From positions 1,302,001 to 1,366,000 of the forward strand of contig CAJXKC010000001.1 in assembly GCA_913055685.1 (NCBI GenBank): DNA of 64,000 nt, in the 5' to 3' direction. Source of the stretch: an uncultured Flavobacteriales bacterium. Its GTDB lineage: Bacteria > Bacteroidota > Bacteroidia > Flavobacteriales > Schleiferiaceae. This document shows, piece by piece, positions 1-64,000 of this stretch (its first letter is position 1; the number at the start of each line of letters is the position of its first letter). The notes beneath the pieces were generated by a model. It was not told the DNA's origin. It made no database searches and saw only the letters and a list, made by a program, of their open reading frames with translations. A program made the translations under genes and the position numbers.

Positions 1-2
1 AA

Positions 3-200
3 TTAAAGCATTTGGAGATACCTACCCTTGTTATACACAGCAGTCCAGACCCTATAGTAAGCGATGAGGCTGCACAGTTTTTGTGTTCTAACATAAGGGA
101 TGTTCGTTGTGAAGTCATAAAAGCAGGCGGGCACTTTCCCCATTTGCATCGATATAATCAGGTTATTTCTTTAATAGAAGATTTTGCCATAAAAGTTTAA
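3..200 (+). CDS. RsbQ/KAI2-like alpha/beta hydrolase, C-terminal fragment
   Basis: The reading frame is open to the window edge, so only the last 65 or so residues are present. They carry the two late members of an alpha/beta-hydrolase catalytic triad: the Asp in SSPDPIV and the His in GGHFPHL. The spacing and the GHxPH motif resemble the end of Bacillus RsbQ and plant KAI2/D14 (GHCPHM in RsbQ), which suggests the RsbQ subgroup rather than a generic esterase. RsbQ is known to act upstream of a PAS-domain partner, and here the next gene, 6 nt downstream and in the same frame, encodes a PAS protein. The nucleophile Ser is outside the window. Family assignment is fairly secure; the signalling role is inferred from context. 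Confidence 0.75.
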   Translation, partial: LKHLEIPTLVIHSSPDPIVSDEAAQFLCSNIRDVRCEVIKAGGHFPHLHRYNQVISLIEDFAIKV

Positions 201-206
201 GTATTC

Positions 207-833
207 TTGAAAGAGTTCACCCTTAAAAATATTATTCAGAATTTCCCAGACCCGATCGTGATCATGGATGATGATAGTTTGCTTCGCTTTGCAAACCATC
301 AGTTTTTAAAAATAACAGGCTTTAGGTACTTTGAGTTGATGACCAATGAGGCCCTTAGTTTTTTTAAGCCACGGATATCTCCTGCCGCTTTTGATGAGTT
401 TTATGCCTTTTACAAGGCTTCTTCTGAGGAAGGAGACATACTTGATATTCCTCGACTTAAATTTAGGTTAGCATCAGATGAAAGTAAATATTTCCAGCTT
501 AAAGCAACCAAGGTTCAATTTGAAGACGGTGTCTTCGTGATCATCCAACTGCGTGACCTAAAGCATAAGGTACTTTTAGAACGTAAGGAGTTAGAGCATC
601 TGGAAACATTGAACCAAGCATTGTTCCAACTTTCTCATGGGGTGCGGCACCCAGTTTCATTATGTTTAGGGTTAATCGACCTCTTAGAAAGCCCTGGTGA
701 TCTAAATTTTAATGAAATGAAGACCTACTTGGAATATTTTAAAGATGCTGTAAATGCTATAGATAAGGAAATTAGAGAGATGAATGATTTCTTGGATAAG
801 AACAGGCAACTTGTCGAAAAAATTAAAAACTAG
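207..833 (+). CDS. PAS-domain signalling protein with HisKA-like dimerisation region, no ATPase domain
   Basis: This 208-residue protein starts at TTG, 6 nt after the hydrolase stop. Residues about 10-118 form a PAS domain (FPDPIVIMDDD, FANHQFLKITGF). A coiled linker follows, then a helical hairpin at about 128-205 with an H-box-like segment (QLSHGVRHPVSLCLGL, His144 or His148). The protein ends after the second helix. No N, G1 or G2 box is present here or in the following 200 nt, so it cannot itself be a complete kinase. By analogy with RsbQ-RsbP, the hydrolase probably supplies or processes a small hydrophobic ligand read by the PAS domain. The output may be phosphotransfer or dimerisation with another kinase. 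The last two statements are inference. Confidence 0.72.
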   Translation: MKEFTLKNIIQNFPDPIVIMDDDSLLRFANHQFLKITGFRYFELMTNEALSFFKPRISPAAFDEFYAFYKASSEEGDILDIPRLKFRLASDESKYFQLKATKVQFEDGVFVIIQLRDLKHKVLLERKELEHLETLNQALFQLSHGVRHPVSLCLGLIDLLESPGDLNFNEMKTYLEYFKDAVNAIDKEIREMNDFLDKNRQLVEKIKN

Positions 834-1067
834 GTATAATCCACCTTTTAACTAAGCTGGGAAAAATGACTTGCTAATTAGTAGTTTTTTAGATGTCGAA
901 GTTCACAACTGATGGTAAATACCGTTCTTCGAAAAGTGTTTATTATCTTCGCTATGGTTAGCAATTTGGCGCATCTTACGGAAAAGCCCTCTGCCGGAGG
1001 TGAACTCGCTAAATCGTAACCCCTGCTTGGAAGCAGCCTTTTAAAGAAATGATTTTCAGATAATTAT

Positions 1068-1096
1068 GGAGAAGGGTTCGAGAACCTCTCTCTCCG
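1068..1096 (+). other. tRNA-Ser/Leu 3'-end-like segment (T-arm plus acceptor strand)
   Basis: The segment reads AGGGTTCGAGAACCT followed by CTCTCTCCG. This matches the T-arm and 3' acceptor strand common in bacterial tRNA-Ser genes. No matching 5' half (GGAGAG..., D-arm, anticodon arm) could be folded upstream: only a 4-bp hairpin CTGC-TTGGAA-GCAG lies near 1033-1046. It is therefore read as a tRNA fragment or attachment-site scar, not a functional tRNA. Similar ends occur at 5181-5205 and 6281-6303. Confidence 0.4.
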
Positions 1097-1230
1097 CAAG
1101 AATCCCGCACAGCGTAAGCTGATGCGGGATTTTTTATACCCCAAAGAGTCCAAGCCGCGCAGCGAGCTTGAGCGATTTTGGGGTATAAAAAATCCTAGAC
1201 TTAGAGCGTAGCGATAAGTCGGGATTCTTG
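1097..1230. repeat. 134-bp nested palindrome (MITE-like)
   Basis: The outer arms CAAGAATCCCG (1097-1107) and CGGGATTCTTG (1220-1230) are exact reverse complements. A second inner pair, TTTTTTATACCCCAAA against TTTTGGGGTATAAAAAA (1131-1146 and 1176-1192), is also essentially perfect. Each arm contains a smaller hairpin of its own (CCCGCA...TGCGGG and GACTTA...TAAGTC). The element abuts the tRNA-like tail directly. The architecture is that of a small non-autonomous insertion or a cruciform-forming element; no transposase is nearby. Confidence 0.6.
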
Positions 1231-1387
1231 GTGACGGTATCCAGCCTGGGATCAGCGACCGTAGGGAGCTAATCTCAGGGGGAGGAGAGGAAGAGAAGTT
1301 TTTCTAGAGTCCAAGCCGCGAAGCGAGGCCTAGGGATTCTTGGTGACGGTATCCCACCTCGGATCAGCGACCGTAGGGAGCTAATCC
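1227..1387. repeat. Two direct copies of a GGTGACGGTATCC...GACCGTAGGGAGCTAATC unit
   Basis: Copies at about 1227-1273 and 1341-1387 share GGTGACGGTATCC, then GGATCAGCGACCG and TAGGGAGCTAATC. Both are preceded by a GTCCAAGCCGCG segment (1149 and 1309). ACGGTATCC and GGATCAGCGACCGT can pair, so each unit is a hairpin. A remnant GACCGTAGGGAGCTCGG recurs near 5884. Confidence 0.6.
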
Positions 1388-1408
1388 CCTTCGACAGACG
1401 TGAGATAT

Positions 1409-1518
1409 GAGACCGCTGCGCTTTGAGATGTGAGAGTTTAGAGTCTAGATGAGGCTTCAGTGTATTACTAGGGTCTAGTCTCAAATCTAATATCTCTCAG
1501 CGCCATAGGCGCGGTCTC
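1409..1518. repeat. GAGACCGCT palindromic heptad element, copy 1
   Basis: The left arm begins GAGACCGCTGCGCTTTGAG and continues into GAGATGTGAGAG and AGAGTCTAG. The right arm reads CTAGTCTCAAATCT and ends CTCTCAGCGCCATAGGCGCGGTCTC. The arms are imperfect reverse complements around a roughly 25-nt centre. This is the cleanest single example of the dispersed intergenic family described in the findings. Confidence 0.65.
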
Positions 1519-1533
1519 AGATCTTAATATAAT

Positions 1534-1784
1534 GAGACCGCTGCGCTTTTAGATATTAGAGTTTAGAGGGCAGGGATGCAGGGCAAGCAGGGGGCGCAGG
1601 GACTCTATTTCGTGGGATTAGTCTCAGGTCCTTGGGTCTGCTTGCCTGCCGTAGCTTTGCTTGTCCCGTTTTACGGGAGCGTAGGCATGGTTCCATGATC
1701 TCAAATCCCTCAGCGACGTAGGAGCGTTCTCGTATCTCATATCCCTGGGTCGTTCCACGACCTCCTATCTCAAAGCGCAGCGCG
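1534..1784. repeat. GAGACCGCT palindromic heptad element, copy 2, with GCAGGG module and mini-hairpin
   Basis: The left arm GAGACCGCTGCGCTTTTAG (1534) is followed by AGATATTAGAG, then the G-rich module (GCAGGG, AAGCAGGG, GCGCAGGG), its counter-arm TGCTTGCCTGCC, and the right arm CTCAGCGACGTAGGAGCGTTCTC ending at 1731. A mini-hairpin GGGTCGTTCCACGACC lies at 1747-1762. A further right arm, CTCAAAGCGCAGCGC, closes at about 1784. It looks like nested insertions of related palindromes. Confidence 0.6.
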
Positions 1785-2036
1785 CTAGCAGTAAACTCTT
1801 ATTCAAATCAGCCTCATGTAAAAAGACCCTTAAGCCCCACAGAAATAAGCACTATAAGCGAGGAGAAAGGCAGGGCAATGATTGGGAAGTCCCTAGCATC
1901 CCTCGGTGATCTTGGCAGCAGGAATGGTGAAGTCACCATGGCCTGTTGGGAAGGGGGTTGCCAGTATGGTGGAAGTGGGGGATGTGAATAAAGGGAATCG
2001 AATGGAATTGTTCCCATCTCGACTTGTCCAATGAAG

Positions 2037-2141
2037 AAGTCTGTAGCACCCGCGGGGAAGTCTGTAGTTCATGCGGGGAAGTCTGTAGCTCATGCGGGGA
2101 AGCCTGTAGCACCTGCAGGGAAGCCTGTAGCACCTGCGGCA
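2037..2141. repeat. 21-bp tandem repeat, five units (minisatellite)
   Basis: Five consecutive 21-nt units with consensus AAGTCTGTAGCACATGCGGGG occupy 2037-2057, 2058-2078, 2079-2099, 2100-2120 and 2121-2141. Degenerate relatives (GATGAAGTCTGTAG, GATGAAGTCGG) continue to about 2400. Because 21 is a multiple of 3, several frames stay open. One plus-strand frame (2024-2260) would give a heptapeptide repeat with CxxC pairs (EVCSSCG). There is no independent support for translation. Confidence 0.75.
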
Positions 2142-2504
2142 TATCCCCCTATGGCCTTGCGATGAAGTCGGTATGGCCTGCGGATGAAGCCGATTCGCAT
2201 TTTTGGGAAGGGGGTGCAGTCTGCAGCCGATGTCGGTACGCTTGGGGAAGAAGTCTCTAGGCATTATTTAGAAGCCGGTTCCAATTATTGGGTTTCCCAC
2301 TACTCCTGTAGATGAAGTCTGTAGCCCCTGTTGGTGTAGGGGTTATAGCTTTACATTGAAATCGTAGCGCTTGCAGACGAAGTCGGCGCGGCTGGAGGAC
2401 TAGCCTAAAGCCTTGTTTTTGAGACTTAAAGATGTTTTGTACTTAGATTATGAGCAGGTCACTGATCTTGCTATTTAAGGCCAAAAAGGCCCTTTTTGCA
2501 GGAT

Positions 2505-2710
2505 GGGAGGTAGGGAGGCAGGGGGCGCTGGACGTAGAACGTCCCAAGGGGGGAGCAGGGGGCGCAGGGAAATTATTGCCTTGGATGAGTCTCATATCCT
2601 TGGGTCAGCTTGCCTGCCGTAGCATAGCGTAGGCATGGTTTTACAACCTCATATCTCATATCTCACAGCGACGTAGGAGCGTTCTCACGTCTCACATCTA
2701 ATCTCCCCAG
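2505..2710. repeat. GCAGGG/heptad module, copy 3
   Basis: The segment contains GCAGGGGGCGC, a mini-hairpin GGACGTAGAACGTCC (2530-2544), GCAGGGGGCGCAGGG then AAATTATTGCC, TTGCCTGCCGTAGC facing GCGTAGGCA, and the terminal arm CTCATATCTCAC with AGCGACGTAGGAGCG and TTCTCACGTCTCACATC. It stops 3 nt before the end of higA. The same order of words recurs at 3380-3460 and 6950-7015. Confidence 0.6.
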
Positions 2711-2712
2711 TA

Positions 2713-3015
2713 TCAGGCTACATTCTGATTCTTATAAAGTTCGATTTGCTCAAGATCATGATGCTTTTCGATCTTACCTTCTTCAATGTCATAATCATCT
2801 TGTAGTCCAAGCCAAAATTTTGCTGAGTTTCCAAAATACTTACTGAGTCGAAGAGCAGTATCGGCCGTTATTCGACGTTTACCTTTCAAAATTTCTGAAA
2901 TTCGAGTTTGTGGAATATGTAAATCTTTGGAAAGTCGGTAAGCAGTTATTTCCAAGGGCTCTAAAAATTCATGAAGCAAAACTTCACCAGGATGTGGGTT
3001 ATTCAATCTTTCCAT
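2713..3015 (-). CDS. higA: HigA-family antitoxin, XRE-type HTH
   Basis: The product of 100 residues is a typical HigA/VapI-like antitoxin. It has the N-terminal NPHPGEVLLHEFLEPLEIT motif, an XRE helix-turn-helix (AYRLSKDLHIPQTRISEILKGKRRIT, about 24-50) and the SKYFGNSAKFWLGLQDDYD segment typical of the family. It should neutralise HigB and, by family knowledge, bind its own promoter. It follows higB with a single intervening nucleotide, so the two are cotranscribed with the toxin first, the usual hig order. The stop codon abuts a repeat island, which suggests that the pair and the repeats share an accessory region. Confidence 0.92.
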   Translation of the reverse strand: MERLNNPHPGEVLLHEFLEPLEITAYRLSKDLHIPQTRISEILKGKRRITADTALRLSKYFGNSAKFWLGLQDDYDIEEGKIEKHHDLEQIELYKNQNVA

Positions 3016-3016
3016 T

Positions 3017-3298
3017 TTAATGATAGTCTACAATTTCTACTTCGCTTGCATTTCCGTTATTCCACTTAAAGATGATTCTCCATTGCTTATTAATTCGGAC
3101 ACTGTAATACTCTTTTAAGTTTCCGCTAAGTTTTTCAAGTCGATTCGATGGAGGAATTCTTAAATCGTTTACATCAATCGAGTTATTGATCATTCTAAGC
3201 TTGCGTCTACCGGCATTTTGAATTTCGAGAGGCATCTTTTTTAGCCGCTCTCCATTCCATATTTTTTCGGTTTGCTTAGAACCAAAGGATGAAATCAT
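3017..3298 (-). CDS. higB: HigB-family toxin (RelE superfamily mRNA interferase)
   Basis: The 93-residue protein resembles host-inhibition HigB toxins: MISSFGSKQTEKIWNG at the start, RRKLRMINNSIDVNDLRIPPSNRLEKLSGNLK in the middle, and YYSVRINKQWRIIFKWNNGNASEVEIVDYH at the end. The WRIIFKW strand and the terminal His/Tyr region are family hallmarks of ribosome-dependent mRNA cleavage. The gene is intact and full-length for the family and lies immediately upstream of higA. Activity is inferred from homology. Confidence 0.92.
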   Translation of the reverse strand: MISSFGSKQTEKIWNGERLKKMPLEIQNAGRRKLRMINNSIDVNDLRIPPSNRLEKLSGNLKEYYSVRINKQWRIIFKWNNGNASEVEIVDYH

Positions 3299-3631
3299 AC
3301 TTTTCGCGTTACTAACGCCAAAGGTAGGAATTAATTATTGGTGTTGCGAGAAATGCGGTCGCTAAAGTCAAAGCTGGGAGGCGGGGCGTGCAGGGTAAGC
3401 TGGGAGCGCAGGGAGATTATTGCCTGGGATGAGTCTCATATCTCACACCTGCCTGCCGAAGCTTTACTCGACCCCTTTTATTGGAGATGAGGAAAGAGTG
3501 AAAAGAAGAGGAGTTGTGCCTCTTAGCGCTATTTACTACCTTGACTCACAAATCTAAACTCCTATGCTTCGCCGCAATTTTTCCATTCCAAATTTCATTC
3601 GACAATTCCGCAAAACTTCAAATCCAGGATT
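3299..3631. other. Intergenic region with a GCAGGG/heptad module
   Basis: A third copy of the module (GCAGGGTAAGC, GCGCAGGGAGATTATTGCC, GATGAGTCTCATATCTCACA, CCTGCCTGCCGAAGC) occupies about 3380-3465. The rest is AT-rich leader before the RCC1 gene. No gene is seen. Confidence 0.55.
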
Positions 3632-5011
3632 ATGAGAGGTTTTGTATTTAAAATGTTCTTTTTGTTCTTAAGCCCTGCTCTATTTGCTCAGGTACTAGAG
3701 GCAAATTATGGGGTCGTCTTATTAAAGTGCGCAGATCAACAACTTTACTTTGCAGGAGATAATGATTACGGTCAATCAGGTGATGGAACTACTAACCCGA
3801 CCAGCGCTTTGATTGCTGTGCCTGGTATGGACTCGGTGCGTGCCTTTAGTTCTGGTGGTGGTTTTGTATTATGTGTCAAAACTAATGGGAGGGTGTATTC
3901 TTGGGGAGATAATGCATTCGGAAATTTAGGAATTGGGCCCGGCTGGGACACCCTGCTTCCGGCGCTAGTTCCCAATATTACTGATGGTGTACAGGTTGCG
4001 GCAGGATATAGTCATAGTCTTATTTTGACTGATGACAGTCTAGTTTATAGCGCTGGTTATCAGGGGCATGGAGCTTTAGGTCGTTCCATAGATTCTGTAG
4101 GCCGTAATTATTTTGGTCAAGTAGAAAACTTATCTGCGGTAATTTCTATTCATGCGGGATATAGCCATTCTGCTGCTCTTGATAAAAATGGCCATTTGTG
4201 GCTATGGGGCCTAGGCTCTTGGGGTCAGTTAGGTCTCGGGAATCGAACCAATCGCACTCGACCGCAAAAATTAGTGGGCTATAAATTTTCTCAAGTCTAT
4301 TTATCACACTTTTATACCCTTGGCATCGATTCCTTGGGGAGTGTTTGGGTATGGGGTGAAAATCAGCAAGGAGAATTAGGCGTGCCTTTGGCCAGCAATG
4401 GCAGTCCTTATATTGTTAGCCCTCAAAAGGTTTCTGGAATTACCAATGTGGTACAAGTAGCCTCTAGCTTTGGCACCACCTTAGCCTTGCTTAAGGATGG
4501 TAGGGTTAAAGCATGGGGCAAGAACGATTACTTTCAATTGGCGAACGGGACAAGTCAAGATCGATATAGCCCAGATTATATAACGGGGTTAAACGCTATA
4601 CATTCGGTAGCGGTAGATGGAGCGGTATGCTATGCGTTGGATAGCAGTGGCACTTTATATACTTGGGGTTATGGATACGAATGGCTGTTGCATGGAAATG
4701 ATACCCTTAAGACGGTGCCTACTCCAGTTAATTTCACGGCTTGCAACCCTGCAGTAAATATTGTTGAACACCTACTAGTACCCAGGTTGGAGGTCTATCC
4801 AAACGTAATCAATGATTATCTACAGATAAATTCAGATCAAGTCATTGAGGAGATTTCAATTTCAAATACCTCTGGAAAGACTGTATTTAAGACCAGCGTG
4901 CAGCAAAGTAATTTTCAAATTTCGGTTCCAAGTATTGAGCCGGGTTTATTTTTCATAAAGGCTCGGTTCAAGGATGGTCAAGAGCTGGTGCGTAAGATTG
5001 TGAAGCGCTGA
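3632..5011 (+). CDS. RCC1-repeat secreted protein with T9SS sorting domain
   Basis: The 459-residue protein has a signal peptide (MRGFVFKMFFLFLSPALFAQ) and about seven RCC1-type blades. Each carries a W-G-x-N/G-xx-G-x-L-G signature, for example YSWGDNAFGNLGIG, LWLWGLGSWGQLGLGN, VWVWGENQQGELGV and VKAWGKNDYFQL. Together they should form a seven-bladed beta-propeller. The last 75 or so residues (LEVYPNVINDYLQI ... GLFFIKARF ... LVRKIVKR) are a type A T9SS C-terminal sorting domain, so the propeller is probably exported and attached at the cell surface. Ligand and function are unknown; in bacteria such propellers are generally regarded as binding modules. Repeats flank the gene on both sides. 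Confidence 0.87.
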   Translation: MRGFVFKMFFLFLSPALFAQVLEANYGVVLLKCADQQLYFAGDNDYGQSGDGTTNPTSALIAVPGMDSVRAFSSGGGFVLCVKTNGRVYSWGDNAFGNLGIGPGWDTLLPALVPNITDGVQVAAGYSHSLILTDDSLVYSAGYQGHGALGRSIDSVGRNYFGQVENLSAVISIHAGYSHSAALDKNGHLWLWGLGSWGQLGLGNRTNRTRPQKLVGYKFSQVYLSHFYTLGIDSLGSVWVWGENQQGELGVPLASNGSPYIVSPQKVSGITNVVQVASSFGTTLALLKDGRVKAWGKNDYFQLANGTSQDRYSPDYITGLNAIHSVAVDGAVCYALDSSGTLYTWGYGYEWLLHGNDTLKTVPTPVNFTACNPAVNIVEHLLVPRLEVYPNVINDYLQINSDQVIEEISISNTSGKTVFKTSVQQSNFQISVPSIEPGLFFIKARFKDGQELVRKIVKR

Positions 5012-5336
5012 TGAATAATTGGAAGGTGATGGGCTTCCTGAACCTTGAAATTATTATTTTTAGACTAGCTAAACCAAGGGGTTTAGATGTAAAACCCTCC
5101 TGCATCAAAACAGCTTGCTTAGCGGCTTGAATTGACGTTTTGACCTTGGTAATTATTTGGTAATGAGTATAAAAGGGGTGTTAGGTTTAAGAGCCTCTCT
5201 CTCCGACGCAAACCCAGGTGGAAAACGCTTTATACAACGGATACCTTCTTAACTATGAAACTTGGGATGCAGGTGTTCTGCTAAACAAGGGAACGTTCTC
5301 TAAATCCTTAACTAAGCAATATTAAAACCGGATAAA
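5012..5336. other. Intergenic region containing a long direct repeat
   Basis: No gene is seen. It contains the first copy of the 106-bp repeat (5082-5187) and a tRNA-end-like tail (5181-5205). Another 130 nt of leader precedes the small exported protein. Confidence 0.6.
5082..5205 (+). repeat. Long direct repeat, copy 1 (pair with 6183-6303)
   Basis: From TTTAGATGTAAAACCCTCC to AAGGGGTGTTAGGTT the sequence is nearly identical to 6183-6288 over about 106 nt; two differences are visible (AATTGACG against AGTTGACA). Both copies end in a T-arm-like hairpin and pyrimidine tail (GGTTTAAGAGCCTCTCTCTCCG here). They enclose about 1 kb carrying one small gene. They could be attachment sites, a duplicated structured RNA, or the result of a cassette insertion. 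Confidence 0.75.
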
Positions 5337-5726
5337 ATGCGTGCGTCAATTTTTGTTTTCTTGGTCAGCTGTAATCTGCTTTTCGCACAAAAAGGAGACT
5401 CGGTTCTTAGAGCCCATGCTTTGATGATTTTGCGTAATGATGTAGTCAACTCCAGGACTGACACAATTGCTGATAGTCTCTTTCACTTTGATGGGTATAA
5501 GTATACGATTTCTGATACTACTATTAAGATTACAAAAAAACGTATTGAACAAAAGATTGCTCTTAGGCAAAACCTCACGAATGAATGTATCTGGGTTTAT
5601 CAGTCATGGAGAAAGGGTCGAAAGCACGGACCTCAGGTTTGTATTTGCAGAAGCAAACTGGAAATTTGGATTTACAGGAAAGGGAAGCTCAATTACAGGG
5701 CCGTTAAAATTTTGAATCCGGATTGA
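5337..5726 (+). CDS. Small exported protein of unknown function
   Basis: The predicted product has 129 residues and opens with a Sec signal peptide (MRASIFVFLVSCNLLFAQ, cleavage after the Ala-Gln region). The mature part is basic and beta-rich (YKYTISDTTIKITKK, LEIWIYRKGKLNYRAVKIL) with two cysteines close together (VCICR). No family is recognised. A second frame (5467-5715) is open across the same DNA, so a frameshift cannot be excluded, but the signal peptide favours this frame. The gene sits alone between the two copies of the long direct repeat, which suggests recent acquisition as a unit. Confidence 0.5.
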   Translation: MRASIFVFLVSCNLLFAQKGDSVLRAHALMILRNDVVNSRTDTIADSLFHFDGYKYTISDTTIKITKKRIEQKIALRQNLTNECIWVYQSWRKGRKHGPQVCICRSKLEIWIYRKGKLNYRAVKILNPD

Positions 5727-6332
5727 AGTAATATTGGTGGAATTTTGTGTTTGTAAAAGAATTAGAAAAGCCACATGGCGCACCTGGGTTCCGCTTTAAT
5801 GAGGGCCGAGCGTTAAGAAATAGGCCAGTGGCCTATTTTAGTGAAGGAGCCAGGCTGCCACGCGGGCAAAAGGATTGGGAACCGACCGTAGGGAGCTCGG
5901 TAAACCTTAACACTCGAAGTTAAATAAACCAAAAGCCTTGGTGCTTCGCCATTTCCTGAAACATCTAGCTTAACGTTCCACGTAATTTCGGGCTTTTCCG
6001 TCAAAAGCGTACAAACTGGCGTACGCCTTAGACTTTTGATTTCCATTTTTGGAAGAGTGACAATTAGGATTAAGCGGCAAGTCTTTGAAAGGAGAGATTA
6101 ATAAGATCTTATTGTGATTAGTACAATGAACCTTATTAAAGAAGTGAAATCAAATACTATATTTTAGTAGCTAAGTCAAGGTTTTAGATGTAAAACCCTC
6201 CTGCATCAAAACAGCTTGCTTAGCGGCTTGAGTTGACATTTTGACCTTGGTAATTATTTGGTAATGAGTATAAAAGGGGTGTTAGGTTCGGAAACCTCTC
6301 TCCGGTTGTGCGATTAATTGATTAATTCAGAA
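5727..6332. other. Gene-free region with repeat remnants
   Basis: It holds a GACCGTAGGGAGCTCGG remnant near 5884, a GGCTTTTCCGTCAAAA segment (about 5990) that recurs near 7024, and copy 2 of the long direct repeat (6183-6303). An open frame on the minus strand (5813-6046) runs through these repeats and is not credible as a gene. Confidence 0.5.
6183..6303 (+). repeat. Long direct repeat, copy 2
   Basis: It matches 5082-5187 almost base for base, then ends GGTTCGGAAACCTCTCTCCG. The terminal hairpin is preserved despite base changes relative to the other sites: GGTT/AACC here and at 1071-1082, and GGTT/AGCC at 5184-5195 with one G-U pair. Confidence 0.75.
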
Positions 6333-6884
6333 TTATTCATCAAAAGAAAAGTTAGGCTGACAAGACCAGTCTTCTCCTAGAAGCTCTTTGAAGTAGTAAT
6401 GGCGTTCCTTAAATGGATAGGTTTCACCATCACTTGTTAGACCTTTGTTTAACACAAAGTGTGTACTCGATAGTACCTTGCCCATTTTTGTTGTTGCTTT
6501 TAGTCCTCCTCCTACAGAACTGGTCCAGTGGTTAATAACTATGATGCTGTCTTTTGTTATGTAATACCTACCCCAATCGAGCTTGTCATCAAGAAGAGGT
6601 CGAGAAGATATGCTCATGGAATCTGCATTGTTCAAAAACTCGACGCTACCCCGACCATAATGTATATTGCAATTGCCATTAGTACATAAATAGTATAGGG
6701 TCCAGTTCGCTATTCCGTTATTAAAAACAGTATCCCGTAGGTAATAGCCATCCGTTCTGATTGATATCGCTTGCACAGCTTGGCTACTTGTTATCGTCAA
6801 TTTAGCATCTGCGCAAGCGGTGCATAGCAGAATACCTAGTATAGAAATTGCATAGAGCGGGTATGATCTGATTAATCCTACCAT
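6333..6884 (-). CDS. Putative lipoprotein of unknown function
   Basis: The 183-residue protein has an N-terminal hydrophobic segment ending ILLCTACAD. The Cys in TAC could be the lipidated residue, although the -3 position is not canonical. The remainder is beta-rich (LTITSSQAVQAISIRTDGYYLRDTVF, NWTLYYLCTNGNCNIHYGRG, YYITKDSIIVINHWTSS) and includes a close Cys pair in LCTNGNCNI. No family is recognised. It lies between the long direct repeat and another repeat module, in the accessory part of the window. Existence is likely; function is unknown. Confidence 0.55.
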   Translation of the reverse strand: MVGLIRSYPLYAISILGILLCTACADAKLTITSSQAVQAISIRTDGYYLRDTVFNNGIANWTLYYLCTNGNCNIHYGRGSVEFLNNADSMSISSRPLLDDKLDWGRYYITKDSIIVINHWTSSVGGGLKATTKMGKVLSSTHFVLNKGLTSDGETYPFKERHYYFKELLGEDWSCQPNFSFDE

Positions 6885-6944
6885 ATTGTAAATGGATTCT
6901 TAGTTCTGTATCCAAAGTAGGGTGCTGAAGCTGGTGAACCATCC

Positions 6945-7030
6945 GCTGCAGGGTAAGCAGGGGGTGCAGGGAAATTATTGCTAGGGATTAGTCTCATGTC
7001 TCAGGTCTCACATCTAACCCATCTGGCTTT
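6945..7030. repeat. GCAGGG/heptad module, copy 5
   Basis: It reads GCTGCAGGGTAAGCAGGGG, GTGCAGGGAAATTATTGC, GATTAGTCTCATGTCTCAGG and TCTCACATCTAACCC, the same word order as at 2555-2600 and 3385-3440. It is followed by a GGCTTTTCCGTCAAAA remnant. It fills most of the gap between the lipoprotein gene and the end of the ars region. Confidence 0.6.
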
Positions 7031-7106
7031 TCCGTCAAAAATGTCCATATCGGCGGTCAATACGGTTTGATTTCGATGGGGCTAAGATTGCAGCTCTTAG
7101 GTCACT

Positions 7107-7649
7107 CTAGGACTCTACAATCGATTTTAGTTTATTTAATCCGGCAGTGAAATCGGGACCCATGGCCTTTTCGGCAGGCATAATTAAGTTTAAAAGATTG
7201 ATGGGATAAGGAAGAGAGCTTTCCATTGCCCAGCTTACCTCGGTACCATTTTCGGTGGCCTTCAATCGAATATAAGCTTCGCCTTCCGCTTCATTGGGTC
7301 GGCTGAAGTCCAAATGGGAAGCCAGTAAATAAGGAGCCTCTACTTTGGTAATGGTTTGGCAGCCGGCACCTACCGCTTCACTTTGACTGTCCCAGCAGTT
7401 TTTTTCACCAACTGCTCCAGGGCTGCCTTCAAAAGTCTGACTTAATTCGGGGTCCTTAGCAGTCCAGGGACTCCAAGCATCCATTTTTTCAAGGGTATTG
7501 GTGTTGGCCCAAACTTCCTCAACGGGGGCATTAATGAGAATGCTTTGTTCGTAGGAAAAATCATTTGAGACAAAAAGTGCTAAAACGAGAGGGAGGCCAA
7601 TGAGTACCAGTAAGATGATACCCACTACTTTTAATGCTTTCATATTCAT
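7107..7649 (-). CDS. SRPBCC-family (START/polyketide cyclase-like) membrane-anchored protein
   Basis: The 180-residue protein has an N-terminal transmembrane segment (VVGIILLVLIGLPLVLALFV) followed by an SRPBCC fold. INAPVEEVWANTNTLEKMDAWSPW is the characteristic strand-helix opening, and GTEVSWAMESSL and the final helix PDFTAGLNKLKSIVES close it. Such domains bind hydrophobic ligands; the substrate is unknown. It is on the same strand 44 nt after the arsenite pump and may be read through from the ars operon. It is not a known arsenic gene, so this may simply be adjacency. Confidence 0.8.
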   Translation of the reverse strand: MNMKALKVVGIILLVLIGLPLVLALFVSNDFSYEQSILINAPVEEVWANTNTLEKMDAWSPWTAKDPELSQTFEGSPGAVGEKNCWDSQSEAVGAGCQTITKVEAPYLLASHLDFSRPNEAEGEAYIRLKATENGTEVSWAMESSLPYPINLLNLIMPAEKAMGPDFTAGLNKLKSIVES

Positions 7650-7693
7650 AGGATTAGTGTAGACTAAATGTACTAAAAAGCTTCGCCGGATGC

Positions 7694-8719
7694 TTAACGC
7701 GATCTTAATTTTTTCGCCACGCCCACCAATACAATCAATGCCGGTACTTCAATTAAGGGTCCGATGACCCCGGTAAAGGCCTGAGCGCTGTTTAAACCAA
7801 ATACCGCCACCGCCACCGCAATGGCCAGTTCAAAATTGTTTCCAGCCGCGGTAAAGGCTACTGCCGCTTTTTGATCATAAGGTGCGCCTAGCCATTGGGT
7901 AGTGAAATAGCCAATTAGAAACATGATGCCAAAATAGAGTAAAAGCGGTATGGCAATCTGAATCACATCAAGCGGAAGCTTAAGGATATTTTCCCCTTTA
8001 AGCGAAAACATAATAAGGATGGTAAATAAGAGGGCGATAAGGCTTAGCGGTGAAATTTTAGGCAAAACTTTTTGCTCGAACCACAGGCTTCCTTTTTGTT
8101 TTAGGCTCAGTTGCCGGATGAGGATGCCCAATAAAAATGGAATGCCTAAATAGATGGCCACGCTTTTGGCGATTAAACCGATGGATATATCGAGGGCTAC
8201 GCCTTCTAAGCCCAGCCATTCGGGAATTACGGTGATAAACAGCCAGGCGTAAAAGGAATAGGTGAAAACTTGGAAGAGACTGTTTATAGCCACTAGTCCG
8301 GCGGCATATTCTTTACTGCCTTCCGCCAAATCGTTCCACACTAAAACCATAGCAATGCAACGGGCGAGGCCGATGAGGATTAATCCCGACATGTATTCTG
8401 GTTGCTCGTGCAAAAAGAGCAAGGCTAGGCCAAACATCAACAACGGACCAATAATCCAGTTAAGCAGAAGGGAGAGTCCCAAGACTTTTACATTTCTAAA
8501 AACCTTGGGTAAGAGTCCATAATTAACCTTGGCTAAGGGCGGAAACATCATTACGATTAGACCCAGGGCGATAGGAATATTGGTAGTTCCGTAGGAGAGC
8601 GATTCGAGAAAAGTCGACATCGACGGAAAGGCATAGCCCAAAGCCAAGCCAAGGCCCATGGCCATGAAAATCCAGAGGCTCAAATAACGATCGAGGAAGC
8701 TTAAACTTTTAGTAGCCAT
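7694..8719 (-). CDS. acr3: ACR3-family arsenite efflux permease
   Basis: The 341-residue, ten-helix permease should export As(III) across the inner membrane using the proton gradient. Family signatures are present: [15 protein letters not shown] in the second helix, [14 protein letters not shown] with the essential Cys, [16 protein letters not shown] with the conserved Glu, and [10 protein letters not shown] near the end. The start overlaps the end of the arsC-like gene by 11 nt, evidence of translational coupling. It completes the arsR-DUF6428-arsC-acr3 operon. The LARC and NNFE motifs separate it from the unrelated ArsB family. Confidence 0.94.
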
Positions 8720-9332
8720 TTGCTTTAAGTTTGGAAAAGATGTAGGCTAGTTCCGATCCAATTTGTGAGGAACGCTCAGCGTATTTTTCCGCTTCCAGCG
8801 GACTATCGTCAAAAGCCTTGGGGTCCTCGTAAAGTAAAGGGATCCGCTGTTCGGCCCCAGGTATAAAGGGACAGTTGTCATCCGCATCCGAGCAGGTCAT
8901 TATTGCCGCGAAGTCGCTTTGAGGATTTTGGGGATGGTCAAATTTTTTTGAAAAGCAGCTAAGACTTTCACCGTCGGCACCATAGCTAATTTCATAGTGG
9001 GGATTATCGCCGGTAGGGCTATTTAGGCTAAATCCTTGCGCTTGTAGGGTATTGATGGCGCGCGGGTTAAAGGCCGTCACTTCCACTCCACCCGAATAGG
9101 CTTTTAGGGGAAGCTCGAAATAGTGGGCTAGAACTTGCGCCCATACTTGAGCAAACTGACTACGTCTGGAATTGTGGGTGCAAATAAAATGCAGCTGCAC
9201 TTCCTGCTTGAGCGCCAGCTTTTGCGCGAGGTATTGGTATAGGGGTTCTAAAAGGGCGAGGCGTTGCTTAGAAGGAGGGCTTTTTAAAAGTTTCGCTACC
9301 GTCTTTTCTAAACTTGGGCTAAGGCTTTTCAT
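8709..9332 (-). CDS. arsC: Arsenate reductase, low-molecular-weight phosphatase-like
   Basis: The product of 207 residues has an N-terminal helical extension of about 45 residues and then a phosphatase-type core. The P-loop is [15 protein letters not shown] (CX5R, Cys in CTHNSRR). The later segment [32 protein letters not shown] contains Cys residues suited to the thiol relay and the family's Asp-Pro motif. It should reduce As(V) to As(III), the substrate of the neighbouring pump. Bacteroidota versions share the N-terminal extension and use a thiol electron donor that cannot be told from sequence. Confidence 0.88.
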
Positions 9333-9341
9333 TTTTCCTAT

Positions 9342-9806
9342 TTAACAGCATCCTGAATTAGGGGCACATGATTTTTTTTGCAGATCCGCTAGCTTAAGAC
9401 GAGGCTTTTTTTCGGGGATGCCGCATTTGTCTTTGGCTAAGCAATCGGTTTGAGTATTAATGAGCTGAAAACCACCCGCGCGGAAATCTACTCCGTATTT
9501 ACCGATGGTTTCACCCTGGTATTCTACTTCTATTTCGGCATCTTTAAGCTGAAGCTGATGCTCGGAGAGCGCGATGATAGCTTGCAGTTTTTGGGCTTGG
9601 AGCCGATGGTCGATATCCTCGGCACTCCACAATTGAAAATTAATTTTTGACTCATGGCGCAGGCTTCCACCGCAATCAATAAAGTGCTTTTGGATAGCGC
9701 CAATTTCGGTTACGTGGAAATGACTGGGTACCGCCTGTCCATTGGGCAAGTAAAAACGCAATTCGGTCAATTCTTGCAGATGACTTTTAAATTCGGAGAG
9801 TTTCAT
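9342..9806 (-). CDS. DUF6428 family protein of the ars operon
   Basis: I place the start at the ATG at 9806 (MKLSEFKSHLQEL) because an extension to 9842 adds only a low-complexity MLLIALTLKLKL stretch overlapping arsR. The 154-residue protein has HFHVTEIG, DCGGS, FQLWSAEDIDHRL and EVEYQGETIGKYGV, characteristic of a small conserved family found beside arsR and arsC in Bacteroidota. The tail is cysteine-bearing (TDCLAKDKCGIPEK ... KKSCAPNSGCC). A role in binding or handling As(III) or thiols is a reasonable guess from the tail and context, not established. Confidence 0.82.
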   Translation of the reverse strand: MKLSEFKSHLQELTELRFYLPNGQAVPSHFHVTEIGAIQKHFIDCGGSLRHESKINFQLWSAEDIDHRLQAQKLQAIIALSEHQLQLKDAEIEVEYQGETIGKYGVDFRAGGFQLINTQTDCLAKDKCGIPEKKPRLKLADLQKKSCAPNSGCC

Positions 9807-9832
9807 AAGTTTTAATTTAAGGGTGAGAGCAA

Positions 9833-10168
9833 TTAGCAGCAATCCTTTTGCACATCGGGGTTTTCGAGGTCGAAAAAGCCCACTAATAGTGTTTTCACTT
9901 CTGCCCAGCGTTGGGCATTAATACAATAACTGATGCGCGTACCTTCAATGGTTCCCTGCAGGAGACCTAAACTTTTAAGTTCGCGCAAATGCTGACTAAT
10001 CGTAGCCTGAGCTAAACCAATTTCTTCCACCAAATCGCCATTGATGCAAGCATTGGCTTTGATGAGATATTGGAGAATAGCGATACGAGCTGGATGAGCT
10101 AAGCCTTTGGCAATAGTTGCTATCTCATTTTGCTGATCATTAAACAGCATAGTCTTGCTTATTCCCAT
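9833..10168 (-). CDS. arsR: ArsR-family transcriptional repressor
   Basis: The 111-residue winged-helix regulator has GLAHPARIAILQYLI, the recognition region EEIGLAQATISQHLRELKSLGLL and the wing TIEGTRISYCINAQRW. It should repress the ars operon and release on As(III) binding. The classical alpha-3 CxC pair is absent. Available thiols are Cys in NACINGD, YCIN and the C-terminal QKDCC pair, so sensing probably uses the tail as in other divergent ArsR proteins (inference). It is the first gene of the operon, 26 nt upstream of the DUF6428 start chosen here. Confidence 0.9.
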   Translation of the reverse strand: MGISKTMLFNDQQNEIATIAKGLAHPARIAILQYLIKANACINGDLVEEIGLAQATISQHLRELKSLGLLQGTIEGTRISYCINAQRWAEVKTLLVGFFDLENPDVQKDCC

Positions 10169-10182
10169 AGCTTCATTGTTTC

Positions 10183-10198
10183 ATTGCAATATTACGAT
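10183..10198. promoter_or_regulatory. Candidate ArsR operator over the ars promoter
   Basis: Read on the minus strand, ATCGTAATATTGCAAT is a 16-bp inverted repeat with 6 of 8 pairs matching, 15 nt upstream of the arsR start. It contains TAATATTG, one base from the Bacteroidota -7 consensus TAnnTTTG. A repressor bound here would cover the promoter. Functional assignment is inference. Confidence 0.45.
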
Positions 10199-10344
10199 AA
10201 ATAATTAGCCTTAGTTAAAAATTTCAGAAAAGTTGCCTTGAGGCCTACTTTTCGATTAAAGGTGAAAAACCATCGTTTAAAGGTATGATTATCAGGACTT
10301 AGCCTTTAATGCTTTACCTTTTTCAAGAATTTAATCCCTATGCC

Positions 10345-11733
10345 ATGAAACACCTTTACACCCTTGTTCTAGCCCTTTTAATGTTAAATTCTCAGGCCAC
10401 ACATTTAATGGGTGGGGACATCACTGTAGCGCAATTACCCAATGGCGAGCATTTGGTGAACCTGACCGTTTATCGGGATACAGTGGGGATACCCATGGCC
10501 TCTATGGCTACCTTCGAATTTAGTGGTCCCAATGGCTGGAATTTCATCCGCCGAACCGCCTACGATTCGGTCGTGTCTGGCACGGTCCTGCCCATGTATC
10601 CTTACGGCGTTGAGGTGTATTTTTTTAGTGATACGGTAAATTTCCCGGTGGCCGGTAATTGGCACATTGCTTGGCAAAACTGCTGTCGCAATGGGGCCAT
10701 TCAAAACTTAGCTAATCCCTTAAGCGAGAGTATGTATCTCTCTACCAATATTGTTGTTGATAGTGTGGTACCCAATTCGACCCCCTTCTTTTTAGTGCCC
10801 GCGGCAATCTATTTGCCCTTAAATATTGCTTGGCAATACAATCCCTTACCCTTTGATCCGGATGGGGATTCTTTGGTGTGGTCTATAGACCGACCTTTAG
10901 ATGACTCTGCTAAATTTTGCCTTGGTTACAGCACGCCGCCCAGTGCACCCAGTAATCCCCTTCATTTAGACTCCGCCACCGGCACGCTTTCTTGGACCGC
11001 CGATTCCATAGGCCATTTTGTGATTTCCATTTTAGTGGAACAGTACCGCAATGGAGTTTGGTTGGGCGAGATACGCAGAGATATGCAATTAATCGTGGTG
11101 CCTGCTGGTCATGGTTTTCCTTATTGGTCCTCCTTTAATGGTCAGGCGCCCCGCGATACCCTTAGCATCGACGTTCCCGCTAATAGTCCACTTAACTTTG
11201 AACTAATTGCTAGTCACTCCGATACTACCCGTAATTTATATATGGATGCTTACAGTCCCTTGCTCCTTAAAGGGGCCTCGAATGCAAGTTTTAGTGTGAG
11301 TCCGACTGGAACGCGAAATGACCTTAAAGGTCGCTTCAGTTTTACGCCCGATGCTAGTCAGGCTGGCAAGAGACATATAGTAGTAGTGCGATGCAGCGAT
11401 AAGTACTTCACCAATGATCAGGCAGTTCGCATCAATGTGCAATCCGGAATTGGCTTGGATGAAAATCAGGCTCAAAGTTTTGCAAACTGGCAGCTCTTTC
11501 CCAATCCCGCCCACGATCACTTTTATTTATCCTTTCAATCGCAAGAGCAAGAATATTTAGAGCTGGAAGTTTTGGATTTGGAAGGGCGCATCCTAAAAGT
11601 AAAAAGGCTAGAGGCCCTTAGGGGAGCTAATCTTTTGGAAATAGATAATGCTAATCTAGAAGCAGGAGTGTATCTAGTGCGCATTAAAGCGAGTGCCGGA
11701 GTGCTTTGGTCTAGCAAATTAATCAAGTCCTAA
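10345..11733 (+). CDS. Secreted T9SS protein with SHIMGGEI-type N-terminal domain
   Basis: The ATG at 10345 gives a clean signal peptide (MKHLYTLVLALLMLNSQA); 12 extra residues from 10309 would spoil it. The mature protein begins THLMGGDITVAQLPNGEHLVNLTVYRD, the opening seen in many Bacteroidota adhesin-like gliding-motility-associated proteins. It continues with Ig/cadherin-like beta domains (PFDPDGDSLVWSID, LSWTADSIGHFVISI) and ends in a type A sorting domain (WQLFPNPAHDHFYLSF ... GVYLVRIKAS). It is likely a surface-attached protein; the binding partner is unknown. A rho-independent terminator follows 20 nt downstream. Confidence 0.85.
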   Translation: MKHLYTLVLALLMLNSQATHLMGGDITVAQLPNGEHLVNLTVYRDTVGIPMASMATFEFSGPNGWNFIRRTAYDSVVSGTVLPMYPYGVEVYFFSDTVNFPVAGNWHIAWQNCCRNGAIQNLANPLSESMYLSTNIVVDSVVPNSTPFFLVPAAIYLPLNIAWQYNPLPFDPDGDSLVWSIDRPLDDSAKFCLGYSTPPSAPSNPLHLDSATGTLSWTADSIGHFVISILVEQYRNGVWLGEIRRDMQLIVVPAGHGFPYWSSFNGQAPRDTLSIDVPANSPLNFELIASHSDTTRNLYMDAYSPLLLKGASNASFSVSPTGTRNDLKGRFSFTPDASQAGKRHIVVVRCSDKYFTNDQAVRINVQSGIGLDENQAQSFANWQLFPNPAHDHFYLSFQSQEQEYLELEVLDLEGRILKVKRLEALRGANLLEIDNANLEAGVYLVRIKASAGVLWSSKLIKS

Positions 11734-11754
11734 ATAGGCGCTAAGAATATTTAG

Positions 11755-11788
11755 AATAGCCTTCCATTTTGGAGGGCTATTTTCTTTT
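11755..11788 (+). terminator. Rho-independent terminator
   Basis: AATAGCCTTCC and GGAGGGCTATT form an 11-nt stem with one mismatch, followed by TTTCTTTT. It lies 22 nt after the T9SS gene. Confidence 0.8.
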
Positions 11789-11797
11789 GTTAATTTT

Positions 11798-11814
11798 ACC
11801 TCAGTTTCTGAGGT
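11798..11814. promoter_or_regulatory. Perfect inverted repeat at the padR start codon
   Basis: ACCTCAG-TTT-CTGAGGT is a 7-3-7 inverted repeat ending immediately before the ATG of the PadR gene. An upstream TAATTTTA (11791-11798) is close to the TAnnTTTG promoter box. It is a natural autoregulatory operator for the PadR protein, though it differs from the classical ATGT-N8-ACAT PadR site. An alternative is a hairpin that masks the start codon in the mRNA. Confidence 0.5.
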
Positions 11815-12153
11815 ATGAAGAAGTCGTATATCAAAGGATTTTTAGAGGACATTTTGGTCCATTTAATCGCCGAGCAAGGGGAAACTTATGGCTATGCGCT
11901 TACGCGGATGGTGGAGGAGCGCACTCAAGGCGTAATTCAGCTTAATGAAGGTGCTCTTTATCCTGTTTTGCATAAGCTTGAGGAGAAGGGGGTATTGGTT
12001 TCGGAATTTAAATCGGAGGGGAGTCGACCCCGAAAATACTACCGATTAGCACCCGGAAAGGAAAGTGAAGACTATATAGCCACCATGGAAGAGGAGCTGA
12101 TTTCTTACCTCGGAGCCTTAAATGCCATTTTCAAAAAAACCAATTATGGATAA
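11815..12153 (+). CDS. PadR-family transcriptional regulator
   Basis: The 112-residue protein has the PadR winged helix: MKKSYIKGFLEDILVHLIAEQGETYGYALTRMVEE, LNEGALYPVLHKLEEKGVLVSEF and SRPRKYYRLAPGK. It belongs to the short PadR-s1 type with one C-terminal dimerisation helix. Such regulators often control a membrane protein encoded directly downstream, as here, where the next start codon overlaps this stop by 8 nt. The effector is unknown. Confidence 0.9.
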   Translation: MKKSYIKGFLEDILVHLIAEQGETYGYALTRMVEERTQGVIQLNEGALYPVLHKLEEKGVLVSEFKSEGSRPRKYYRLAPGKESEDYIATMEEELISYLGALNAIFKKTNYG

Positions 12154-12865
12154 GCGCAAATTATCGCAGGAGCAGCTGCAAGAGGTTTACGCTTTTTGCA
12201 AGCGCAAGGACATTCAGTATTTAGAACTACGCATGGAGCTGGTGGACCATATCGCCAGCAGAATCGAGTCACTCTGGGAAGACCAGCCCGAGCTAAGCTT
12301 TAAGGATGCCTTCCATAAGGTCTATAAGTCTTTCGGGATTTTTGGGCTGAGTGAGGTAGCGGAGGAGCATAATAAGCTTGTCCTGAAGCGCTTTTATCGC
12401 GAAGCCTGGCAAGAATTGCTTAATTGGTTTAGGGTACCGCAAATTTTCGCTACGCTTAGCGGATTATTCGGACTCTACTTTTTACTCGACAGTTTCCCGA
12501 AACTAGCGGTGCTAATCTTTTACGGGATATTGGCTACTATTTTTGCTGTCTTTATTTACGCCTATGTTGAACGAAGGAGAATGCGCAAGGCCCTCGATGG
12601 TGACCTAAGTATTACCATGGGCTCGCTTTATCAGTGGGGCTGGCTGATCTACTTTTTCTATTTCATTCCCTTTCAAAACCTTGGGATTTTAAACACCGAC
12701 TCCTACAGCGATTTGCTGCAATGGATAGAGGACTACCGCTTCGTGGCGCTTTTTTACTGTCTGCTAACATTCATTCTGTGTTTGAGCAGTATAAAGCTAG
12801 TGCGGAAGGGTCGCAATCAAATTGAAGCATTGAAGCAGAAACAAAGTTTTTATAAGGTAGTTTGA
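12146..12865 (+). CDS. Membrane protein paired with PadR regulator
   Basis: I choose ATG 12146 (MDKRKLSQEQL), which overlaps the padR stop in the pattern ATGGATAA; an upstream start at 12122 is possible. The first 90 or so residues are soluble and helical (YLELRMELVDHIASRIESLWED, SFKDAFHKVYKSFG). Four hydrophobic helices follow, with basic loops (AYVERRRMRKAL, KLVRKGR). The layout, a cytoplasmic N-terminal domain then a membrane block, resembles PadR-linked DUF1700/DUF1129-like proteins, but no family is assigned. The function is unknown; it is presumably the main target of the PadR. Confidence 0.75.
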   Translation: MDKRKLSQEQLQEVYAFCKRKDIQYLELRMELVDHIASRIESLWEDQPELSFKDAFHKVYKSFGIFGLSEVAEEHNKLVLKRFYREAWQELLNWFRVPQIFATLSGLFGLYFLLDSFPKLAVLIFYGILATIFAVFIYAYVERRRMRKALDGDLSITMGSLYQWGWLIYFFYFIPFQNLGILNTDSYSDLLQWIEDYRFVALFYCLLTFILCLSSIKLVRKGRNQIEALKQKQSFYKVV

Positions 12866-12875
12866 TGGGTTTGGG

Positions 12876-13141
12876 GATAGGAGATCGCTGCGCTTTGGGA
12901 TATGAGATGTTAGACGTGAGACCGCTGCGCTTTGAGATGTGAGGTCGTGGAACGACCCAGGGATATGAGATCGCTGCGCTTTTAGACCACTTTCAAACCC
13001 TGCTTTCCCCGCTTTCCCTGCTTTCCCTGCTTTCCCGGCACCCCCTTGGGACGTTCTACGTCCTGCCCATCTCACATCCCACGTCTCACATCCCACATCT
13101 CACATCCCACATCCCCGGGACGTTCCACGTCCTCACATCTC
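12876..13141. repeat. Large heptad/palindrome island with mini-hairpins and 9-bp tandem repeat
   Basis: The plus-strand left part has GATCGCTGCGCTTTGGGATATGAGATG and GAGACCGCTGCGCTTTGAG, then a mini-hairpin GGTCGTGGAACGACC (12943-12957). The centre has four 9-nt units TGCTTTCCC (13001-13036). The right part is complementary in style: hairpins GGGACGTTCTACGTCC (13048-13063) and GGGACGTTCCACGTCC (13117-13132) separated by CTCACATCCCACGTCTCACA-type arrays. It ends 7 nt before the MarR promoter palindrome. Confidence 0.7.
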
Positions 13142-13147
13142 ATTTCC

Positions 13148-13159
13148 TATGCATGCATA
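13148..13159. promoter_or_regulatory. TATGCATGCATA palindrome upstream of marR-fadBA
   Basis: This is a perfect 12-bp palindrome 37 nt upstream of the MarR start, with a promoter-like TATCTTAG at 13167-13174. The same palindrome in the same extended context (CTATGCATGCATAAT) lies upstream of the acyl-CoA dehydrogenase at 21858-21869 and was not seen elsewhere in the window. It is the likely operator of the MarR protein. Confidence 0.6.
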
Positions 13160-13195
13160 ATTTTTATATCTTAGCCCTGCTTCAAAAAACACAGT

Positions 13196-13648
13196 TTGAA
13201 ACAGGAAGAGACCGTCGATTTTCACATCAAGCGCACTTGGCAAAGTATCGCAAAGATGTACAATGAAGTAGCCGCGGGTTATGGCGCCTCCATGGCCACC
13301 GGATACGTATTACTGAATATAGATAAGGAAAGCGGAACGCCCAGTACAGCTTTGGGTCCACGTATGGGTATGGAAGCCACAAGCCTTTCCCGCACCCTAA
13401 AAAGCATGGAGGAGAAGGGGCTTATTGAGCGCCGACCGAATCCGGCAGATGGTCGTTCGGTTTTAGTGTTTCTCACTCCTTTTGGCATCGAAAAAAGAGC
13501 CGATGCGAAGGCAGCGGTAATCAACTTTAACACTCAGGTGCGGGATCGTTTTTCCGAAAATGATCTCGGCACCTTTTTTAATGTAATCGATGGTATAAAC
13601 ACCATGATCCTCGAAAATAAATTGGCAACACAAGAAATTAAGGACTAA
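13196..13648 (+). CDS. MarR-family regulator of beta-oxidation genes
   Basis: The 150-residue protein reads from TTG at 13196. It has the MarR fold: a helical dimerisation N-terminus (TWQSIAKMYNEVAAGYG), a recognition region LGPRMGMEATSLSRTLKSMEEKGLIERR and a wing PNPADGRSVLVFLTPFG. The stop is followed after one nucleotide by the fadB start, so the regulator is cotranscribed with its likely target. The ligand is probably an acyl-CoA or fatty acid, inferred from context. Autoregulation through the TATGCATGCATA palindrome and control of the acyl-CoA dehydrogenase at 21.9 kb are proposed. Confidence 0.88.
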   Translation: MKQEETVDFHIKRTWQSIAKMYNEVAAGYGASMATGYVLLNIDKESGTPSTALGPRMGMEATSLSRTLKSMEEKGLIERRPNPADGRSVLVFLTPFGIEKRADAKAAVINFNTQVRDRFSENDLGTFFNVIDGINTMILENKLATQEIKD

Positions 13649-13649
13649 G

Positions 13650-16055
13650 ATGAAAAAGACCATTAAACACGCTACGGTGATTGGCTCCGGAATTATGGGG
13701 AGTCAGATTGCTTGTCATCTAGCCAATATTGGCGTGCGCGTACTCCTTTTGGATATCGTACCCCGCGAACTCAGCGAAAAAGAGGAAAAGGCAGGCTTAA
13801 GCCTCGAACATCCTCAAGTGCGTAATCGCATCGTAAACGAAAGTTTGGCCAAGGCGGTAAAAATGAATCCCGCCCCTCTTTTTGATAAGGCCTATGCCTC
13901 GCGCATCAGTACCGGTAATTTGGAGGATGATTTGCCTAAAATCGCCGATACCGATTGGATTATCGAAGTAGTAGTGGAGCGCCTGGATATCAAGCAAAGT
14001 CTCTTCGAAAAAGTAGAGCAGCACCGCAAGCCCGGCACTTATATTTCATCCAATACCTCGGGTATCCCTATACATTTAATGTTGCAAGGTAGAAGTGAGG
14101 ACTTCCAAAAGCATTTCCTAGGCACGCACTTCTTTAACCCGCCTCGTTATTTAGAGTTATTGGAGATTATTCCTACCCCTAAAACTGATCCGGCAGTGGT
14201 GGATTTCTTCATGCATTATGGTGATCGCTTTTTAGGGAAAACCACCGTGCTCTGTAAAGATACACCGGCCTTTATCGCCAATCGAGTGGGAGTATTTGGT
14301 ATCATGGACCTCTTCCATAAGGTATCGGAAATGGGCCTTTCGGTAGAAGATATCGACAAGCTAACCGGTCCGCTCATTGGTCGACCTAAATCGGCTACTT
14401 TCCGTACCGCCGATGTGGTAGGTTTAGACACCCTCATACACGTAGCCAATGGTCTGGCTCAGGCGGTGCCTAATGATGAGCAGAAAGAAAAATTTGTTTT
14501 ACCGGCCTTTTTGAAAAAAATGCAGGAAAACAATTGGCTGGGATCTAAAACTGGTCAGGGTTTCTATAAAAAAGTAAAAGGGGAAAATGGCAAGTCGGAG
14601 ATTCTCTCTCTAGACCTAGATACCCTGGAATACACCCCTCAGAAAAAATCGAAGTTCCCCACTTTGGAACTCACTAAAAATATTGATGATGTCCGCGAGC
14701 GCTGGAAGGTGCTTATCGGAGGAAAAGATAAGGCCGGTGAATTTTACCGCCGCTCAGTGGCGGGAATTCTAGCTTATGCCGCCAATCGTATTCCTGAGAT
14801 TGCCGATGATTTATTCCGAATCGACCAAGGTATGCGTGCTGGCTTCGGCTGGAAGCACGGTCCCTTCGAAATTTGGGATGCCATCGGTCTCGAAAAAGGG
14901 ATTAAACTAATTGAAGCCGAAGGTTTACAACTAGCTGGCTGGGTGAGCGAAATGCAAGCTGCGGGTCATAAGTCCTTCTATACCGTGAAAGAGGGTCAGG
15001 GGCAATTCTATCACATTGGCGATAAGGCTTATAAGGCTTTACCAGGTGGGGATAGCTTTATTGTGCTCGATCATATTCGCCCCAGTAAAACGGTTTGGGA
15101 AAACAAGGAATGCGCCGTGCAAGATTTGGGCGATGGTATATTGAATATTGAATTCCGTTCCAAAATGAATTCTTTGGGCGGTGGCGTTTTGGCTGGCATT
15201 AATAAAGGCATTGAATTGGCCGAAAAGGATTACCGCGGCTTGGTTATCTCCAACCAAGGGGATAATTTCTCAGTAGGAGCCAATTTGGCGATGATCTTTA
15301 TGATGGCGGTAGAGCAAGAGTACGATGAACTCAATTTTGCCATCAAGTATTTCCAGGATACCATGATGCGCGTGCGTTATTCGAGCATTCCGGTAGTAGT
15401 GGCGCCGCATCAAATGGCCTTAGGTGGAGGTTGCGAAATGTCTCTTCATGCCGATGCTGTACAAGCCGCTGCCGAAACCTATATCGGTCTAGTGGAATTT
15501 GGCGTAGGTGTAATCCCTGGTGGTGGTGGTACCAAAGAGCTAACGCGACGGGCGGCCATGCGCTATGTGAAAGACGACATTGAAACCAATGCCTATCGCG
15601 AGAACCTCTTTATGATTGGTCAGGCGCAAGTTGCGAAATCAGCGAAAGAGGCCTTTAATATGGGCATCTTCGTAGAAGGCCGTGATGGTATTTCCATGAA
15701 TAGGCATCGCCTTATCGCCGATGCCAAAGCCAAGGCCCTTGCCTTAGCGGATGCGGGATATATCATGCCGGTTAAGGAACGCGATGTAAAGGTATTGGGT
15801 CGCCAAGCCCTCGGGATGTTTACGGTAGGCGCCCATACCATGCTGGAAGGCGGCTATATCACCGAACACGAGAAGAAAATGGTCGAGAAACTCGCTTATG
15901 TAATGAGTGGTGGAGATCTCTCTGAGCCTACTATGGTTTCAGAACAATATTTATTGGATTTAGAACGCGAAGCCTTCTTGAGTTTATGTACTGAGAAGAA
16001 AACTATGGAAAGGATACAGCATATGTTGAAGACGGGGAAACCGTTGAGGAATTAG
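13650..16055 (+). CDS. fadB: 3-hydroxyacyl-CoA dehydrogenase/enoyl-CoA hydratase (FadN/FadB-like)
   Basis: The 801-residue bifunctional enzyme has the dehydrogenase first: Rossmann motif VIGSGIMGSQIA, and HFFNPPRYLELLEI containing the catalytic His. A second dehydrogenase C-domain lies at about 365-440. A crotonase domain at about 485-700 carries the oxyanion-hole segment ALGGGCEMSLHAD and the Glu-bearing EFGVGVIPGGGGT. This order is that of Bacillus FadN, the reverse of E. coli FadB. It performs hydration and NAD-dependent oxidation in fatty-acid beta-oxidation. It is coupled to marR upstream. The thiolase follows after 700 nt of repeats and an S23-type gene. Confidence 0.93.
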   Translation: MKKTIKHATVIGSGIMGSQIACHLANIGVRVLLLDIVPRELSEKEEKAGLSLEHPQVRNRIVNESLAKAVKMNPAPLFDKAYASRISTGNLEDDLPKIADTDWIIEVVVERLDIKQSLFEKVEQHRKPGTYISSNTSGIPIHLMLQGRSEDFQKHFLGTHFFNPPRYLELLEIIPTPKTDPAVVDFFMHYGDRFLGKTTVLCKDTPAFIANRVGVFGIMDLFHKVSEMGLSVEDIDKLTGPLIGRPKSATFRTADVVGLDTLIHVANGLAQAVPNDEQKEKFVLPAFLKKMQENNWLGSKTGQGFYKKVKGENGKSEILSLDLDTLEYTPQKKSKFPTLELTKNIDDVRERWKVLIGGKDKAGEFYRRSVAGILAYAANRIPEIADDLFRIDQGMRAGFGWKHGPFEIWDAIGLEKGIKLIEAEGLQLAGWVSEMQAAGHKSFYTVKEGQGQFYHIGDKAYKALPGGDSFIVLDHIRPSKTVWENKECAVQDLGDGILNIEFRSKMNSLGGGVLAGINKGIELAEKDYRGLVISNQGDNFSVGANLAMIFMMAVEQEYDELNFAIKYFQDTMMRVRYSSIPVVVAPHQMALGGGCEMSLHADAVQAAAETYIGLVEFGVGVIPGGGGTKELTRRAAMRYVKDDIETNAYRENLFMIGQAQVAKSAKEAFNMGIFVEGRDGISMNRHRLIADAKAKALALADAGYIMPVKERDVKVLGRQALGMFTVGAHTMLEGGYITEHEKKMVEKLAYVMSGGDLSEPTMVSEQYLLDLEREAFLSLCTEKKTMERIQHMLKTGKPLRN

Positions 16056-16065
16056 AAGGGTATGA

Positions 16066-16300
16066 GATGTGAGACGAGAGACTTGAGATGTGAGATGTGA
16101 GATGTGAGACGTGAGATATGAGCGTCTAATGTTAACTTTTATTTTGTCTCATATCCCAAATCTCTCAGCGACGCAGGAGCGGTCTCAAATCTTAATAGAT
16201 GTGAGATGTGAGATGTGAGACGTGAGATATGAGAGCCTATTTTGTCTCATATCCCGAGTCTCTCAGCGACGCAGGAGCGGTCTAAAATCCGTAAATATGA
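16066..16300. repeat. Two tandem heptad palindromes within the fad operon
   Basis: Unit 1 (about 16076-16190) and unit 2 (about 16198-16290) share the order GAGATGTGAGATGTGAGACG, TGAGATATGAG, a spacer ending TTTTGTCTCATATCCC, then CTCTCAGCGACGCAGGAGCGGTCT. GAGATATGAG and CTCATATC can pair, so each unit is a stem-loop with 7-nt periodic arms. The units differ mainly in spacer length. No gene is present between fadB and the S23 gene. Confidence 0.7.
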
Positions 16301-16335
16301 GATAACTTTAACCTAAACCTAAATACCTGATTGCA

Positions 16336-16695
16336 ATGCATAATTTCAAAGAACTGAAGATTTGGCAAAAGACCATGGAGATAACCGAACAAGTATATAA
16401 AGTCACTAAAAGTTTCCCTAAGGATGAGATGTATGGCTTGAGTCATCAGCTTAGGAGAGCTGCGGTTTCCATCCCTTCCAATATATCGGAAGGAGCTGGT
16501 AGAGGTTCAAATCAAGATTTTAGTAGATTCTTGGATATAGCAAATGGCTCTATTAATGAGGTTGAGACCCAGATTATTCTGGCTCAACGTTTGGGATACA
16601 TCGCGGTAAAGGACTTTGTTGATCAGATTAGTAGCGACTTAGATTCGATTCAAAAAATGATTTACTCCTTCCAAAAAAGTCTTAACGCAAAATGA
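16336..16695 (+). CDS. Four-helix-bundle protein, 23S rRNA intervening-sequence (S23/IVP) family
   Basis: The 119-residue protein shows the family pattern clearly: MHNFKELKIWQKTMEITEQVYKVTKSFPKDEMYGLSHQLRRAAVSIPSNISEGAGRGS..., with the signature SIPSNISEGAGR and four predicted amphipathic helices. Relatives are encoded in 23S rRNA intervening sequences and as free-standing genes, and the Avd accessory protein of diversity-generating retroelements has the same fold. No reverse transcriptase is nearby. The gene is embedded between heptad-repeat DNA on both sides and interrupts a fad operon, so it looks like a passenger of the repeat island. The molecular role is unknown, perhaps nucleic-acid binding. 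Confidence 0.9.
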   Translation: MHNFKELKIWQKTMEITEQVYKVTKSFPKDEMYGLSHQLRRAAVSIPSNISEGAGRGSNQDFSRFLDIANGSINEVETQIILAQRLGYIAVKDFVDQISSDLDSIQKMIYSFQKSLNAK

Positions 16696-16732
16696 GTCTC
16701 ACATCTCACATCCCACATCCCAAATCTTATAT
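16693..16732. repeat. C-rich heptad array downstream of the S23 gene
   Basis: The TGAGTCTCACATCTCACA, TCCCACATCCCAAATC array is the complement-type half of the family and starts at the S23 stop codon. Together with 16066-16300 it brackets the gene. Confidence 0.6.
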
Positions 16733-16763
16733 AAGAACAATACTTGAATAAAAAACACTAGCA

Positions 16764-17939
16764 ATGAACGCATACATAGTAGCAGCAAAACGTACCGCCG
16801 TTGGAAAAGCCCCCAGAGGTCTTTTCCGCTTCACTCGTCCCGATAATCTGGCGGGGACCTTGATTAAGGAAATCTTGAAAGATATGCCCCAATTGGATAA
16901 AGATCGTATCGACGATGTGATTGTGGGTAATGCCATGCCCGAAGCTGAGCAAGGCATGAATATGGGCCGCTTGATCTCCTTAATGGGATTAGATACCGTT
17001 AAGGTGCCTGGCGTAACCGTAAACCGTTGGTGTGCCAGTGGCTTGGAAACCATTGCTATGGCCAGTGCCAAGATTCACGCGGGGATTGCCGATTGTATTA
17101 TTGCCGGTGGGGTAGAGAGCATGAGCTATATCCCCATGGGTGGTTTTAAAGTGGTGCCTAGCTATGAATTGGCCAAGGTGCATGCCGATTATTACAATAA
17201 TATGGGCCTTACGGCGGAAGCGGTGGCCAAAGAATATAAGGTAAGCCGCGAAGACCAAGATCAATTTGGTTATGAGTCGCATATGAAGGCTTTAAAAGCG
17301 ATTGAGGAAGGTCGCTTTAAGGATGATATTGTGCCCATCGAAGTAGAGGAAATTTACTTGGATGAGAATGAAAAGCGCCAGGTTCGCACCTATACCGTTG
17401 ATACCGATGAAGGTCCCCGCAAGGGCACCAATGTGGAGGCCATGGGTAAATTACGTCCGGTATTCGCTGCCAAGGGTTCAGTTACTGCCGGTAACTCTTC
17501 GCAAATGAGTGATGGGGCAGCCTTTGTAGTGGTGATGAGCGAGAAAATGGTGAATGAATTAGGCTTAAAGCCCATTGCAAGATTGGTGAATTACCAAGTG
17601 GTAGGGGTAGAGCCGCGCTTGATGGGTATTGGTCCGGTTGACGCCATCCCCAAAGCCTTAAAGGCCGCCGGCATGAAGAAAGACGATATCGACCTAATTG
17701 AATTGAACGAAGCTTTTGCCTCACAGTCGCTAGCGGTAATTCGTGAATTGGATTTAGATCCTAGCAAGGTGAATGTGAATGGAGGCGCCATTGCCATGGG
17801 TCACCCCTTGGGTTGTACCGGAGCCAAGCTATCGGTGCAAATCTTTAATGAACTGAAAAAACGAGACCAGAAATACGGCATGGTAACCATGTGCGTGGGC
17901 GAAGGACAAGGCGCCGCTGGTATTTACGAATTGCTCTAA
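16764..17939 (+). CDS. fadA: Acetyl-CoA acyltransferase (3-ketoacyl-CoA thiolase)
   Basis: The 391-residue thiolase has all catalytic elements: nucleophilic Cys in VNRWCASGLETIAMA (near residue 90), Asn/Glu motif ELNEAFASQS, His in NGGAIAMGHPLGCTGA and the second Cys in MVTMCVGEGQGAAG. It cleaves 3-ketoacyl-CoA to acetyl-CoA and a shortened acyl-CoA, the last step of beta-oxidation. It follows fadB on the same strand but is separated by the repeat-flanked S23 gene, so it may now rely on readthrough or its own promoter. A strong terminator follows. Confidence 0.94.
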   Translation: MNAYIVAAKRTAVGKAPRGLFRFTRPDNLAGTLIKEILKDMPQLDKDRIDDVIVGNAMPEAEQGMNMGRLISLMGLDTVKVPGVTVNRWCASGLETIAMASAKIHAGIADCIIAGGVESMSYIPMGGFKVVPSYELAKVHADYYNNMGLTAEAVAKEYKVSREDQDQFGYESHMKALKAIEEGRFKDDIVPIEVEEIYLDENEKRQVRTYTVDTDEGPRKGTNVEAMGKLRPVFAAKGSVTAGNSSQMSDGAAFVVVMSEKMVNELGLKPIARLVNYQVVGVEPRLMGIGPVDAIPKALKAAGMKKDDIDLIELNEAFASQSLAVIRELDLDPSKVNVNGGAIAMGHPLGCTGAKLSVQIFNELKKRDQKYGMVTMCVGEGQGAAGIYELL

Positions 17940-17961
17940 GGAGCATAGATTGAGAGAGATA

Positions 17962-17999
17962 AAGAGGGGTTTCGAATAGAAGCTCCTCTTTTTTTTTTT
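17962..17999 (+). terminator. Rho-independent terminator after fadA
   Basis: AAGAGG pairs with CCTCTT, with G-C/G-U extension inward, followed by an uninterrupted run of about ten T residues. Confidence 0.85.
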
Positions 18000-18066
18000 G
18001 ACCTTGCTGTCCCTTTTAAACTCTGCTTTACGTATTAGCTAATACAAGAATCAAAAACTTTATAAA

Positions 18067-19608
18067 ATGAAGAAATTAGTACTCGCCCTTTTGAGTTTTA
18101 TTAGCCTCAGTGCTTTTGCTCAGGGTACCCTCACCGTAACGGTTTCCGATAGTGGTACCGTAGCCCCTGGGGTGGCCGTATTTTATTACGACTCACCTTC
18201 GAGCTTTTATCCAAATGGTTACAACAATCCGCCGGTAATCGAGAATTTCGATTCCTATGCATTTACTAGCGGTAATGGCGTAGCTTCCTTTGGTCTCTGG
18301 AACGTGGCCAATAATGATACCGTATTTTGGGCCACCCAAGATTGTGCAGGCAATCTAATTTGGGGTGCCGGTTCTCCTACTGCCATGAACCCGAACCTTA
18401 GTGGGACCCTAAATTTAGGCTGTTTGCCCGGTGCTTGCGACGTTATTTTAACCGTGGACAGTGCAGCAACTCCAGCTGCAACCTATGGGGTGATTCAGGC
18501 ATTTCCTTTACGTCAGTTCTCCTACACGGGATTGCCTAGCAACATTCCTTCTTTTTGGACCCTAAATGGTGTGCCGAGTAGTGGTTTTACCAGTGCCGAT
18601 TACGACAGTATCACCTTCAATATGAACACTGTTTCTGCGCCCTACACGGTTACTTATGCTCGGGTAGACAGCTTCTGTGTGCCACGCACTGTTACTTTTG
18701 GAAATAATGGAGGCGGCGGAACTTCAGTTACTTGTAATTCTTATTTCACCACTACCGCACTTGGCCAAGATTCACTGGGCTATCGAGTGCTTATTGCAGA
18801 CTCCTCAAGCACTAATGGTACTATTATCGGCTATCGTTTAGATATGGGTGATGGTAATGTGCTCAACGCAACCGGAGTAATCACCAGTCATAATCACGCT
18901 TATGTTAATGCAGGTACTTATACTATTTGTCAAACTATTACCGCCGTATTGGGTAATGATACCTGCAGCTCTACCTATTGCGATACAGTTACCGTAGGTT
19001 CCGGATCTGGTGGTGGAGGTGGTGTTGGACCATCCTGCGCAGCTTCTTATGTGGTGGACACGGTAAACTCAGGTTTATTCAATAATCAGCTCATCATCTG
19101 GGAGACCTCCACCAGCAATGGTCAGATTACTGCTTGGTCTTGGGACTTCGGTGATGGTACTACTATCAACACCCGTTATCCAAGTCATACTTACGCCAAT
19201 ACCGGGGTTTACAATGTGTGTTTAACTATTACTGCTTTGGATAGTGCCGGTGCGACTTGTACCAGTACCTTCTGCGATTCAGTTGGATTTGATGCCAATG
19301 GTAATTTGGTCTTCAAAAATGGCTTTACCATTAATGTAGTTGATCCTGCTTCGGTAGGTGTAGACGAGCAATTGCTAAACGAAAGTTTGAGTGTATATCC
19401 TAACCCTAGTGCGGGCGATGTGAACCTTGAATGGGATCCTCGTTTGGAAGTGGAGAAACTGAGCGTATTTAGCATCAGCGGAAGCTTAATAAATGAAATT
19501 ACTAAGCCTAATCATCGCACTGAATTGAAAGGTCTAGAACCAGGTGCCTACTTAGTACGTATTCAATCTGCAACAGCGGCCAAAACCCTACGCCTAATTG
19601 TGCAATAA
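18067..19608 (+). CDS. PKD-domain secreted protein with T9SS sorting domain
   Basis: The protein has 513 residues, a signal peptide (MKKLVLALLSFISLSAFAQ) and an N-terminal Ig-like region (TLTVTVSDSGTVAPGVAVFYYD). Two PKD-type domains follow, with GYRLDMGDGNVL...HAYVNAGTYTICQTITA and AWSWDFGDGTTI...SHTYANTGVYNVCLTITA, each preceded by Gly-rich linkers (NNGGGGTS, GSGSGGGGGVG). The end is a type A sorting domain (LSVYPNPSAGDVNLEW ... GAYLVRIQSA). It is probably surface-exposed with paired cysteines in each PKD unit. Ligand unknown. It has terminators on both sides, so it is monocistronic. Confidence 0.87.
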   Translation: MKKLVLALLSFISLSAFAQGTLTVTVSDSGTVAPGVAVFYYDSPSSFYPNGYNNPPVIENFDSYAFTSGNGVASFGLWNVANNDTVFWATQDCAGNLIWGAGSPTAMNPNLSGTLNLGCLPGACDVILTVDSAATPAATYGVIQAFPLRQFSYTGLPSNIPSFWTLNGVPSSGFTSADYDSITFNMNTVSAPYTVTYARVDSFCVPRTVTFGNNGGGGTSVTCNSYFTTTALGQDSLGYRVLIADSSSTNGTIIGYRLDMGDGNVLNATGVITSHNHAYVNAGTYTICQTITAVLGNDTCSSTYCDTVTVGSGSGGGGGVGPSCAASYVVDTVNSGLFNNQLIIWETSTSNGQITAWSWDFGDGTTINTRYPSHTYANTGVYNVCLTITALDSAGATCTSTFCDSVGFDANGNLVFKNGFTINVVDPASVGVDEQLLNESLSVYPNPSAGDVNLEWDPRLEVEKLSVFSISGSLINEITKPNHRTELKGLEPGAYLVRIQSATAAKTLRLIVQ

Positions 19609-19624
19609 TCATCAATGATGCCTT

Positions 19625-19656
19625 AAGGAGGGCCCTGCTTTTGCGGGGCTTTCCTT
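19625..19656 (+). terminator. Probable terminator after the PKD protein
   Basis: AAGGAGGGCCC-TGCTTTTGC-GGGGCTTTCCTT forms a GC-rich hairpin, but the T-run after it is poor. It lies 12 nt before the sigma-factor gene. Confidence 0.5.
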
Positions 19657-19667
19657 ATCTTACATGA

Positions 19668-20237
19668 ATGGATAGGCGGCTCCAAAAATTGATCAGAAAA
19701 TGCCGGAAGCATGATCGACAAGCGCAGTTTGATTTATATCAGTATTGCTTCGATTATCTTCTGGCTATCTGCTTTCGGTATAGGAAGCAGCGCGAGGATG
19801 CCGTGTCTTTAGTGAATGATGCCTTTTTAAAGGTTTTATTAAACCTGGATCAATTTAAGGAGGATAAGGATTTTATGCCCTGGATTGCCAGTATAACGGT
19901 CCGCACCGCCATTGATGAATACCGCCGCGAGAAGAAATACCGCGAGCAAACCGAGTTTAAAGAAAGTGACCATGACTTCGAATCAGCTGAACTGAATAAG
20001 GAGCATTGGGCCTTGGTAGAACAAATGAATGGGGAAGAGGTAAAGGAGTTAATTCACGCCTTACCCGAACCCGAGCGAATGGTTTTTGTGCTCTATGAGT
20101 GGGAGGGCTATTTGCATAAGGAGATAGCTGAGAAACTGGCTTGCTCCGAACGGAGTTCCAAGCGCTATTTACACCGCGCTAAGGAATTATTGAAGAAAGA
20201 ACTGACCCATAAGCAAGCTTTAAAGAAAGTGATCTAA
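19668..20237 (+). CDS. ECF-type RNA polymerase sigma factor
   Basis: The 189-residue protein contains a sigma-2 region (DRQAQFDLYQYCFDYLLAICFRYRKQREDAVSLVNDAFLKVLLNLDQF; the second helix matches the core-binding surface) and a sigma-4 region (LIHALPEPERMVFVLYEWEGYLHKEIAEKLACSERSSKRYLHRAKELLKKEL, HTH). It recruits RNA polymerase to an unknown extracytoplasmic-stress regulon. The stop codon shares one base with the start of the next gene (TAATG), so its partner is translationally coupled. No Cys/His zinc-finger anti-sigma domain gene lies near; the next gene appears to take that role. Confidence 0.92.
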   Translation: MDRRLQKLIRKCRKHDRQAQFDLYQYCFDYLLAICFRYRKQREDAVSLVNDAFLKVLLNLDQFKEDKDFMPWIASITVRTAIDEYRREKKYREQTEFKESDHDFESAELNKEHWALVEQMNGEEVKELIHALPEPERMVFVLYEWEGYLHKEIAEKLACSERSSKRYLHRAKELLKKELTHKQALKKVI

Positions 20238-21766
20238 TGGCAAGAGATTGGAAAAATATTAAGGATAAGCTGCAGGCCGATGGCCAAGGACCCAGTGCGG
20301 CCGACTGGGAAGCGATGCAGGCAAAAATTGCCGCGCAGCCGAGTTTAAATCCGCCGGCCAAAAGGCCTTTGTGGTTAAGCTGGGCGATAGCGGGAGCTTT
20401 AGGTGTTTTATTAGGTTGGAGTACCTGGTATTTCATGCCCTTGGGTCAAGAGCAAGAGGAGCTCACAGTTAAGCCTGAAACTAAAGCCACGGAAAAACCG
20501 GCCGAAAGCGTGGATTTGAACCAGGATTTGAATCAGGAAATGAAGAATGGCAATGCAGAGTCAGAACTTAAGTTGAAGGAAAATGCCGAAAAGCTAGCAG
20601 CTGACACTAAGCCCTCTAGTTCTACGGAACTGAAAGAAGTTAAGAGTGCTTCGAGTAAATCAGTGCCAGCGCCACTGGCTAAATCAGAGCAATCAAGGAG
20701 AGAAGAAGCTTTGGCTAGTGATGAGTCCGCTGGAAGCACCGCGCCTCTGCCTTTAAATCAAAAGTCATCGCAAGGGGAAAGGCCCTCGACCGATGGGAAG
20801 GAAGAGCAATTACCCGCTGAAAACAACAATCTGCCTAAGCCTAGCCTAGATCAGAAACCTGGGCAGGAAGCTGCATTGTCTGCGCCCCAAGCTTCGGAGG
20901 AAGTAAGCTCCGAAACCCCAAGCGAGAATAAGGCGGGGCAGATTCCCCCTAGTGTACCGGCATTAGAAGATGAGGCATCGGAAAAGGACCCTGCCGAAAC
21001 ATCCGAGCCTAAAGTAGATGGTAATGAGGCCGGTGAGGCTAAACTTCCTGCGGCGGAGGAGGATTTTGTGAATCGCAATACCGGTTTCCGTCTAGCTCAG
21101 GCTAACCTGAGTCTATCCTATTTACATGACTTTAATCGCCCCGCGACTTATGCTCCCGGTCTTAATTTCGATTTGGAGTGGCAGAAAGGAGCACAGTTTT
21201 TAAGCGCTGGTTTGGCTTACCATCAATTAAATCTCGCTCAGGAGAAAATGGTGAGTTTAAGTAGTATTAGTATTGATAGTTCCTACCGACAAGAAATCGC
21301 ATCACGAGAAGTGATTGAAGTACGCCGTAATTGGGTGATTGATTCGATGTTCCACGGGCATTACGTTTACGATACTATCCGACGGACCGTCGTGGATACC
21401 AACTTTATTTTAGAAATCGATACAAACCAATACCGCAGCAATTTCGTAAGACAGTCAGTGAAGCGTTTTTATTACGCCGAACTACCGATAATGTATGGTT
21501 ATCGTTGGCGACTGGATCGAATAAACATTGCCCTAGCTGGAGGTATTGCCCTCCAACAAGCAGTGGCTTACCAGGATGAAACGAGCAATGCAGTCTCCCA
21601 ATTTGGGATGTCGGCATTGTTGCAGCCTCAGATTGCATGGAGTGTCTCGGAGCGCTGGTCGCTCTTAGGAAGAGTGCAAATGCGATACCCTTTACAAGAG
21701 TCGGTTTTATTTGAAGATAAGACCTTACGATACTCTTTCCAGCTGGGTGTATCCTTCCACTGGTAA
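20237..21766 (+). CDS. Putative transenvelope anti-sigma factor with C-terminal beta-barrel-like domain
   Basis: The 509-residue protein starts with about 44 cytoplasmic residues (DWKNIKDKLQADGQGPSAADWEAMQAKI), then one membrane helix (LWLSWAIAGALGVLLGWSTWYF, about 45-66). A roughly 215-residue disordered linker follows, rich in Glu, Ser, Lys, Pro and Ala. The last 225 or so residues have alternating beta-strand pattern and aromatic ends (FRLAQANLSLSYLHDF, FLSAGLAYHQLNL, YYAELPIMYGYRW, INIALAGGIALQQ, LRYSFQLGVSFHW), like an outer-membrane barrel with a terminal aromatic. Coupling to the ECF sigma gene suggests a regulator spanning both membranes. No cleavage site or zinc motif is evident. The barrel call is moderately confident; the anti-sigma call is inference. 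Confidence 0.72.
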   Translation: MARDWKNIKDKLQADGQGPSAADWEAMQAKIAAQPSLNPPAKRPLWLSWAIAGALGVLLGWSTWYFMPLGQEQEELTVKPETKATEKPAESVDLNQDLNQEMKNGNAESELKLKENAEKLAADTKPSSSTELKEVKSASSKSVPAPLAKSEQSRREEALASDESAGSTAPLPLNQKSSQGERPSTDGKEEQLPAENNNLPKPSLDQKPGQEAALSAPQASEEVSSETPSENKAGQIPPSVPALEDEASEKDPAETSEPKVDGNEAGEAKLPAAEEDFVNRNTGFRLAQANLSLSYLHDFNRPATYAPGLNFDLEWQKGAQFLSAGLAYHQLNLAQEKMVSLSSISIDSSYRQEIASREVIEVRRNWVIDSMFHGHYVYDTIRRTVVDTNFILEIDTNQYRSNFVRQSVKRFYYAELPIMYGYRWRLDRINIALAGGIALQQAVAYQDETSNAVSQFGMSALLQPQIAWSVSERWSLLGRVQMRYPLQESVLFEDKTLRYSFQLGVSFHW

Positions 21767-21801
21767 GATCTGTAGATTACAAAAAGGATACTCTGCAATG
21801 G

Positions 21802-21837
21802 AGGCGCTCTTTGAAAAAAGGGCGCCTTTATTTTTTA
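21802..21837 (+). terminator. Rho-independent terminator after the sigma operon
   Basis: AGGCGCTCTTT faces AAAGGGCGCCT; the stem is followed by TTATTTTTT. Confidence 0.75.
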
Positions 21838-21857
21838 TCCAATTTTTTCCGTAAAGC

Positions 21858-21888
21858 TATGCATGCATAATAAAATTTAGTATTTTTG
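21858..21888 (+). promoter_or_regulatory. TATGCATGCATA palindrome and promoter of the acyl-CoA dehydrogenase gene
   Basis: A perfect palindrome at 21858-21869 is followed by TATTTTTG at 21881-21888, an exact TAnnTTTG -7 box, 24 nt before the start codon. The palindrome falls where the -33 element should be, so a bound protein would block transcription. The same palindrome precedes the marR-fadBA operon. Confidence 0.65.
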
Positions 21889-21911
21889 GGCAAATCCAAA
21901 AAAGATCTGTT

Positions 21912-23714
21912 ATGGCCGAAGTAGAAGCAAAAGAATATTTGAAAGGAGGCGAGTTCTTAATTCGCACAGTAGAGAGTGATGAGATTTTCATACCAGAAGA
22001 TTTCAGTGAGGAGCAAAAAATGATGGCTCAAGCCACAACAGATTTTATCGAAAAGGAAGTGGTTCCCCAACGCGATCGCTTTGAGAAAAAGGACTATGCC
22101 TTTACCGAAGAGATTATGAAAAAGGCCGGTGAATTAGGTCTATTGGGAATTACTGTTCCCGAAGAGTTTGGTGGCTTAGGTATGGACTTTAACACTTCTA
22201 TGTTGGTTTGTGACCGCATTTCGGGAGTATCTGGATCCTTATCTACCGCTTATGGAGCTCACACCGGAATTGGCACTTTGCCCGTGCAGTTGTACGGTAC
22301 CGATGCCCAGCGTGAAAAGTATTTACCCGGCCTAGCGAGCGGCGAGATTATGGGCGCTTATTGTTTGACTGAGCCTGGAGCAGGTTCGGATGCCAATAGT
22401 GGTAAAACCAAAGCTGAGCTTACCGAGGATGGCAAGCATTACAAGATAAACGGACAGAAGATTTGGATTTCGAATGCCGGTTTTGCCAATTTATTTACGG
22501 TTTTTGCGCGCATTGAAGACGACAAATACCTTACCGCCTTCTTGGTAGAGCGCGGTACTGAAGGTATGAGCTTTGGGGAGGAAGAACATAAATTGGGAAT
22601 TCATGCCAGCTCTACTCGTCAGGTGTTTTTTAATGACTGTATTGTACCAGTAGAGAATATGTTGGGCGAGCGTAATGGCGGCTTTAAGATCGCTATGAAT
22701 GCCTTGAACTATGGCCGAATTAAACTAGCGGTAGCTTGTTTGGATGCCGCTCGTCGCGTGATTAGTTATGGTGTTTCTTATGCTAATGAGCGCAAACAAT
22801 TCGGAGTTTCCATTTCAAGCTTTGGTGCCATTCAGCAAAAGCTAGCCGAAATGACCACCAAGACCTGGGTAGCCGAGTCAGCCGTTTACCGCGCCGGTCA
22901 GGATATCGAAAACCATATCATTCGTTTACAAGAAGGAGGCATGTCTTCGGCCGAAGCAAAATTAAAAGGGGTTGAAGAATATGCCATCGAATGTGCCATC
23001 CTAAAGGTATTAGGATCGGAAGTAGGAAGCTATGTTGCCGATGAAGGCATCCAGATTTATGGTGGCATGGGCTACAGTGCCGATGCGCCAATGGAACAAG
23101 CTTATCGCGATGTACGAATTGCCCGGATCTACGAAGGGACCAATGAGATTAATCGTCTACACTCCGTAGCGATGTTATTGAAAAAAGCCTTGAAAGGCGA
23201 AATGGATTTGATGAGTCCGGCTATGAAAGTAGCAGGCGAATTAATGGAAATTCCTTCTTTCGATACGCCCGATTATTCGGTGTTATTTGCTGAAGAAAAG
23301 GAGATCATCGAAAAACTCAAGAAATCCATTTTAATGGTTGCTGGTAAGGCAGTAGAGACCTTCGGAATGGACTTAGAGGCCGAGCAGGAGATTATTATGA
23401 ATGCCGCTGAAATGCTTATCGAGGTGTATGCCGCTGAATCTGGTATTTTGCGGGCCGAGAAATTGGCTAAGCAGAAAGGTGAAGAGGCAGTAGCCCACGA
23501 GATTAATATGGCCAAATTGTATTTGCATGGCGCCATGGAGCAAGTAGCCAAGCATGGACGAGAGGCGATTTACAGCTTTGCCGAAGGTGATGAACAACGC
23601 ATGATGCTCATGGGCTTAAAGCGTTTCACTAAAGCGGCCAATCCTTATAATTTAAAAACACTACGTCGCAGCATTGCGGCCAAAGTGATTTCGGACAATA
23701 AGTACCCATTTTAA
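21912..23714 (+). CDS. Acyl-CoA dehydrogenase (FadE/VLCAD-like)
   Basis: The 600-residue flavoenzyme catalyses the first oxidation of fatty-acyl-CoA. The core (about 30-430) includes AYCLTEPGAGSDANS (FAD-binding), KIWISNAGFANLFTVFA, YANERKQFGVSIS and IQIYGGMGYSADAPMEQAYRDVRIARIYEGTNEINR with the catalytic Glu in YEGT. A C-terminal extension of about 170 helical residues makes it longer than the usual 380 and matches long-chain enzymes such as Bacillus FadE. The shared upstream palindrome links it to the MarR/fadBA genes 4 kb away, completing the pathway in this window. Flanked by terminators, it is a single-gene unit. Confidence 0.93.
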   Translation: MAEVEAKEYLKGGEFLIRTVESDEIFIPEDFSEEQKMMAQATTDFIEKEVVPQRDRFEKKDYAFTEEIMKKAGELGLLGITVPEEFGGLGMDFNTSMLVCDRISGVSGSLSTAYGAHTGIGTLPVQLYGTDAQREKYLPGLASGEIMGAYCLTEPGAGSDANSGKTKAELTEDGKHYKINGQKIWISNAGFANLFTVFARIEDDKYLTAFLVERGTEGMSFGEEEHKLGIHASSTRQVFFNDCIVPVENMLGERNGGFKIAMNALNYGRIKLAVACLDAARRVISYGVSYANERKQFGVSISSFGAIQQKLAEMTTKTWVAESAVYRAGQDIENHIIRLQEGGMSSAEAKLKGVEEYAIECAILKVLGSEVGSYVADEGIQIYGGMGYSADAPMEQAYRDVRIARIYEGTNEINRLHSVAMLLKKALKGEMDLMSPAMKVAGELMEIPSFDTPDYSVLFAEEKEIIEKLKKSILMVAGKAVETFGMDLEAEQEIIMNAAEMLIEVYAAESGILRAEKLAKQKGEEAVAHEINMAKLYLHGAMEQVAKHGREAIYSFAEGDEQRMMLMGLKRFTKAANPYNLKTLRRSIAAKVISDNKYPF

Positions 23715-23742
23715 CGGATAGTAATACATTAAACGGGTATGC

Positions 23743-23776
23743 AAAAGCCTCCTTTCGGGAGGCTTTTTCTTTTTTG
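23743..23776 (+). terminator. Rho-independent terminator after the acyl-CoA dehydrogenase gene
   Basis: AAAAGCCTCC-TTTC-GGGAGGCTTTTT is a 10-bp stem with a tight loop followed by CTTTTTT. Confidence 0.9.
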
Positions 23777-23809
23777 TACCTTAGAGCTGATTAATCTTTA
23801 TACTCTGCT

Positions 23810-25447
23810 ATGATTCGCTATTTTCTATTCTGCTTGTTCCTGTCTATGGGCTTATCTGCCCAGAAATTTAATCGCGCAAAGGCTTACACTTTTCATTATA
23901 CCCCGGTTTCCATAGATGTCTTTCCCAATGGAGATATTATTAGTATGACTGAGGGGCATAGCAATATTCAAATCGACTTGCTTTCAGCTGATGGGGATTC
24001 CTTGGCTCAGCACACCCTGCCCTTTTACGGATTTTCTGAAAGCAATCAAATATTGGTTTTAGACTCCAATCTATTTGCCCTTAGCTATGTCGATGTGGGA
24101 GGATGTGATTTTAGGAATTCTGAAGAGCATTTTCTTTTATTGATGGACCGTTCCTTTACTATTGTGGACAGCCTGCATCAATCCTTAGTAAATCCTTTTG
24201 GCCCATCCGCTATGGCTACTTATGATCAAATGATAAAAGGGCTAGGTAGCCAACTTTTGTTTAAAGGTCCCACTCGTTTTTCAATTGTGGATTATGCCAA
24301 CCAACAGTTGAAGGCAGTTTTTGATACGGTCTTCTATCCGAATTTATTTATCAGTGGCTTAGCAAATCTCAATGCCGATAGCGTTTTGATATCGGCGGAT
24401 ACTGTTGCTCAAAGCAATACTCTACTCTGGGTTTACCGCTATTCAGATTCTAGCTTTACCAAAACTGGCTCCTATTTTGGCGAGGAAATGGTCGATTTTG
24501 ATTCTCGATTCTTGGCTTTTCAGCGCTATTGGGGAGATGATAGTTTGTTTCTAGTTTCCAAGCAAAGCTTGCAGATAGATACCGTCTACAACCTTAATTG
24601 GCCCGCTTCTTACTATCTCTATTCGAAGAGCTTAGATGGAAAGATTCTATTGTGGAACCAGCAGAATAACTATGTTGTCTTAGATCCCAGTAATCTTAGT
24701 TTTTCGGATACCGGAACCTTTAAAGCTAATTATGCTCTTCCTGAAAGAATTCTAGATCTGGCTTTGATGGGCGATTACCTGTATGCATTCGGAAGAGTGG
24801 GCTTTGGTGATCTGGTTTGGGAAAAGCGGCGATTTATGCAGCCTGCAGCACCTTACTTTAGCAACTTTAGCTTTCGCTTAGAAGCATTACGTAGTGGATC
24901 TTATGATGCTATTGTTTACAATAACAGCTCCGATACGATTACTAAGATTGGCTTTGGTATTTCCACTGGAGGAAGCGCTTACTACTGTCAAGAAACCGTA
25001 TCAAGAACAATTCGAGATGGATTGAATTTGGCGCCTAATGATAGTTTAGTCTTAACTTTTATTGGGAATCCTTTTTATTACGATATAAATAGTGGGGCTT
25101 CGACGATTCCATTTTTTGCCTATATGGTAAATGATTTGCCCTTAGAGCCTGGGGATAAACTTCCAACTTCCACGCTTTTGACTAATCCGGAGCTGCCCTT
25201 ACAAGCCTATAAGCTTTACCCAAACCCAATCCATGATGTTCTGAATCTCGATCTAGAAGGGCAATTTGAATTTATAGGAGATGTCTCTATCTACAGTTTA
25301 AGCGGTAAATGTTTGCGACGTGAAAGTCTTGATACAAGGATTAGGTCGAGCCATCAAATTGATTTAAAGGACCTTTCGCCAGGGCTTTACATTTTAGAAT
25401 TAAAAGCTGGTTCAAAAAGTCACCAGCAGAAGATTCTTAAACTCTAA
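23810..25447 (+). CDS. Secreted protein with T9SS sorting domain, unknown function
   Basis: The 545-residue protein has a signal peptide (MIRYFLFCLFLSMGLSAQ). Its body of repeated beta-strands (SIDVFPNGDIISMTEGHSNIQIDLLSADGDSLAQ, SLDGKILLWNQQNNYVVLDPSNL) suggests a propeller-like fold but shows no strong family signature. It ends with a type A sorting domain (YKLYPNPIHDVLNLDL ... GLYILELKAG ... QKILKL). It is likely surface-anchored or released. It lies between a terminator and the InsA-like gene and appears monocistronic. Confidence 0.8.
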   Translation: MIRYFLFCLFLSMGLSAQKFNRAKAYTFHYTPVSIDVFPNGDIISMTEGHSNIQIDLLSADGDSLAQHTLPFYGFSESNQILVLDSNLFALSYVDVGGCDFRNSEEHFLLLMDRSFTIVDSLHQSLVNPFGPSAMATYDQMIKGLGSQLLFKGPTRFSIVDYANQQLKAVFDTVFYPNLFISGLANLNADSVLISADTVAQSNTLLWVYRYSDSSFTKTGSYFGEEMVDFDSRFLAFQRYWGDDSLFLVSKQSLQIDTVYNLNWPASYYLYSKSLDGKILLWNQQNNYVVLDPSNLSFSDTGTFKANYALPERILDLALMGDYLYAFGRVGFGDLVWEKRRFMQPAAPYFSNFSFRLEALRSGSYDAIVYNNSSDTITKIGFGISTGGSAYYCQETVSRTIRDGLNLAPNDSLVLTFIGNPFYYDINSGASTIPFFAYMVNDLPLEPGDKLPTSTLLTNPELPLQAYKLYPNPIHDVLNLDLEGQFEFIGDVSIYSLSGKCLRRESLDTRIRSSHQIDLKDLSPGLYILELKAGSKSHQQKILKL

Positions 25448-25509
25448 AAACTGTCACCTTTACATTTGTTTGCTAAATTGATATATCTTTGCTAAAAAGG
25501 TATACTTAA

Positions 25510-25929
25510 ATGCAAGAGCGAATATGTCCCAATTGTGGTCACGATAAATCCACCAAAAGTGGAGTGGTTAAGGGTCGTCAGCGCTATAAATGTAAAGCTT
25601 GTTCCTACAACTATACGGTAGCACGCAAAGGCAAGAAAATCGATAATTACTACGTGACTAAGGCTTTGCAATTATACCTTGAAGGTCTTTCCTACCGTGA
25701 GATAGAGCGAATATTGGGGGTCTCCCATGTAAGCATTATTAATTGGGTAAAGCAGCATAAAGTAGAAAGACCCGAACAGGGCGATTACCATCCTACCTAT
25801 CGCATTTTAACTCATGCCGAATTGATGGCTTTTTACCAGAACCCCCAAAACTTAAAAGGGGCGGGCATGGTGGTAACCGAGCTCGGGGATAAGTATATGC
25901 TAATCCGCTGGGAGCGCTTTAGGGACTAG
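25510..25929 (+). CDS. Zinc-ribbon/HTH protein related to IS1 InsA, without transposase
   Basis: The 139-residue protein begins with a zinc ribbon of the InsA type (CPNCGHDKSTKSGVVKGRQRYKCKACSYNY; Cys pairs 15-20 residues apart). A helix-turn-helix follows (ALQLYLEGLSYREIERILGVSHVSIINWVKQH). The C-terminal 45 residues (PTYRILTHAELMAFYQNP ... GDKYMLIRWERFRD) are not transposase-like. No InsB, DDE domain or terminal inverted repeats were seen around it, so it is more likely a domesticated DNA-binding protein than an IS fragment. It precedes the porin/acetate module on the same strand. A regulatory role there is inference. Confidence 0.8.
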   Translation: MQERICPNCGHDKSTKSGVVKGRQRYKCKACSYNYTVARKGKKIDNYYVTKALQLYLEGLSYREIERILGVSHVSIINWVKQHKVERPEQGDYHPTYRILTHAELMAFYQNPQNLKGAGMVVTELGDKYMLIRWERFRD

Positions 25930-26043
25930 GATTTAGCAACATATTTACCGAAAAACTATACCATTTTTCATTTTATTGGTCAAAAAGCTAACCTTCGAAT
26001 TGCTCAAACGGAGGGTCCGTGGCATTCAACCAATTCAACAACA

Positions 26044-27363
26044 ATGAAAAAATGGCTATTCGCTTTCGCGCTGATTTTCATTTCCTTAAACACTATTCAG
26101 GCTCAGGGTTATTCTGAGTATACAGGAGGAATGAAGGTTAAGCTTAATGACGATGGAAGTAAATATTTCCGGCTCATTACCTGGCATCAGGTATGGCTGC
26201 GTTACAATCAAAACAATACGGGTAGTACGCGCTCGGGTGTGGCTCAGGATGCTACTACCGATGTAGGCTTACGTCGTTCTCGTTTTTTAATGTATACCCA
26301 ATTAAACGATCGTTTCTTAATCTTAACCCACTTTGGTATCAATAACCAGAATGCGGTGAGTGGGGGATACCTTGGTTTTGATGGTAAAAAACCCCAACTC
26401 TACATGCATGATGCTTGGGTCGAGTACACCGTACTAAAAAAGTATTTAAATATTGGCGGTGGCTTGCATTATTGGAATGGCTTAAGCCGCATGACCAATG
26501 CCTCTACCCTAAACCTGATGGCCTTTGATGCGCCTATATTAAACTGGGCGACCATTGAAGCAACTGATCAGTTTGCCCGTAAGTTGGGGATCTACGCCAA
26601 AGGAAAACTGGGTAAACTCGCTTATCAAGTGGCGGTAAATGATCCCTTTAAAACCAATGTAGGTGGAGCAATTGCTACCGATAGAGCAAACTACAATCCT
26701 CAGAATGTAGGGAAGGTCTTTGAAGGTTATTTCCAATACGAGTTTTGGGATGCCGAAGGAAACCTATTACCATATCGAGTAGGTACTTATTTAGGCACTA
26801 AAAAGGTCTTCAATATTGGAGCGGGTTTTATTAGCAATGCCGATGCAATGTGGTATACCAATAGCACTGGAGATACCGTGACCTCCGGAATGAACCTCTT
26901 TGCAGTCGACGCTTTTCTAGATTATCCTTTAAGTAATGGTGGCGCCCTAACCGCTTATGCGGCGGCCTATTTCAATGATTATGGCCCCAACCACGTGCGT
27001 AATATTGGGATAATGAATCCCGCCGATGGTTCCAATGGCGCTGCCGGTCTGCGCGGTAATGCCTTCCCGGTAATCGGAACCGGTACCAGCATCTACACCC
27101 AAATCGGCTATATGCTACCTAAAAAACGCGATGACCTTATCTGGCAGCCCTATGCCGCTTTAATCTATAACAGTTTCGAAGGGGTGCAAAATAGTGCTGG
27201 GGAACAAGTTCCGGTTACAGTATTCGATCTGGGAGTGAACGCTTATTTAGCCGGCCACCATTCTAAGCTTACCCTTAATTACCGCCATCGACCCGATTTC
27301 AGCGATGCCGATAATGTAAGCTACAAGCCAGAGCTCACTTTACAAGCAATGATTTATTTATAG
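26044..27363 (+). CDS. Outer-membrane porin of the short-chain carboxylate module
   Basis: The 439-residue protein has a signal peptide (MKKWLFAFALIFISLNTIQAQ) and dense amphipathic strands throughout: FRLITWHQVWLRYNQN, SRFLMYTQLNDRFLILTHFGIN, KLTLNYRHRPDF, and the final ELTLQAMIYL. It resembles phosphate-selective or anion porins of Bacteroidota (OprO/OprP-like). It lies upstream of a carboxylate symporter and two acyl-CoA synthetases, so it probably admits acetate or propionate. The 150-nt gap to the next gene contains purine-rich and CTAGACTC-type repeats, so cotranscription is uncertain. Confidence 0.82.
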   Translation: MKKWLFAFALIFISLNTIQAQGYSEYTGGMKVKLNDDGSKYFRLITWHQVWLRYNQNNTGSTRSGVAQDATTDVGLRRSRFLMYTQLNDRFLILTHFGINNQNAVSGGYLGFDGKKPQLYMHDAWVEYTVLKKYLNIGGGLHYWNGLSRMTNASTLNLMAFDAPILNWATIEATDQFARKLGIYAKGKLGKLAYQVAVNDPFKTNVGGAIATDRANYNPQNVGKVFEGYFQYEFWDAEGNLLPYRVGTYLGTKKVFNIGAGFISNADAMWYTNSTGDTVTSGMNLFAVDAFLDYPLSNGGALTAYAAAYFNDYGPNHVRNIGIMNPADGSNGAAGLRGNAFPVIGTGTSIYTQIGYMLPKKRDDLIWQPYAALIYNSFEGVQNSAGEQVPVTVFDLGVNAYLAGHHSKLTLNYRHRPDFSDADNVSYKPELTLQAMIYL

Positions 27364-27367
27364 CCGA

Positions 27368-27500
27368 AAAGGGGAAGAGGAGAAGAGGAGAAGAGTTTGA
27401 ATGAATTCTTTCTGGAATGGGACCCCTGCCAAACTGATGGAATAATACTAATTAATCATACTAATCTCCAGACTCTTAACTCTAGACTCTAGATTCTAAA
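27368..27500. repeat. Purine-rich and CTAGACTCT-type low-complexity repeat
   Basis: It contains GAAGAGGAGAAGAGGAGAAG (27375 onward), then a spacer and ACTCTTAACTCTAGACTCTAG (about 27471-27491). It resembles the 7-8-nt periodic arrays elsewhere and lies between the porin and the symporter genes. Confidence 0.5.
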
Positions 27501-27511
27501 ATCTATTAAAC

Positions 27512-27772
27512 ATGAAAGACCACACTGAAGCGTATAAATACTGGCGCGAAAACTTAAAACTGCTGACCATCCTACTCAGCATCTGGTTCCTGGTTTCTTA
27601 CGGAGCCGGAATCCTATTCGTAGACTTTTTAAACCAATTCCGCATGGGAGGTTTCCCAGTCGGTTTCTGGTTCGCCCAACAGGGATCGATTGTCACCTTC
27701 GTGGTGCTCATCTTCGTGTACGTGTATAAAATGAATAAGCTCGATGCCAAATACGGCTACACCGAGAAATAA
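27512..27772 (+). CDS. DUF4212 small subunit of sodium/solute symporter
   Basis: The 86-residue protein has two membrane helices (LLTILLSIWFLVSYGAGILFV and FWFAQQGSIVTFVVLIFVYVYKM) and the family signature YWRENLKLL ... GGFPVGFWFAQQGS. DUF4212 proteins are encoded immediately before an SSS-family large subunit, as here (18-nt gap). It probably stabilises or modulates the carrier in the inner membrane. This is a strong family call with mechanism unknown. Confidence 0.93.
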   Translation: MKDHTEAYKYWRENLKLLTILLSIWFLVSYGAGILFVDFLNQFRMGGFPVGFWFAQQGSIVTFVVLIFVYVYKMNKLDAKYGYTEK

Positions 27773-27790
27773 TTTAAAAAGCAAAGGATT

Positions 27791-29497
27791 ATGGATATTC
27801 AAATCATGACCTACATTATCGTAGGTATCACTTTTGCCCTTTATATCGGTATTGCTATTTGGAGCCGTGCCGGATCAACCAAGGAATTTTATGTGGCCGG
27901 TGGTGGGGTTTCGCCGCTTGCCAATGGTTTAGCCACCGCAGCCGACTGGATGTCTGCGGCATCTTTTATCTCCATGGCGGGATTAATCTCTACCCAGGGT
28001 TACGACGGTTCAGTTTACCTGATGGGTTGGACCGGAGGTTATGTGCTCCTGGCCCTTTTACTGGCACCTTATCTGCGCAAGTTCGGCAAGTTTACCGTGC
28101 CCGACTTTATTGGAGATCGCTATTATAGTAATGCCGCGCGTACGGTAGCCATTATCGCCGCTCTCTTTGTTTCCTTTACTTATGTAGCCGGACAAATGCG
28201 TGGGGTAGGGGTAGTTTTCTCCCGCTTCCTTGAGGTAGATGTTACTACCGGGGTAATTATCGGTATGGTGATCGTATTGATCTACGCCGTATTGGGAGGT
28301 ATGAAAGGTATTACCTATACCCAGGTGGCGCAATACTGCGTCCTCATTTTCGCCTTTATGGTGCCTGCGGTATTTATCTCCATGATGCTTACCGGAAATA
28401 TTATTCCTCAGTTTGGAATGGGTGGTCAATTAGAAGATGGGACCTACCTTCTCGATAAACTCAACCAACTGAATCAGGAATTAGGCTTTGCCTCCTATAC
28501 CGACGGGTCTAAGAGCAAGGTGGATGTATTTTTCATCACCGCTGCCCTCATGTTAGGAACGGCAGGCTTACCGCACGTAATCGTACGTTTCTTTACCGTG
28601 CCTAAAGTGCGTGATGCGCGTAAGTCAGCCGGCTATGCCCTATTGTTTATTGCCATTCTTTACACCACGGCTCCGGCTATTGCGGTATTTGCGCGTACCA
28701 ATCTTATTCAGACGGTGAACGACAAGCCTTACAGCGAAATGCCAGCTTGGGTGGGTAATTGGGAGCAAACCGGTCTCTTAGCCTGGGAGGATAAAAATGC
28801 CGACGGCATGGTGCAAATGCGCAAAAGCCCCGATCAAAATGAATTGATGGTAGATAAGGACATTATCGTATTAGCCAATCCCGAAATTGCCAACCTTCCG
28901 GTTTGGGTAATCGCCTTAGTAGCGGCGGGTGGCTTAGCGGCGGCTCTTTCTACGGCAGCCGGTTTATTATTGGTAATTTCTACGGCCATTTCTCACGATT
29001 TATTGAAGAAGCAGTTAATGCCCGATATCTCAGAGCGCGGTGAATTATTAGCCGCACGTTTCTCTGCCTTTATCGCGGTATCTGTAGCTGGTTATTTCGG
29101 AATTAATCCACCCGATTATGTAGCAGCGGTGGTAGCGCTGGCCTTCGGATTAGCCGCGGCCTCTTTCTTCCCTGCGATTATTCTGGGAATCTTTATGAAG
29201 AAAATGAATAAGGAAGGTGCGATAGCGGGAATGATTGCTGGTTTAGCCTTGATGTGTTTCTACATCCTTAAGTTCAAGTTTGGCGTTTTCGACGGTGGAA
29301 AAGAGGCTGTAGCCGGATTAAAAGCCGATTGGTGGTTTGGCATTAGCCCTGAAGGTTTTGGTACCGTAGCCATGTTATTCAACTTGGCGGTGAGTCTGGT
29401 GGTGATGAAGTTAACCCCAGAAACCCCCGAAGATGTACAAGAACTAGTAGAGGATATCCGCATCCCCAGTGGAGCAGGAGAGGCCCATGCACACTAA
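27791..29497 (+). CDS. Sodium/solute symporter, large subunit (ActP-like)
   Basis: The 568-residue carrier has about 13 hydrophobic helices with SSS-family landmarks: FYVAGGGVSPLANGLATAADWMSAASFISMAGLI, GGYVLLALLLAPYLRKFGKFTVPDFIGDRY and AAGGLAAALSTAAGLLLVISTAISHDL (Na+-site region). A loop at about 325-365 (NWEQTGLLAWEDKNADGMVQMRK) is a typical insertion of the DUF4212-paired subgroup. The downstream acetyl- and propionyl-CoA synthetases make acetate or propionate the likely substrates (inference). A terminator follows, so the sensor genes are a separate transcript or rely on readthrough. Confidence 0.9.
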   Translation: MDIQIMTYIIVGITFALYIGIAIWSRAGSTKEFYVAGGGVSPLANGLATAADWMSAASFISMAGLISTQGYDGSVYLMGWTGGYVLLALLLAPYLRKFGKFTVPDFIGDRYYSNAARTVAIIAALFVSFTYVAGQMRGVGVVFSRFLEVDVTTGVIIGMVIVLIYAVLGGMKGITYTQVAQYCVLIFAFMVPAVFISMMLTGNIIPQFGMGGQLEDGTYLLDKLNQLNQELGFASYTDGSKSKVDVFFITAALMLGTAGLPHVIVRFFTVPKVRDARKSAGYALLFIAILYTTAPAIAVFARTNLIQTVNDKPYSEMPAWVGNWEQTGLLAWEDKNADGMVQMRKSPDQNELMVDKDIIVLANPEIANLPVWVIALVAAGGLAAALSTAAGLLLVISTAISHDLLKKQLMPDISERGELLAARFSAFIAVSVAGYFGINPPDYVAAVVALAFGLAAASFFPAIILGIFMKKMNKEGAIAGMIAGLALMCFYILKFKFGVFDGGKEAVAGLKADWWFGISPEGFGTVAMLFNLAVSLVVMKLTPETPEDVQELVEDIRIPSGAGEAHAH

Positions 29498-29508
29498 TAT
29501 TTAAGATG

Positions 29509-29549
29509 AAGAGAGGGCTTCTCCTACGGGAGGGGTCTTCTCTTTTTTT
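29509..29549 (+). terminator. Terminator after the symporter
   Basis: AGAGAGGGCTTCTCC-TACG-GGAGGGGTCTTCTCT forms a long stem using several G-U pairs, followed by TTTTTT. Confidence 0.75.
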
Positions 29550-29598
29550 AGCTGATAAAGATCAGTGTAGTTTTCAATTAGAAAATTAATCTTTGAGA

Positions 29599-29778
29599 AT
29601 GTCGGAAAAAGCCATCAAACGAATTCTGATTATTGCCGTAAGCATTTTACTGCTATCGCCTTTGTTTTGGGATTTTTTCCGCTCCAGTTTGCACTACCTA
29701 CTTTACCTCTTTGGGCTTTTAGTGTTATGGATTTTCCTCCTCTGGCGTCAAAGTTTAAATGATGATGCTTCATCATGA
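29599..29778 (+). CDS. Small two-helix membrane protein preceding the symporter-kinase
   Basis: From ATG 29599 the product has 59 residues: MSEKAIKRILIIAVSILLLSPLFWDFF and LHYLLYLFGLLVLWIFLLWRQSL are two hydrophobic segments with a short polar tail. Its stop overlaps the kinase start by 4 nt (ATGA), evidence that it is translated and coupled. No family is certain; similar tiny proteins precede CbrA-like kinases and may assist assembly (inference). Confidence 0.75.
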   Translation: MSEKAIKRILIIAVSILLLSPLFWDFFRSSLHYLLYLFGLLVLWIFLLWRQSLNDDASS

Positions 29779-32444
29779 CCCTTAGCCTTATTCTCATAGG
29801 AACCCTTTACCTCGGCATCATCTTTGCCGCCGCTTGGTATTTTGAAAAACGCTTTTCTCAGGAGCGTTTTAAGCGTTGGATGCCCTATATCTACTCCCTG
29901 GCTCTTGCGGTATATTGCACGGCCTGGACTTTTTACGGTAGTATCGGTCGCGCCGCACAATCGGGTTTGGATTTCCTCCTAATTTATTTGGGACCGGCTC
30001 TCATGATGTTTCTCTGGCATCCCATGGCAAAGCGGCTTTTTCAAATAAAGCGCACTCAAGGGATTAGCTCCTTGGCCGATTTTCTCTCCGCTCGTTATGG
30101 CAAGGATCAAAACCTTGGTTTCTTGGTGGCCCTGCTCTCCCTGGTCGGCATTCTGCCCTACATTTCTTTACAGATAAAGGCCATCAGCGAAAGCTTTAGC
30201 ATTCTTAGTGGTCAGGGTGAAATTGGCGAATACCAGGTTTATAACGATCCGGCGCTCTACGTAAGCTTGATAATGTTTGTCTTTACCATTTTGTTTGGTA
30301 CCCGTTATGTGCAGAGTAATCGGCCTAAGGCCGGACTCATTGGTACCATCGCCTTCGAAAGCTTATTTAAATTAATCGCCTTTGTGGTGGTTGGGGCAAT
30401 TGGCTTGTCGCAATTCGCAGGAACGGAGGTTTTTAGTGAGGGTTTAAAAGACTTTGCCCTCAAGAAGCCAGAAATGGCGGGTGGCGATTGGTTTACTATA
30501 TTATTGATTTCGGCTTTTGCCTTTTTCTTATTACCGCGCCAGTTTCAAATGGGTGTGGTGGAGAATAATTCGGAAAAGAATTTAGCCAAGGCGACGTGGT
30601 TGTTCCCCCTTTACCTTTTGATAATCAACTTATTTGTACTGCCATTCGCGGTTATGGGAACTCAGGTTTTTCCCACTGCGGATAGCGATTTTTATCTACT
30701 GAGCTTAAGCATGAAGTACTCGGGTCCCGCGACGGCCAGTCTGGCTTTTTTAGGGGGACTCTCGGCGGCGAGTTCAATGATTATTGTGTCTACCCTTGCC
30801 CTAGGAAATATGCTTAGCACCTATGTATTGGTGCCGCGCTTGGCCTTAAAGAAAGACCGGCCCCTGAGTCGACGCATTTTAGGCTTACGTCGCTGGGCCA
30901 TTTTGCTCATCTTGGCATTAGCCTATGTTTATTACCACTTCTTTGCCGCTCAAAACTCTTTAGTTAGCATTGGCCTGGTTTCCTTCGTAGCTATGAGTCA
31001 GTTTGCCCCCGCTTTTTTAGGCGGACTATACTGGCGCGAGGCCAAGCGGAAAGCAGCTTTCTGGAGTATTCTTAGCGGATTTGTAATCTGGTTTTACTTT
31101 CTGGTTTTACCGCAAGTTGCGGCTTTCGCCGGATGGGATTTAATGCAATGGGGAATACTAAATCCAGAGGCCTTAGCGGCTACTTTTGGTTTGTCCTTAT
31201 TGAGCGCGGCTACCTTGCTAAGTCTAAGTCTAAACACCATCGTATTTGTGCTGATTTCCTTGGAAAGCTCGGCTAGCTTAGAAGAAGCAAATCAGGCCAC
31301 CTTGTTTGTATCTGCACCCTCTGTTTCCGCAAACGGACTTAGCGAAGGATTGTACCGCGGATCGGCCCCTTTTCCAGATATCCGCAGTCTTTTGCAAAAC
31401 TTTTTGGGAAGAGATAGAGCCGAAGAAGTTTTAGAGCGTTATGCCCGATTAAACAATATCGATTGGTCGACTTCCCCCACCGCCGATAATCGGGTGATTA
31501 GTTTTGCGGAGCGACTTTTATCGGAAGCGATAGGTCCGGCAAGTGCTAAGATTATGATCTCCTCGGTAGTGCAAAGGGAAGAATTATCCCGCGACGAGGT
31601 TTTGGGTATTTTAGAAGAGAGTCAGAAGGTATTACGTCTAAACCGCGAACTCAGCAAACGGGAAGAACAATTGCGCTTGGCCAGTGAAGAATTGCAGCAT
31701 AGCAATAGGCGCCTGCAGGAAATGACTGAGCTTAAGGATGAATTCCTGTATACCGTAACCCATGAGCTTCGCACCCCACTGGCTGCCATCCGCATGCAAG
31801 CCGAGTTATTACAGGACGAGCCCGAAATGCCAGCGGAAGACCGAGAGCGTTTTGTGAATAATATCGTGAGCGATTGCGAGCGTTTAAGTCGTTTGATTAG
31901 CAATGTTCTGGATCTCGAAAAATTTGAAAGTGGTAGTCAGAAGCTTTCCCTAAGCAAACTTTCCTTGGACGGCCTCATCCGCCAAAGCGTAGAGCAACTA
32001 GAGAACTTGGCCTTAAGCAATGGAGTGCATTTAAGTTGTGAGATTTCTGCCGCTCTAAAACCCACTTTCGCCGATGCCGACCGCATACAGCAGGTGCTTA
32101 CCAATCTAATTGGAAATGCCATAAAGTTTGCAAACCCCAAGCAAGGTAAGGTCTGGGTTACTGCTTATCAATTGGACGATGACTTAAAGGTGAATATTCA
32201 CGACAATGGCAAGGGTATTCCGGAAGCCGATCGGCAATTGATATTCGATAAGTTTTACCAGGTTCGGGATCAGACGCGCCGCAAGCCTAGTGGTAGCGGT
32301 CTAGGCTTAGCTATTTCAAAAAATATTATTGCCATGCATAAAGGCCGGATTTGGGTAGACGATGACTTTAAAGTCGGTGCGAAAATCTCCTTTACTCTGC
32401 CCATTTACAAAGGGGAAAGCAACCAAAAGAAAACAGAAGCATGA
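29775..32444 (+). CDS. Symporter-histidine kinase hybrid sensor (CbrA-like)
   Basis: The first 490 or so residues of this 889-residue protein are a sodium:solute symporter domain with about 13 helices (YCTAWTFYGSIGRAAQSGLDFLLIYLGPALM, AFFLLPRQFQMGVVENNSEKN). A cytoplasmic linker and coiled coil lead to HisKA (ELKDEFLYTVTHELRTPLAAIRMQAELL, phospho-His in THELRTP) and HATPase_c (NLIGNAIKFA N-box, DNGKGI G1, GSGLGLAI G2). It should sense, and perhaps move, a small carboxylate and phosphorylate the next gene product. Four-nucleotide overlaps on both sides show tight coupling. Confidence 0.93.
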   Translation: MTLSLILIGTLYLGIIFAAAWYFEKRFSQERFKRWMPYIYSLALAVYCTAWTFYGSIGRAAQSGLDFLLIYLGPALMMFLWHPMAKRLFQIKRTQGISSLADFLSARYGKDQNLGFLVALLSLVGILPYISLQIKAISESFSILSGQGEIGEYQVYNDPALYVSLIMFVFTILFGTRYVQSNRPKAGLIGTIAFESLFKLIAFVVVGAIGLSQFAGTEVFSEGLKDFALKKPEMAGGDWFTILLISAFAFFLLPRQFQMGVVENNSEKNLAKATWLFPLYLLIINLFVLPFAVMGTQVFPTADSDFYLLSLSMKYSGPATASLAFLGGLSAASSMIIVSTLALGNMLSTYVLVPRLALKKDRPLSRRILGLRRWAILLILALAYVYYHFFAAQNSLVSIGLVSFVAMSQFAPAFLGGLYWREAKRKAAFWSILSGFVIWFYFLVLPQVAAFAGWDLMQWGILNPEALAATFGLSLLSAATLLSLSLNTIVFVLISLESSASLEEANQATLFVSAPSVSANGLSEGLYRGSAPFPDIRSLLQNFLGRDRAEEVLERYARLNNIDWSTSPTADNRVISFAERLLSEAIGPASAKIMISSVVQREELSRDEVLGILEESQKVLRLNRELSKREEQLRLASEELQHSNRRLQEMTELKDEFLYTVTHELRTPLAAIRMQAELLQDEPEMPAEDRERFVNNIVSDCERLSRLISNVLDLEKFESGSQKLSLSKLSLDGLIRQSVEQLENLALSNGVHLSCEISAALKPTFADADRIQQVLTNLIGNAIKFANPKQGKVWVTAYQLDDDLKVNIHDNGKGIPEADRQLIFDKFYQVRDQTRRKPSGSGLGLAISKNIIAMHKGRIWVDDDFKVGAKISFTLPIYKGESNQKKTEA

Positions 32445-32803
32445 AAACGAAAATACTAATCGTAGACGATGAGATTAACATCTTAATGTCGCTCGAATAC
32501 CTTCTCAAAAGAAAAGGCTATGAGGTTTATATCGCACGTAATGGGAGTGAGGCAAAAGCTTTAGCGGATCAACACTCCCCAGATTTAGTTCTGCTCGATA
32601 TAATGATGCCGGATGTGGATGGCTATGCGGTTTGCGATTATCTAAAGGCCAAGGAAAATGCGCCTAAGGTGATTTTTCTAACCGCAAAAAGTAAGAAGGA
32701 CGACATTCAGAAAGGCTACGACCATGGGGCCGATCTATATTTAATAAAACCCTTTGCTAATAAAGACCTATTGGCGGAGATTAAATCATTAATTCAATCA
32801 TGA
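32441..32803 (+). CDS. Receiver-only response regulator
   Basis: At 120 residues it is a single CheY-type domain: the acidic pair in ILIVDDE, phospho-acceptor Asp in LVLLDIMMPDVDGY, Thr in VIFLTAKS and Lys in LIKPFANK. There is no DNA-binding or enzymatic domain before the stop, which overlaps the next start by 4 nt. It is the obvious partner of the upstream hybrid kinase, but its output must be protein-protein contact or phosphorelay. No frameshifted effector domain is seen downstream because the prpE-like gene begins immediately. Confidence 0.92.
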   Translation: MKTKILIVDDEINILMSLEYLLKRKGYEVYIARNGSEAKALADQHSPDLVLLDIMMPDVDGYAVCDYLKAKENAPKVIFLTAKSKKDDIQKGYDHGADLYLIKPFANKDLLAEIKSLIQS

Positions 32804-34692
32804 GCTATCAAGAAGAATACGAAAGAAGCCTGCAAGACCCCGCGGGATTCTGGGCCGAGCAGGCCCAAAGAATCGATTGGTTTCGCCCAGCCGATGAGGT
32901 TTTAAGCACCGATGAGCATGGCTTGTACCGTTGGTTTAAAGGAGCCATGACCAATACTTGTTATTTGGCGCTAGATTACCATGTAGAAAATGGTCGTGGT
33001 GATCAGGTAGCCTTGTACTACGATTCGCCGGTAACCCAGTCTAAAAAAGCCTATAGCTATCGTCAAATGCGGGATGAGGTGGCGAAGATTGCGGGTGGCT
33101 TAAAGCGCTTGGGGGTGTCCAAGGGAGATCGCGTTATTATCTATATGCCCATGATTCCCCAGGCGGTGATGACCATGCTAGCCTGTGCCCGATTGGGAGC
33201 AGTGCACTCCGTAGTTTTTGGCGGTTTTGCTCCGCATGAATTGGCCATTCGAATCGACGATGCCAAGCCGAAGTTAATCGTTACGGCCAGTTCTGGCATC
33301 GAGGTAGACCGTATTATTCCCTATAAGCCTATGGTGGATAAGGCGATGGAGCTAGCAGCATACAAGCCGGAGAAGGTGGTTATCTATCAGCGAAAGCTGG
33401 GTGCTCTAGTACCGGCAAAAGATTATGATATCGATTTCGATCAAATGCTAAGCGAGGCTGAAACGGTAGGTTGTACCCCGGTATATGCTACCGATCCGCT
33501 GTACATACTTTATACCAGTGGTACCACCGGAAAGCCTAAAGGAGTGGTGCGTGATAACGGAGGTCACGCGGTAGCCTTACGCTACAGTATGGAAAAAATA
33601 TACGGCATTAAGCCAGGGGATGTGTATTGGGCGGCTTCTGATATTGGCTGGGTGGTCGGACACTCTTATATCGTTTATGCACCCTTATTAACAGGGGCTT
33701 CTACCGTTCTCTTCGAAGGGAAACCGATTCGTACCCCCGATGCCTCCACTTTTTGGCGCATCATTGCCGAGTATAAAGTTAAGGTGATGTTTACCGCACC
33801 AACAGCGATTCGGGCAATCCGTAAAGAGGATCCTCAAGGTGACTTCATAAAGCAATATGATCTGTCTTCATTGAAATATCAGTTTTTAGCTGGTGAACGT
33901 TGTGATGTGGCCACCTTAGGCTGGGCCGAAAAGCAATTAGGAGTTCCTGTTATTGATCACTGGTGGCAAACCGAAAGTGGTTGGCCTATGCTCGCGAACT
34001 TCCCAGGCATAGAATTAATGGAAGTGAAACCGGGCTCCGTGACTAAACCTGTAGCGGGTTATGACTTGCAGATTTTAAATGAGGCAGGCGAAGCTGCGGC
34101 TCCTAATGAAGAAGGCTATGTGGCCGTGAAATTACCTCTGCCTCCAGGCTGCTTGCCCAGTTTATGGCAAAATCCTCTCGGCTTCAAGGATTCATACCTC
34201 GAGCGTTTCCCGGGATATTATTTCAGCGGAGATGGCGGCTTTAAGGACGAGCAGGGTTTTACCTACATCACCGGAAGAGTAGACGACATTATTAATGTTG
34301 CCGGGCACCGCCTTTCAACCGTGGAAATGGAAGAGGTCGTGGCGGCCCATCCGGCAGTAGCCGAATGTGCGGTAATTGGAGTAAATGACGACTTAAAAGG
34401 TCAGATTCCCATGGCCTTAGTGGTTACTTCGGTGCAGCAAATTGATTACCAAGATTTAAGTACGGAGATTGTAGCGGCTGTCCGCAGCGAGATTGGCGCA
34501 GTTGCCGCCCTTAAAAAGGTCTTAGTGGTAGGCCGATTACCCAAAACCCGCTCCGGGAAAATTCTGCGTAAATTATTGCGGGCCATTGCCAACCAAGAGG
34601 AAATCCGAATTCCGTCCACCATCGATGACCCGGCGATTGTGCAGGAAATTACCGATATTATTCACCCTAATTTGAAACAGATAAACCTATAG
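32800..34692 (+). CDS. prpE: Propionyl-/acetyl-CoA synthetase (PrpE/ACSS3-like)
   Basis: The 630-residue ANL-family ligase activates a short-chain acid through an acyl-AMP. Motifs: YTSGTTGKPKGVVRDNGG (P-loop), DHWWQTESGWP, YYFSGDGG, ITGRVDDIINVAGHRLS (hinge) and KTRSGKILRK with the acetylatable Lys. The VVRDNGG and AGHRLSTVEMEE sequences favour the propionate-preferring PrpE/ACSS3 branch over AcsA. It is coupled to the response regulator by ATGA overlap, so sensor and enzyme are made together. Exact chain-length preference cannot be read from sequence. Confidence 0.88.
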   Translation: MSYQEEYERSLQDPAGFWAEQAQRIDWFRPADEVLSTDEHGLYRWFKGAMTNTCYLALDYHVENGRGDQVALYYDSPVTQSKKAYSYRQMRDEVAKIAGGLKRLGVSKGDRVIIYMPMIPQAVMTMLACARLGAVHSVVFGGFAPHELAIRIDDAKPKLIVTASSGIEVDRIIPYKPMVDKAMELAAYKPEKVVIYQRKLGALVPAKDYDIDFDQMLSEAETVGCTPVYATDPLYILYTSGTTGKPKGVVRDNGGHAVALRYSMEKIYGIKPGDVYWAASDIGWVVGHSYIVYAPLLTGASTVLFEGKPIRTPDASTFWRIIAEYKVKVMFTAPTAIRAIRKEDPQGDFIKQYDLSSLKYQFLAGERCDVATLGWAEKQLGVPVIDHWWQTESGWPMLANFPGIELMEVKPGSVTKPVAGYDLQILNEAGEAAAPNEEGYVAVKLPLPPGCLPSLWQNPLGFKDSYLERFPGYYFSGDGGFKDEQGFTYITGRVDDIINVAGHRLSTVEMEEVVAAHPAVAECAVIGVNDDLKGQIPMALVVTSVQQIDYQDLSTEIVAAVRSEIGAVAALKKVLVVGRLPKTRSGKILRKLLRAIANQEEIRIPSTIDDPAIVQEITDIIHPNLKQINL

Positions 34693-34694
34693 AT

Positions 34695-36599
34695 ATGGAA
34701 GCAAAATTCCGCATCAGCTCTCCCGAGGAATATCAAGAGCAATACCAATTAAGTACCGAACAACCCGAAAAGTTTTGGGCGCAGATCGCCGAGAATTATC
34801 AGTGGATGAAGCTTTGGGATAAAACCGTGGAATGGGAATTTGATACTCCCGATGTGAAGTGGTTTACTAATGCCAAGCTAAATATTACCGAGAACTGTTT
34901 AGACCGTCATCTCGAAAAACGGGGCAATAAATTGGCTCTCATTTGGGAGCCAAATGATCCCAAGGAGCGCTTTGTGCGTATGACTTACCGCGAGTTGCAC
35001 GAAGAGGTTTGTAAAACCGCCAATGTGCTTAAAAAACACGGGGTAGCTAAAGGGGATCGAGTGGCGATTTATATGCCTATGATTCCGGAGCTCACCATCA
35101 CCGTTTTAGCCTGCGCTCGCATTGGAGCCGTGCATTCGGTGGTTTTCGCCGGTTTTTCGGCTCATGCCTTAGCCGATCGAATCAACGATGCTTCCTGTAA
35201 AATGGTGGTTACTGCCGATGGTATGTACCGCGGTGCCAAAGAAATCCCATGTAAAGCAGTAGTCGATGAAGCTTTGAAGTCTTGTGATTCGGTCGAAAAA
35301 GTCTTGGTAGCGGAGCGTACCCGTTGGAATGTAAATATGCAAGCGGGACGTGACTATTGGTTGCATGAAGAATTGCTAGGAGCCGATCGCGTTTGCGAGG
35401 CGGAGCCCATGGATAGTGAAGATATGCTCTTTATTCTGTACACCTCTGGCAGTACCGGCAAGCCCAAAGGAGTGGTTCATACTTGTGGGGGCTATATGGT
35501 CTATGCTGGATATAGTTTTGCCAATGTCTTCCAATACGATGAAAGTGATGTTTATTGGTGTACGGCAGATATTGGTTGGATTACGGGTCACTCTTATATC
35601 GTCTACGGCCCGCTTTTAAATGGGGCAACTACAGTGATGTTTGAAGGCGTTCCTACTTATCCAGATCCGGGTCGTTTTTGGCAGGTTTGTGATAAGCATG
35701 GGGTTAATCAGTTTTATACTGCTCCTACTGCCATTCGTGCTCTAATGGCTCACGGCGAAGACCATGTTCTTAGTTATGGCCTTTATTCCCTAAAAGTACT
35801 GGGAACGGTGGGAGAACCTATTAATGAGGAAGCTTGGGAATGGTATCATATTCACGTGGGTAAAGAACGCTGCCCGATTGTAGATACTTGGTGGCAAACC
35901 GAAACCGGCGGAATCATGATTTCAGGATTGGGTAATCATAGTCCGATGAAGCCCAGTCATGCAGGCTATCCCTTACCAGGTATTCAGCCGGTATTGTTAG
36001 ATCAAGAAGGCAAAATAATCGAAGGAAATGGCGAGGAAGGTTATTTGGCCATGCGTTTCCCTTGGCCTTCTATGCTGCGCACCACCTATGGTGATCATGA
36101 GCGCTGTAAGAACACCTATTTCTCGCATTACAATGGGTATTACTTTACCGGCGACGGTGCCCGTAGAGATGAAAAAGGGATGTACCGAATTATTGGTCGG
36201 GTCGACGATGTGATTAATGTAAGTGGTCACCGTTTTGGTACTGCCGAGATTGAAAATGCCATTAATGCCAATGATCATATTGTAGCTGAATCGGCGGTGG
36301 TGGGTTACCCTCACGATATTAAAGGTCAGGGTATCTACGCTTATGTTATTACCAAAGAACCACCGACCAATCCCGATAAGCTGCGAGCCGAGATCGTAGA
36401 AACGGTGGTAGAGGAGATCGGTAAAATTGCCAAGCCAGATAAGATTCAATTTGTGAGTGGCTTACCCAAAACCCGTTCGGGTAAAATTATGCGTAGAATT
36501 CTGCGGAAAATTGCTGAGGGTGACACTTCCAATTTAGGCGACACTTCTACTTTATTGGACCCGGATGTGGTCGATGAAATAAAGGCGGGTGCCTTATAA
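34695..36599 (+). CDS. acsA: Acetyl-CoA synthetase
   Basis: The 634-residue enzyme starts 2 nt after prpE. It shows AcsA hallmarks: ENCLDRHLEKRGNKLALIWEPND, YTSGSTGKPKGVVHTCGGYMVYA, VDTWWQTETGG (the Trp that closes the acetate pocket), GYYFTGDGARRDEKGMYRIIGRVDDVINVSGHRFGTAEIE and PKTRSGKIMRRILRKIA (regulatory Lys). It converts acetate, ATP and CoA to acetyl-CoA, feeding the same pool as fadA. Together with porin, symporter and kinase it forms an acetate/propionate scavenging module that ends in a terminator. Confidence 0.95.
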   Translation: MEAKFRISSPEEYQEQYQLSTEQPEKFWAQIAENYQWMKLWDKTVEWEFDTPDVKWFTNAKLNITENCLDRHLEKRGNKLALIWEPNDPKERFVRMTYRELHEEVCKTANVLKKHGVAKGDRVAIYMPMIPELTITVLACARIGAVHSVVFAGFSAHALADRINDASCKMVVTADGMYRGAKEIPCKAVVDEALKSCDSVEKVLVAERTRWNVNMQAGRDYWLHEELLGADRVCEAEPMDSEDMLFILYTSGSTGKPKGVVHTCGGYMVYAGYSFANVFQYDESDVYWCTADIGWITGHSYIVYGPLLNGATTVMFEGVPTYPDPGRFWQVCDKHGVNQFYTAPTAIRALMAHGEDHVLSYGLYSLKVLGTVGEPINEEAWEWYHIHVGKERCPIVDTWWQTETGGIMISGLGNHSPMKPSHAGYPLPGIQPVLLDQEGKIIEGNGEEGYLAMRFPWPSMLRTTYGDHERCKNTYFSHYNGYYFTGDGARRDEKGMYRIIGRVDDVINVSGHRFGTAEIENAINANDHIVAESAVVGYPHDIKGQGIYAYVITKEPPTNPDKLRAEIVETVVEEIGKIAKPDKIQFVSGLPKTRSGKIMRRILRKIAEGDTSNLGDTSTLLDPDVVDEIKAGAL

Positions 36600-36605
36600 T
36601 AATTG

Positions 36606-36636
36606 AAAGTGACCTTCGGGTCACTTTTTTTGTTTT
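36606..36636 (+). terminator. Rho-independent terminator after acsA
   Basis: AAAGTGACC-TTCG-GGTCACTTT is a perfect 9-bp stem with a stable TTCG tetraloop followed by TTTTTGTTTT. Confidence 0.93.
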
Positions 36637-36736
36637 GGGGCCTCACCAATCGATATTTTAGTCGTTATCCTAAGGGGCGAATCCTATTGTGTCTTAAGGC
36701 ACTAAAAACCTTTTAATTATGCCCTAAGTTTGATTT

Positions 36737-37102
36737 ATGCAATTTTTAAGGACCATCTTACTAATTCTGGCGGTACTGGCTTCGAGCTGGTACAACAGTC
36801 TGGTATTGGCCTTATTTGAGACTCAGCAGAGCTACTTTGCTTCTGAGCTCTGTGAACAGAAGGAAGTGGAGGGTAATACCTGCCAAGGTAGCTGTCAGCT
36901 GCGAGCCTTATTGCAAACTAAGGAAGAACCCGAAGCGCCCTTTGCGCCAAATTTCACAGAAGAAATAAGCTTTTTGCTTTTCGACGAGGGGAATCTTAAA
37001 CAGCCTTTCCCGTTCACATCTCAGCCTTTATTAAAGTTCCCAGCTCCAGAAGTGTTCTTGGCAGAGGGAATGAAGAGATTGGTATGGCGACCGCCATGTT
37101 AA
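36737..37102 (+). CDS. Small exported Cys-containing protein upstream of mbnP
   Basis: The 121-residue protein has an N-terminal hydrophobic segment (LRTILLILAVLASSWYNSLVLALFE) followed by a short Cys cluster (SELCEQKEVEGNTCQGSCQLRALLQ). The C-CxxxC pattern resembles small periplasmic proteins that accompany copper genes in Bacteroidota (NxCxGxCxLxK-like). A TAAGTTTG box lies only 4 nt before the ATG, which could make the transcript nearly leaderless. It lies 46 nt upstream of mbnP on the same strand. A metal-related role is inference; no named family is assigned. Confidence 0.65.
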   Translation: MQFLRTILLILAVLASSWYNSLVLALFETQQSYFASELCEQKEVEGNTCQGSCQLRALLQTKEEPEAPFAPNFTEEISFLLFDEGNLKQPFPFTSQPLLKFPAPEVFLAEGMKRLVWRPPC

Positions 37103-37148
37103 TGACAATAAATCTTTACGTCATTAACAATCTCTAAATAAAAAAACC

Positions 37149-37937
37149 ATGAAAAATTATAAATGGGCTCTTGCCCTAAGCGCACTGGTAGCAGTGTCTG
37201 CTTGTAAAAAAGATGATGATACTACGGTAGAACCTGATCCAAACGCCGATAAGGTAGCAGTAGTTTTAAATTACGATTTCAATTTTGGCGCCGATGACTT
37301 TGTCTTGGACCAAGAGTATACTTTAGATAGTGGAGGAGTGGTGAAATTCTCCCTCGCCACTTATTATTTGGCACAACCAGTGATCATGGATGATGCCGGG
37401 AATAGCAGTCCCTTAAGTCCCGAATATCTTATAGTACGCCCAAACAATACCAGTAGCGATCTAGGATATATTGATCCAGGTCACGCTCACATGTTTAATG
37501 TAAGCATTGGTGTAGATGAAGCCACCAATACAGAGAATGGTGCTAATGGTCGTCAGCCGACCGATTTTACCGATTCCGATCATCCTTTGGCCCCCCAACC
37601 AGAAGGAATGTATTGGTCTTGGGCCAGCGGCTACATCTTTGTTAAGATAGAAGGGGAAGTCGATTACGAAGGAGACGGAACTTTTGATAATGTCTTCAAA
37701 TATCACCTAGGAACCAATCCTTTCCGAAAAGATCGCAGCACAGTCCTTAATCTTAATTTGGAAAAAGCTCAGACGCTTCAGCTCACCATGCATATCGATT
37801 ACGAGAAGTTCTTGGAAGACGTAAATATGCGCACCGAGATTCTGACGATGTCTATGGGCGATCAGAGGCCTCTAGCCGAAAAGATGATGAATAAGTTCGA
37901 CGCCGCGGTAAGCTTTAGCCATGGCATTCTGGACTAG
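37149..37937 (+). CDS. mbnP: MbnP-family copper-associated lipoprotein
   Basis: The 262-residue protein has a lipobox (ALVAVSACKK), then the MbnP domain: VAVVLNYDFNFGADDFVLDQEYTLDSGGVVKFSLATYYLAQPVIMDD, GHAHMFNVSIGVDEATN, PQPEGMYWSWASGYIFVKIEGE and the late MHIDYEKF. In characterised systems MbnP binds copper and a conserved Trp is converted to kynurenine by MbnH; the Trp pair in MYWSWASGY is a candidate site. The MbnH homologue overlaps the 3' end by 17 nt. It is probably outer-membrane or periplasmic. Confidence 0.92.
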   Translation: MKNYKWALALSALVAVSACKKDDDTTVEPDPNADKVAVVLNYDFNFGADDFVLDQEYTLDSGGVVKFSLATYYLAQPVIMDDAGNSSPLSPEYLIVRPNNTSSDLGYIDPGHAHMFNVSIGVDEATNTENGANGRQPTDFTDSDHPLAPQPEGMYWSWASGYIFVKIEGEVDYEGDGTFDNVFKYHLGTNPFRKDRSTVLNLNLEKAQTLQLTMHIDYEKFLEDVNMRTEILTMSMGDQRPLAEKMMNKFDAAVSFSHGILD

Positions 37938-39000
37938 TAAAATAGTAGGATGGAAAACCAAGTTTGCCCGCTTGCTTTTTGTGAGCGGCTTACTTGGTTT
38001 TTTACTTTTTTCGGGCTGTGCTAAGGAAAAAGTTCAAGAAGATAAATATGCTTTTCGAGAGAGCCCAGTACAAATTACCATTCCGCATTTTCCAGCTTAT
38101 TCCTTAGAAGCCGGCCATGAACTTAGTGCCGAAAAAATCGCCGTGGGTAAAAAGTTATTTTTTGATCCTATTATTAGTCGTAATAGGGATATTTCCTGCG
38201 CTTCTTGTCATTTGCCGCATCTGGCCTTTAGCGATGGCTTAGCTACTTCGGTGGGAACCGAAGGCAGAGTGCATAATCGGAATTCGCCCACCTTATTCAA
38301 TGTGCTATGGCAGCCTTATTTATTTATGGACGGGGGGAACCCGACCTTGGAGTCGCAAGTAGTTGGACCCATAGAGGAGCATCGTGAAATGGACTTACCT
38401 TTTACCGAGGCAATTGCGCGGGTGGCGGCCAATGAGACCTATCAAAACTTATTTAAGTGGGCTTTTAATGATGATGTTAATCCCTTCACCTTTAGCCTGG
38501 CTCTGGCCAGTTACGAACGAAGTCTAGTTTCCTATAACAGTGCCTTTGATCGCTTTTATTACCACGGGGATAGCCTCGCCTTAAACGCTTCTGCTCAGCG
38601 AGGACTGGCATTATTTAAAAGTGCAGAATTGAAATGTGCCGATTGCCATCAATTACCTTTAACTACCGATTTTAGCTTCCAGAATAATGGACTGAAGGAA
38701 GTTTATTTAGATCCAGGTCGGGCTCGGGTGACCAATAATTTGGCGGAGCATGAGGGGCAGTTTAAGGTGGCTACTTTAAGGAACATTGCCCTTACCGCAC
38801 CTTATATGCACGATGGGAGTTTAGCTTCTCTGGAGGAGGTTATTGAGCATTATGCTTCAGGTGGATCCAATCACCCTCTAAAGAGTGATAAGATTAAAGG
38901 CTTTAGTATCAGCGCAAGCGAAAAAGCAGATTTGCTGGAATTTTTAAAGTCGCTAAACGATACCAGTTCTTACCGCCAGTTTGACTTTGATTTACCCTAA
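37921..39000 (+). CDS. mbnH: MbnH-like diheme cytochrome c peroxidase-family enzyme
   Basis: The 359-residue lipoprotein (FLLFSGCAKE lipobox, after a longer N-terminus) has two c-type heme motifs, ISCASCHLPH and LKCADCHQLP. Between and after them lie the CCP/MauG signature regions GRVHNRNSPTLFNVLWQPYLFMDGG, FKVATLRNIALTAPYMHDGSLASLEEVIEHY and the final SEKADLLEFLKSLND. MauG-like enzymes use a bis-Fe(IV) state to oxidise a protein partner; here the partner is the overlapping MbnP. Periplasmic location is expected. The adjacent, overlapping arrangement supports the MbnH reading over a generic peroxidase. Confidence 0.9.
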   Translation: MAFWTSKIVGWKTKFARLLFVSGLLGFLLFSGCAKEKVQEDKYAFRESPVQITIPHFPAYSLEAGHELSAEKIAVGKKLFFDPIISRNRDISCASCHLPHLAFSDGLATSVGTEGRVHNRNSPTLFNVLWQPYLFMDGGNPTLESQVVGPIEEHREMDLPFTEAIARVAANETYQNLFKWAFNDDVNPFTFSLALASYERSLVSYNSAFDRFYYHGDSLALNASAQRGLALFKSAELKCADCHQLPLTTDFSFQNNGLKEVYLDPGRARVTNNLAEHEGQFKVATLRNIALTAPYMHDGSLASLEEVIEHYASGGSNHPLKSDKIKGFSISASEKADLLEFLKSLNDTSSYRQFDFDLP

Positions 39001-39027
39001 GCTTTCGCAGAAAGGGAGATTCTTTTT

Positions 39028-39417
39028 TTATTCTTCAAGGCGGTCTTTAACGTAAGTCACTTCTGTTTTCCCGTGAGCAGCTGGTTTACCGTCTTCCCCA
39101 AGGTTTACAAAGACTAATTTGTCGATGCTTAAAATGGGTTCTCGGGTGAGCTTATTGCGCACTTCGCAGCGCATAGTTAAGGAAGTCCGACCAAATTCAA
39201 TGGCCTCAATACCCAGCTCAATGATATCACCTTGGCGTGGGGCCGAAATGAAATTGATCTCCGAAACGTATTTAGTTACCACGTGTTTATTTTCCAATTG
39301 GATAATGGCGTAGATCACCGCTTCTTCGTCGATCCAAGCTAATAGTCGGCCGCCAAAGAGGGTTTCATTGGGGTTTAGGTCTTCGGGTTTTACCCATTTT
39401 CTGGTATGGAAGTTCAT
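39028..39417 (-). CDS. Acyl-CoA thioesterase, hotdog fold
   Basis: I place the start at ATG 39417 (MNFHTRKWVKPEDLNPNETLFGG). An extension to 39528 encodes only translated repeat (SSSPPLLIPSFSPLLLFSSSNPLI). The 129-residue protein has the hotdog signature NPNETLFGGRLLAWIDEEAV (catalytic Asp), FISAPRQGDIIELGIEAIEFGRTSLTMRCEV and a terminal strand, as in YciA/BFIT-type acyl-CoA hydrolases. It would release CoA from short or medium acyl-CoAs. The repeat array ends just upstream of the start codon, so it may form part of the leader. Confidence 0.88.
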   Translation of the reverse strand: MNFHTRKWVKPEDLNPNETLFGGRLLAWIDEEAVIYAIIQLENKHVVTKYVSEINFISAPRQGDIIELGIEAIEFGRTSLTMRCEVRNKLTREPILSIDKLVFVNLGEDGKPAAHGKTEVTYVKDRLEE

Positions 39418-39660
39418 GATTTGAGGGATTAGGGGATTAGAGGATGAGAAGAGGAGGAGAGGAGAGAAGGAGGGGATGAGGAGAGGAGGAGAGGAGGAGG
39501 TGTCCTTTGCTTTTTTTGGTAGATACAATTTGAGTCAATTTTGAATAAGAGATTAAAGACGTGTATTTTCTCATATCTCACGTCCCATGGGTCGTTCTAA
39601 GACCCTACCTCTCTTCATCTCATCCTCTCATCCTCTCATCCTCTCTTCCTCTCTTCCTCT
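39418..39660. repeat. Purine/pyrimidine low-complexity arrays between thioesterase and dps
   Basis: The first part (39421-39500) is purine-rich on the plus strand (GAGGAGAGG, GAGAAGGAGG, GGATGAGGAGAGG). The middle has CTCATATCTCACGTCCC and a mini-hairpin GGGTCGTTCTAAGACCC (39589-39605). The last part is an 8-nt pyrimidine repeat (CTCATCCT, CTCTTCCT) that includes the dps stop codon. It belongs to the same dispersed repeat family. Confidence 0.65.
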
Positions 39661-40129
39661 ACTTCATAAAAGCGCTGTACATCCAAACGCTCTTCTCTTG
39701 CTCGCGGATGTAATCACTCATTAGGGCATTGGTACCTTCGTCATTGAGTTCACCTGAGTAATCGAGGATTTCACGCTCAATTTCCAAGAGGGTTTTGTAA
39801 CCGTCTAAGACTACTTGAACCGATTCGCGCGCTTCACTAATATTGGCGGCCTCTTTTATTTTAGCCACCTTTAGGTAATCGCTGTAGGTATGCAGAGGCG
39901 TATAACCTAGAGTTAGAATACGCTCGGCGATTTCATCAACCTTTTGAAAGGAGTCCATGTACAATTCCTCAAACTTTTGGTGTAGCTCGAAGAACTTTTC
40001 TCCTTTAATATTCCAGTGAATTGCTCTGGAGTTAGCATAGAATAACTGGTAGTTCGCTAATAGGATATTTAGTTTGTCCGCCAATTTAGCGGCTTCGTTT
40101 AAGGGTAATCCGATTTGATTATTGCTCAT
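39659..40129 (-). CDS. dps: Dps-family DNA protection/ferroxidase protein
   Basis: The 156-residue ferritin-like protein oxidises and stores iron and can shield DNA in starvation. The intersubunit ferroxidase ligands have correct spacing: His38 (RAIHWNIKG), His50 (FELHQKF), Asp65 and Glu69 (VDEIAERILTLG). The length and the final YIREQEKSVWMYSAFMK are normal for the family. The stop codon lies in a pyrimidine repeat array, so the 3' UTR is repeat-derived. No promoter box is obvious. Confidence 0.94.
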   Translation of the reverse strand: MSNNQIGLPLNEAAKLADKLNILLANYQLFYANSRAIHWNIKGEKFFELHQKFEELYMDSFQKVDEIAERILTLGYTPLHTYSDYLKVAKIKEAANISEARESVQVVLDGYKTLLEIEREILDYSGELNDEGTNALMSDYIREQEKSVWMYSAFMK

Positions 40130-40221
40130 GACTATTACATTTAAATTTTAATCAAAGATAGCTATTAATTATCATTTTTTTAATTTAATAAGATAAGCTG
40201 ATATCTATATGGCTTTGGCCA

Positions 40222-40260
40222 ATAAAAAAACCCTGACACAGGAGAGCCTGGTCAGGGTTA
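40222..40260 (-). terminator. Rho-independent terminator of the peptide transporter gene
   Basis: On the minus strand AACCCTGAC and GTCAGGGTT are an exact pair with an inner CAGG/CCTG pairing, followed by a run of seven T. Confidence 0.9.
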
Positions 40261-40281
40261 AGATAATTGAATTGGCAGGGC

Positions 40282-42171
40282 CTATTCTACGCCGTGCATC
40301 AATTTCTTAAGGGGCTTATTGAAGATCATAATGATCACCGAGAAACCTAATAAGACAAAGCCAATGTTTGAGAATACATCGGTGTATTTATTAAGTCCCA
40401 TTTCCATGCGATCCATCTTATGCTTCTCGTAAACATCTTTAAGGCTTTCGCTAGCCTCCGCATTAAAGGCTTCGATGTTTTCGCGGAAATACATCCAGGT
40501 TTCGATATTAATCGCGTCCTCGTTTTCTTCATCTGCCTTCAATAGGGCTTCGTAATCGGCTCCTAATTTGGCCCAGGCCTCTTTGTTTAACCAAGCTTCC
40601 GCTGATGGAATAGGCGTGTTCATGCTACGCTGCGCTTTCCAATCTACGAAGTTCATCCCATCCGCGTAAGCTTTACGGAATTCTACCCAGTCTTGGATAT
40701 CCATATACTTACTTAAAGTGATGTTTACCGGCATGCCTTCTGCCAAGGGTTGCCAGTCAATGAAATTAACGGTGCCAACATCATTCGAGGCTTGCAATAC
40801 TGTAGTGCTTACTGGGAATTCCAAGGCCGGACCCTCCTCACTACCATGGGTTCCGGTTAGGGTAGCGATTTGACCTCCTAAGAAGTTACCAATGGCAAAG
40901 CTTAGGAACCAACCGCCCATTGCTGTTCCCGAAATTTTCGGAGGCGCTAATTTGGTTACCATACTTAATCCAATGGGTGATAGGAATAATTCACCGGTAG
41001 TATGCAGTAGGTAAAGAATTACTAAGGTCAATAAAGGTACTTGGAAACCTTCGGCAAAGCTTAGGCCTAGAAGGGTTACTAAGAAACCTAAACCTAATTG
41101 AAGGATACCAAAGGCAAACTTCATTGGAATACTAGGGTTTTTACCCATTTCCGAAAGTTTCACCCACATCACACTAAAGATCGAACCGAATAGAACGATA
41201 AAGAAGGGGTTAAAGAACTGGGTCATGGAAGCGGGCATCACCCAGCCAAAAATTTCACGATCTACGTTACGATCGGCGAATAGGGTAAGCGAGGTTCCGG
41301 CTTGCTCGAAGAAAGCCCAGAACACAATATTGATAAGAATAAATATTACCAAGGCAATCATTCGGTCGCGCCAAATTTTACCTTCGGCCGCACCGGCTTT
41401 GATCAGGTTAAAGGCCACTAGAATAAAGAGACCTAGTAATAAGTATTGTAAGATTTCATTCTTAGAAATCAAGATATAACAGGCAGGGATCAATAATAAA
41501 CTACCAATAGTGATAAGGGTAACGTAGTTGATGGGCCCGAAAACCTTTTTCTTACCGGCTTCGGTAATGGCTAATCCATCTGCAGCAGCGTAACGATCGC
41601 GGCCAAACCAGAAGATTAGGAATCCTAAAAGCATACCAATACCGGCTAAGCCGAATCCCCAGCGGAATCCATAGGTCTCACCCACGTAAGCCACCACAGA
41701 AGTAGCTAAAAGGGCCCCCACATTAATACCGATGTAGAAAATGGTAAAGCCCGAATCTCGACGTGGGTCGTTTTCTTCATAGAGCTTACCAACAATGGTA
41801 GAAATATTGGCTTTGAAATAACCATTACCAATAATAATAGCTCCCATACCTATTAGCAACCAGAACTCGGTTCCACCTAAAATGAGGAATTCACCAATGG
41901 CCATAAGAATGGCACCCAGGATAATAGCGAATCGATAGCCTAGGAACTTGTCGGCCATACGGCCACCTAATACCGGAGCGGCATAAACGAGGCCGGTGTA
42001 AGCACCATAAATTACAGCTGCTTCGGCATCGCCTTTAAAAAGTGCCTTTACAAGATATAAGGTAAGAAGAGTACGCATTCCGTAGTAGCAGAATCGCTCC
42101 CACATTTCGGAAAAGAACAAGACATACAGTCCGTTAGGATGTCCTTGTTTCGCTAGGTCGGTGTTTGACAT
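40282..42171 (-). CDS. POT/PTR-family proton-coupled di/tripeptide transporter
   Basis: The 629-residue permease begins with the POT N-terminus (HPNGLYVLFFSEMWERFCYYGMRTLLTLYLV, containing the ExxER-type FSEMWERF motif). It has FYIGINVGALLA (PTR2 signature) and GELFLSPIGLSMVTKLAPPK. About 14 helices are predicted. A soluble insert at about 445-595 (NDVGTVNFIDWQPLAEGMPVNI ... KHKMDRMEMG) precedes the last helix, as in other Bacteroidota members. It imports small peptides with protons. The DPP-IV gene next door could supply dipeptides, a plausible functional link. Confidence 0.93.
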   Translation of the reverse strand: MSNTDLAKQGHPNGLYVLFFSEMWERFCYYGMRTLLTLYLVKALFKGDAEAAVIYGAYTGLVYAAPVLGGRMADKFLGYRFAIILGAILMAIGEFLILGGTEFWLLIGMGAIIIGNGYFKANISTIVGKLYEENDPRRDSGFTIFYIGINVGALLATSVVAYVGETYGFRWGFGLAGIGMLLGFLIFWFGRDRYAAADGLAITEAGKKKVFGPINYVTLITIGSLLLIPACYILISKNEILQYLLLGLFILVAFNLIKAGAAEGKIWRDRMIALVIFILINIVFWAFFEQAGTSLTLFADRNVDREIFGWVMPASMTQFFNPFFIVLFGSIFSVMWVKLSEMGKNPSIPMKFAFGILQLGLGFLVTLLGLSFAEGFQVPLLTLVILYLLHTTGELFLSPIGLSMVTKLAPPKISGTAMGGWFLSFAIGNFLGGQIATLTGTHGSEEGPALEFPVSTTVLQASNDVGTVNFIDWQPLAEGMPVNITLSKYMDIQDWVEFRKAYADGMNFVDWKAQRSMNTPIPSAEAWLNKEAWAKLGADYEALLKADEENEDAINIETWMYFRENIEAFNAEASESLKDVYEKHKMDRMEMGLNKYTDVFSNIGFVLLGFSVIIMIFNKPLKKLMHGVE

Positions 42172-42234
42172 GTTCAGGAATTTGAATTAAGTGTCGAATT
42201 AACAAAAATTAATCTAAAGCAGACCAGTACAGGC

Positions 42235-44421
42235 TTAGAGATTCTCGAGGATAAAGTCGGTCATCTTCGTATAAAGATGGTAGCGGGTATTGCCCCCGTA
42301 AATGCCGTGGTTTTTATCGGGATAAATAAAGAGGTCGAATTGCTTATTGGCTTGCACTAAGGCCTCAATCATACGCATGGTATTTTGTACATGTACATTA
42401 TCGTCGGCCGATCCGTGCACGAGGAAGTAAGCTCCTTCTAGTTTATCAACGTGATTTATCGGCGAATTATCATCGTAGCCATCAGCATTCTCCTGTGGAG
42501 TACGCATATAGCGTTCGGTGTAAATATTATCGTAAAAACGCCAATTGGTTACTGGGGCCACCGCAATGGCGGCTTTAAAGACATCTGCACCTTTGGTGAT
42601 ACCGAGGCTACTCATGTAACCACCGTAAGACCAACCCCAGATACCAATCCGATTGGCATCCACATAGTCTTGATTACCCAACCATTTGGCCGCAGCTATT
42701 TGATCAGCAATTTCATATTTACCTAATTGCTGATAGGTCACCGTGCGGAAATCGCGTCCACGCGCCCCGGTTCCCCGGTTATCTACACTAACCACGATAT
42801 AACCCTTAGAGGCAAGGTGCTGATACCACATTCCATTACCCGCATCATAGCTATTTTGTACGGTCTGCGAGCCGGGTCCGCCATAAACGAACATTAAAAC
42901 AGGATAGCTCTTGCTAGGGTCGAAATCACTGGGCTTTATCATCCAAGCATTAAGCATGGTTCCTTCCTCATTAGGAATTTGCAGGAATTCTTTATAGCTC
43001 ACATTATAGCCTTTCAATCGCTCTTTTACGGCAGCATTGTCGTTTATCACTCTTACCAATTTACCATTGGCGCGGTGTAGGGTTTCGTAGGTAGGCACGT
43101 CAACGGCCGAATAGCGATTGATGTAAAATTTAAAGCCTTTGCTAAAGCTGGCAGAATTAGTACCGTCTTGGGTGCTAAGGCGCTTTTTGTTTTTGCCTTT
43201 AAGGCTTATGCTATATACGTCGCGTTCCAGTGGCGAGCGCTCCGCAGCCTGGTAATACAGCGTTTTTGAATCTTCATCCATGCCGTAATAGGTGGTTACT
43301 TCCCAGTCGCCTTTAGTAATCTGACGGATGAGGTCGCCGTCGTCATCGTAGTGATAGATGTGGTTAAATCCATCCTGCTCGGAAGTCCAGATAAAGCTAT
43401 TGTCCTCTAAGAAAGTTAGATTGTCATGAATTTCAAGATAGTGGGGTGCTTTTTCCTCCAGCAGCATTTCCACTTCCAGTTCATCGTCTTCAACTTCAAC
43501 CTCCCACAATTGCAGGTGGTCTTGATGACGGTTTAGGGTAAATACTACTAACTCGTCATCTTCACTGGTCCACTTAATGCGCGGGATGTACTCGTAATCT
43601 ACCGGAAGCTTAACTTCCCAATCTTTGTTGTTCTTTACATCGTAAATATGAATGCTGACAATGGAGTTTACTTCTCCGGCCTTAGGGTATTTAAAGACCT
43701 CTTGTTGTGGATATAATCCATTAGCAAATACATCCATCGAGAAAGTAGGAACTTCGCTTTCGTCAAATTGGTAGTAAGCGATGTAATTGCCTTCGGGCGA
43801 CCAATGAAATCCTTTATGGAAACTAAATTCTTCTTCGTAAACCCAATCCACTGCTCCAGCGATGAACTTATTTTCTTCGCCTTTACCAAAGCTGCTTATG
43901 CTGCCATCTTCTAGGTCTTGGATGTGCATTCGGTTTTCATGTACAAAAGCAACTTTGTTTTCGGAAGGGGAAAAATCGGCTAATTGTTGTTTGGAATCGG
44001 CTTTAAGGGCAGTCAGTACTTTGCTTTTAAGGTCAAAGACGTAATAATTACTCCGACTAGAATGACGGTAAATCGACTCGGTTTGCGTCCCCAGTAGTAC
44101 CTTACTTTCATCAGCATTAAATTGATAAGAATCGAAATTAAGCGGGGCCCCATTACCGGCCGAAACATTGGCGGCACTGAGGATGGTTTCTACCTTTTCG
44201 CCACTTTCATAGCTGTATTTATCGATCTTAGGTCCGTTCTGATCTCGGTCTAAGACAGTAAAATGAGCGCCATCGTTCATGCTTCGCAGACCGCCGGTGG
44301 AGCGGGCGAAGAAACTGTAGCGTTGCCAAACGTCGGATACACTGACATCCTTCTTTTGGGCATAAATGGTGATAGAAATTAGAATAAAAAGCGAGACTAT
44401 ACTTAGCTTTCGAAACATCAT
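42235..44421 (-). CDS. Dipeptidyl peptidase IV family serine peptidase (S9B)
   Basis: The 728-residue exported enzyme has a signal peptide (MMFRKLSIVSLFILISITIYAQ), a beta-propeller (about 30-470) containing the DPP-IV Glu-Glu motif in VDWVYEEEFSFHKGFHWSPEGNYIAYYQFDE, and an alpha/beta-hydrolase domain. The triad is Ser in GIWGWSYGGYMSSL, Asp in VHGSADDNVHVQN and His in DKNHGIYGGN. It removes N-terminal X-Pro/X-Ala dipeptides in the periplasm. It lies upstream of the POT transporter on the same strand with 63 nt between, a sensible peptide-utilisation pair. Confidence 0.95.
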   Translation of the reverse strand: MMFRKLSIVSLFILISITIYAQKKDVSVSDVWQRYSFFARSTGGLRSMNDGAHFTVLDRDQNGPKIDKYSYESGEKVETILSAANVSAGNGAPLNFDSYQFNADESKVLLGTQTESIYRHSSRSNYYVFDLKSKVLTALKADSKQQLADFSPSENKVAFVHENRMHIQDLEDGSISSFGKGEENKFIAGAVDWVYEEEFSFHKGFHWSPEGNYIAYYQFDESEVPTFSMDVFANGLYPQQEVFKYPKAGEVNSIVSIHIYDVKNNKDWEVKLPVDYEYIPRIKWTSEDDELVVFTLNRHQDHLQLWEVEVEDDELEVEMLLEEKAPHYLEIHDNLTFLEDNSFIWTSEQDGFNHIYHYDDDGDLIRQITKGDWEVTTYYGMDEDSKTLYYQAAERSPLERDVYSISLKGKNKKRLSTQDGTNSASFSKGFKFYINRYSAVDVPTYETLHRANGKLVRVINDNAAVKERLKGYNVSYKEFLQIPNEEGTMLNAWMIKPSDFDPSKSYPVLMFVYGGPGSQTVQNSYDAGNGMWYQHLASKGYIVVSVDNRGTGARGRDFRTVTYQQLGKYEIADQIAAAKWLGNQDYVDANRIGIWGWSYGGYMSSLGITKGADVFKAAIAVAPVTNWRFYDNIYTERYMRTPQENADGYDDNSPINHVDKLEGAYFLVHGSADDNVHVQNTMRMIEALVQANKQFDLFIYPDKNHGIYGGNTRYHLYTKMTDFILENL

Positions 44422-44454
44422 TATTTTAATTTAGAGCGCCCTAAAATAGTCAAT

Positions 44455-45876
44455 TTGAAGAGACCAGAGACTTATAAAACCATTGATGCAAGCGACCGGC
44501 ATTATTTCCTTTCCTTTTTAGGTGATAGTCAGCTTCTTTGGGAAAAGGAAGCAATGCAGGAATACGGGCACGATGAAACTGAAGATTATCAATTTGAGCC
44601 CGAAATCGTTTTAAAGCCCCAGTCTACCGAGGAATTATCCAAAATACTCGCCTATTGCCATAAACAAAGGATCCCAGTTTACAGTAGTGGTGCCCGTACC
44701 GGATTAAGTGGGGGAGCGCTTCCAATTTATGGGGGCCTGGTGCTTAGTATGGAGAAGATGAACCGAATCTTGGAAATTGACGAACGGAATCTACAAGCGA
44801 CCGTAGAGCCTGGAGTAATTAATCAGGTTTTTCATGAAGCCTGTAAGGAGAAAGGCCTCTTTTATCCTCCCGATCCTAGTTCATGGGGCTCCTGTACTTT
44901 GGGAGGGAATTTGGCCTTAAATGCCGGCGGACCCAAAGCGGTAAAATATGGGGTTACCAATGCCTACGTATTAGACTTGGAGGTGGTTTTAGCCACTGGA
45001 GAAATAATTCGCACCGGGGCTAAGGTGCTTAAAAATAGTACTGGTTATAACCTCACGCAATTAATGGTGGGAAGTGAGGGTACCCTTGGGGTAATTACTA
45101 AAGTCATTTTTAAACTAATTCCTTATCCCAAGGAAAATCGCCTAATGTTAATTCCCTTTGCTTCCGCTGAAAAGGCCTGTGAAGCGGTATCGGCCATTTT
45201 TCAGGCCGGTATTGTGCCGTCTGGAATGGAGTTTATGGAGCGCGATGCCATCGACTACACCCTTAATTTTGTGGATGAAGTAAACCTTCCTATCGGTCCC
45301 GAAGTTGGGGCACATTTACTGGTAGAGGTAGATGGTAATTATGGCGATCAACTCATGGAGGACTGCATGAAAATTGCCGACATCGTTGCTAATTTTGAAG
45401 CGGGAGAGGTCCTTTTTGCTGACTCTGAAAATGAAAAGGCAGCTTTGTGGAAACTGCGTCGTCGGGTGGGTGAAGCAGTGAAGTCGCATTCTGTTTATAA
45501 GGAAGAAGACACCGTCGTGCCTCGGGCCGAATTAGCCACGCTACTAAGGGGAGTAAAGTCTATTGGCGCTAAATATGGCTTTCACTCGGTTTGCTATGGC
45601 CATGCGGGCGACGGAAATCTCCACGTGAATATCTTAAAACATAAAATGAACGATAAAGCTTGGCAAGAAGACTTGCCCAAGGGCATTCGGGAAATATTTC
45701 AATTAGTGAAGCAGCTGGGTGGAACGATTTCGGGGGAACATGGCATCGGCTTGGTGCAAAAAGACTACTTGGATATAGTTTTTAGTCCGCTCGAAATTGC
45801 GCTCCAAAAACAGATTAAGCAGGTTTTTGATCCACACCAAATTTTAAACCCGGGAAAACTATTCCCTGATAACTAG
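44455..45876 (+). CDS. FAD-linked oxidase (glycolate oxidase GlcD / D-lactate dehydrogenase-like)
   Basis: The 473-residue flavoprotein starts at TTG. Residues about 45-225 form the PCMH FAD domain (PVYSSGARTGLSGGALPIYGG, YPPDPSSWGSCTLGGNLALNAGGPKAVKYG, LMVGSEGTLGVIT). The C-terminal oxidase domain has CYGHAGDGNLHVNIL, GTISGEHGIGLVQK and DPHQILNPGKLFPDN. It oxidises a 2-hydroxy acid such as D-lactate or glycolate; substrate choice cannot be read from motifs. It is divergently transcribed from the DPP-IV gene across 33 nt and shows no GlcE/GlcF partners nearby. Confidence 0.92.
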   Translation: MKRPETYKTIDASDRHYFLSFLGDSQLLWEKEAMQEYGHDETEDYQFEPEIVLKPQSTEELSKILAYCHKQRIPVYSSGARTGLSGGALPIYGGLVLSMEKMNRILEIDERNLQATVEPGVINQVFHEACKEKGLFYPPDPSSWGSCTLGGNLALNAGGPKAVKYGVTNAYVLDLEVVLATGEIIRTGAKVLKNSTGYNLTQLMVGSEGTLGVITKVIFKLIPYPKENRLMLIPFASAEKACEAVSAIFQAGIVPSGMEFMERDAIDYTLNFVDEVNLPIGPEVGAHLLVEVDGNYGDQLMEDCMKIADIVANFEAGEVLFADSENEKAALWKLRRRVGEAVKSHSVYKEEDTVVPRAELATLLRGVKSIGAKYGFHSVCYGHAGDGNLHVNILKHKMNDKAWQEDLPKGIREIFQLVKQLGGTISGEHGIGLVQKDYLDIVFSPLEIALQKQIKQVFDPHQILNPGKLFPDN

Positions 45877-45959
45877 ATTTTTAGCTGTGAAATGTGGTCA
45901 AAGGTGGATAATCAAAAAACACCTACCTTTGGTTTACCACTAAACACTATCTATCTATA

Positions 45960-46331
45960 ATGCCCCAAAGCACCGTCCTTTTAGTAGACGATAATCCCAT
46001 CGACCTTATGATCAATACCAAGACTTTGGAGCGGTATGATGATTCGATTGAGGTTTGTAAGGCCAGCAGCGCACAAGAAGCATTACAGTTTTTACAAGAA
46101 GGGAAATGCAAGCCTACTTGCATGTTGCTCGATATTAAAATGCCGGGCATGGACGGCTTTGAGTTTTTAGCGGCTTTAAAGGAATCGGGCCAAGAGGTTA
46201 AATTCGGTATTCATATGTTGTCTTCGAGCATTGATCCAGCGGATTTGGAAAATGCTGAAAAGGATCCCCTGGTAAATTCTTATATCGAAAAGCCTTTGAA
46301 CTTGGATAAGCTAAAGGCGATTAAACTTTAA
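45960..46331 (+). CDS. Receiver-domain response regulator (CheY-like)
   Basis: The protein has 123 residues and one receiver domain: TVLLVDDNPIDLMINTKTLERY, CMLLDIKMPGMDGFEFL with the phospho-Asp, IHMLSSSIDPADLENAEKD and YIEKPLNLDKL with the conserved Lys. The NPIDLMIN start is typical of Bacteroidota stand-alone receivers, which often pair with unlinked hybrid kinases. No kinase lies next to it. Its 3' end overlaps the convergent aminotransferase gene by 4 nt, so the two transcripts are antisense at their tails. Confidence 0.9.
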   Translation: MPQSTVLLVDDNPIDLMINTKTLERYDDSIEVCKASSAQEALQFLQEGKCKPTCMLLDIKMPGMDGFEFLAALKESGQEVKFGIHMLSSSIDPADLENAEKDPLVNSYIEKPLNLDKLKAIKL

Positions 46332-47515
46332 TCTAGAGCCTCAATCTGACTGCGAATTACCGAGCAGGCCCAATCAATATCTTTATCCTCAATATTTAAA
46401 GGCGGCGCTATCCGAAAGCTATTCGGATTACTGAGAAACCAAAAGGTGATAATCCCTTCCTTTAAACATCCCTCGACGATTTGTGCCACTTCTTCCTCGC
46501 TTTCGAACTCAAAAGCAAAGAATAATCCAATCCGTCGAATTTCTTTTATGCGAGGATGTTGCAGTAGTTCCACGAAACGCTGACCTTTCTCCTCGACTTT
46601 TTTCAAAAGGCTTTCCTGCTCAATGACCTCTAGGGTGGCCAAGGCGGCAGCACATGAAACTGGATTCCCACCAAAGGTGGTAATATGGCCCAGCATAGGC
46701 TTTTCGGTCAGCGATTGCATAATTTTAAGATCGCTAATGAAGGCGCCTAGAGGTAATCCGCCTCCTAAAGCTTTGGCCGTACAGAGAATATCAGGAACAA
46801 TTCCAAAGTGTTCAAAGGCAAATAATTTACCGGTGCGACCCATGCCGCTCTGTATTTCATCAAGAATTAAAAGGGCTCCAACTTCTTCACAGCGAGCTTT
46901 AAGGGCTTTGAGATAGCCGGGTTTAGGAATGCGCACACCCGCATCACCTTGGACAGTTTCCACAATAACCGCGGCCGTTTTCTTGCTAATCTGCTTTAAT
47001 TCCGATTCTTCATTAAAGTGTAGGAAACGAACGTCGGGCAGCAAAGGCCGAAATGCACGTTTCTTGGTTTCATTACCAGAAACACTGAGGGCTCCGTGGG
47101 TACTGCCATGATAGGCACCTCGAAAGGCGATGATCTCGGTTCTTTGGGTGTAACGCTTGGCTAACTTTAAGGCGCCTTCAATCGATTCTGCTCCGCTATT
47201 TACAAAATACACGCAGTTCAGACTTTCCGGCAGCAAGTCCACTAACTTTTCGGCCAGTTTATTGGGACTATCCTGAATAAACTCTCCGTAAACCATGGTG
47301 TGCAAATGCTTGTCTACCTGTTGGTGAATGGCCTCTTTAATATGAGGGTGACCATGCCCTAAATTGCTTACACCGATACCCGAAACCAAGTCGAGGTACT
47401 TTTCCCCATTAGGCCCAAATAAATAACTGCCCTCGGCTTTTTCTACTTCAATACCCAGAGCGAAGGGGGTAGTTTGAGCTATATGCTGGAAGAAAATGTC
47501 GCGTGCCGATTTCAT
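46328..47515 (-). CDS. Class III PLP-dependent aminotransferase (ornithine/acetylornithine-like)
   Basis: The 395-residue enzyme has the class III pattern: YLDLVSGIGVSNLGHGHPHIKEAI, VYFVNSGAESIEGALKLAKRYT, FRGAYHGSTHGALSVSG, LILDEIQSGMGRTGKLFAFEHFGI (Asp for the PLP ring N) and CTAKALGGGLPLGAFI (Schiff-base Lys). It resembles acetylornithine/ornithine or 4-aminobutyrate transaminases; no arginine-biosynthesis neighbours are present to decide. It ends convergently with the receiver gene. Confidence 0.9.
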   Translation of the reverse strand: MKSARDIFFQHIAQTTPFALGIEVEKAEGSYLFGPNGEKYLDLVSGIGVSNLGHGHPHIKEAIHQQVDKHLHTMVYGEFIQDSPNKLAEKLVDLLPESLNCVYFVNSGAESIEGALKLAKRYTQRTEIIAFRGAYHGSTHGALSVSGNETKKRAFRPLLPDVRFLHFNEESELKQISKKTAAVIVETVQGDAGVRIPKPGYLKALKARCEEVGALLILDEIQSGMGRTGKLFAFEHFGIVPDILCTAKALGGGLPLGAFISDLKIMQSLTEKPMLGHITTFGGNPVSCAAALATLEVIEQESLLKKVEEKGQRFVELLQHPRIKEIRRIGLFFAFEFESEEEVAQIVEGCLKEGIITFWFLSNPNSFRIAPPLNIEDKDIDWACSVIRSQIEALD

Positions 47516-47529
47516 AAATCAAAGGTGCA

Positions 47530-48138
47530 CTAGATTTGGTATAAAACCAAAGCATAAAGGAAGAAGCGCGCAATACGACTAAGAGCCATTATCGCATAGG
47601 ACTTAAAGCCATATTGGATCATTCCTGAAATTAAGGATACCGGTGAAAAAGGCAAGGGCGTTAAGGCAGCAAGGAAAATTAATAGTCCGCCGTAGCGTCT
47701 CAAGCTCACAATTTGCAGGGCGAACTTGGTGCTTAACCATTTGGCTACCCTGGGAATATGTCCAATTTTCGCCCCCAGCCAATAGGCGATGAGTTCGCCT
47801 GCATAACTCGAGATACCTAAAAGGCTAATCCCTAGCCATGGCGATTCCCAAATGCGGGTCCAATAGATGAAAAGGTCGGGAGGCAATAGCCCTAATATAG
47901 CTTCACTTATAAAAAAGACCAGTAGTACTGCAGGAGTGGAGAAATTTTGAAATAAGCCTTCCATTACTTCATCGATATCGATGAGGTAGTGGTTAATTAG
48001 GCCAATACCCAGACCTAAAATTACCAAGCCAAAAATTAGGCGCAACATATTTTTAGCGGCAAAGCGGTACGAACCTTTGCGCTTGAAATAATGGTGATGC
48101 AGTCTGGTATTTTCGTAAAGACTACGGTCTTTTTTCAA
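47530..48138 (-). CDS. VTT (DedA/TVP38-like) membrane protein
   Basis: The 202-residue protein has a basic N-terminus and four to five hydrophobic helices. It carries the VTT-domain pattern FFISEAILGLLPPDLFIYWTRIW ... SYAGELIAYWLGAKIG ... RYGGLLIFLAALTPLPFSPVSLISG. The E-x-LP..P and G-x-LTPLPFSP elements are typical of YqaA/DedA relatives linked to envelope homeostasis and lipid flipping. It lies 14 nt upstream of the aminotransferase on the same strand, so the pair may be cotranscribed without an evident functional tie. Confidence 0.85.
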   Translation of the reverse strand: MKKDRSLYENTRLHHHYFKRKGSYRFAAKNMLRLIFGLVILGLGIGLINHYLIDIDEVMEGLFQNFSTPAVLLVFFISEAILGLLPPDLFIYWTRIWESPWLGISLLGISSYAGELIAYWLGAKIGHIPRVAKWLSTKFALQIVSLRRYGGLLIFLAALTPLPFSPVSLISGMIQYGFKSYAIMALSRIARFFLYALVLYQI

Positions 48139-48246
48139 TGTTCTACGTTTAGGTAAATAGGTTTTACAAAATTAGAACCTAGAAGCCTTGCTTTTTATTT
48201 TATACAGACAAAGCCGCGAATTTTTACTTTAGCGCAAAACGATTTC

Positions 48247-50133
48247 ATGGCTAAGCCTAGCAAGACATTCTCCTACCTCTTTCTTAGTTTAATGGTCTTA
48301 CTGCCTCTACTTCAGGTAAGTAGTTTGCAGGATACAACGCTTTTGTCGCGATTTATTCTTTTAGATGTATTCGGATTAGCCGCTTTGGTCTTGCTTTGGA
48401 AAGACCTAAAAGAGCTTAAACTAAATAAGCTGCCTCTTTTTACTCTGGGTATCTTGCTTATCGTAATGGTACTTTCTGCTTTTAGCGCGACAAATAGTTC
48501 AGAGTCATGGGCCAGCATTGCGCGCTTTGCCAGTTTTATCCCGGTCTTTTTTCTTTTAGAATCGGCCTTGCGGCTGAAGCGACTTACTACTGATGATTTG
48601 CTAAGGGGCGCGGTTTTGTTTGCCTCGGTGGCGGCCTTGCCCACCTTATTTCAGCTGTTAAAGGCCTTGGCTTCCGGTGATTTCTTTGACGACATTTATA
48701 CCATAACTGGCACCTTCAGTCATAAAAACTTATTGGCATCGGCCTTAATGCTCAGCTTTCCATTTGTACTTGCGGCTTGGGCGAGCTTTAAGGGCGCTTG
48801 GTCAAAGTGGGCTATGATATTAGCCATTATCCTAGTTTTCGAATTATTTGTGCTGCGCACCCGTGGTGTGTGGTTGGCGCTTATTGTAGCGGCTTTAGGT
48901 AGTGGCTTAGTCTTGCAGATAATAAAGCCCAAGGAATTACAGATTTCAAGAAAGTGGCTTTTTGGCTTAAGTGCCTTAGCATTGGTAATCTTAAGCGCTC
49001 TTTTCCTTTCCCCGCAGATAAAAGCGGGCTTTACCAATAGCAGTAACGTGCAGAAGCGCTTAGTCTTTTGGGGGAATACGGTAGAGATGATCAAAGAACA
49101 TCCGCTCACTGGTGTGGGTGCCGGTAACTGGCGGATCAATTTCCCTAAATATGGCCTAAATGAGGTAGGGGAAAGTACCCGGCAGGGGATTACCCATATT
49201 CAAAGACCACATAACGACTACCTCTGGCTTTGGTCGGAGGCAGGTCCCTTAGCTATTTTGGCGGTGCTTACTTTGTTGCTATTGGCTTTTAATCAGGTGC
49301 TAAAAAACTTAAAGGCTAGCGAGGGGGCAGAGCGAAACTTGCAATTGGCTGCGCTCTTTGGATTATTGTCTTATGCCATTTTCTCCATAGGTGACTTTCC
49401 GCTGGAACGTGCCCCGCATACATTTTGGTGGATGTTGATTTTGGCGGTAATTTTCCATCAGGCGAAAGCCCAGTTGCCGACAAAAATCCCGGTCTATCTT
49501 GCCGGCTTAAGCCTAGTATTTGGCCTTTTCGTGAATTTTCAAAGGTTTAAGGCCGAGCAGGGAATGGAGGCAGTATTGCAAGCCAATGCTAGTCAGAATG
49601 CAGCCGGAATAATAACTGCCGCCGAGGCCGTATATAGCGATTGGTATACTGTAGACAACTATGCTAATCCTATTAATTATTATTCCGCTAAAGGCTATCT
49701 GTTTACCAATCAGGCTCCTAAAGCATTCGAGGATTTGCAACAGGCTATGGCCGATGCGCCTTATAATATTTTGGTTTACGAATCTTTTGCGCAGTATTAT
49801 GCCCGGCAGGGTGATTTGGATCAAGCTTTGGATTATGCGGCTAGAGGTTTAGAAATTTCCCCGCAGTTTAAAATGCTCATTTTATTGAAAGCAGAAATGC
49901 ATTTACAGCGCAAGGAATTTGCCGAAGCTCTGGAAGCGCTCAATATGCATGAGCCGCGGTCTACCGATCCACGTTACCAGCAGGATTTAGCCACTGCCCT
50001 GCGGGGTGCCTTGCAAAATTATAATGAGCATGGGCGCTTCCCGGCGATGATGGAACATTTGCAAAAAAGTGGTCCTTTAAATAGTCCAGAGGATTATATC
50101 CGAGCTTATCGACTTAAAAGGGGGATTCGCTAA
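48247..50133 (+). CDS. O-antigen ligase/polymerase-like protein with TPR tail
   Basis: Roughly 430 of the 628 residues form about 11-12 membrane helices with the Wzy_C/WaaL signature in the periplasmic loop (EHPLTGVGAGNWRINFPKYGL ... THIQRPHNDYLWLWSEAGPLAI). The PHNDYLWLWSEAG segment carries the conserved His. The C-terminal 180 or so residues are helical repeats of TPR type (AFEDLQQAMADAPYNILVYESFAQYYARQGDLDQALDYAARGLEISPQF). It joins or polymerises surface polysaccharide units at the inner membrane. The neighbouring glycosyltransferases, which converge from the other strand, support this. Confidence 0.88.
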   Translation: MAKPSKTFSYLFLSLMVLLPLLQVSSLQDTTLLSRFILLDVFGLAALVLLWKDLKELKLNKLPLFTLGILLIVMVLSAFSATNSSESWASIARFASFIPVFFLLESALRLKRLTTDDLLRGAVLFASVAALPTLFQLLKALASGDFFDDIYTITGTFSHKNLLASALMLSFPFVLAAWASFKGAWSKWAMILAIILVFELFVLRTRGVWLALIVAALGSGLVLQIIKPKELQISRKWLFGLSALALVILSALFLSPQIKAGFTNSSNVQKRLVFWGNTVEMIKEHPLTGVGAGNWRINFPKYGLNEVGESTRQGITHIQRPHNDYLWLWSEAGPLAILAVLTLLLLAFNQVLKNLKASEGAERNLQLAALFGLLSYAIFSIGDFPLERAPHTFWWMLILAVIFHQAKAQLPTKIPVYLAGLSLVFGLFVNFQRFKAEQGMEAVLQANASQNAAGIITAAEAVYSDWYTVDNYANPINYYSAKGYLFTNQAPKAFEDLQQAMADAPYNILVYESFAQYYARQGDLDQALDYAARGLEISPQFKMLILLKAEMHLQRKEFAEALEALNMHEPRSTDPRYQQDLATALRGALQNYNEHGRFPAMMEHLQKSGPLNSPEDYIRAYRLKRGIR

Positions 50134-51006
50134 TTACCATTTCAAGCCTAAGAAATTCATCAGGCGTAAGCCTAAAATTTTAAAGCTGCGGGAGTCGGCG
50201 GCTGAGTAGTAATGATGGGCGCGGTTGTGCAGGCCGCGTTTCTGACAAAAGCGCGCCGCTTCGTAGTATTTGCGTTGTATCGCCTTTTCGAAGCTGGTGC
50301 GAGGGTAAAGTCCTTTTTGGTGAAAGTGCTCGTATACGGCTTCGACCTTTTTTAAATGTTCTGCCAAGCGCGAACTCATCCCGCCATCTTCATGGTAATA
50401 GCTCTTTGCTTCGGGCCAATAACAAAACTGTTTACGGGCTTCCATTAATTCCAGCCACAGAAAAAGGTCTTCGGCACCATGAAAACGATCGTCTACTTGA
50501 AAGGGAAAAGCTAAAGCGGTACTGCGCTTAAGGATGGCCGCAGAGGGAACAATGGGCAAGCCCTTATCTAAAATTTCTTGGGCACTATTAATGGGAAATA
50601 CCCGACGTGGATAATCGGCTTTTAAACCAAAATTGTCTACCGCATGATAGAGTACATCACAGTTTTTATCCTTGCTCAAATATTGATAACAGGAGGCTAA
50701 CTTTTCGGGATGCCACATATCATCGGCATCCAAAAAAGCACAGTAATCCCCCTTTGCTAATGAAATTGCCTTATTGCGACTAGCTCCCAGGCCCTGATTT
50801 TCTTGATGCTGAAGTTGATAGGATATCCCTTCCTGTTTGCTTAGAAGCGCTTCAATGAGCTCGGCCGACTTATCCTGACTACCATCATTAACGATGATGA
50901 TTTCGTAATCCTTAAAAGTCTGCTTAAAAACCGACTCCAAGCATTCTTCTAGACTATCGGCAGCATTGTATACAGGGATTATTATCGAATAAAATGGCTT
51001 TGTCAT
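50134..51006 (-). CDS. Family 2 glycosyltransferase
   Basis: The 290-residue GT-A enzyme has FYSIIIPVYNAADSLEECLESVFKQTFKDYEIIIVNDGSQDKSAELIE and the metal-binding DxD segment CAFLDADDMWHPEKL, then a helical C-terminal part. It transfers a sugar from a nucleotide donor to a growing glycan; specificity is unknown. It is the last gene of a three-gene minus-strand operon (sulfotransferase, GT2, GT2) with 4-nt overlap to the preceding gene, and converges on the ligase-like gene with no gap. Confidence 0.92.
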   Translation of the reverse strand: MTKPFYSIIIPVYNAADSLEECLESVFKQTFKDYEIIIVNDGSQDKSAELIEALLSKQEGISYQLQHQENQGLGASRNKAISLAKGDYCAFLDADDMWHPEKLASCYQYLSKDKNCDVLYHAVDNFGLKADYPRRVFPINSAQEILDKGLPIVPSAAILKRSTALAFPFQVDDRFHGAEDLFLWLELMEARKQFCYWPEAKSYYHEDGGMSSRLAEHLKKVEAVYEHFHQKGLYPRTSFEKAIQRKYYEAARFCQKRGLHNRAHHYYSAADSRSFKILGLRLMNFLGLKW

Positions 51007-52031
51007 TTATCCCAATATTTACCGGGCCAAAGGGCAGATCTTAATTTTTTAAGGGGCTTTAAAAGTCCTATAAAGTTCAGGAAATCTCTAAAATAAGAGA
51101 TAATAAAGGTGAGGAAAATTCTCCATGCCAAGGGTGATTTTAATTCTCGGAATACGCGGTACATCTTGCGGTTAATGCGCCAATTTTCGCGGGTCCAGCT
51201 ATGGTAGGGTAAATTACCAATCCACCAATTGCCGAATTCACTAAGGGCAGCATCAGCTTCACTTTGCGCATCATTTAAACCGGCTCGTAAAAGCTTGTTT
51301 ATAGCATAAAGCTCCTCGTATACGGAGGCCCTTTTACGCGATTTAGACCGCTGAGTTTTACGGTGCACGCGAAAGTAATTAAGCTCCTTATTTAAAAAGC
51401 CCAGGTCATACTTTAAAAGGATTTTGGCATAAAGGTGCCAGTCGCCATTAAGCCTAAATTTAGGGTCGGCACCCTTCACTTCCTCATATGCCTTTCGGCG
51501 GATGAGAATCCCGCTGGCATTGGGGATGGGGTTGTGGTAGAGTAACCAATCTTTACAGGCTTCTTTTCCAGATTTAATGAAATCCGACTCCCAGGCCTTA
51601 GACTTGTAAATGAAAGCTAGATTTTCGGCGTAGGAATGAATTTTTTGATCTTGCTCATCTACCATCATGGAATGGGCATAGGCAATGCCCAGCTCTGGAT
51701 TTTGGTCTAGCAGGGGGACCAAGCTTTCTAAGAAGGTGTCTTCGCAATAATCGTCACTTTCGGCAATCCATAGGTATTCGCCGCTAGCTTGGGCGATTCC
51801 TTTATTCCATTGAATAAAGGGAGAACCAGAGTTCTTCTCGTTTAGCAACAGTTTAACATCGGGGTGGCGATCTGCAAATTTTCGCAGTATTTCGACGCTA
51901 GCATCCTTACTGCCGTCATCTAAAAGAATGAGTTCAAAGTCTTGAAAGGTCTGCCGAGCAATGGAGTCCAATCGCTTTTGCAAATAAGCCTCATGCTGAA
52001 AATTGGGCACTATTACCGAAACCTTAGGCAT
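51003..52031 (-). CDS. Family 2 glycosyltransferase
   Basis: The 342-residue GT2 protein has KVSVIVPNFQHEAYLQKRLDSIARQTFQDFELILLDDGSKDASVEIL and the acceptor-side motif LWIAESDDYCEDTFLESL. It also has a longer C-terminal region (HSWTRENWRINRKMYRVFRELKSPLAWRIFLTFIISYFRDFLNFIGLL) with a hydrophobic stretch that could bind the membrane. It overlaps both neighbours (8 nt with the sulfotransferase, 4 nt with the next GT2), so the three are one transcript. Confidence 0.92.
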   Translation of the reverse strand: MPKVSVIVPNFQHEAYLQKRLDSIARQTFQDFELILLDDGSKDASVEILRKFADRHPDVKLLLNEKNSGSPFIQWNKGIAQASGEYLWIAESDDYCEDTFLESLVPLLDQNPELGIAYAHSMMVDEQDQKIHSYAENLAFIYKSKAWESDFIKSGKEACKDWLLYHNPIPNASGILIRRKAYEEVKGADPKFRLNGDWHLYAKILLKYDLGFLNKELNYFRVHRKTQRSKSRKRASVYEELYAINKLLRAGLNDAQSEADAALSEFGNWWIGNLPYHSWTRENWRINRKMYRVFRELKSPLAWRIFLTFIISYFRDFLNFIGLLKPLKKLRSALWPGKYWDK

Positions 52032-52674
52032 TAACTAAGGCTTTTAGGTGTTTAGCAATTTTTTTGCCGGTGAAGTTTTCCAGGCTTTTGATGCTGGTAG
52101 GATTCAAGGCACAAAGCTCGGCGTAATCCAGCTCAAGAAAATGGTCTCCAAGTTTATCGGCATAGCTAGAGGCCTGTTGCAGGTATTTTTGGTGCAGTTC
52201 TGCACAGAATTCGGCATCCCTTAATTCTTCGGCAAATACTTCTCCCTTGCGTTCATTGCGCTTTTGGAGCGACTTTACTACCGATTCGGTATCGCGTTTT
52301 AAATGAATAACCTTTGCGCCTGGGAATAATTCGAGCCACATGTCCAAGGTAAAGGTATTACGAGGGTCTTTCCAACCCCAATCTTCGCGCCTTAGGCATT
52401 GTTTAAATTTCGCCCAGCGTCCATTAAGGCGAAAATGCTCGGCATAAAGGGTGTCTGCCTTAAAACTTGTCCAGTGCTCTTTCTTAGGAACGCCGGGATG
52501 CAGCCAGTCCTGCTTTGCGGCCCACATCACCTGTTGGTTAACACTTAGAAAGTGCATGGCTTCGAAATTATGATCCTTAATTACGCCCATGAAAATCCCT
52601 GATCTTTCCAGTACCTTTGCTAGGAAAGAAGTGCCGCTGCGGTGCATGCCTATAATGATATACGGAGGACGCAT
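52024..52674 (-). CDS. Sulfotransferase-family protein (polysaccharide modification)
   Basis: I use ATG 52674 (MRPPYIIIGMHRSGTSFLAKVLERSG) rather than the TTG three codons upstream. The PAPS 5'-phosphosulfate loop is GMHRSGTSFL. The 3'-phosphate segment is VIHLKRDTESVVKSLQKR. The length of about 216 residues fits the Sulfotransfer_1/3-like bacterial group. It probably sulfates a surface glycan made by the two GT2 genes downstream in the same operon. It begins 8 bp from another sulfotransferase gene on the opposite strand. Confidence 0.85.
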   Translation of the reverse strand: MRPPYIIIGMHRSGTSFLAKVLERSGIFMGVIKDHNFEAMHFLSVNQQVMWAAKQDWLHPGVPKKEHWTSFKADTLYAEHFRLNGRWAKFKQCLRREDWGWKDPRNTFTLDMWLELFPGAKVIHLKRDTESVVKSLQKRNERKGEVFAEELRDAEFCAELHQKYLQQASSYADKLGDHFLELDYAELCALNPTSIKSLENFTGKKIAKHLKALVNA

Positions 52675-52682
52675 TCTATACA

Positions 52683-53399
52683 ATGAGTGATCAAAGAAAG
52701 ATAATTTTTCTCCACCTGCCTAAAACCGCGGGCACTTCCCTAGTGAATATCTTGCATCAAGAGTACCGATTGGAAAATAGTGCCTTAATTGCGGGCGACG
52801 ACCAGGCGGCCTTGGAGGAGGCGGTCCGCGACTCGAAACCCTTTATCCACGGCCACTTTTCCTTTCAGCTTTTGAACCATCCCCTTGCGCAATCTTACTA
52901 CAAAGCGACCTTATTGCGGAATGCGGCCGACCGAGTGATTTCTCGATATGTACATCTTGCGCATAGCAAGGAAGAACGCTTGCAGGCGGAATTTGCCACT
53001 TATTCAGGTTTCGATGATTACTTAAAATCGACCTATGCTGATAATTGGCAGTGTCGGATGCTGGCGGGTATTTGGCATGAGGGAAAAGTAAATGACGAGG
53101 TATTCGAAAGGGCCAAGCAAAACCTGGAAAAATTGGATTGGGTAGCTACCGCTAGTGCTATGCCGGAAGCGGCTTTAGATCTGAGTCTTAAATTGGGTTT
53201 CGAAAGTTATTATCAGCCCCAGCTAAATAAACGTAAGTCGAAGGCCCTTTGGCAAGAAATAAATAGCAATTACCGACCGCAGATTGAAGCCCTAAATAAC
53301 TTCGATAGTAAATTGGTCTCTCTAGCCGAAGCAAGATATCGGAGCGAAAGAAAGGTGCCTTTGCTAAAAAGACTGAAATTAAGATTAAAGGGGTCTTAG
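52683..53399 (+). CDS. Sulfotransferase-family protein (Sulfotransfer_2-like)
   Basis: The 238-residue protein has the PAPS loop IIFLHLPKTAGTSLVNIL and the 3'-phosphate motif ATLLRNAADRVISRYVHLAH, as in heparan-sulfate 2-O-type bacterial sulfotransferases (LPKTAGTS is diagnostic). It also has the FIHGHFSFQLL segment with the likely catalytic His. It starts 8 bp away from, and divergent to, the other sulfotransferase. Its last 4 bases overlap the convergent YfiT-like gene. Probably it sulfates a second position of the same polysaccharide (inference). Confidence 0.87.
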   Translation: MSDQRKIIFLHLPKTAGTSLVNILHQEYRLENSALIAGDDQAALEEAVRDSKPFIHGHFSFQLLNHPLAQSYYKATLLRNAADRVISRYVHLAHSKEERLQAEFATYSGFDDYLKSTYADNWQCRMLAGIWHEGKVNDEVFERAKQNLEKLDWVATASAMPEAALDLSLKLGFESYYQPQLNKRKSKALWQEINSNYRPQIEALNNFDSKLVSLAEARYRSERKVPLLKRLKLRLKGS

Positions 53400-53935
53400 T
53401 ACTTTCCACCGGAGGCTAAACCCAAACTGAAGTGCGCTAAGTGATGCCGACAGTGCCAAGCGTAAGAGGCTAGACTTTGCTTGAGGCTAAAAGATTTCTG
53501 ATGTTCGGGATGATAAAAACTCCTTTGCCATTGTTCTTCATTTAATCCTTTAAGAAGTAGCGTCCATTTGTGATGTATCGCTTCAATTAGCTGCAGGGAA
53601 GGGGCAATGTCGTCATCCTTGGCTTCGCTGGTTTCGGCCCATAAGGCTTCCGCGTAAGGTCGGATGGTCGGATTTTCCTCAGTAATCGCAAGTTTAAAGC
53701 GGATAAAAGCGTTGAGGTGACTATCGGCACAATGATGTACCAATTGTTTTAGGGTCCAGCCCTCGGGTCGATAGCGCCAATTCAACTGTTCCCTGGTGCT
53801 TCCTTCGCATTGGGCCGCCAGTCTAAAGGGAAATGACTCGATGTCGTAAATCCATTCATCCAATTGTGCAGCACTAGGTTCGTTTATTTGTGGCTCAAGG
53901 CCGATGGGATATTTCAAAGAGTGCTTAGCGTCCAA
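53396..53935 (-). CDS. DinB/YfiT-family metal-dependent protein (bacillithiol transferase-like)
   Basis: The 179-residue four-helix protein opens with KYPIGLEPQINEPSAAQLDEWIYDIESFPFRLA (YPIGxxxxP signature of YfiT). It has the metal ligands LVHHCADSHLNAFIRFKLA and SYAWHCRHHLAHFSLGL. Relatives are thiol transferases (BstA) acting on electrophiles. The tail partly overlaps the sulfotransferase end. Bacteroidota that make bacillithiol carry such genes, but no bsh genes are visible here, so the cosubstrate is unconfirmed. Confidence 0.88.
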   Translation of the reverse strand: MDAKHSLKYPIGLEPQINEPSAAQLDEWIYDIESFPFRLAAQCEGSTREQLNWRYRPEGWTLKQLVHHCADSHLNAFIRFKLAITEENPTIRPYAEALWAETSEAKDDDIAPSLQLIEAIHHKWTLLLKGLNEEQWQRSFYHPEHQKSFSLKQSLASYAWHCRHHLAHFSLGLASGGKY

Positions 53936-53948
53936 AATGAATCTAATT

Positions 53949-54530
53949 TTAAATCCCCTCTAAAATTGCGGCGGCCACCTGCCATTGATTCTCCTCGCTG
54001 GTCCAATATTGCAATTCCTCCGGACTATTGAGGTTAGCGAACTCCACCAATACTCCCGGGATTTGTGCTTCTTTAAGCAGGAAAAAGCTTCCCGCTACCC
54101 TTTGAGACTCGGGGAATAAAGTAGCTAAGCTCTTTTCTAAGCTTTGGATAAGACTCAGGCTCTGATCCAATTCACTTTGCTCCTCACTGTAATGAAAGGA
54201 TAAACCTCCGGGTGAATCGGAGCTCTTCACTCCAAAGTGCAGAGAGATGAAAAGCTCGGCCTCACTTGCATTAATTTGCTGTGCTCTTTCCTGCAGGGAT
54301 ACAAATCGATCATCAGAACGCACTAAAATGACTTCCATGCTCGATTTCTTAGCTAATTCCTGAACTTTTAGTGCTAAGGCAAGGCATAAGTCTTTTTCAG
54401 AAACGCCTTCTATTTGAGCACCCGAATCCTTGCCGCCATGAGCAACGTCGATAAAAATTGTTTTGGAAGGTTCTCCGGCAAGGAGTCCCAGACTCATAAG
54501 GCTTAAAAGTATAAATGCTTTAATTCTCAT
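53949..54530 (-). CDS. N-acetylmuramoyl-L-alanine amidase (Amidase_3)
   Basis: The start at 54530 (MRIKAFILLSLMSLGLLAGEPS) gives a proper signal peptide; the longer frame adds NPKKKKK read in the preceding gene's tail. The 193-residue protein keeps the Zn ligands and catalytic Glu of amidase_3: His in FIDVAHGGKDSG, Glu in EGVSEKDLCLALALKV, His in ELFISLHFGVK and Glu in PGVLVEFANLNSPEE. It cleaves the peptide stem from glycan in the periplasm. It overlaps the upstream gene by 11 nt. Confidence 0.9.
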   Translation of the reverse strand: MRIKAFILLSLMSLGLLAGEPSKTIFIDVAHGGKDSGAQIEGVSEKDLCLALALKVQELAKKSSMEVILVRSDDRFVSLQERAQQINASEAELFISLHFGVKSSDSPGGLSFHYSEEQSELDQSLSLIQSLEKSLATLFPESQRVAGSFFLLKEAQIPGVLVEFANLNSPEELQYWTSEENQWQVAAAILEGI

Positions 54531-54957
54531 CTTCTTCTTTTTTTTGGGGTTTTGCAAAAGGCATTTGAGTGGTATACATGGTAATGAAGTTGTCCCCTTC
54601 TTTGTAATAAATGACCGTTTCTTCCAATTCGGGCTCCACCTTTACTTGCATGCCCCCTTTTAAAACCATTGTCCCGGGGGAATGAATAATTAATAGAGGC
54701 TCTGGTCCATGTACCATAATGGCTTTTCGGAATTTCCCGCAGCGGATAAAGCCATCGATGGAGTCGCTTTCGTGACCCTCAAAATAGCTTATCCCTAAGG
54801 CGGGTTCACTAATAATCGCTCCTTCAGAAAGAAAGGAGAAAACTTTTAAAGAATCGGCGAGAGGTTCGCAGGTTTTGGGTTTGGAATTGTCCTGTTTTTG
54901 CGCATAAGCGCCTACTGCTATAAAAATAGCAAGTAGGGTGATTTTGAATTTTAGCAA
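54520..54957 (-). CDS. Small exported protein of unknown function
   Basis: The 145-residue protein has a signal peptide (MLKFKITLLAIFIAVGAYAQ) and a beta-rich body (FSFLSEGAIISEPALGISYFEGHESDSIDGFIRCGKFRKAIMV, GTMVLKGGMQVKVEPELEETVIYYKEGDNFITMYTTQMPF). It ends in an acidic/basic tail (AKPQKKEEDEN). No family is recognised. Its overlap with the amidase suggests a cotranscribed periplasmic partner, not more. Confidence 0.65.
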   Translation of the reverse strand: MLKFKITLLAIFIAVGAYAQKQDNSKPKTCEPLADSLKVFSFLSEGAIISEPALGISYFEGHESDSIDGFIRCGKFRKAIMVHGPEPLLIIHSPGTMVLKGGMQVKVEPELEETVIYYKEGDNFITMYTTQMPFAKPQKKEEDEN

Positions 54958-54991
54958 AGCTTTGGTTTTTAGTTTGCTACAATATATAAAA

Positions 54992-55780
54992 TTACAGTAA
55001 GGCCTGTAGGTTATTATACATCCAAAACCAAGAGAGGATTAAACTTAGTCCAATTGCAAGACCAGCTTCAACTTTGTTTGCCCCATAAGCATTATGAAAG
55101 GCTTTGCGATTAATACCTATAAGCAGCGCAAGCTCTACGATGAAGTAAATTAAGAGCATTCCAATTTCCGTGCTTTGTATGTATTCAAAAAGAGCTGTGC
55201 CTTGGTATTCCTCTTTATTAAAGTAGAGTAATAATCGAGCTGTATTATTAGCTAGATAATGGCTAAAGAGGAGGCTTAATATTAGCCAACCTGCTTTAGC
55301 TTGGGTCCATAATAGAATAGTACCTAAGGGTAGCGCAATCATAAAAAGGGCCGAGATAATGAGGCTAAAGTCCCATTCCATTATTTCTCCGCTGAACATA
55401 TAGCCTATGAACTCAAAATTGAGGTAGAGCATTATAAGGGTAAAGGCAGAAATGGCAAGCAGCATCCCTCCAATAAAAGCCGAGGATTTTTGGTCCCTAG
55501 GCTCAGTACTAGCGGTAACATAATGCCCACTGGCTTTCTCACTTAGCTCGGCCTGTACTTCTGTTTTTGGGATCGATATTTCTGAATCAGCCTTTCTGTT
55601 TCTTAGTTCTTCCCTTAGTTCAGCTTTGATGGCACTAATTTCCTCCCCGCTAATATGACGTTTTCGTACTTCATCTTTAGCAGCCAATACTAGCTCAGTA
55701 TCGTAATCTCGGTAATTTTCAATGAGGCGAATAAGCTCCAGATTGGATAAGGCTTCGATGGTCTGCGGTGATTTACTCAT
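54992..55780 (-). CDS. Multi-spanning membrane protein of unknown function
   Basis: The first 110 or so of 262 residues are hydrophilic and helical (NLELIRLIENYRDYDTELVLAAKDEVRKRHISGEEISAIKAELREELRNRKA). Five hydrophobic segments follow (SAFIGGMLLAISAFTLIMLYLNF, FSLIISALFMIALPLGTILLW, WLILSLLFSHYLA, IGMLLIYFIVELALLIGI, LAIGLSLILSWFWMY). No family is recognised. It overlaps the upstream cytochrome gene by 8 nt and so belongs to that operon, though this does not define a role. Confidence 0.65.
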   Translation of the reverse strand: MSKSPQTIEALSNLELIRLIENYRDYDTELVLAAKDEVRKRHISGEEISAIKAELREELRNRKADSEISIPKTEVQAELSEKASGHYVTASTEPRDQKSSAFIGGMLLAISAFTLIMLYLNFEFIGYMFSGEIMEWDFSLIISALFMIALPLGTILLWTQAKAGWLILSLLFSHYLANNTARLLLYFNKEEYQGTALFEYIQSTEIGMLLIYFIVELALLIGINRKAFHNAYGANKVEAGLAIGLSLILSWFWMYNNLQALL

Positions 55781-56840
55781 GCTGTTTCTTACTTTTAATC
55801 CACTGATAAATAAGGTCTAAGCCTTGTTCGTGATTTAACTTTCTTCCTAATTCGGGCATCATTACCCCCGGATCGAGGGAAGCCATGCGATGGTATAATA
55901 TCGATTTTTCGGGTTCACCGGCTACTAGGGCGTACTGCATACCCCCCGAGCCACGACCAGCGGCAACTGGTGGTTTATTCCAGCCTATTTTATAGGCGTC
56001 TTGTTCCTGGTAAGTTAGGTATAAGCCCGAGTTTTTGGCCGGCCCCTCACGCCTGTGGCAATGCGCACAATTAATATCTAAATAGGCCCTTGCGCGCAGA
56101 TCTAGGTCTTCACGAAGCTCAAAGTAATTAACCATATTCGGCACTTTATCTACTGCGGGTAAACCCTGCAAAAGGCCTAGCTCTTCCCAATGCGCAAGTT
56201 GATTTTCATATTTAAAGCCATAAGCAAACTTGTGGTTTAATTGCCGGGCTTTAGGTCCAATCGGACTCATTTTGCCTTGGTATTCATGACAGCTTTTGCA
56301 TTGTACCTCGTTGGGAACCGAGTAGTTAAAGGCAATTTTCTGACCTTTTTTTCCATTTAACTCTAAGGGAATGCTTGCTCCGCTTAGACTACGAAATGCT
56401 TCGTTCTGTTCTTCATTCCATACATAGGAAAGGGCTTTCCAAGCATCGCTTTCATGCACCAAGAGGCGCGTTTCAATAATTCGTGCTTCGCCCAATTGCG
56501 CTTCGCTATAATGAAAGTTCTTGATTAAAACCGTTCCTATTGGAAAGTCTAAAATCTCAGTTTCCTGATAATTAATCACCGAGTCCTTCGGGACTTTGAT
56601 AAAGCGGGTTTTTTGGGCGTAATCCGAAAAGAGGGGCGAAATAAGGTCATAGGGAATGAGCTCTTTTTTAGCTTTCAAATTGGACAGGGGTTCTTCGAAA
56701 AAACCCCATGCAGAGAGGGTAGATGGGTAGTCTGAGATCGTCTTGCTTGCCAGTTGGCCCTTGCTAACGTTAATTTGTGGCGCCTCCTGTTGGCAAGCCA
56801 CAAAGGCCATTAATAATACTAAGGTTAATAGCCTTTTCAT
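55773..56840 (-). CDS. SO2930-family diheme c-type cytochrome (lipoprotein)
   Basis: The 355-residue protein has a lipobox (LMAFVACQQ), an N-terminal domain (YDLISPLFSDYAQKTRFIKVPKDS ... FPIGTVLIKNFHY) and two heme motifs, NEVQCKSCHEYQGK and DINCAHCHRREGPAKNSGLYL. It ends VAGEPEKSILYHRMASLDPGVMMPELGRKLNHEQGLDLIYQWIKS, characteristic of this family. The partner gene encoding a parallel beta-helix lipoprotein overlaps by 4 nt upstream, the conserved pairing seen across proteobacteria and Bacteroidota. The redox partner and substrate are unknown. Confidence 0.92.
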   Translation of the reverse strand: MKRLLTLVLLMAFVACQQEAPQINVSKGQLASKTISDYPSTLSAWGFFEEPLSNLKAKKELIPYDLISPLFSDYAQKTRFIKVPKDSVINYQETEILDFPIGTVLIKNFHYSEAQLGEARIIETRLLVHESDAWKALSYVWNEEQNEAFRSLSGASIPLELNGKKGQKIAFNYSVPNEVQCKSCHEYQGKMSPIGPKARQLNHKFAYGFKYENQLAHWEELGLLQGLPAVDKVPNMVNYFELREDLDLRARAYLDINCAHCHRREGPAKNSGLYLTYQEQDAYKIGWNKPPVAAGRGSGGMQYALVAGEPEKSILYHRMASLDPGVMMPELGRKLNHEQGLDLIYQWIKSKKQHE

Positions 56841-58087
56841 AGGCTATTCAGGTTTAGTTCCCATGCTTCTGAAACACAATGGTAAGGACTAATGTCGGTG
56901 GAGAAATTTTCAAAGTCATTTGCTGCATCTAAGTCGGCGAAAATGAGGTCGGCGTTTTCAGTACACAAGCTAAAATTGCCTTGCGGCGGACGAATACCAT
57001 CCCAAACAATATCTGGAGTGTTAAAGGGCATTTTCACTAAAAAGAGCCAGCCAAAATCACTTTTTAAGGAGGGAAAACTATAACTGTTTTCGATGCGATT
57101 TTCCCTTAAGGAAATATGATTAGGGAAGGGGTCGTATTCCTGATCGTCTTGAGCTAGTGCCACATTTCGCCCCAGGTTAGTTTCTTCCTTTCCCCCCGCT
57201 AAGGCCTCCACAATTTTATAACTAGCGATGGCACAACCAATGGTTTTATTGTCTTTAATTTCGTTCTGGTAGATGTCAATTTTGCGGGTAGCTAATAGCA
57301 TTAATCCAGTGCCAGGAGGAACGGTAGCCACCACATTTCCTGCGGGTGCAAAATTTCGATAATTATTCTCGTAGACTTGGTTTTTGAAAACCTTAGTGCT
57401 GTGTCCGGTCTGCGTTAAGCCCGGTAGGTCGAAAACTAAAATACCTCCCGTATTATGATGGGCTATATTGCCTGAGATTTCTACCCAGCGGGAGTTTTCG
57501 GATTCGATGCCAGCTACATTATAATAGGCCTCATTATTACGAATGATTACCGAATCTGACTGACCTACATAAATACCGGCATCACTAGCGCCAATGGCGA
57601 TACAGTTTTCTAGAATCACTCTTTTACATAGGACGGGATAAAAGGCATAGGCGCCATTTTCCTCCTTGGGCTCACCGTTCCAGCGCGAAATGATACTACT
57701 AAAACGAATGCCTTGGCAGTCGGTGGCTTTAATATTGTCCCCTTTGGCGTCTTCAATGCTAAAGTCTTTGAGGACGATATTTTCACAATTTGAAATCTTT
57801 AAACCCTCGGCACCTTCTTCTTGAAGAGCAAAGGATAAGACCGTCTTCTCTGGTCCAGCTCCCTTTAGGGTAAGCCCCTTTTTTCCATCCAATAATAAGG
57901 GCTTTTTGAATATGTAATGTCCGGCCGGAATTTCTATTGTTGATGAGTCTTTGGCCTGAATGAAAAGTTTCTGTAAATCGGCCTGAATGTCTAGCCAATC
58001 CTCCTGATTATTCTCGGGAATGGGAGGCTTCTTGCCGCATGCGCTAAGTAGGATTAAGGCTAAGTAAAAGAGGAAGTGTTTTTGCAT
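56837..58087 (-). CDS. Parallel beta-helix lipoprotein paired with SO2930 cytochrome
   Basis: The 416-residue lipoprotein (LILLSACGKK lipobox) folds as a right-handed beta-helix. Repeated short strands include ENIVLKDFSIEDAKGDNIKATDCQGIRFSSI, CIAIGASDAGIYVGQSDSVIIRNNEAYYNVAGIESENSRWVEISGNIAHHNTGGILVFDLP and KIDIYQNEIKDN. It resembles polysaccharide-lyase-like proteins, but no lyase catalytic set can be assigned. The 4-nt overlap with the diheme cytochrome gene indicates joint function, perhaps holding a substrate or surface for the cytochrome (inference). Confidence 0.9.
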   Translation of the reverse strand: MQKHFLFYLALILLSACGKKPPIPENNQEDWLDIQADLQKLFIQAKDSSTIEIPAGHYIFKKPLLLDGKKGLTLKGAGPEKTVLSFALQEEGAEGLKISNCENIVLKDFSIEDAKGDNIKATDCQGIRFSSIISRWNGEPKEENGAYAFYPVLCKRVILENCIAIGASDAGIYVGQSDSVIIRNNEAYYNVAGIESENSRWVEISGNIAHHNTGGILVFDLPGLTQTGHSTKVFKNQVYENNYRNFAPAGNVVATVPPGTGLMLLATRKIDIYQNEIKDNKTIGCAIASYKIVEALAGGKEETNLGRNVALAQDDQEYDPFPNHISLRENRIENSYSFPSLKSDFGWLFLVKMPFNTPDIVWDGIRPPQGNFSLCTENADLIFADLDAANDFENFSTDISPYHCVSEAWELNLNSL

Positions 58088-58151
58088 TTAATTGGTCTTG
58101 GCACTAAAATAACAATTTAGCGCAAGCCTTGAATATCTTCCCATGGAGCAA

Positions 58152-58184
58152 AAAAAAGCCGCTCTCCAAGGAAAGCGGCTTTTG
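58152..58184 (-). terminator. Rho-independent terminator after katG
   Basis: On the minus strand AAAAGCCGCTTTCC-TTGG-AGAGCGGCTTTTTTT has a near-perfect stem and T-run, 18 nt after the katG stop. Confidence 0.92.
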
Positions 58185-58201
58185 AGTAGAGGTCTAATCT
58201 C

Positions 58202-60564
<2,363 letters not shown>

Positions 60565-60632
60565 GGGATCGATAATCTTATAGATAATACAAATAAGCCC
60601 TTAAAATGTTCACGGAATTAGCTTTCCGAGGC

Positions 60633-61766
60633 TTATTTCCATTTAGACTGAATATAAAAGCCGGGGTTCTGTCGACTTTGCGCAATTTCATTAGCTTGAA
60701 ATTCCTGGTCGAAAACCTCAAAATAAGCTGCCCGGCCCAAGAAATCGGCTCTAATGCCATCCAGATAGATATGGCAATTCCAGAAGAATTTACCGGCCAT
60801 TAGTGGAAGGTCTATTAATTGAGCTTTACAGGAAAGTTCAGTTTCACCATTTAGCTCTTGCTCATGCTCGACGGTGCTCAAGTAGTTACCTTGAGCATTA
60901 AAAAGATGTAGGCTGATGCGTAGTTTTTTGGCGGAACTATCTTTCACATCAAGTTTTAGTTGAAGCTCTGCATCCTTCCCGCTTATTATTTGCTTTTGTT
61001 CCGAAATTGTTTTGCAATGAATTAACCTCGCGCGACCATCGCCTTCACGGTCATTACGTTCTGCTGCTGGAATCCCTTGATGTAATGTACTTAGCCTTTC
61101 TTGATAAAGTGATAACATTTCCCCTGGCTTACCTTCAGCAACAATTTGTCCTTCACTAATTATCGCGACCCTATCGCATAGGGATTGGATTGCGTTTAAA
61201 TTGTGACTAACAAAAATGATACTGCGGGCTTCCTCCTTACTAAGGCTTTCCATTCTTTGGAGGCATTTTTTCTGGAAATCCATATCACCTACGGCCAATA
61301 CCTCATCAATTAGGAGGATTTCAGCATCTAGGTGAGCAGCTACCGAAAATGCGAGTCGCACGTACATGCCAGAGCTATAGCGCTTTACGGGCATGTCTAG
61401 AAAGCGACCAACACCGGCAAATTCGACTATTTCCTCGAATCTTGCTTTTATCTCGGATCGCTTCATTCCTAAGATGCTACCGTTGAGGTAAATATTGTCG
61501 CGTCCACTAAGTTCGGGATGAAAACCGGTTCCTACTTCTAGTAAAGAAGCCAAGCGGCCATAGACATCTATTTCCCCGGCACTTGGAGCGGTTATTCGTG
61601 ATAGGATTTTTAATAAGGTTGACTTTCCCGCACCGTTATGACCAACTAAACCCAGCACTTCACCGGCTTTGAGTTCTAAATTAACCTTTTTCAGAGCATG
61701 GAATTTTTCCTTTCCCTTAATACGGTACTCTTTAGAAAGATCACGTATTTCCAAGGCATTTTTCAT
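60633..61766 (-). CDS. wzt: Polysaccharide ABC exporter ATPase with C-terminal carbohydrate-binding domain (Wzt-like)
   Basis: The 377-residue protein has Walker A GLVGHNGAGKSTLLK, signature VKRYSSGMYVRLAFSVA, Walker B ILLIDEVLAVGD and the H-loop IFVSHN. A roughly 130-residue C-terminal beta domain (KDAELQLKLDVKDSSAKKLRISLHLFNAQGNYLSTVEHEQ ... GKFFWNCHIYLDGIRADFLG) resembles the Wzt C-terminal domain that recognises the glycan's terminal cap. It powers export of an O-antigen-like chain. It overlaps the permease gene by 4 nt. In this window it lies 7 kb from the glycosyltransferase genes. Confidence 0.92.
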   Translation of the reverse strand: MKNALEIRDLSKEYRIKGKEKFHALKKVNLELKAGEVLGLVGHNGAGKSTLLKILSRITAPSAGEIDVYGRLASLLEVGTGFHPELSGRDNIYLNGSILGMKRSEIKARFEEIVEFAGVGRFLDMPVKRYSSGMYVRLAFSVAAHLDAEILLIDEVLAVGDMDFQKKCLQRMESLSKEEARSIIFVSHNLNAIQSLCDRVAIISEGQIVAEGKPGEMLSLYQERLSTLHQGIPAAERNDREGDGRARLIHCKTISEQKQIISGKDAELQLKLDVKDSSAKKLRISLHLFNAQGNYLSTVEHEQELNGETELSCKAQLIDLPLMAGKFFWNCHIYLDGIRADFLGRAAYFEVFDQEFQANEIAQSRQNPGFYIQSKWK

Positions 61767-62587
61767 AGAAGGTCCGCCATTTTCCGTTCCACACTTTGAA
61801 AATAAAGCCAGCCACTAGTAAAAAGAAAACTGCAATAAAGAAGGGCGATGCCTAGTGTTCCATTCGAAAGACCTAGCCCGAATACCCCACTGCGCCAGAT
61901 TTCTAAAATGCTATACATAGGGTTTATCAGCAGCCAATTACTTAATTCATTTCCCAGACTATTTTGCCATAAATCGGGACTGTAGGCGATTGGACTTAAA
62001 AAGAAAAGCATCTGCACCATGAATGGTACGACCTGTTGTAAATCACGAAAACGAAGGCTTAAAGCGGCTAACCAAAAGGCTAAGCCCTGAGCCGCTAGAA
62101 AACTTAAAACTATCGCCAATAGAAAGCTTCCAAAAGTCCAAAGGGTTAAATAAAGCTCCTCGTATCCGATGAGAGCAAACAAAATTAAGGCGATAACTAG
62201 GTCACTTAAGGCGACTAGACCCTTCGAGAGTAACAAGACCTGTCTCGGGAAGTAGATTTTTTGCAACATGGCCCGAGCCTGAATGAGGGCATTGGCACCC
62301 TGACTAAGGTTATAGCTGAAAAAATTCCAAATTACTAGTCCGGATAAGCTATAGCTCAAGAAACTCACGCCTTGGGTGTCGCTATTTAACGCTTTCTGAA
62401 AAACTAGATAAAGCACCGCCAAAGCGGTTAATGGTTGAATTAAGGCCCATATGTAACCCAGTTTGGTTTGCGCATAACGCACCTTAAAATCCCGCTTGGC
62501 CAGAGTAAGAAGCAAGCCCCGGGCCGACCAAAGCTCTTGGAGACTGGCTCTAATATTTAGCTGCCCAGCTCTAATTTTTATGTGCAC
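61763..62587 (-). CDS. wzm: Polysaccharide ABC exporter permease (Wzm-like)
   Basis: The 274-residue ABC-2 type permease has SARGLLLTLAKRDFKVRYAQTKLGYIWALIQPLTALAVLYLVF at the start (RYxxTxLGxxWxxxxP motif). It has six hydrophobic helices and the FMVQMLFFLSPIAYSP segment near the fifth. It forms the inner-membrane channel for the neighbouring ATPase. It is the first gene of a two-gene operon; about 60 nt separate it from the divergent or unrelated T9SS gene upstream. Confidence 0.92.
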   Translation of the reverse strand: MHIKIRAGQLNIRASLQELWSARGLLLTLAKRDFKVRYAQTKLGYIWALIQPLTALAVLYLVFQKALNSDTQGVSFLSYSLSGLVIWNFFSYNLSQGANALIQARAMLQKIYFPRQVLLLSKGLVALSDLVIALILFALIGYEELYLTLWTFGSFLLAIVLSFLAAQGLAFWLAALSLRFRDLQQVVPFMVQMLFFLSPIAYSPDLWQNSLGNELSNWLLINPMYSILEIWRSGVFGLGLSNGTLGIALLYCSFLFTSGWLYFQSVERKMADLL

Positions 62588-62648
62588 TTTCTTCTCGATA
62601 TCACAAATATAATCGGTGCACCCTCTAAATTCTCATTTCTGGCTCTAA

Positions 62649-64000
62649 TTAGCGCTTAATGAGTTTAAAGTGGGATCGTTTCCCCTTTGCTTCGATAAAA
62701 AGGAAATAGATACCCGGGGCACCTTTTACATCAATTAGGAGATCTTCCGGGCTATCGTGTAGACCTTCGCTGATTTTACGACCCTGTAGGTCAAGGACTT
62801 GCCACTTGTATTGATCTGTTGAAGGATCGGCATCGATTCTAAAGCGACCACTGCTGGGGTTGGGATAAACAGAATAGGTACCCAGCTCTTCCTCTTCTAA
62901 GTCGACATATTTGCCATAGGGTATACATTCGCTGGTATCCGTGCAAATTCCTTTTTGCACAACTACGGCATAGATCCCGCTTGAGTCAGGGACAAAAGTG
63001 CGGTTAATTTCGCCGGGAATCGCACGATTACTATCCCTACAATCGATCCACTGATAAAAGGCCTGAGCCTGAACCGCGCTGAAGAGGCTATCCTGAACAT
63101 TTACGGCATTGGAAATAAAGTGCATGGTTAAATGCAGGTAAATAAGGGAATCGCAGCCTTGAGGTGAACGCACTATGTAACGGTCGCCACTGCGTGAATC
63201 GAGGTAGCGATAATTATTGATCCAAGTATATTCATTACAAGCCTCAATAGTATCATGTCCAATTACCTCTTGGCAATAGGTAAGCTTAAGCATAAAGGTT
63301 TCGTCTCCCGTGGGGGTGCCATAATCGAAGACCGATGGCGCAGGGTCAAAGTCGAGCTGACTAGCGAAACGGCCTCCAACGTAAAGTTCCCCGTTTGCAT
63401 TCATTAAGGCGTAATAATTGTAATCGCTGGCACCTGAGCCCCAGGTTTGCCCATAAGCGTAATTCCCGAGGCTATCCAGATGATTTACAAAAATATCCAT
63501 CCCTCCTTGGGGCCAGCGAATATCCACTAATCCTGTGGGGTCAATATCCATGGTGTCCTGGAACATACCAGAAATTACCACCCCTTTTTCGGGCGAAGGA
63601 CTTAAACTAAGAGTATGGTAAGAAGTACTTGCTTTATTCCATTTTCGGGCAAATTGAAACTGGAAATTTGTATCCAAGTGCCATACATAAAGGGGGATAT
63701 CATTACCAATAGCATTTAAGGTATAGGCTAAGGTTGTATCCGGATCAAAGTCGAAGCTGCCGCTGAAGTGTCCGCTGAAAAAGTAACCTTTCTCCGAAAC
63801 CACCATGTGTTCTGGACTTAAACCGGTGTATTGAAGATCCTCGAGGTCCCCATTTGCGTCTAGGCTAAGAAAGTAGCCACCGCCTGCCCCATTGGGTAGA
63901 TAGCGCACTAAGATAGGGTGAGGGTCAAAGTCTGTATTAGCGCCGGTATAGCCATTCACATAAACCTTTTGATTATCATCAATATGGACATTCAAAATTT
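62649..64000 (-). CDS. Secreted T9SS protein, 5' end beyond the window
   Basis: The frame stays open to the window edge, so the N-terminus and any signal peptide are missing. The visible 450 or so residues contain repeats with FDFDP motifs (NTDFDPHPILVRYL, SGSFDFDPDTTLAY, SQLDFDPAPSVFDYG), as in SBBP/beta-propeller repeat proteins. An MAM-like segment follows (CNEYTWINNYRYLDSRSGDRYIVRSPQGCDSLIYLHLTM). The end is a type A sorting domain (GTYSVYPNPSSGRFRIDA ... APGIYFLFIEAKGKRSHFKLIKR). It is probably a large surface protein of unknown role. Confidence 0.82.
   Translation of the reverse strand, partial: ILNVHIDDNQKVYVNGYTGANTDFDPHPILVRYLPNGAGGGYFLSLDANGDLEDLQYTGLSPEHMVVSEKGYFFSGHFSGSFDFDPDTTLAYTLNAIGNDIPLYVWHLDTNFQFQFARKWNKASTSYHTLSLSPSPEKGVVISGMFQDTMDIDPTGLVDIRWPQGGMDIFVNHLDSLGNYAYGQTWGSGASDYNYYALMNANGELYVGGRFASQLDFDPAPSVFDYGTPTGDETFMLKLTYCQEVIGHDTIEACNEYTWINNYRYLDSRSGDRYIVRSPQGCDSLIYLHLTMHFISNAVNVQDSLFSAVQAQAFYQWIDCRDSNRAIPGEINRTFVPDSSGIYAVVVQKGICTDTSECIPYGKYVDLEEEELGTYSVYPNPSSGRFRIDADPSTDQYKWQVLDLQGRKISEGLHDSPEDLLIDVKGAPGIYFLFIEAKGKRSHFKLIKR

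Follow-up and report, generated by a model that had tools for sequence, protein, structure and literature searches.

Dual membrane-spanning anti-sigma (Dma) proteins, as the accessible parts of a Dma2 paper of 2026 set out, have been described for Bacteroides and Phocaeicola and are reported solely from Bacteroidota; they are composed, in this order, of a sigma-binding domain, a transmembrane (TM) helix, a disordered tether and a barrel, and they adjoin a sigma factor of the ECF21 group (PMC13088901, which cites a 2024 PNAS paper for the class). An anti-sigma factor of this kind had already been noted in Phocaeicola vulgatus in 2022, in a paper that refers back to a pair published in 2013 from B. 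fragilis (PMC9308784, accessible sections). Dma-type proteins have been studied in gut Bacteroides and Phocaeicola, where the direct signals are, according to the same portions of these two papers, not known.

Several described systems bear a partial resemblance to the locus presented here. Dma1/Das1 and Dma2/Das2 of B. thetaiotaomicron have the four-part layout and the adjacent ECF sigma factor in common with it, and differ in that at our locus a type IX secretion system (T9SS) gene with a predicted promoter of its own precedes the sigma gene; this likeness is drawn from the published description (PMC13088901, in part), since the sequences that we compared come from other Bacteroidales pairs and not from B. 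thetaiotaomicron. EcfO/Reo and the P. vulgatus pair likewise include a predicted periplasm-crossing anti-sigma factor with an outer-membrane barrel, and the effects published for them concern NigD and LPS-related genes, with no T9SS gene linked to them in the sections available (PMC9308784, PMC13114119). In the PorA-PorXY-SigP system of Porphyromonas gingivalis a T9SS CTD protein is also tied to an ECF sigma factor; that system, however, involves a two-component system, and no barrel-fused anti-sigma factor is described in the accessible part of the source (PMC7712824). Finally, the SM6 promoters of Flavobacterium psychrophilum resemble our locus in their CGT box at -10 and in involving T9SS genes together with a pair of ECF sigma and anti-sigma factors, but they serve T9SS machinery genes genome-wide rather than one adjacent cargo gene, and their sigma factor is left unsettled in the sections available (PMC9723704).

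Here we analyse a sigma/partner pair in a 64-kb stretch of DNA (the window) from an uncultured Flavobacteriales bacterium. A preliminary description had put the pair forward as the best candidate in the window for an undescribed signalling design, a reading that is ruled out by the published Dma class: the same four-part architecture beside an ECF sigma factor is on record under this name (PMC13088901) and from P. vulgatus (PMC9308784), as far as the accessible parts of both papers go. From its sequence and predicted structure we file the window pair as Dma-type, with membership of the ECF21 group and sigma binding both putative. The less expected part of the locus, and the one that is new relative to the described Dma pairs, is the upstream T9SS gene with its predicted promoter; no link between T9SS and Dma proteins was found in the open-access literature searched. 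The features of the locus are collected in Table 1.

Table 1. Features of the sigma/partner locus, with positions counted from the first nucleotide of the window.
Feature	Position	Strand	Basis
Predicted ECF-type promoter, TGTCCC-N17-CGTATTA	18008..18037	+	Sole TGTCMC-N17-CGTANTA match in the genome
Secreted protein with two stretches of PKD type and, at the C-terminus, a Por_Secre_tail (type IX secretion) domain	18067..19608	+	Pfam PKD_4 8.8e-23, Por_Secre_tail 8.7e-10
Predicted RNA hairpin between T9SS and sigma genes, 15 bp	19624..19657	+	19600-19680 folds at -32.5 kcal/mol (z -3.95)
ECF sigma factor of 189 aa with regions 2 and 4	19668..20237	+	Pfam Sigma70_r2 1.9e-10, Sigma70_r4_2 2.2e-15 (both above cut-off)
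Dma-type partner, putative anti-sigma factor	20237..21766	+	509 aa ORF
Two-helix putative sigma-binding domain, presumed cytoplasmic, residues 1-34	20237..20338	+	W5, W24 and M27 invariant in 17 partners
Predicted transmembrane helix, residues 45-65	20369..20431	+	AlphaFold2
Predicted disordered tether, residues 67-283	20435..21085	+	pLDDT below 50 for 67-272
Predicted 8-stranded OMP_b-brl_2-type barrel, residues 284-509	21086..21763	+	AlphaFold2, structural neighbours
Conserved turn of the long barrel strand 3/4 hairpin, residues 360-380	21314..21376	+	W366 and G374 invariant in 17 partners
Terminator-like stem-loop 3' of the partner gene	21797..21832	+	Consensus match only

The sigma factor and the anatomy of its partner

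The ECF sigma factor and the coupled partner ORF of the preliminary description are both present, the 3' end of the former overlapping the 5' end of the latter by one base. The partner gave no match of its own in Pfam (E <= 0.5) or NCBIfam (E <= 1), and a sequence search of the PDB likewise returned nothing at E <= 1. PF13568 (OMP_b-brl_2) does match 13 of the 17 aligned members of the partner family at E <= 1 (best 5.5e-7), the window partner not being among them. A search with the partner covered 88 genomes belonging to its taxonomic family and matched 16 of them, the own genome (2.96 Mb) included; the other 72 had no match at E <= 0.001. The comparison set obtained in this way consists of 16 homologous loci drawn from the remaining 15 matching genomes, which together with the window provide 17 aligned partners. 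In all 16 homologous loci the sigma gene lies directly 5' of the partner gene, and the pairing exceeds chance. A second full-length copy was sought in the own genome, where the window locus is the sole match and the other sigma/partner pairs are distant.

AlphaFold2 was run on the 17-row alignment of partners (overall mean pLDDT 62.3, pTM 0.39), and the model agrees with the succession of parts that had been read from the sequence of the window partner. A short N-terminus, presumed to be cytoplasmic, is predicted to form helices at residues 2-13 and 21-33 (pLDDT 53-78 over residues 1-40, taken in blocks of ten) and is followed by a single predicted helix of inner-membrane type. The disordered linker, previously put at about 215 residues, measures 217 in the window partner and from 162 to 281 across the 17 homologues, and its composition is rich in E, A, S, P and K. 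For the C-terminal region, for which an eight-stranded barrel had been expected, eight strands are predicted between residues 285 and 508 (pLDDT 63-96 for the blocks from 281 onward); the nearest structure to the modelled barrel is NspA (Z 17.3, rmsd 2.8 over 153 residues), and OmpA (Z 16.9) and OmpW (Z 16.2-16.3) are further neighbours. To judge from the model, the C-terminus has the OmpA/NspA-type 8-stranded barrel fold. Prediction and conservation together support a single polypeptide, encoded beside an ECF sigma factor, that combines a helix of inner-membrane type with a long disordered tether and a barrel of outer-membrane type.

Selection appears to fall on the two ends of the partner: mean pairwise identity among the 17 partners amounts to 0.42 for residues 1-34, 0.15 for the linker, 0.30 for the barrel and 0.44 for residues 360-380 within it. 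These last residues form the turn between barrel strands 3 and 4, which are 49 and 53 residues long in the model. In line with the preliminary description, no FecR domain is matched in the partner in Pfam at E <= 0.5. ZAS anti-sigma factors carry a His/Cys zinc motif in their cytoplasmic part; residues 1-44 of the partner contain neither Cys nor His and hence no zinc motif of the ZAS type.

Relation to Bacteroidales pairs and to other sigma/partner pairs

For comparison with Bacteroides-type pairs, 80 loci of named genomes were taken among the matches listed and 33 of these were chosen for inspection. In all 33 the sigma gene is followed by an ORF of 349 aa or more, with a TM-like stretch (by our own threshold) in 32, and 22 of the inspected partners, mostly from Bacteroides, Phocaeicola and Mediterranea, were aligned. 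In hhalign comparisons, for which E-values are single-pair and not database-wide, the window family matches this alignment over 105 columns at the end of the barrel (96.4%, E 1.3e-9), and the sigma factor matches three Bacteroides-like sigma factors (99.8%), the first of which is at most 70% identical to named Bacteroides sigma factors. The N-terminus, represented by 16 of the 17 family members, matches the Bacteroidales N-terminus at 80.5%, a short match of 26 columns in register; the N-terminal domain belongs to no named family. These comparisons support homology to the Bacteroides/Phocaeicola pairs for the sigma factor and the barrel and, more weakly, for the N-terminus. In addition, the AlphaFold2 model from the Bacteroidales alignment has the same layout and the same structural neighbours of the barrel as that of the window partner. 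The same predicted layout is found in the homologue from P. vulgatus ATCC 8482, which may not be the gene of the published pair; its model differs from that of the window partner in the strand 3/4 hairpin (19 and 24 residues versus 49 and 53, the strands being taken as equivalent).

Not all partners of sigma factors at the class level match a barrel family: PF13568 is matched in 25/50 and PF13505 in 14/50 at E <= 0.01, the two sets possibly overlapping. At L156:2758-3990, L161:1542-2780 and L168:1533-2816 a similar-looking N-terminus of a sigma-linked partner is followed not by a barrel but by PKD-like repeats and, at the C-terminus, by a CHU_C (T9SS type B) domain (the CHU_C score at L168 lies below the Pfam cut-off); such sequences hint at anti-sigma factors held by the secretion system itself. 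A PorP/SprF identity of the gene upstream at L161 and L168 was considered and dropped, the gene at L161 being DUF3078. By eye, the N-termini of the partners at L129:1549-2970 and L132:1182-2558 (both in the own genome), L142:1565-3232 and L301:1281-2726 resemble two to four putative sigma-binding units in tandem. A single polypeptide of 547 aa at L174:403-2046 unites regions 2 and 4 of an ECF sigma factor with a TM-like stretch, a linker and a barrel of the OMP_b-brl_2 family, and resembles Dma3 of B. thetaiotaomicron as presented in the accessible part of PMC13088901. Close to the C-terminus, the short, barrel-less partners at L157 and L167 share a motif resembling FGDxIDPxxGF. In another sigma/partner pair, present at L290, L294, L295, L301 and, in the own genome, at L129, the C-termini of the upstream ORF are alike in 5/5 cases (e.g. 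VMRFIELTNFDMKLK), and this ORF is perhaps a second conserved neighbour.

The upstream T9SS gene, its predicted promoter and the intergenic hairpin

A homologue of the T9SS gene is situated directly upstream of the sigma gene in 16/16 family loci (BLASTP E <= 1e-4), its product being 31-33% identical to that of the window in L035, L037 and L038 and more similar in the remaining loci. This adjacency holds in L032, L034, L036 and L038 despite other neighbours differing, and in L024, L026 and L029 the gene occurs as two or three tandem copies. Beyond this set, a Por_Secre_tail ORF precedes the sigma gene in 14 of 50 loci, from 48 genomes, at the class level (37 of which have a usable upstream ORF), in 8 of 20 further loci from searches of the family and the order, and in 3 of the 11 sigma genes of the own genome that exceed the Pfam cut-off (those of the window, L130 and L134); the own genome has 84 Por_Secre_tail matches altogether, 80 of them above the cut-off. 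At L284 the sigma/partner pair is kept with no T9SS gene upstream. Linkage to a T9SS gene is not confined to barrel-bearing partners, because L130 and L134 combine a T9SS neighbour with a short partner that lacks a barrel.

Further upstream in the window, a 23S rRNA-intervening-sequence protein (PF05635, 1.2e-40) is encoded at 16336-16695 between fatty-acid oxidation genes, and a homologue occupies the same place in 6/16 family loci.

The DNA 5' of the T9SS gene, read in 17 loci, contains TGTC(A/C)C-N17-CGTA in most of them. The fuller pattern TGTCMC-N17-CGTANTA has a single match in the 2.96-Mb own genome, as against none for the reversed control. Across the seven genomes of the genus that the genome-wide search covered, it is present in six, at nine places (reversed pattern: 0), two of which are apparently one locus repeated at contig ends, while one (G018:C22) is located elsewhere. 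If up to two mismatches are allowed, the own genome yields 11 matches and the control 12; fewer than two mismatches are found only at the T9SS site, and no site has exactly one. With up to one mismatch, the 64-kb window by itself gives one site against a chance mean of 0.97; since this count is at chance level, the case for the promoter stands on the genome-wide and cross-locus results. The core TGTC-N19-CGTA is found close to where the T9SS gene begins in 20 of the 25 T9SS-linked loci of the family (with exact spacing in 15/17 loci of the first look and 5/8 checked afterwards; the exact core is missing from L035, L037, L283, L286, which has a 16-nt spacer, and L288), and 22 of the 23 such sites in the DNA of these loci lie at these T9SS gene starts. 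As all 25 loci are related members of one taxonomic family, these counts are not independent and their nominal probability is not to be taken literally. No core occurs within 300 bp of the sigma gene in 29 Bacteroides-type loci, and only 1 of 79 other loci (class-level and further ones, the former comprising 1 kb of upstream DNA) has it within 400 bp.

The T9SS and sigma genes are separated by a stretch that folds with z < -2 in 16/17 loci (the exception being L035), compared with 3/60 random 80-mers. The sequences of these hairpins are unconserved by eye, and most are devoid of a strong T tract. It is possible that the hairpin is an attenuator, a partial terminator or a processing site, and that it determines how much cargo is made relative to sigma factor.

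A candidate circuit and its alternatives

From sequence and model together we consider it probable that the partner is a Dma-type anti-sigma factor whose sigma factor mainly drives its own operon, with the first product going to the cell surface. The sigma factor would be held at the inner membrane by the two-helix N-terminal domain, with the disordered tether spanning the periplasm and the barrel placed in the outer membrane; an event in the outer membrane or at the cell surface would release the sigma factor. Once released, it would transcribe chiefly its own operon from 18008-18037, with the gene for the type IX-secreted PKD protein first and, beyond a hairpin likely to reduce read-through, those for the sigma factor and its partner. 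As the sigma factor and its inhibitor would both belong to their own operon, the response would be self-amplifying as well as self-limiting. Sigma binding, insertion of the barrel, recognition of the promoter at 18008-18037 by the window sigma factor and the direction of the response are inferred.

What the barrel would respond to allows more than one reading. It may act as a sentinel of outer-membrane assembly, whose failed insertion would leave the periplasmic part degraded or unfolded and the sigma factor free, and thus be an envelope-stress switch instead of a surface receptor. This appears somewhat unlikely to us, although the barrel is small, with eight strands, and work on P. vulgatus lends the idea substance: according to the accessible sections of PMC9308784, a toxin that induces the regulon of a similar pair also induces many genes known to answer to a peptide that inhibits BamA, and its authors suggest that envelope stress is the likely signal. 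The long, conserved strand 3/4 hairpin with its invariant W366/G374 turn is, however, not obviously needed by a mere assembly sensor, and the only strong target predicted is an operon for a single secreted protein, not envelope repair genes. Alternatively, the T9SS protein of the operon could itself be the ligand, its surface display being read by the turn of the barrel hairpin, in which case the operon would gauge type IX export. The retained adjacency and the dedicated promoter are in line with such a role, as are the action of PorA, a T9SS CTD protein, on the SigP pathway in P. gingivalis (PMC7712824, accessible part) and the matches of the partner C-terminus to T9SS type B (CHU_C) in 3/50 class-level partners, one of them below the Pfam cut-off. 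We nevertheless regard it as unlikely: the promoter before the T9SS gene alone accounts for the adjacency, so that the protein may be a mere target, and the hairpin-turn motif is absent from most distant T9SS-linked partners. A loose regular expression for this motif, applied after removal of six rows, matched 20/41 T9SS-linked versus 4/49 other partners, the 20 belonging mostly to one family and some being clearly spurious. The long barrel hairpin as a hallmark of T9SS linkage is accordingly not established, the motif count being confounded by kinship and the strand-distance measure being noisy. The most far-reaching form of the idea, a closed surface loop in which the secreted protein would meet the hairpin at W366/G374 and one polypeptide would signal across both membranes to a sigma factor with this very operon as its one strong predicted target, the operon serving as a dedicated monitor of type IX export or of the surface structure built by it, we put forward as quite doubtful.

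Other alternatives concern the continuity of the polypeptide and the identity of the sigma factor. If the linker were cleaved, or if the barrel never reached the outer membrane, no continuous polypeptide would join the two membranes and the N-terminal part would be an ordinary membrane anti-sigma factor. Related short partners that lack a barrel do exist (L157 and L167, and in the own genome L130 and L134; 171-253 aa) and the linker is unconserved, but the barrel is retained in 17/17 aligned members with twice the mean identity of the linker, and we judge such a separation very unlikely. We are similarly disinclined to believe that another ECF sigma factor of the genome serves the promoter at 18008-18037, the neighbouring one being coincidental. 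The genome does offer candidates, with 11 sigma region-4 matches above the Pfam cut-off and partners of similar layout at L129 (PF13568 2.1e-8), L131 (2e-4, below the cut-off) and L132 (by look only); yet the promoter site is unique in the genome, and it accompanies the set of T9SS, sigma and partner genes where other neighbours differ.

The favoured reading, a Dma-type pair acting mainly on its own operon, would tie the Dma class to the type IX secretion system by way of a predicted operon. The predicted circuit consists of one promoter and three genes, the first of which encodes a product with a type IX export tail, and it recurs in the taxonomic family. It may therefore provide a small and testable system in which an outer-membrane barrel possibly reports to a cytoplasmic sigma factor.
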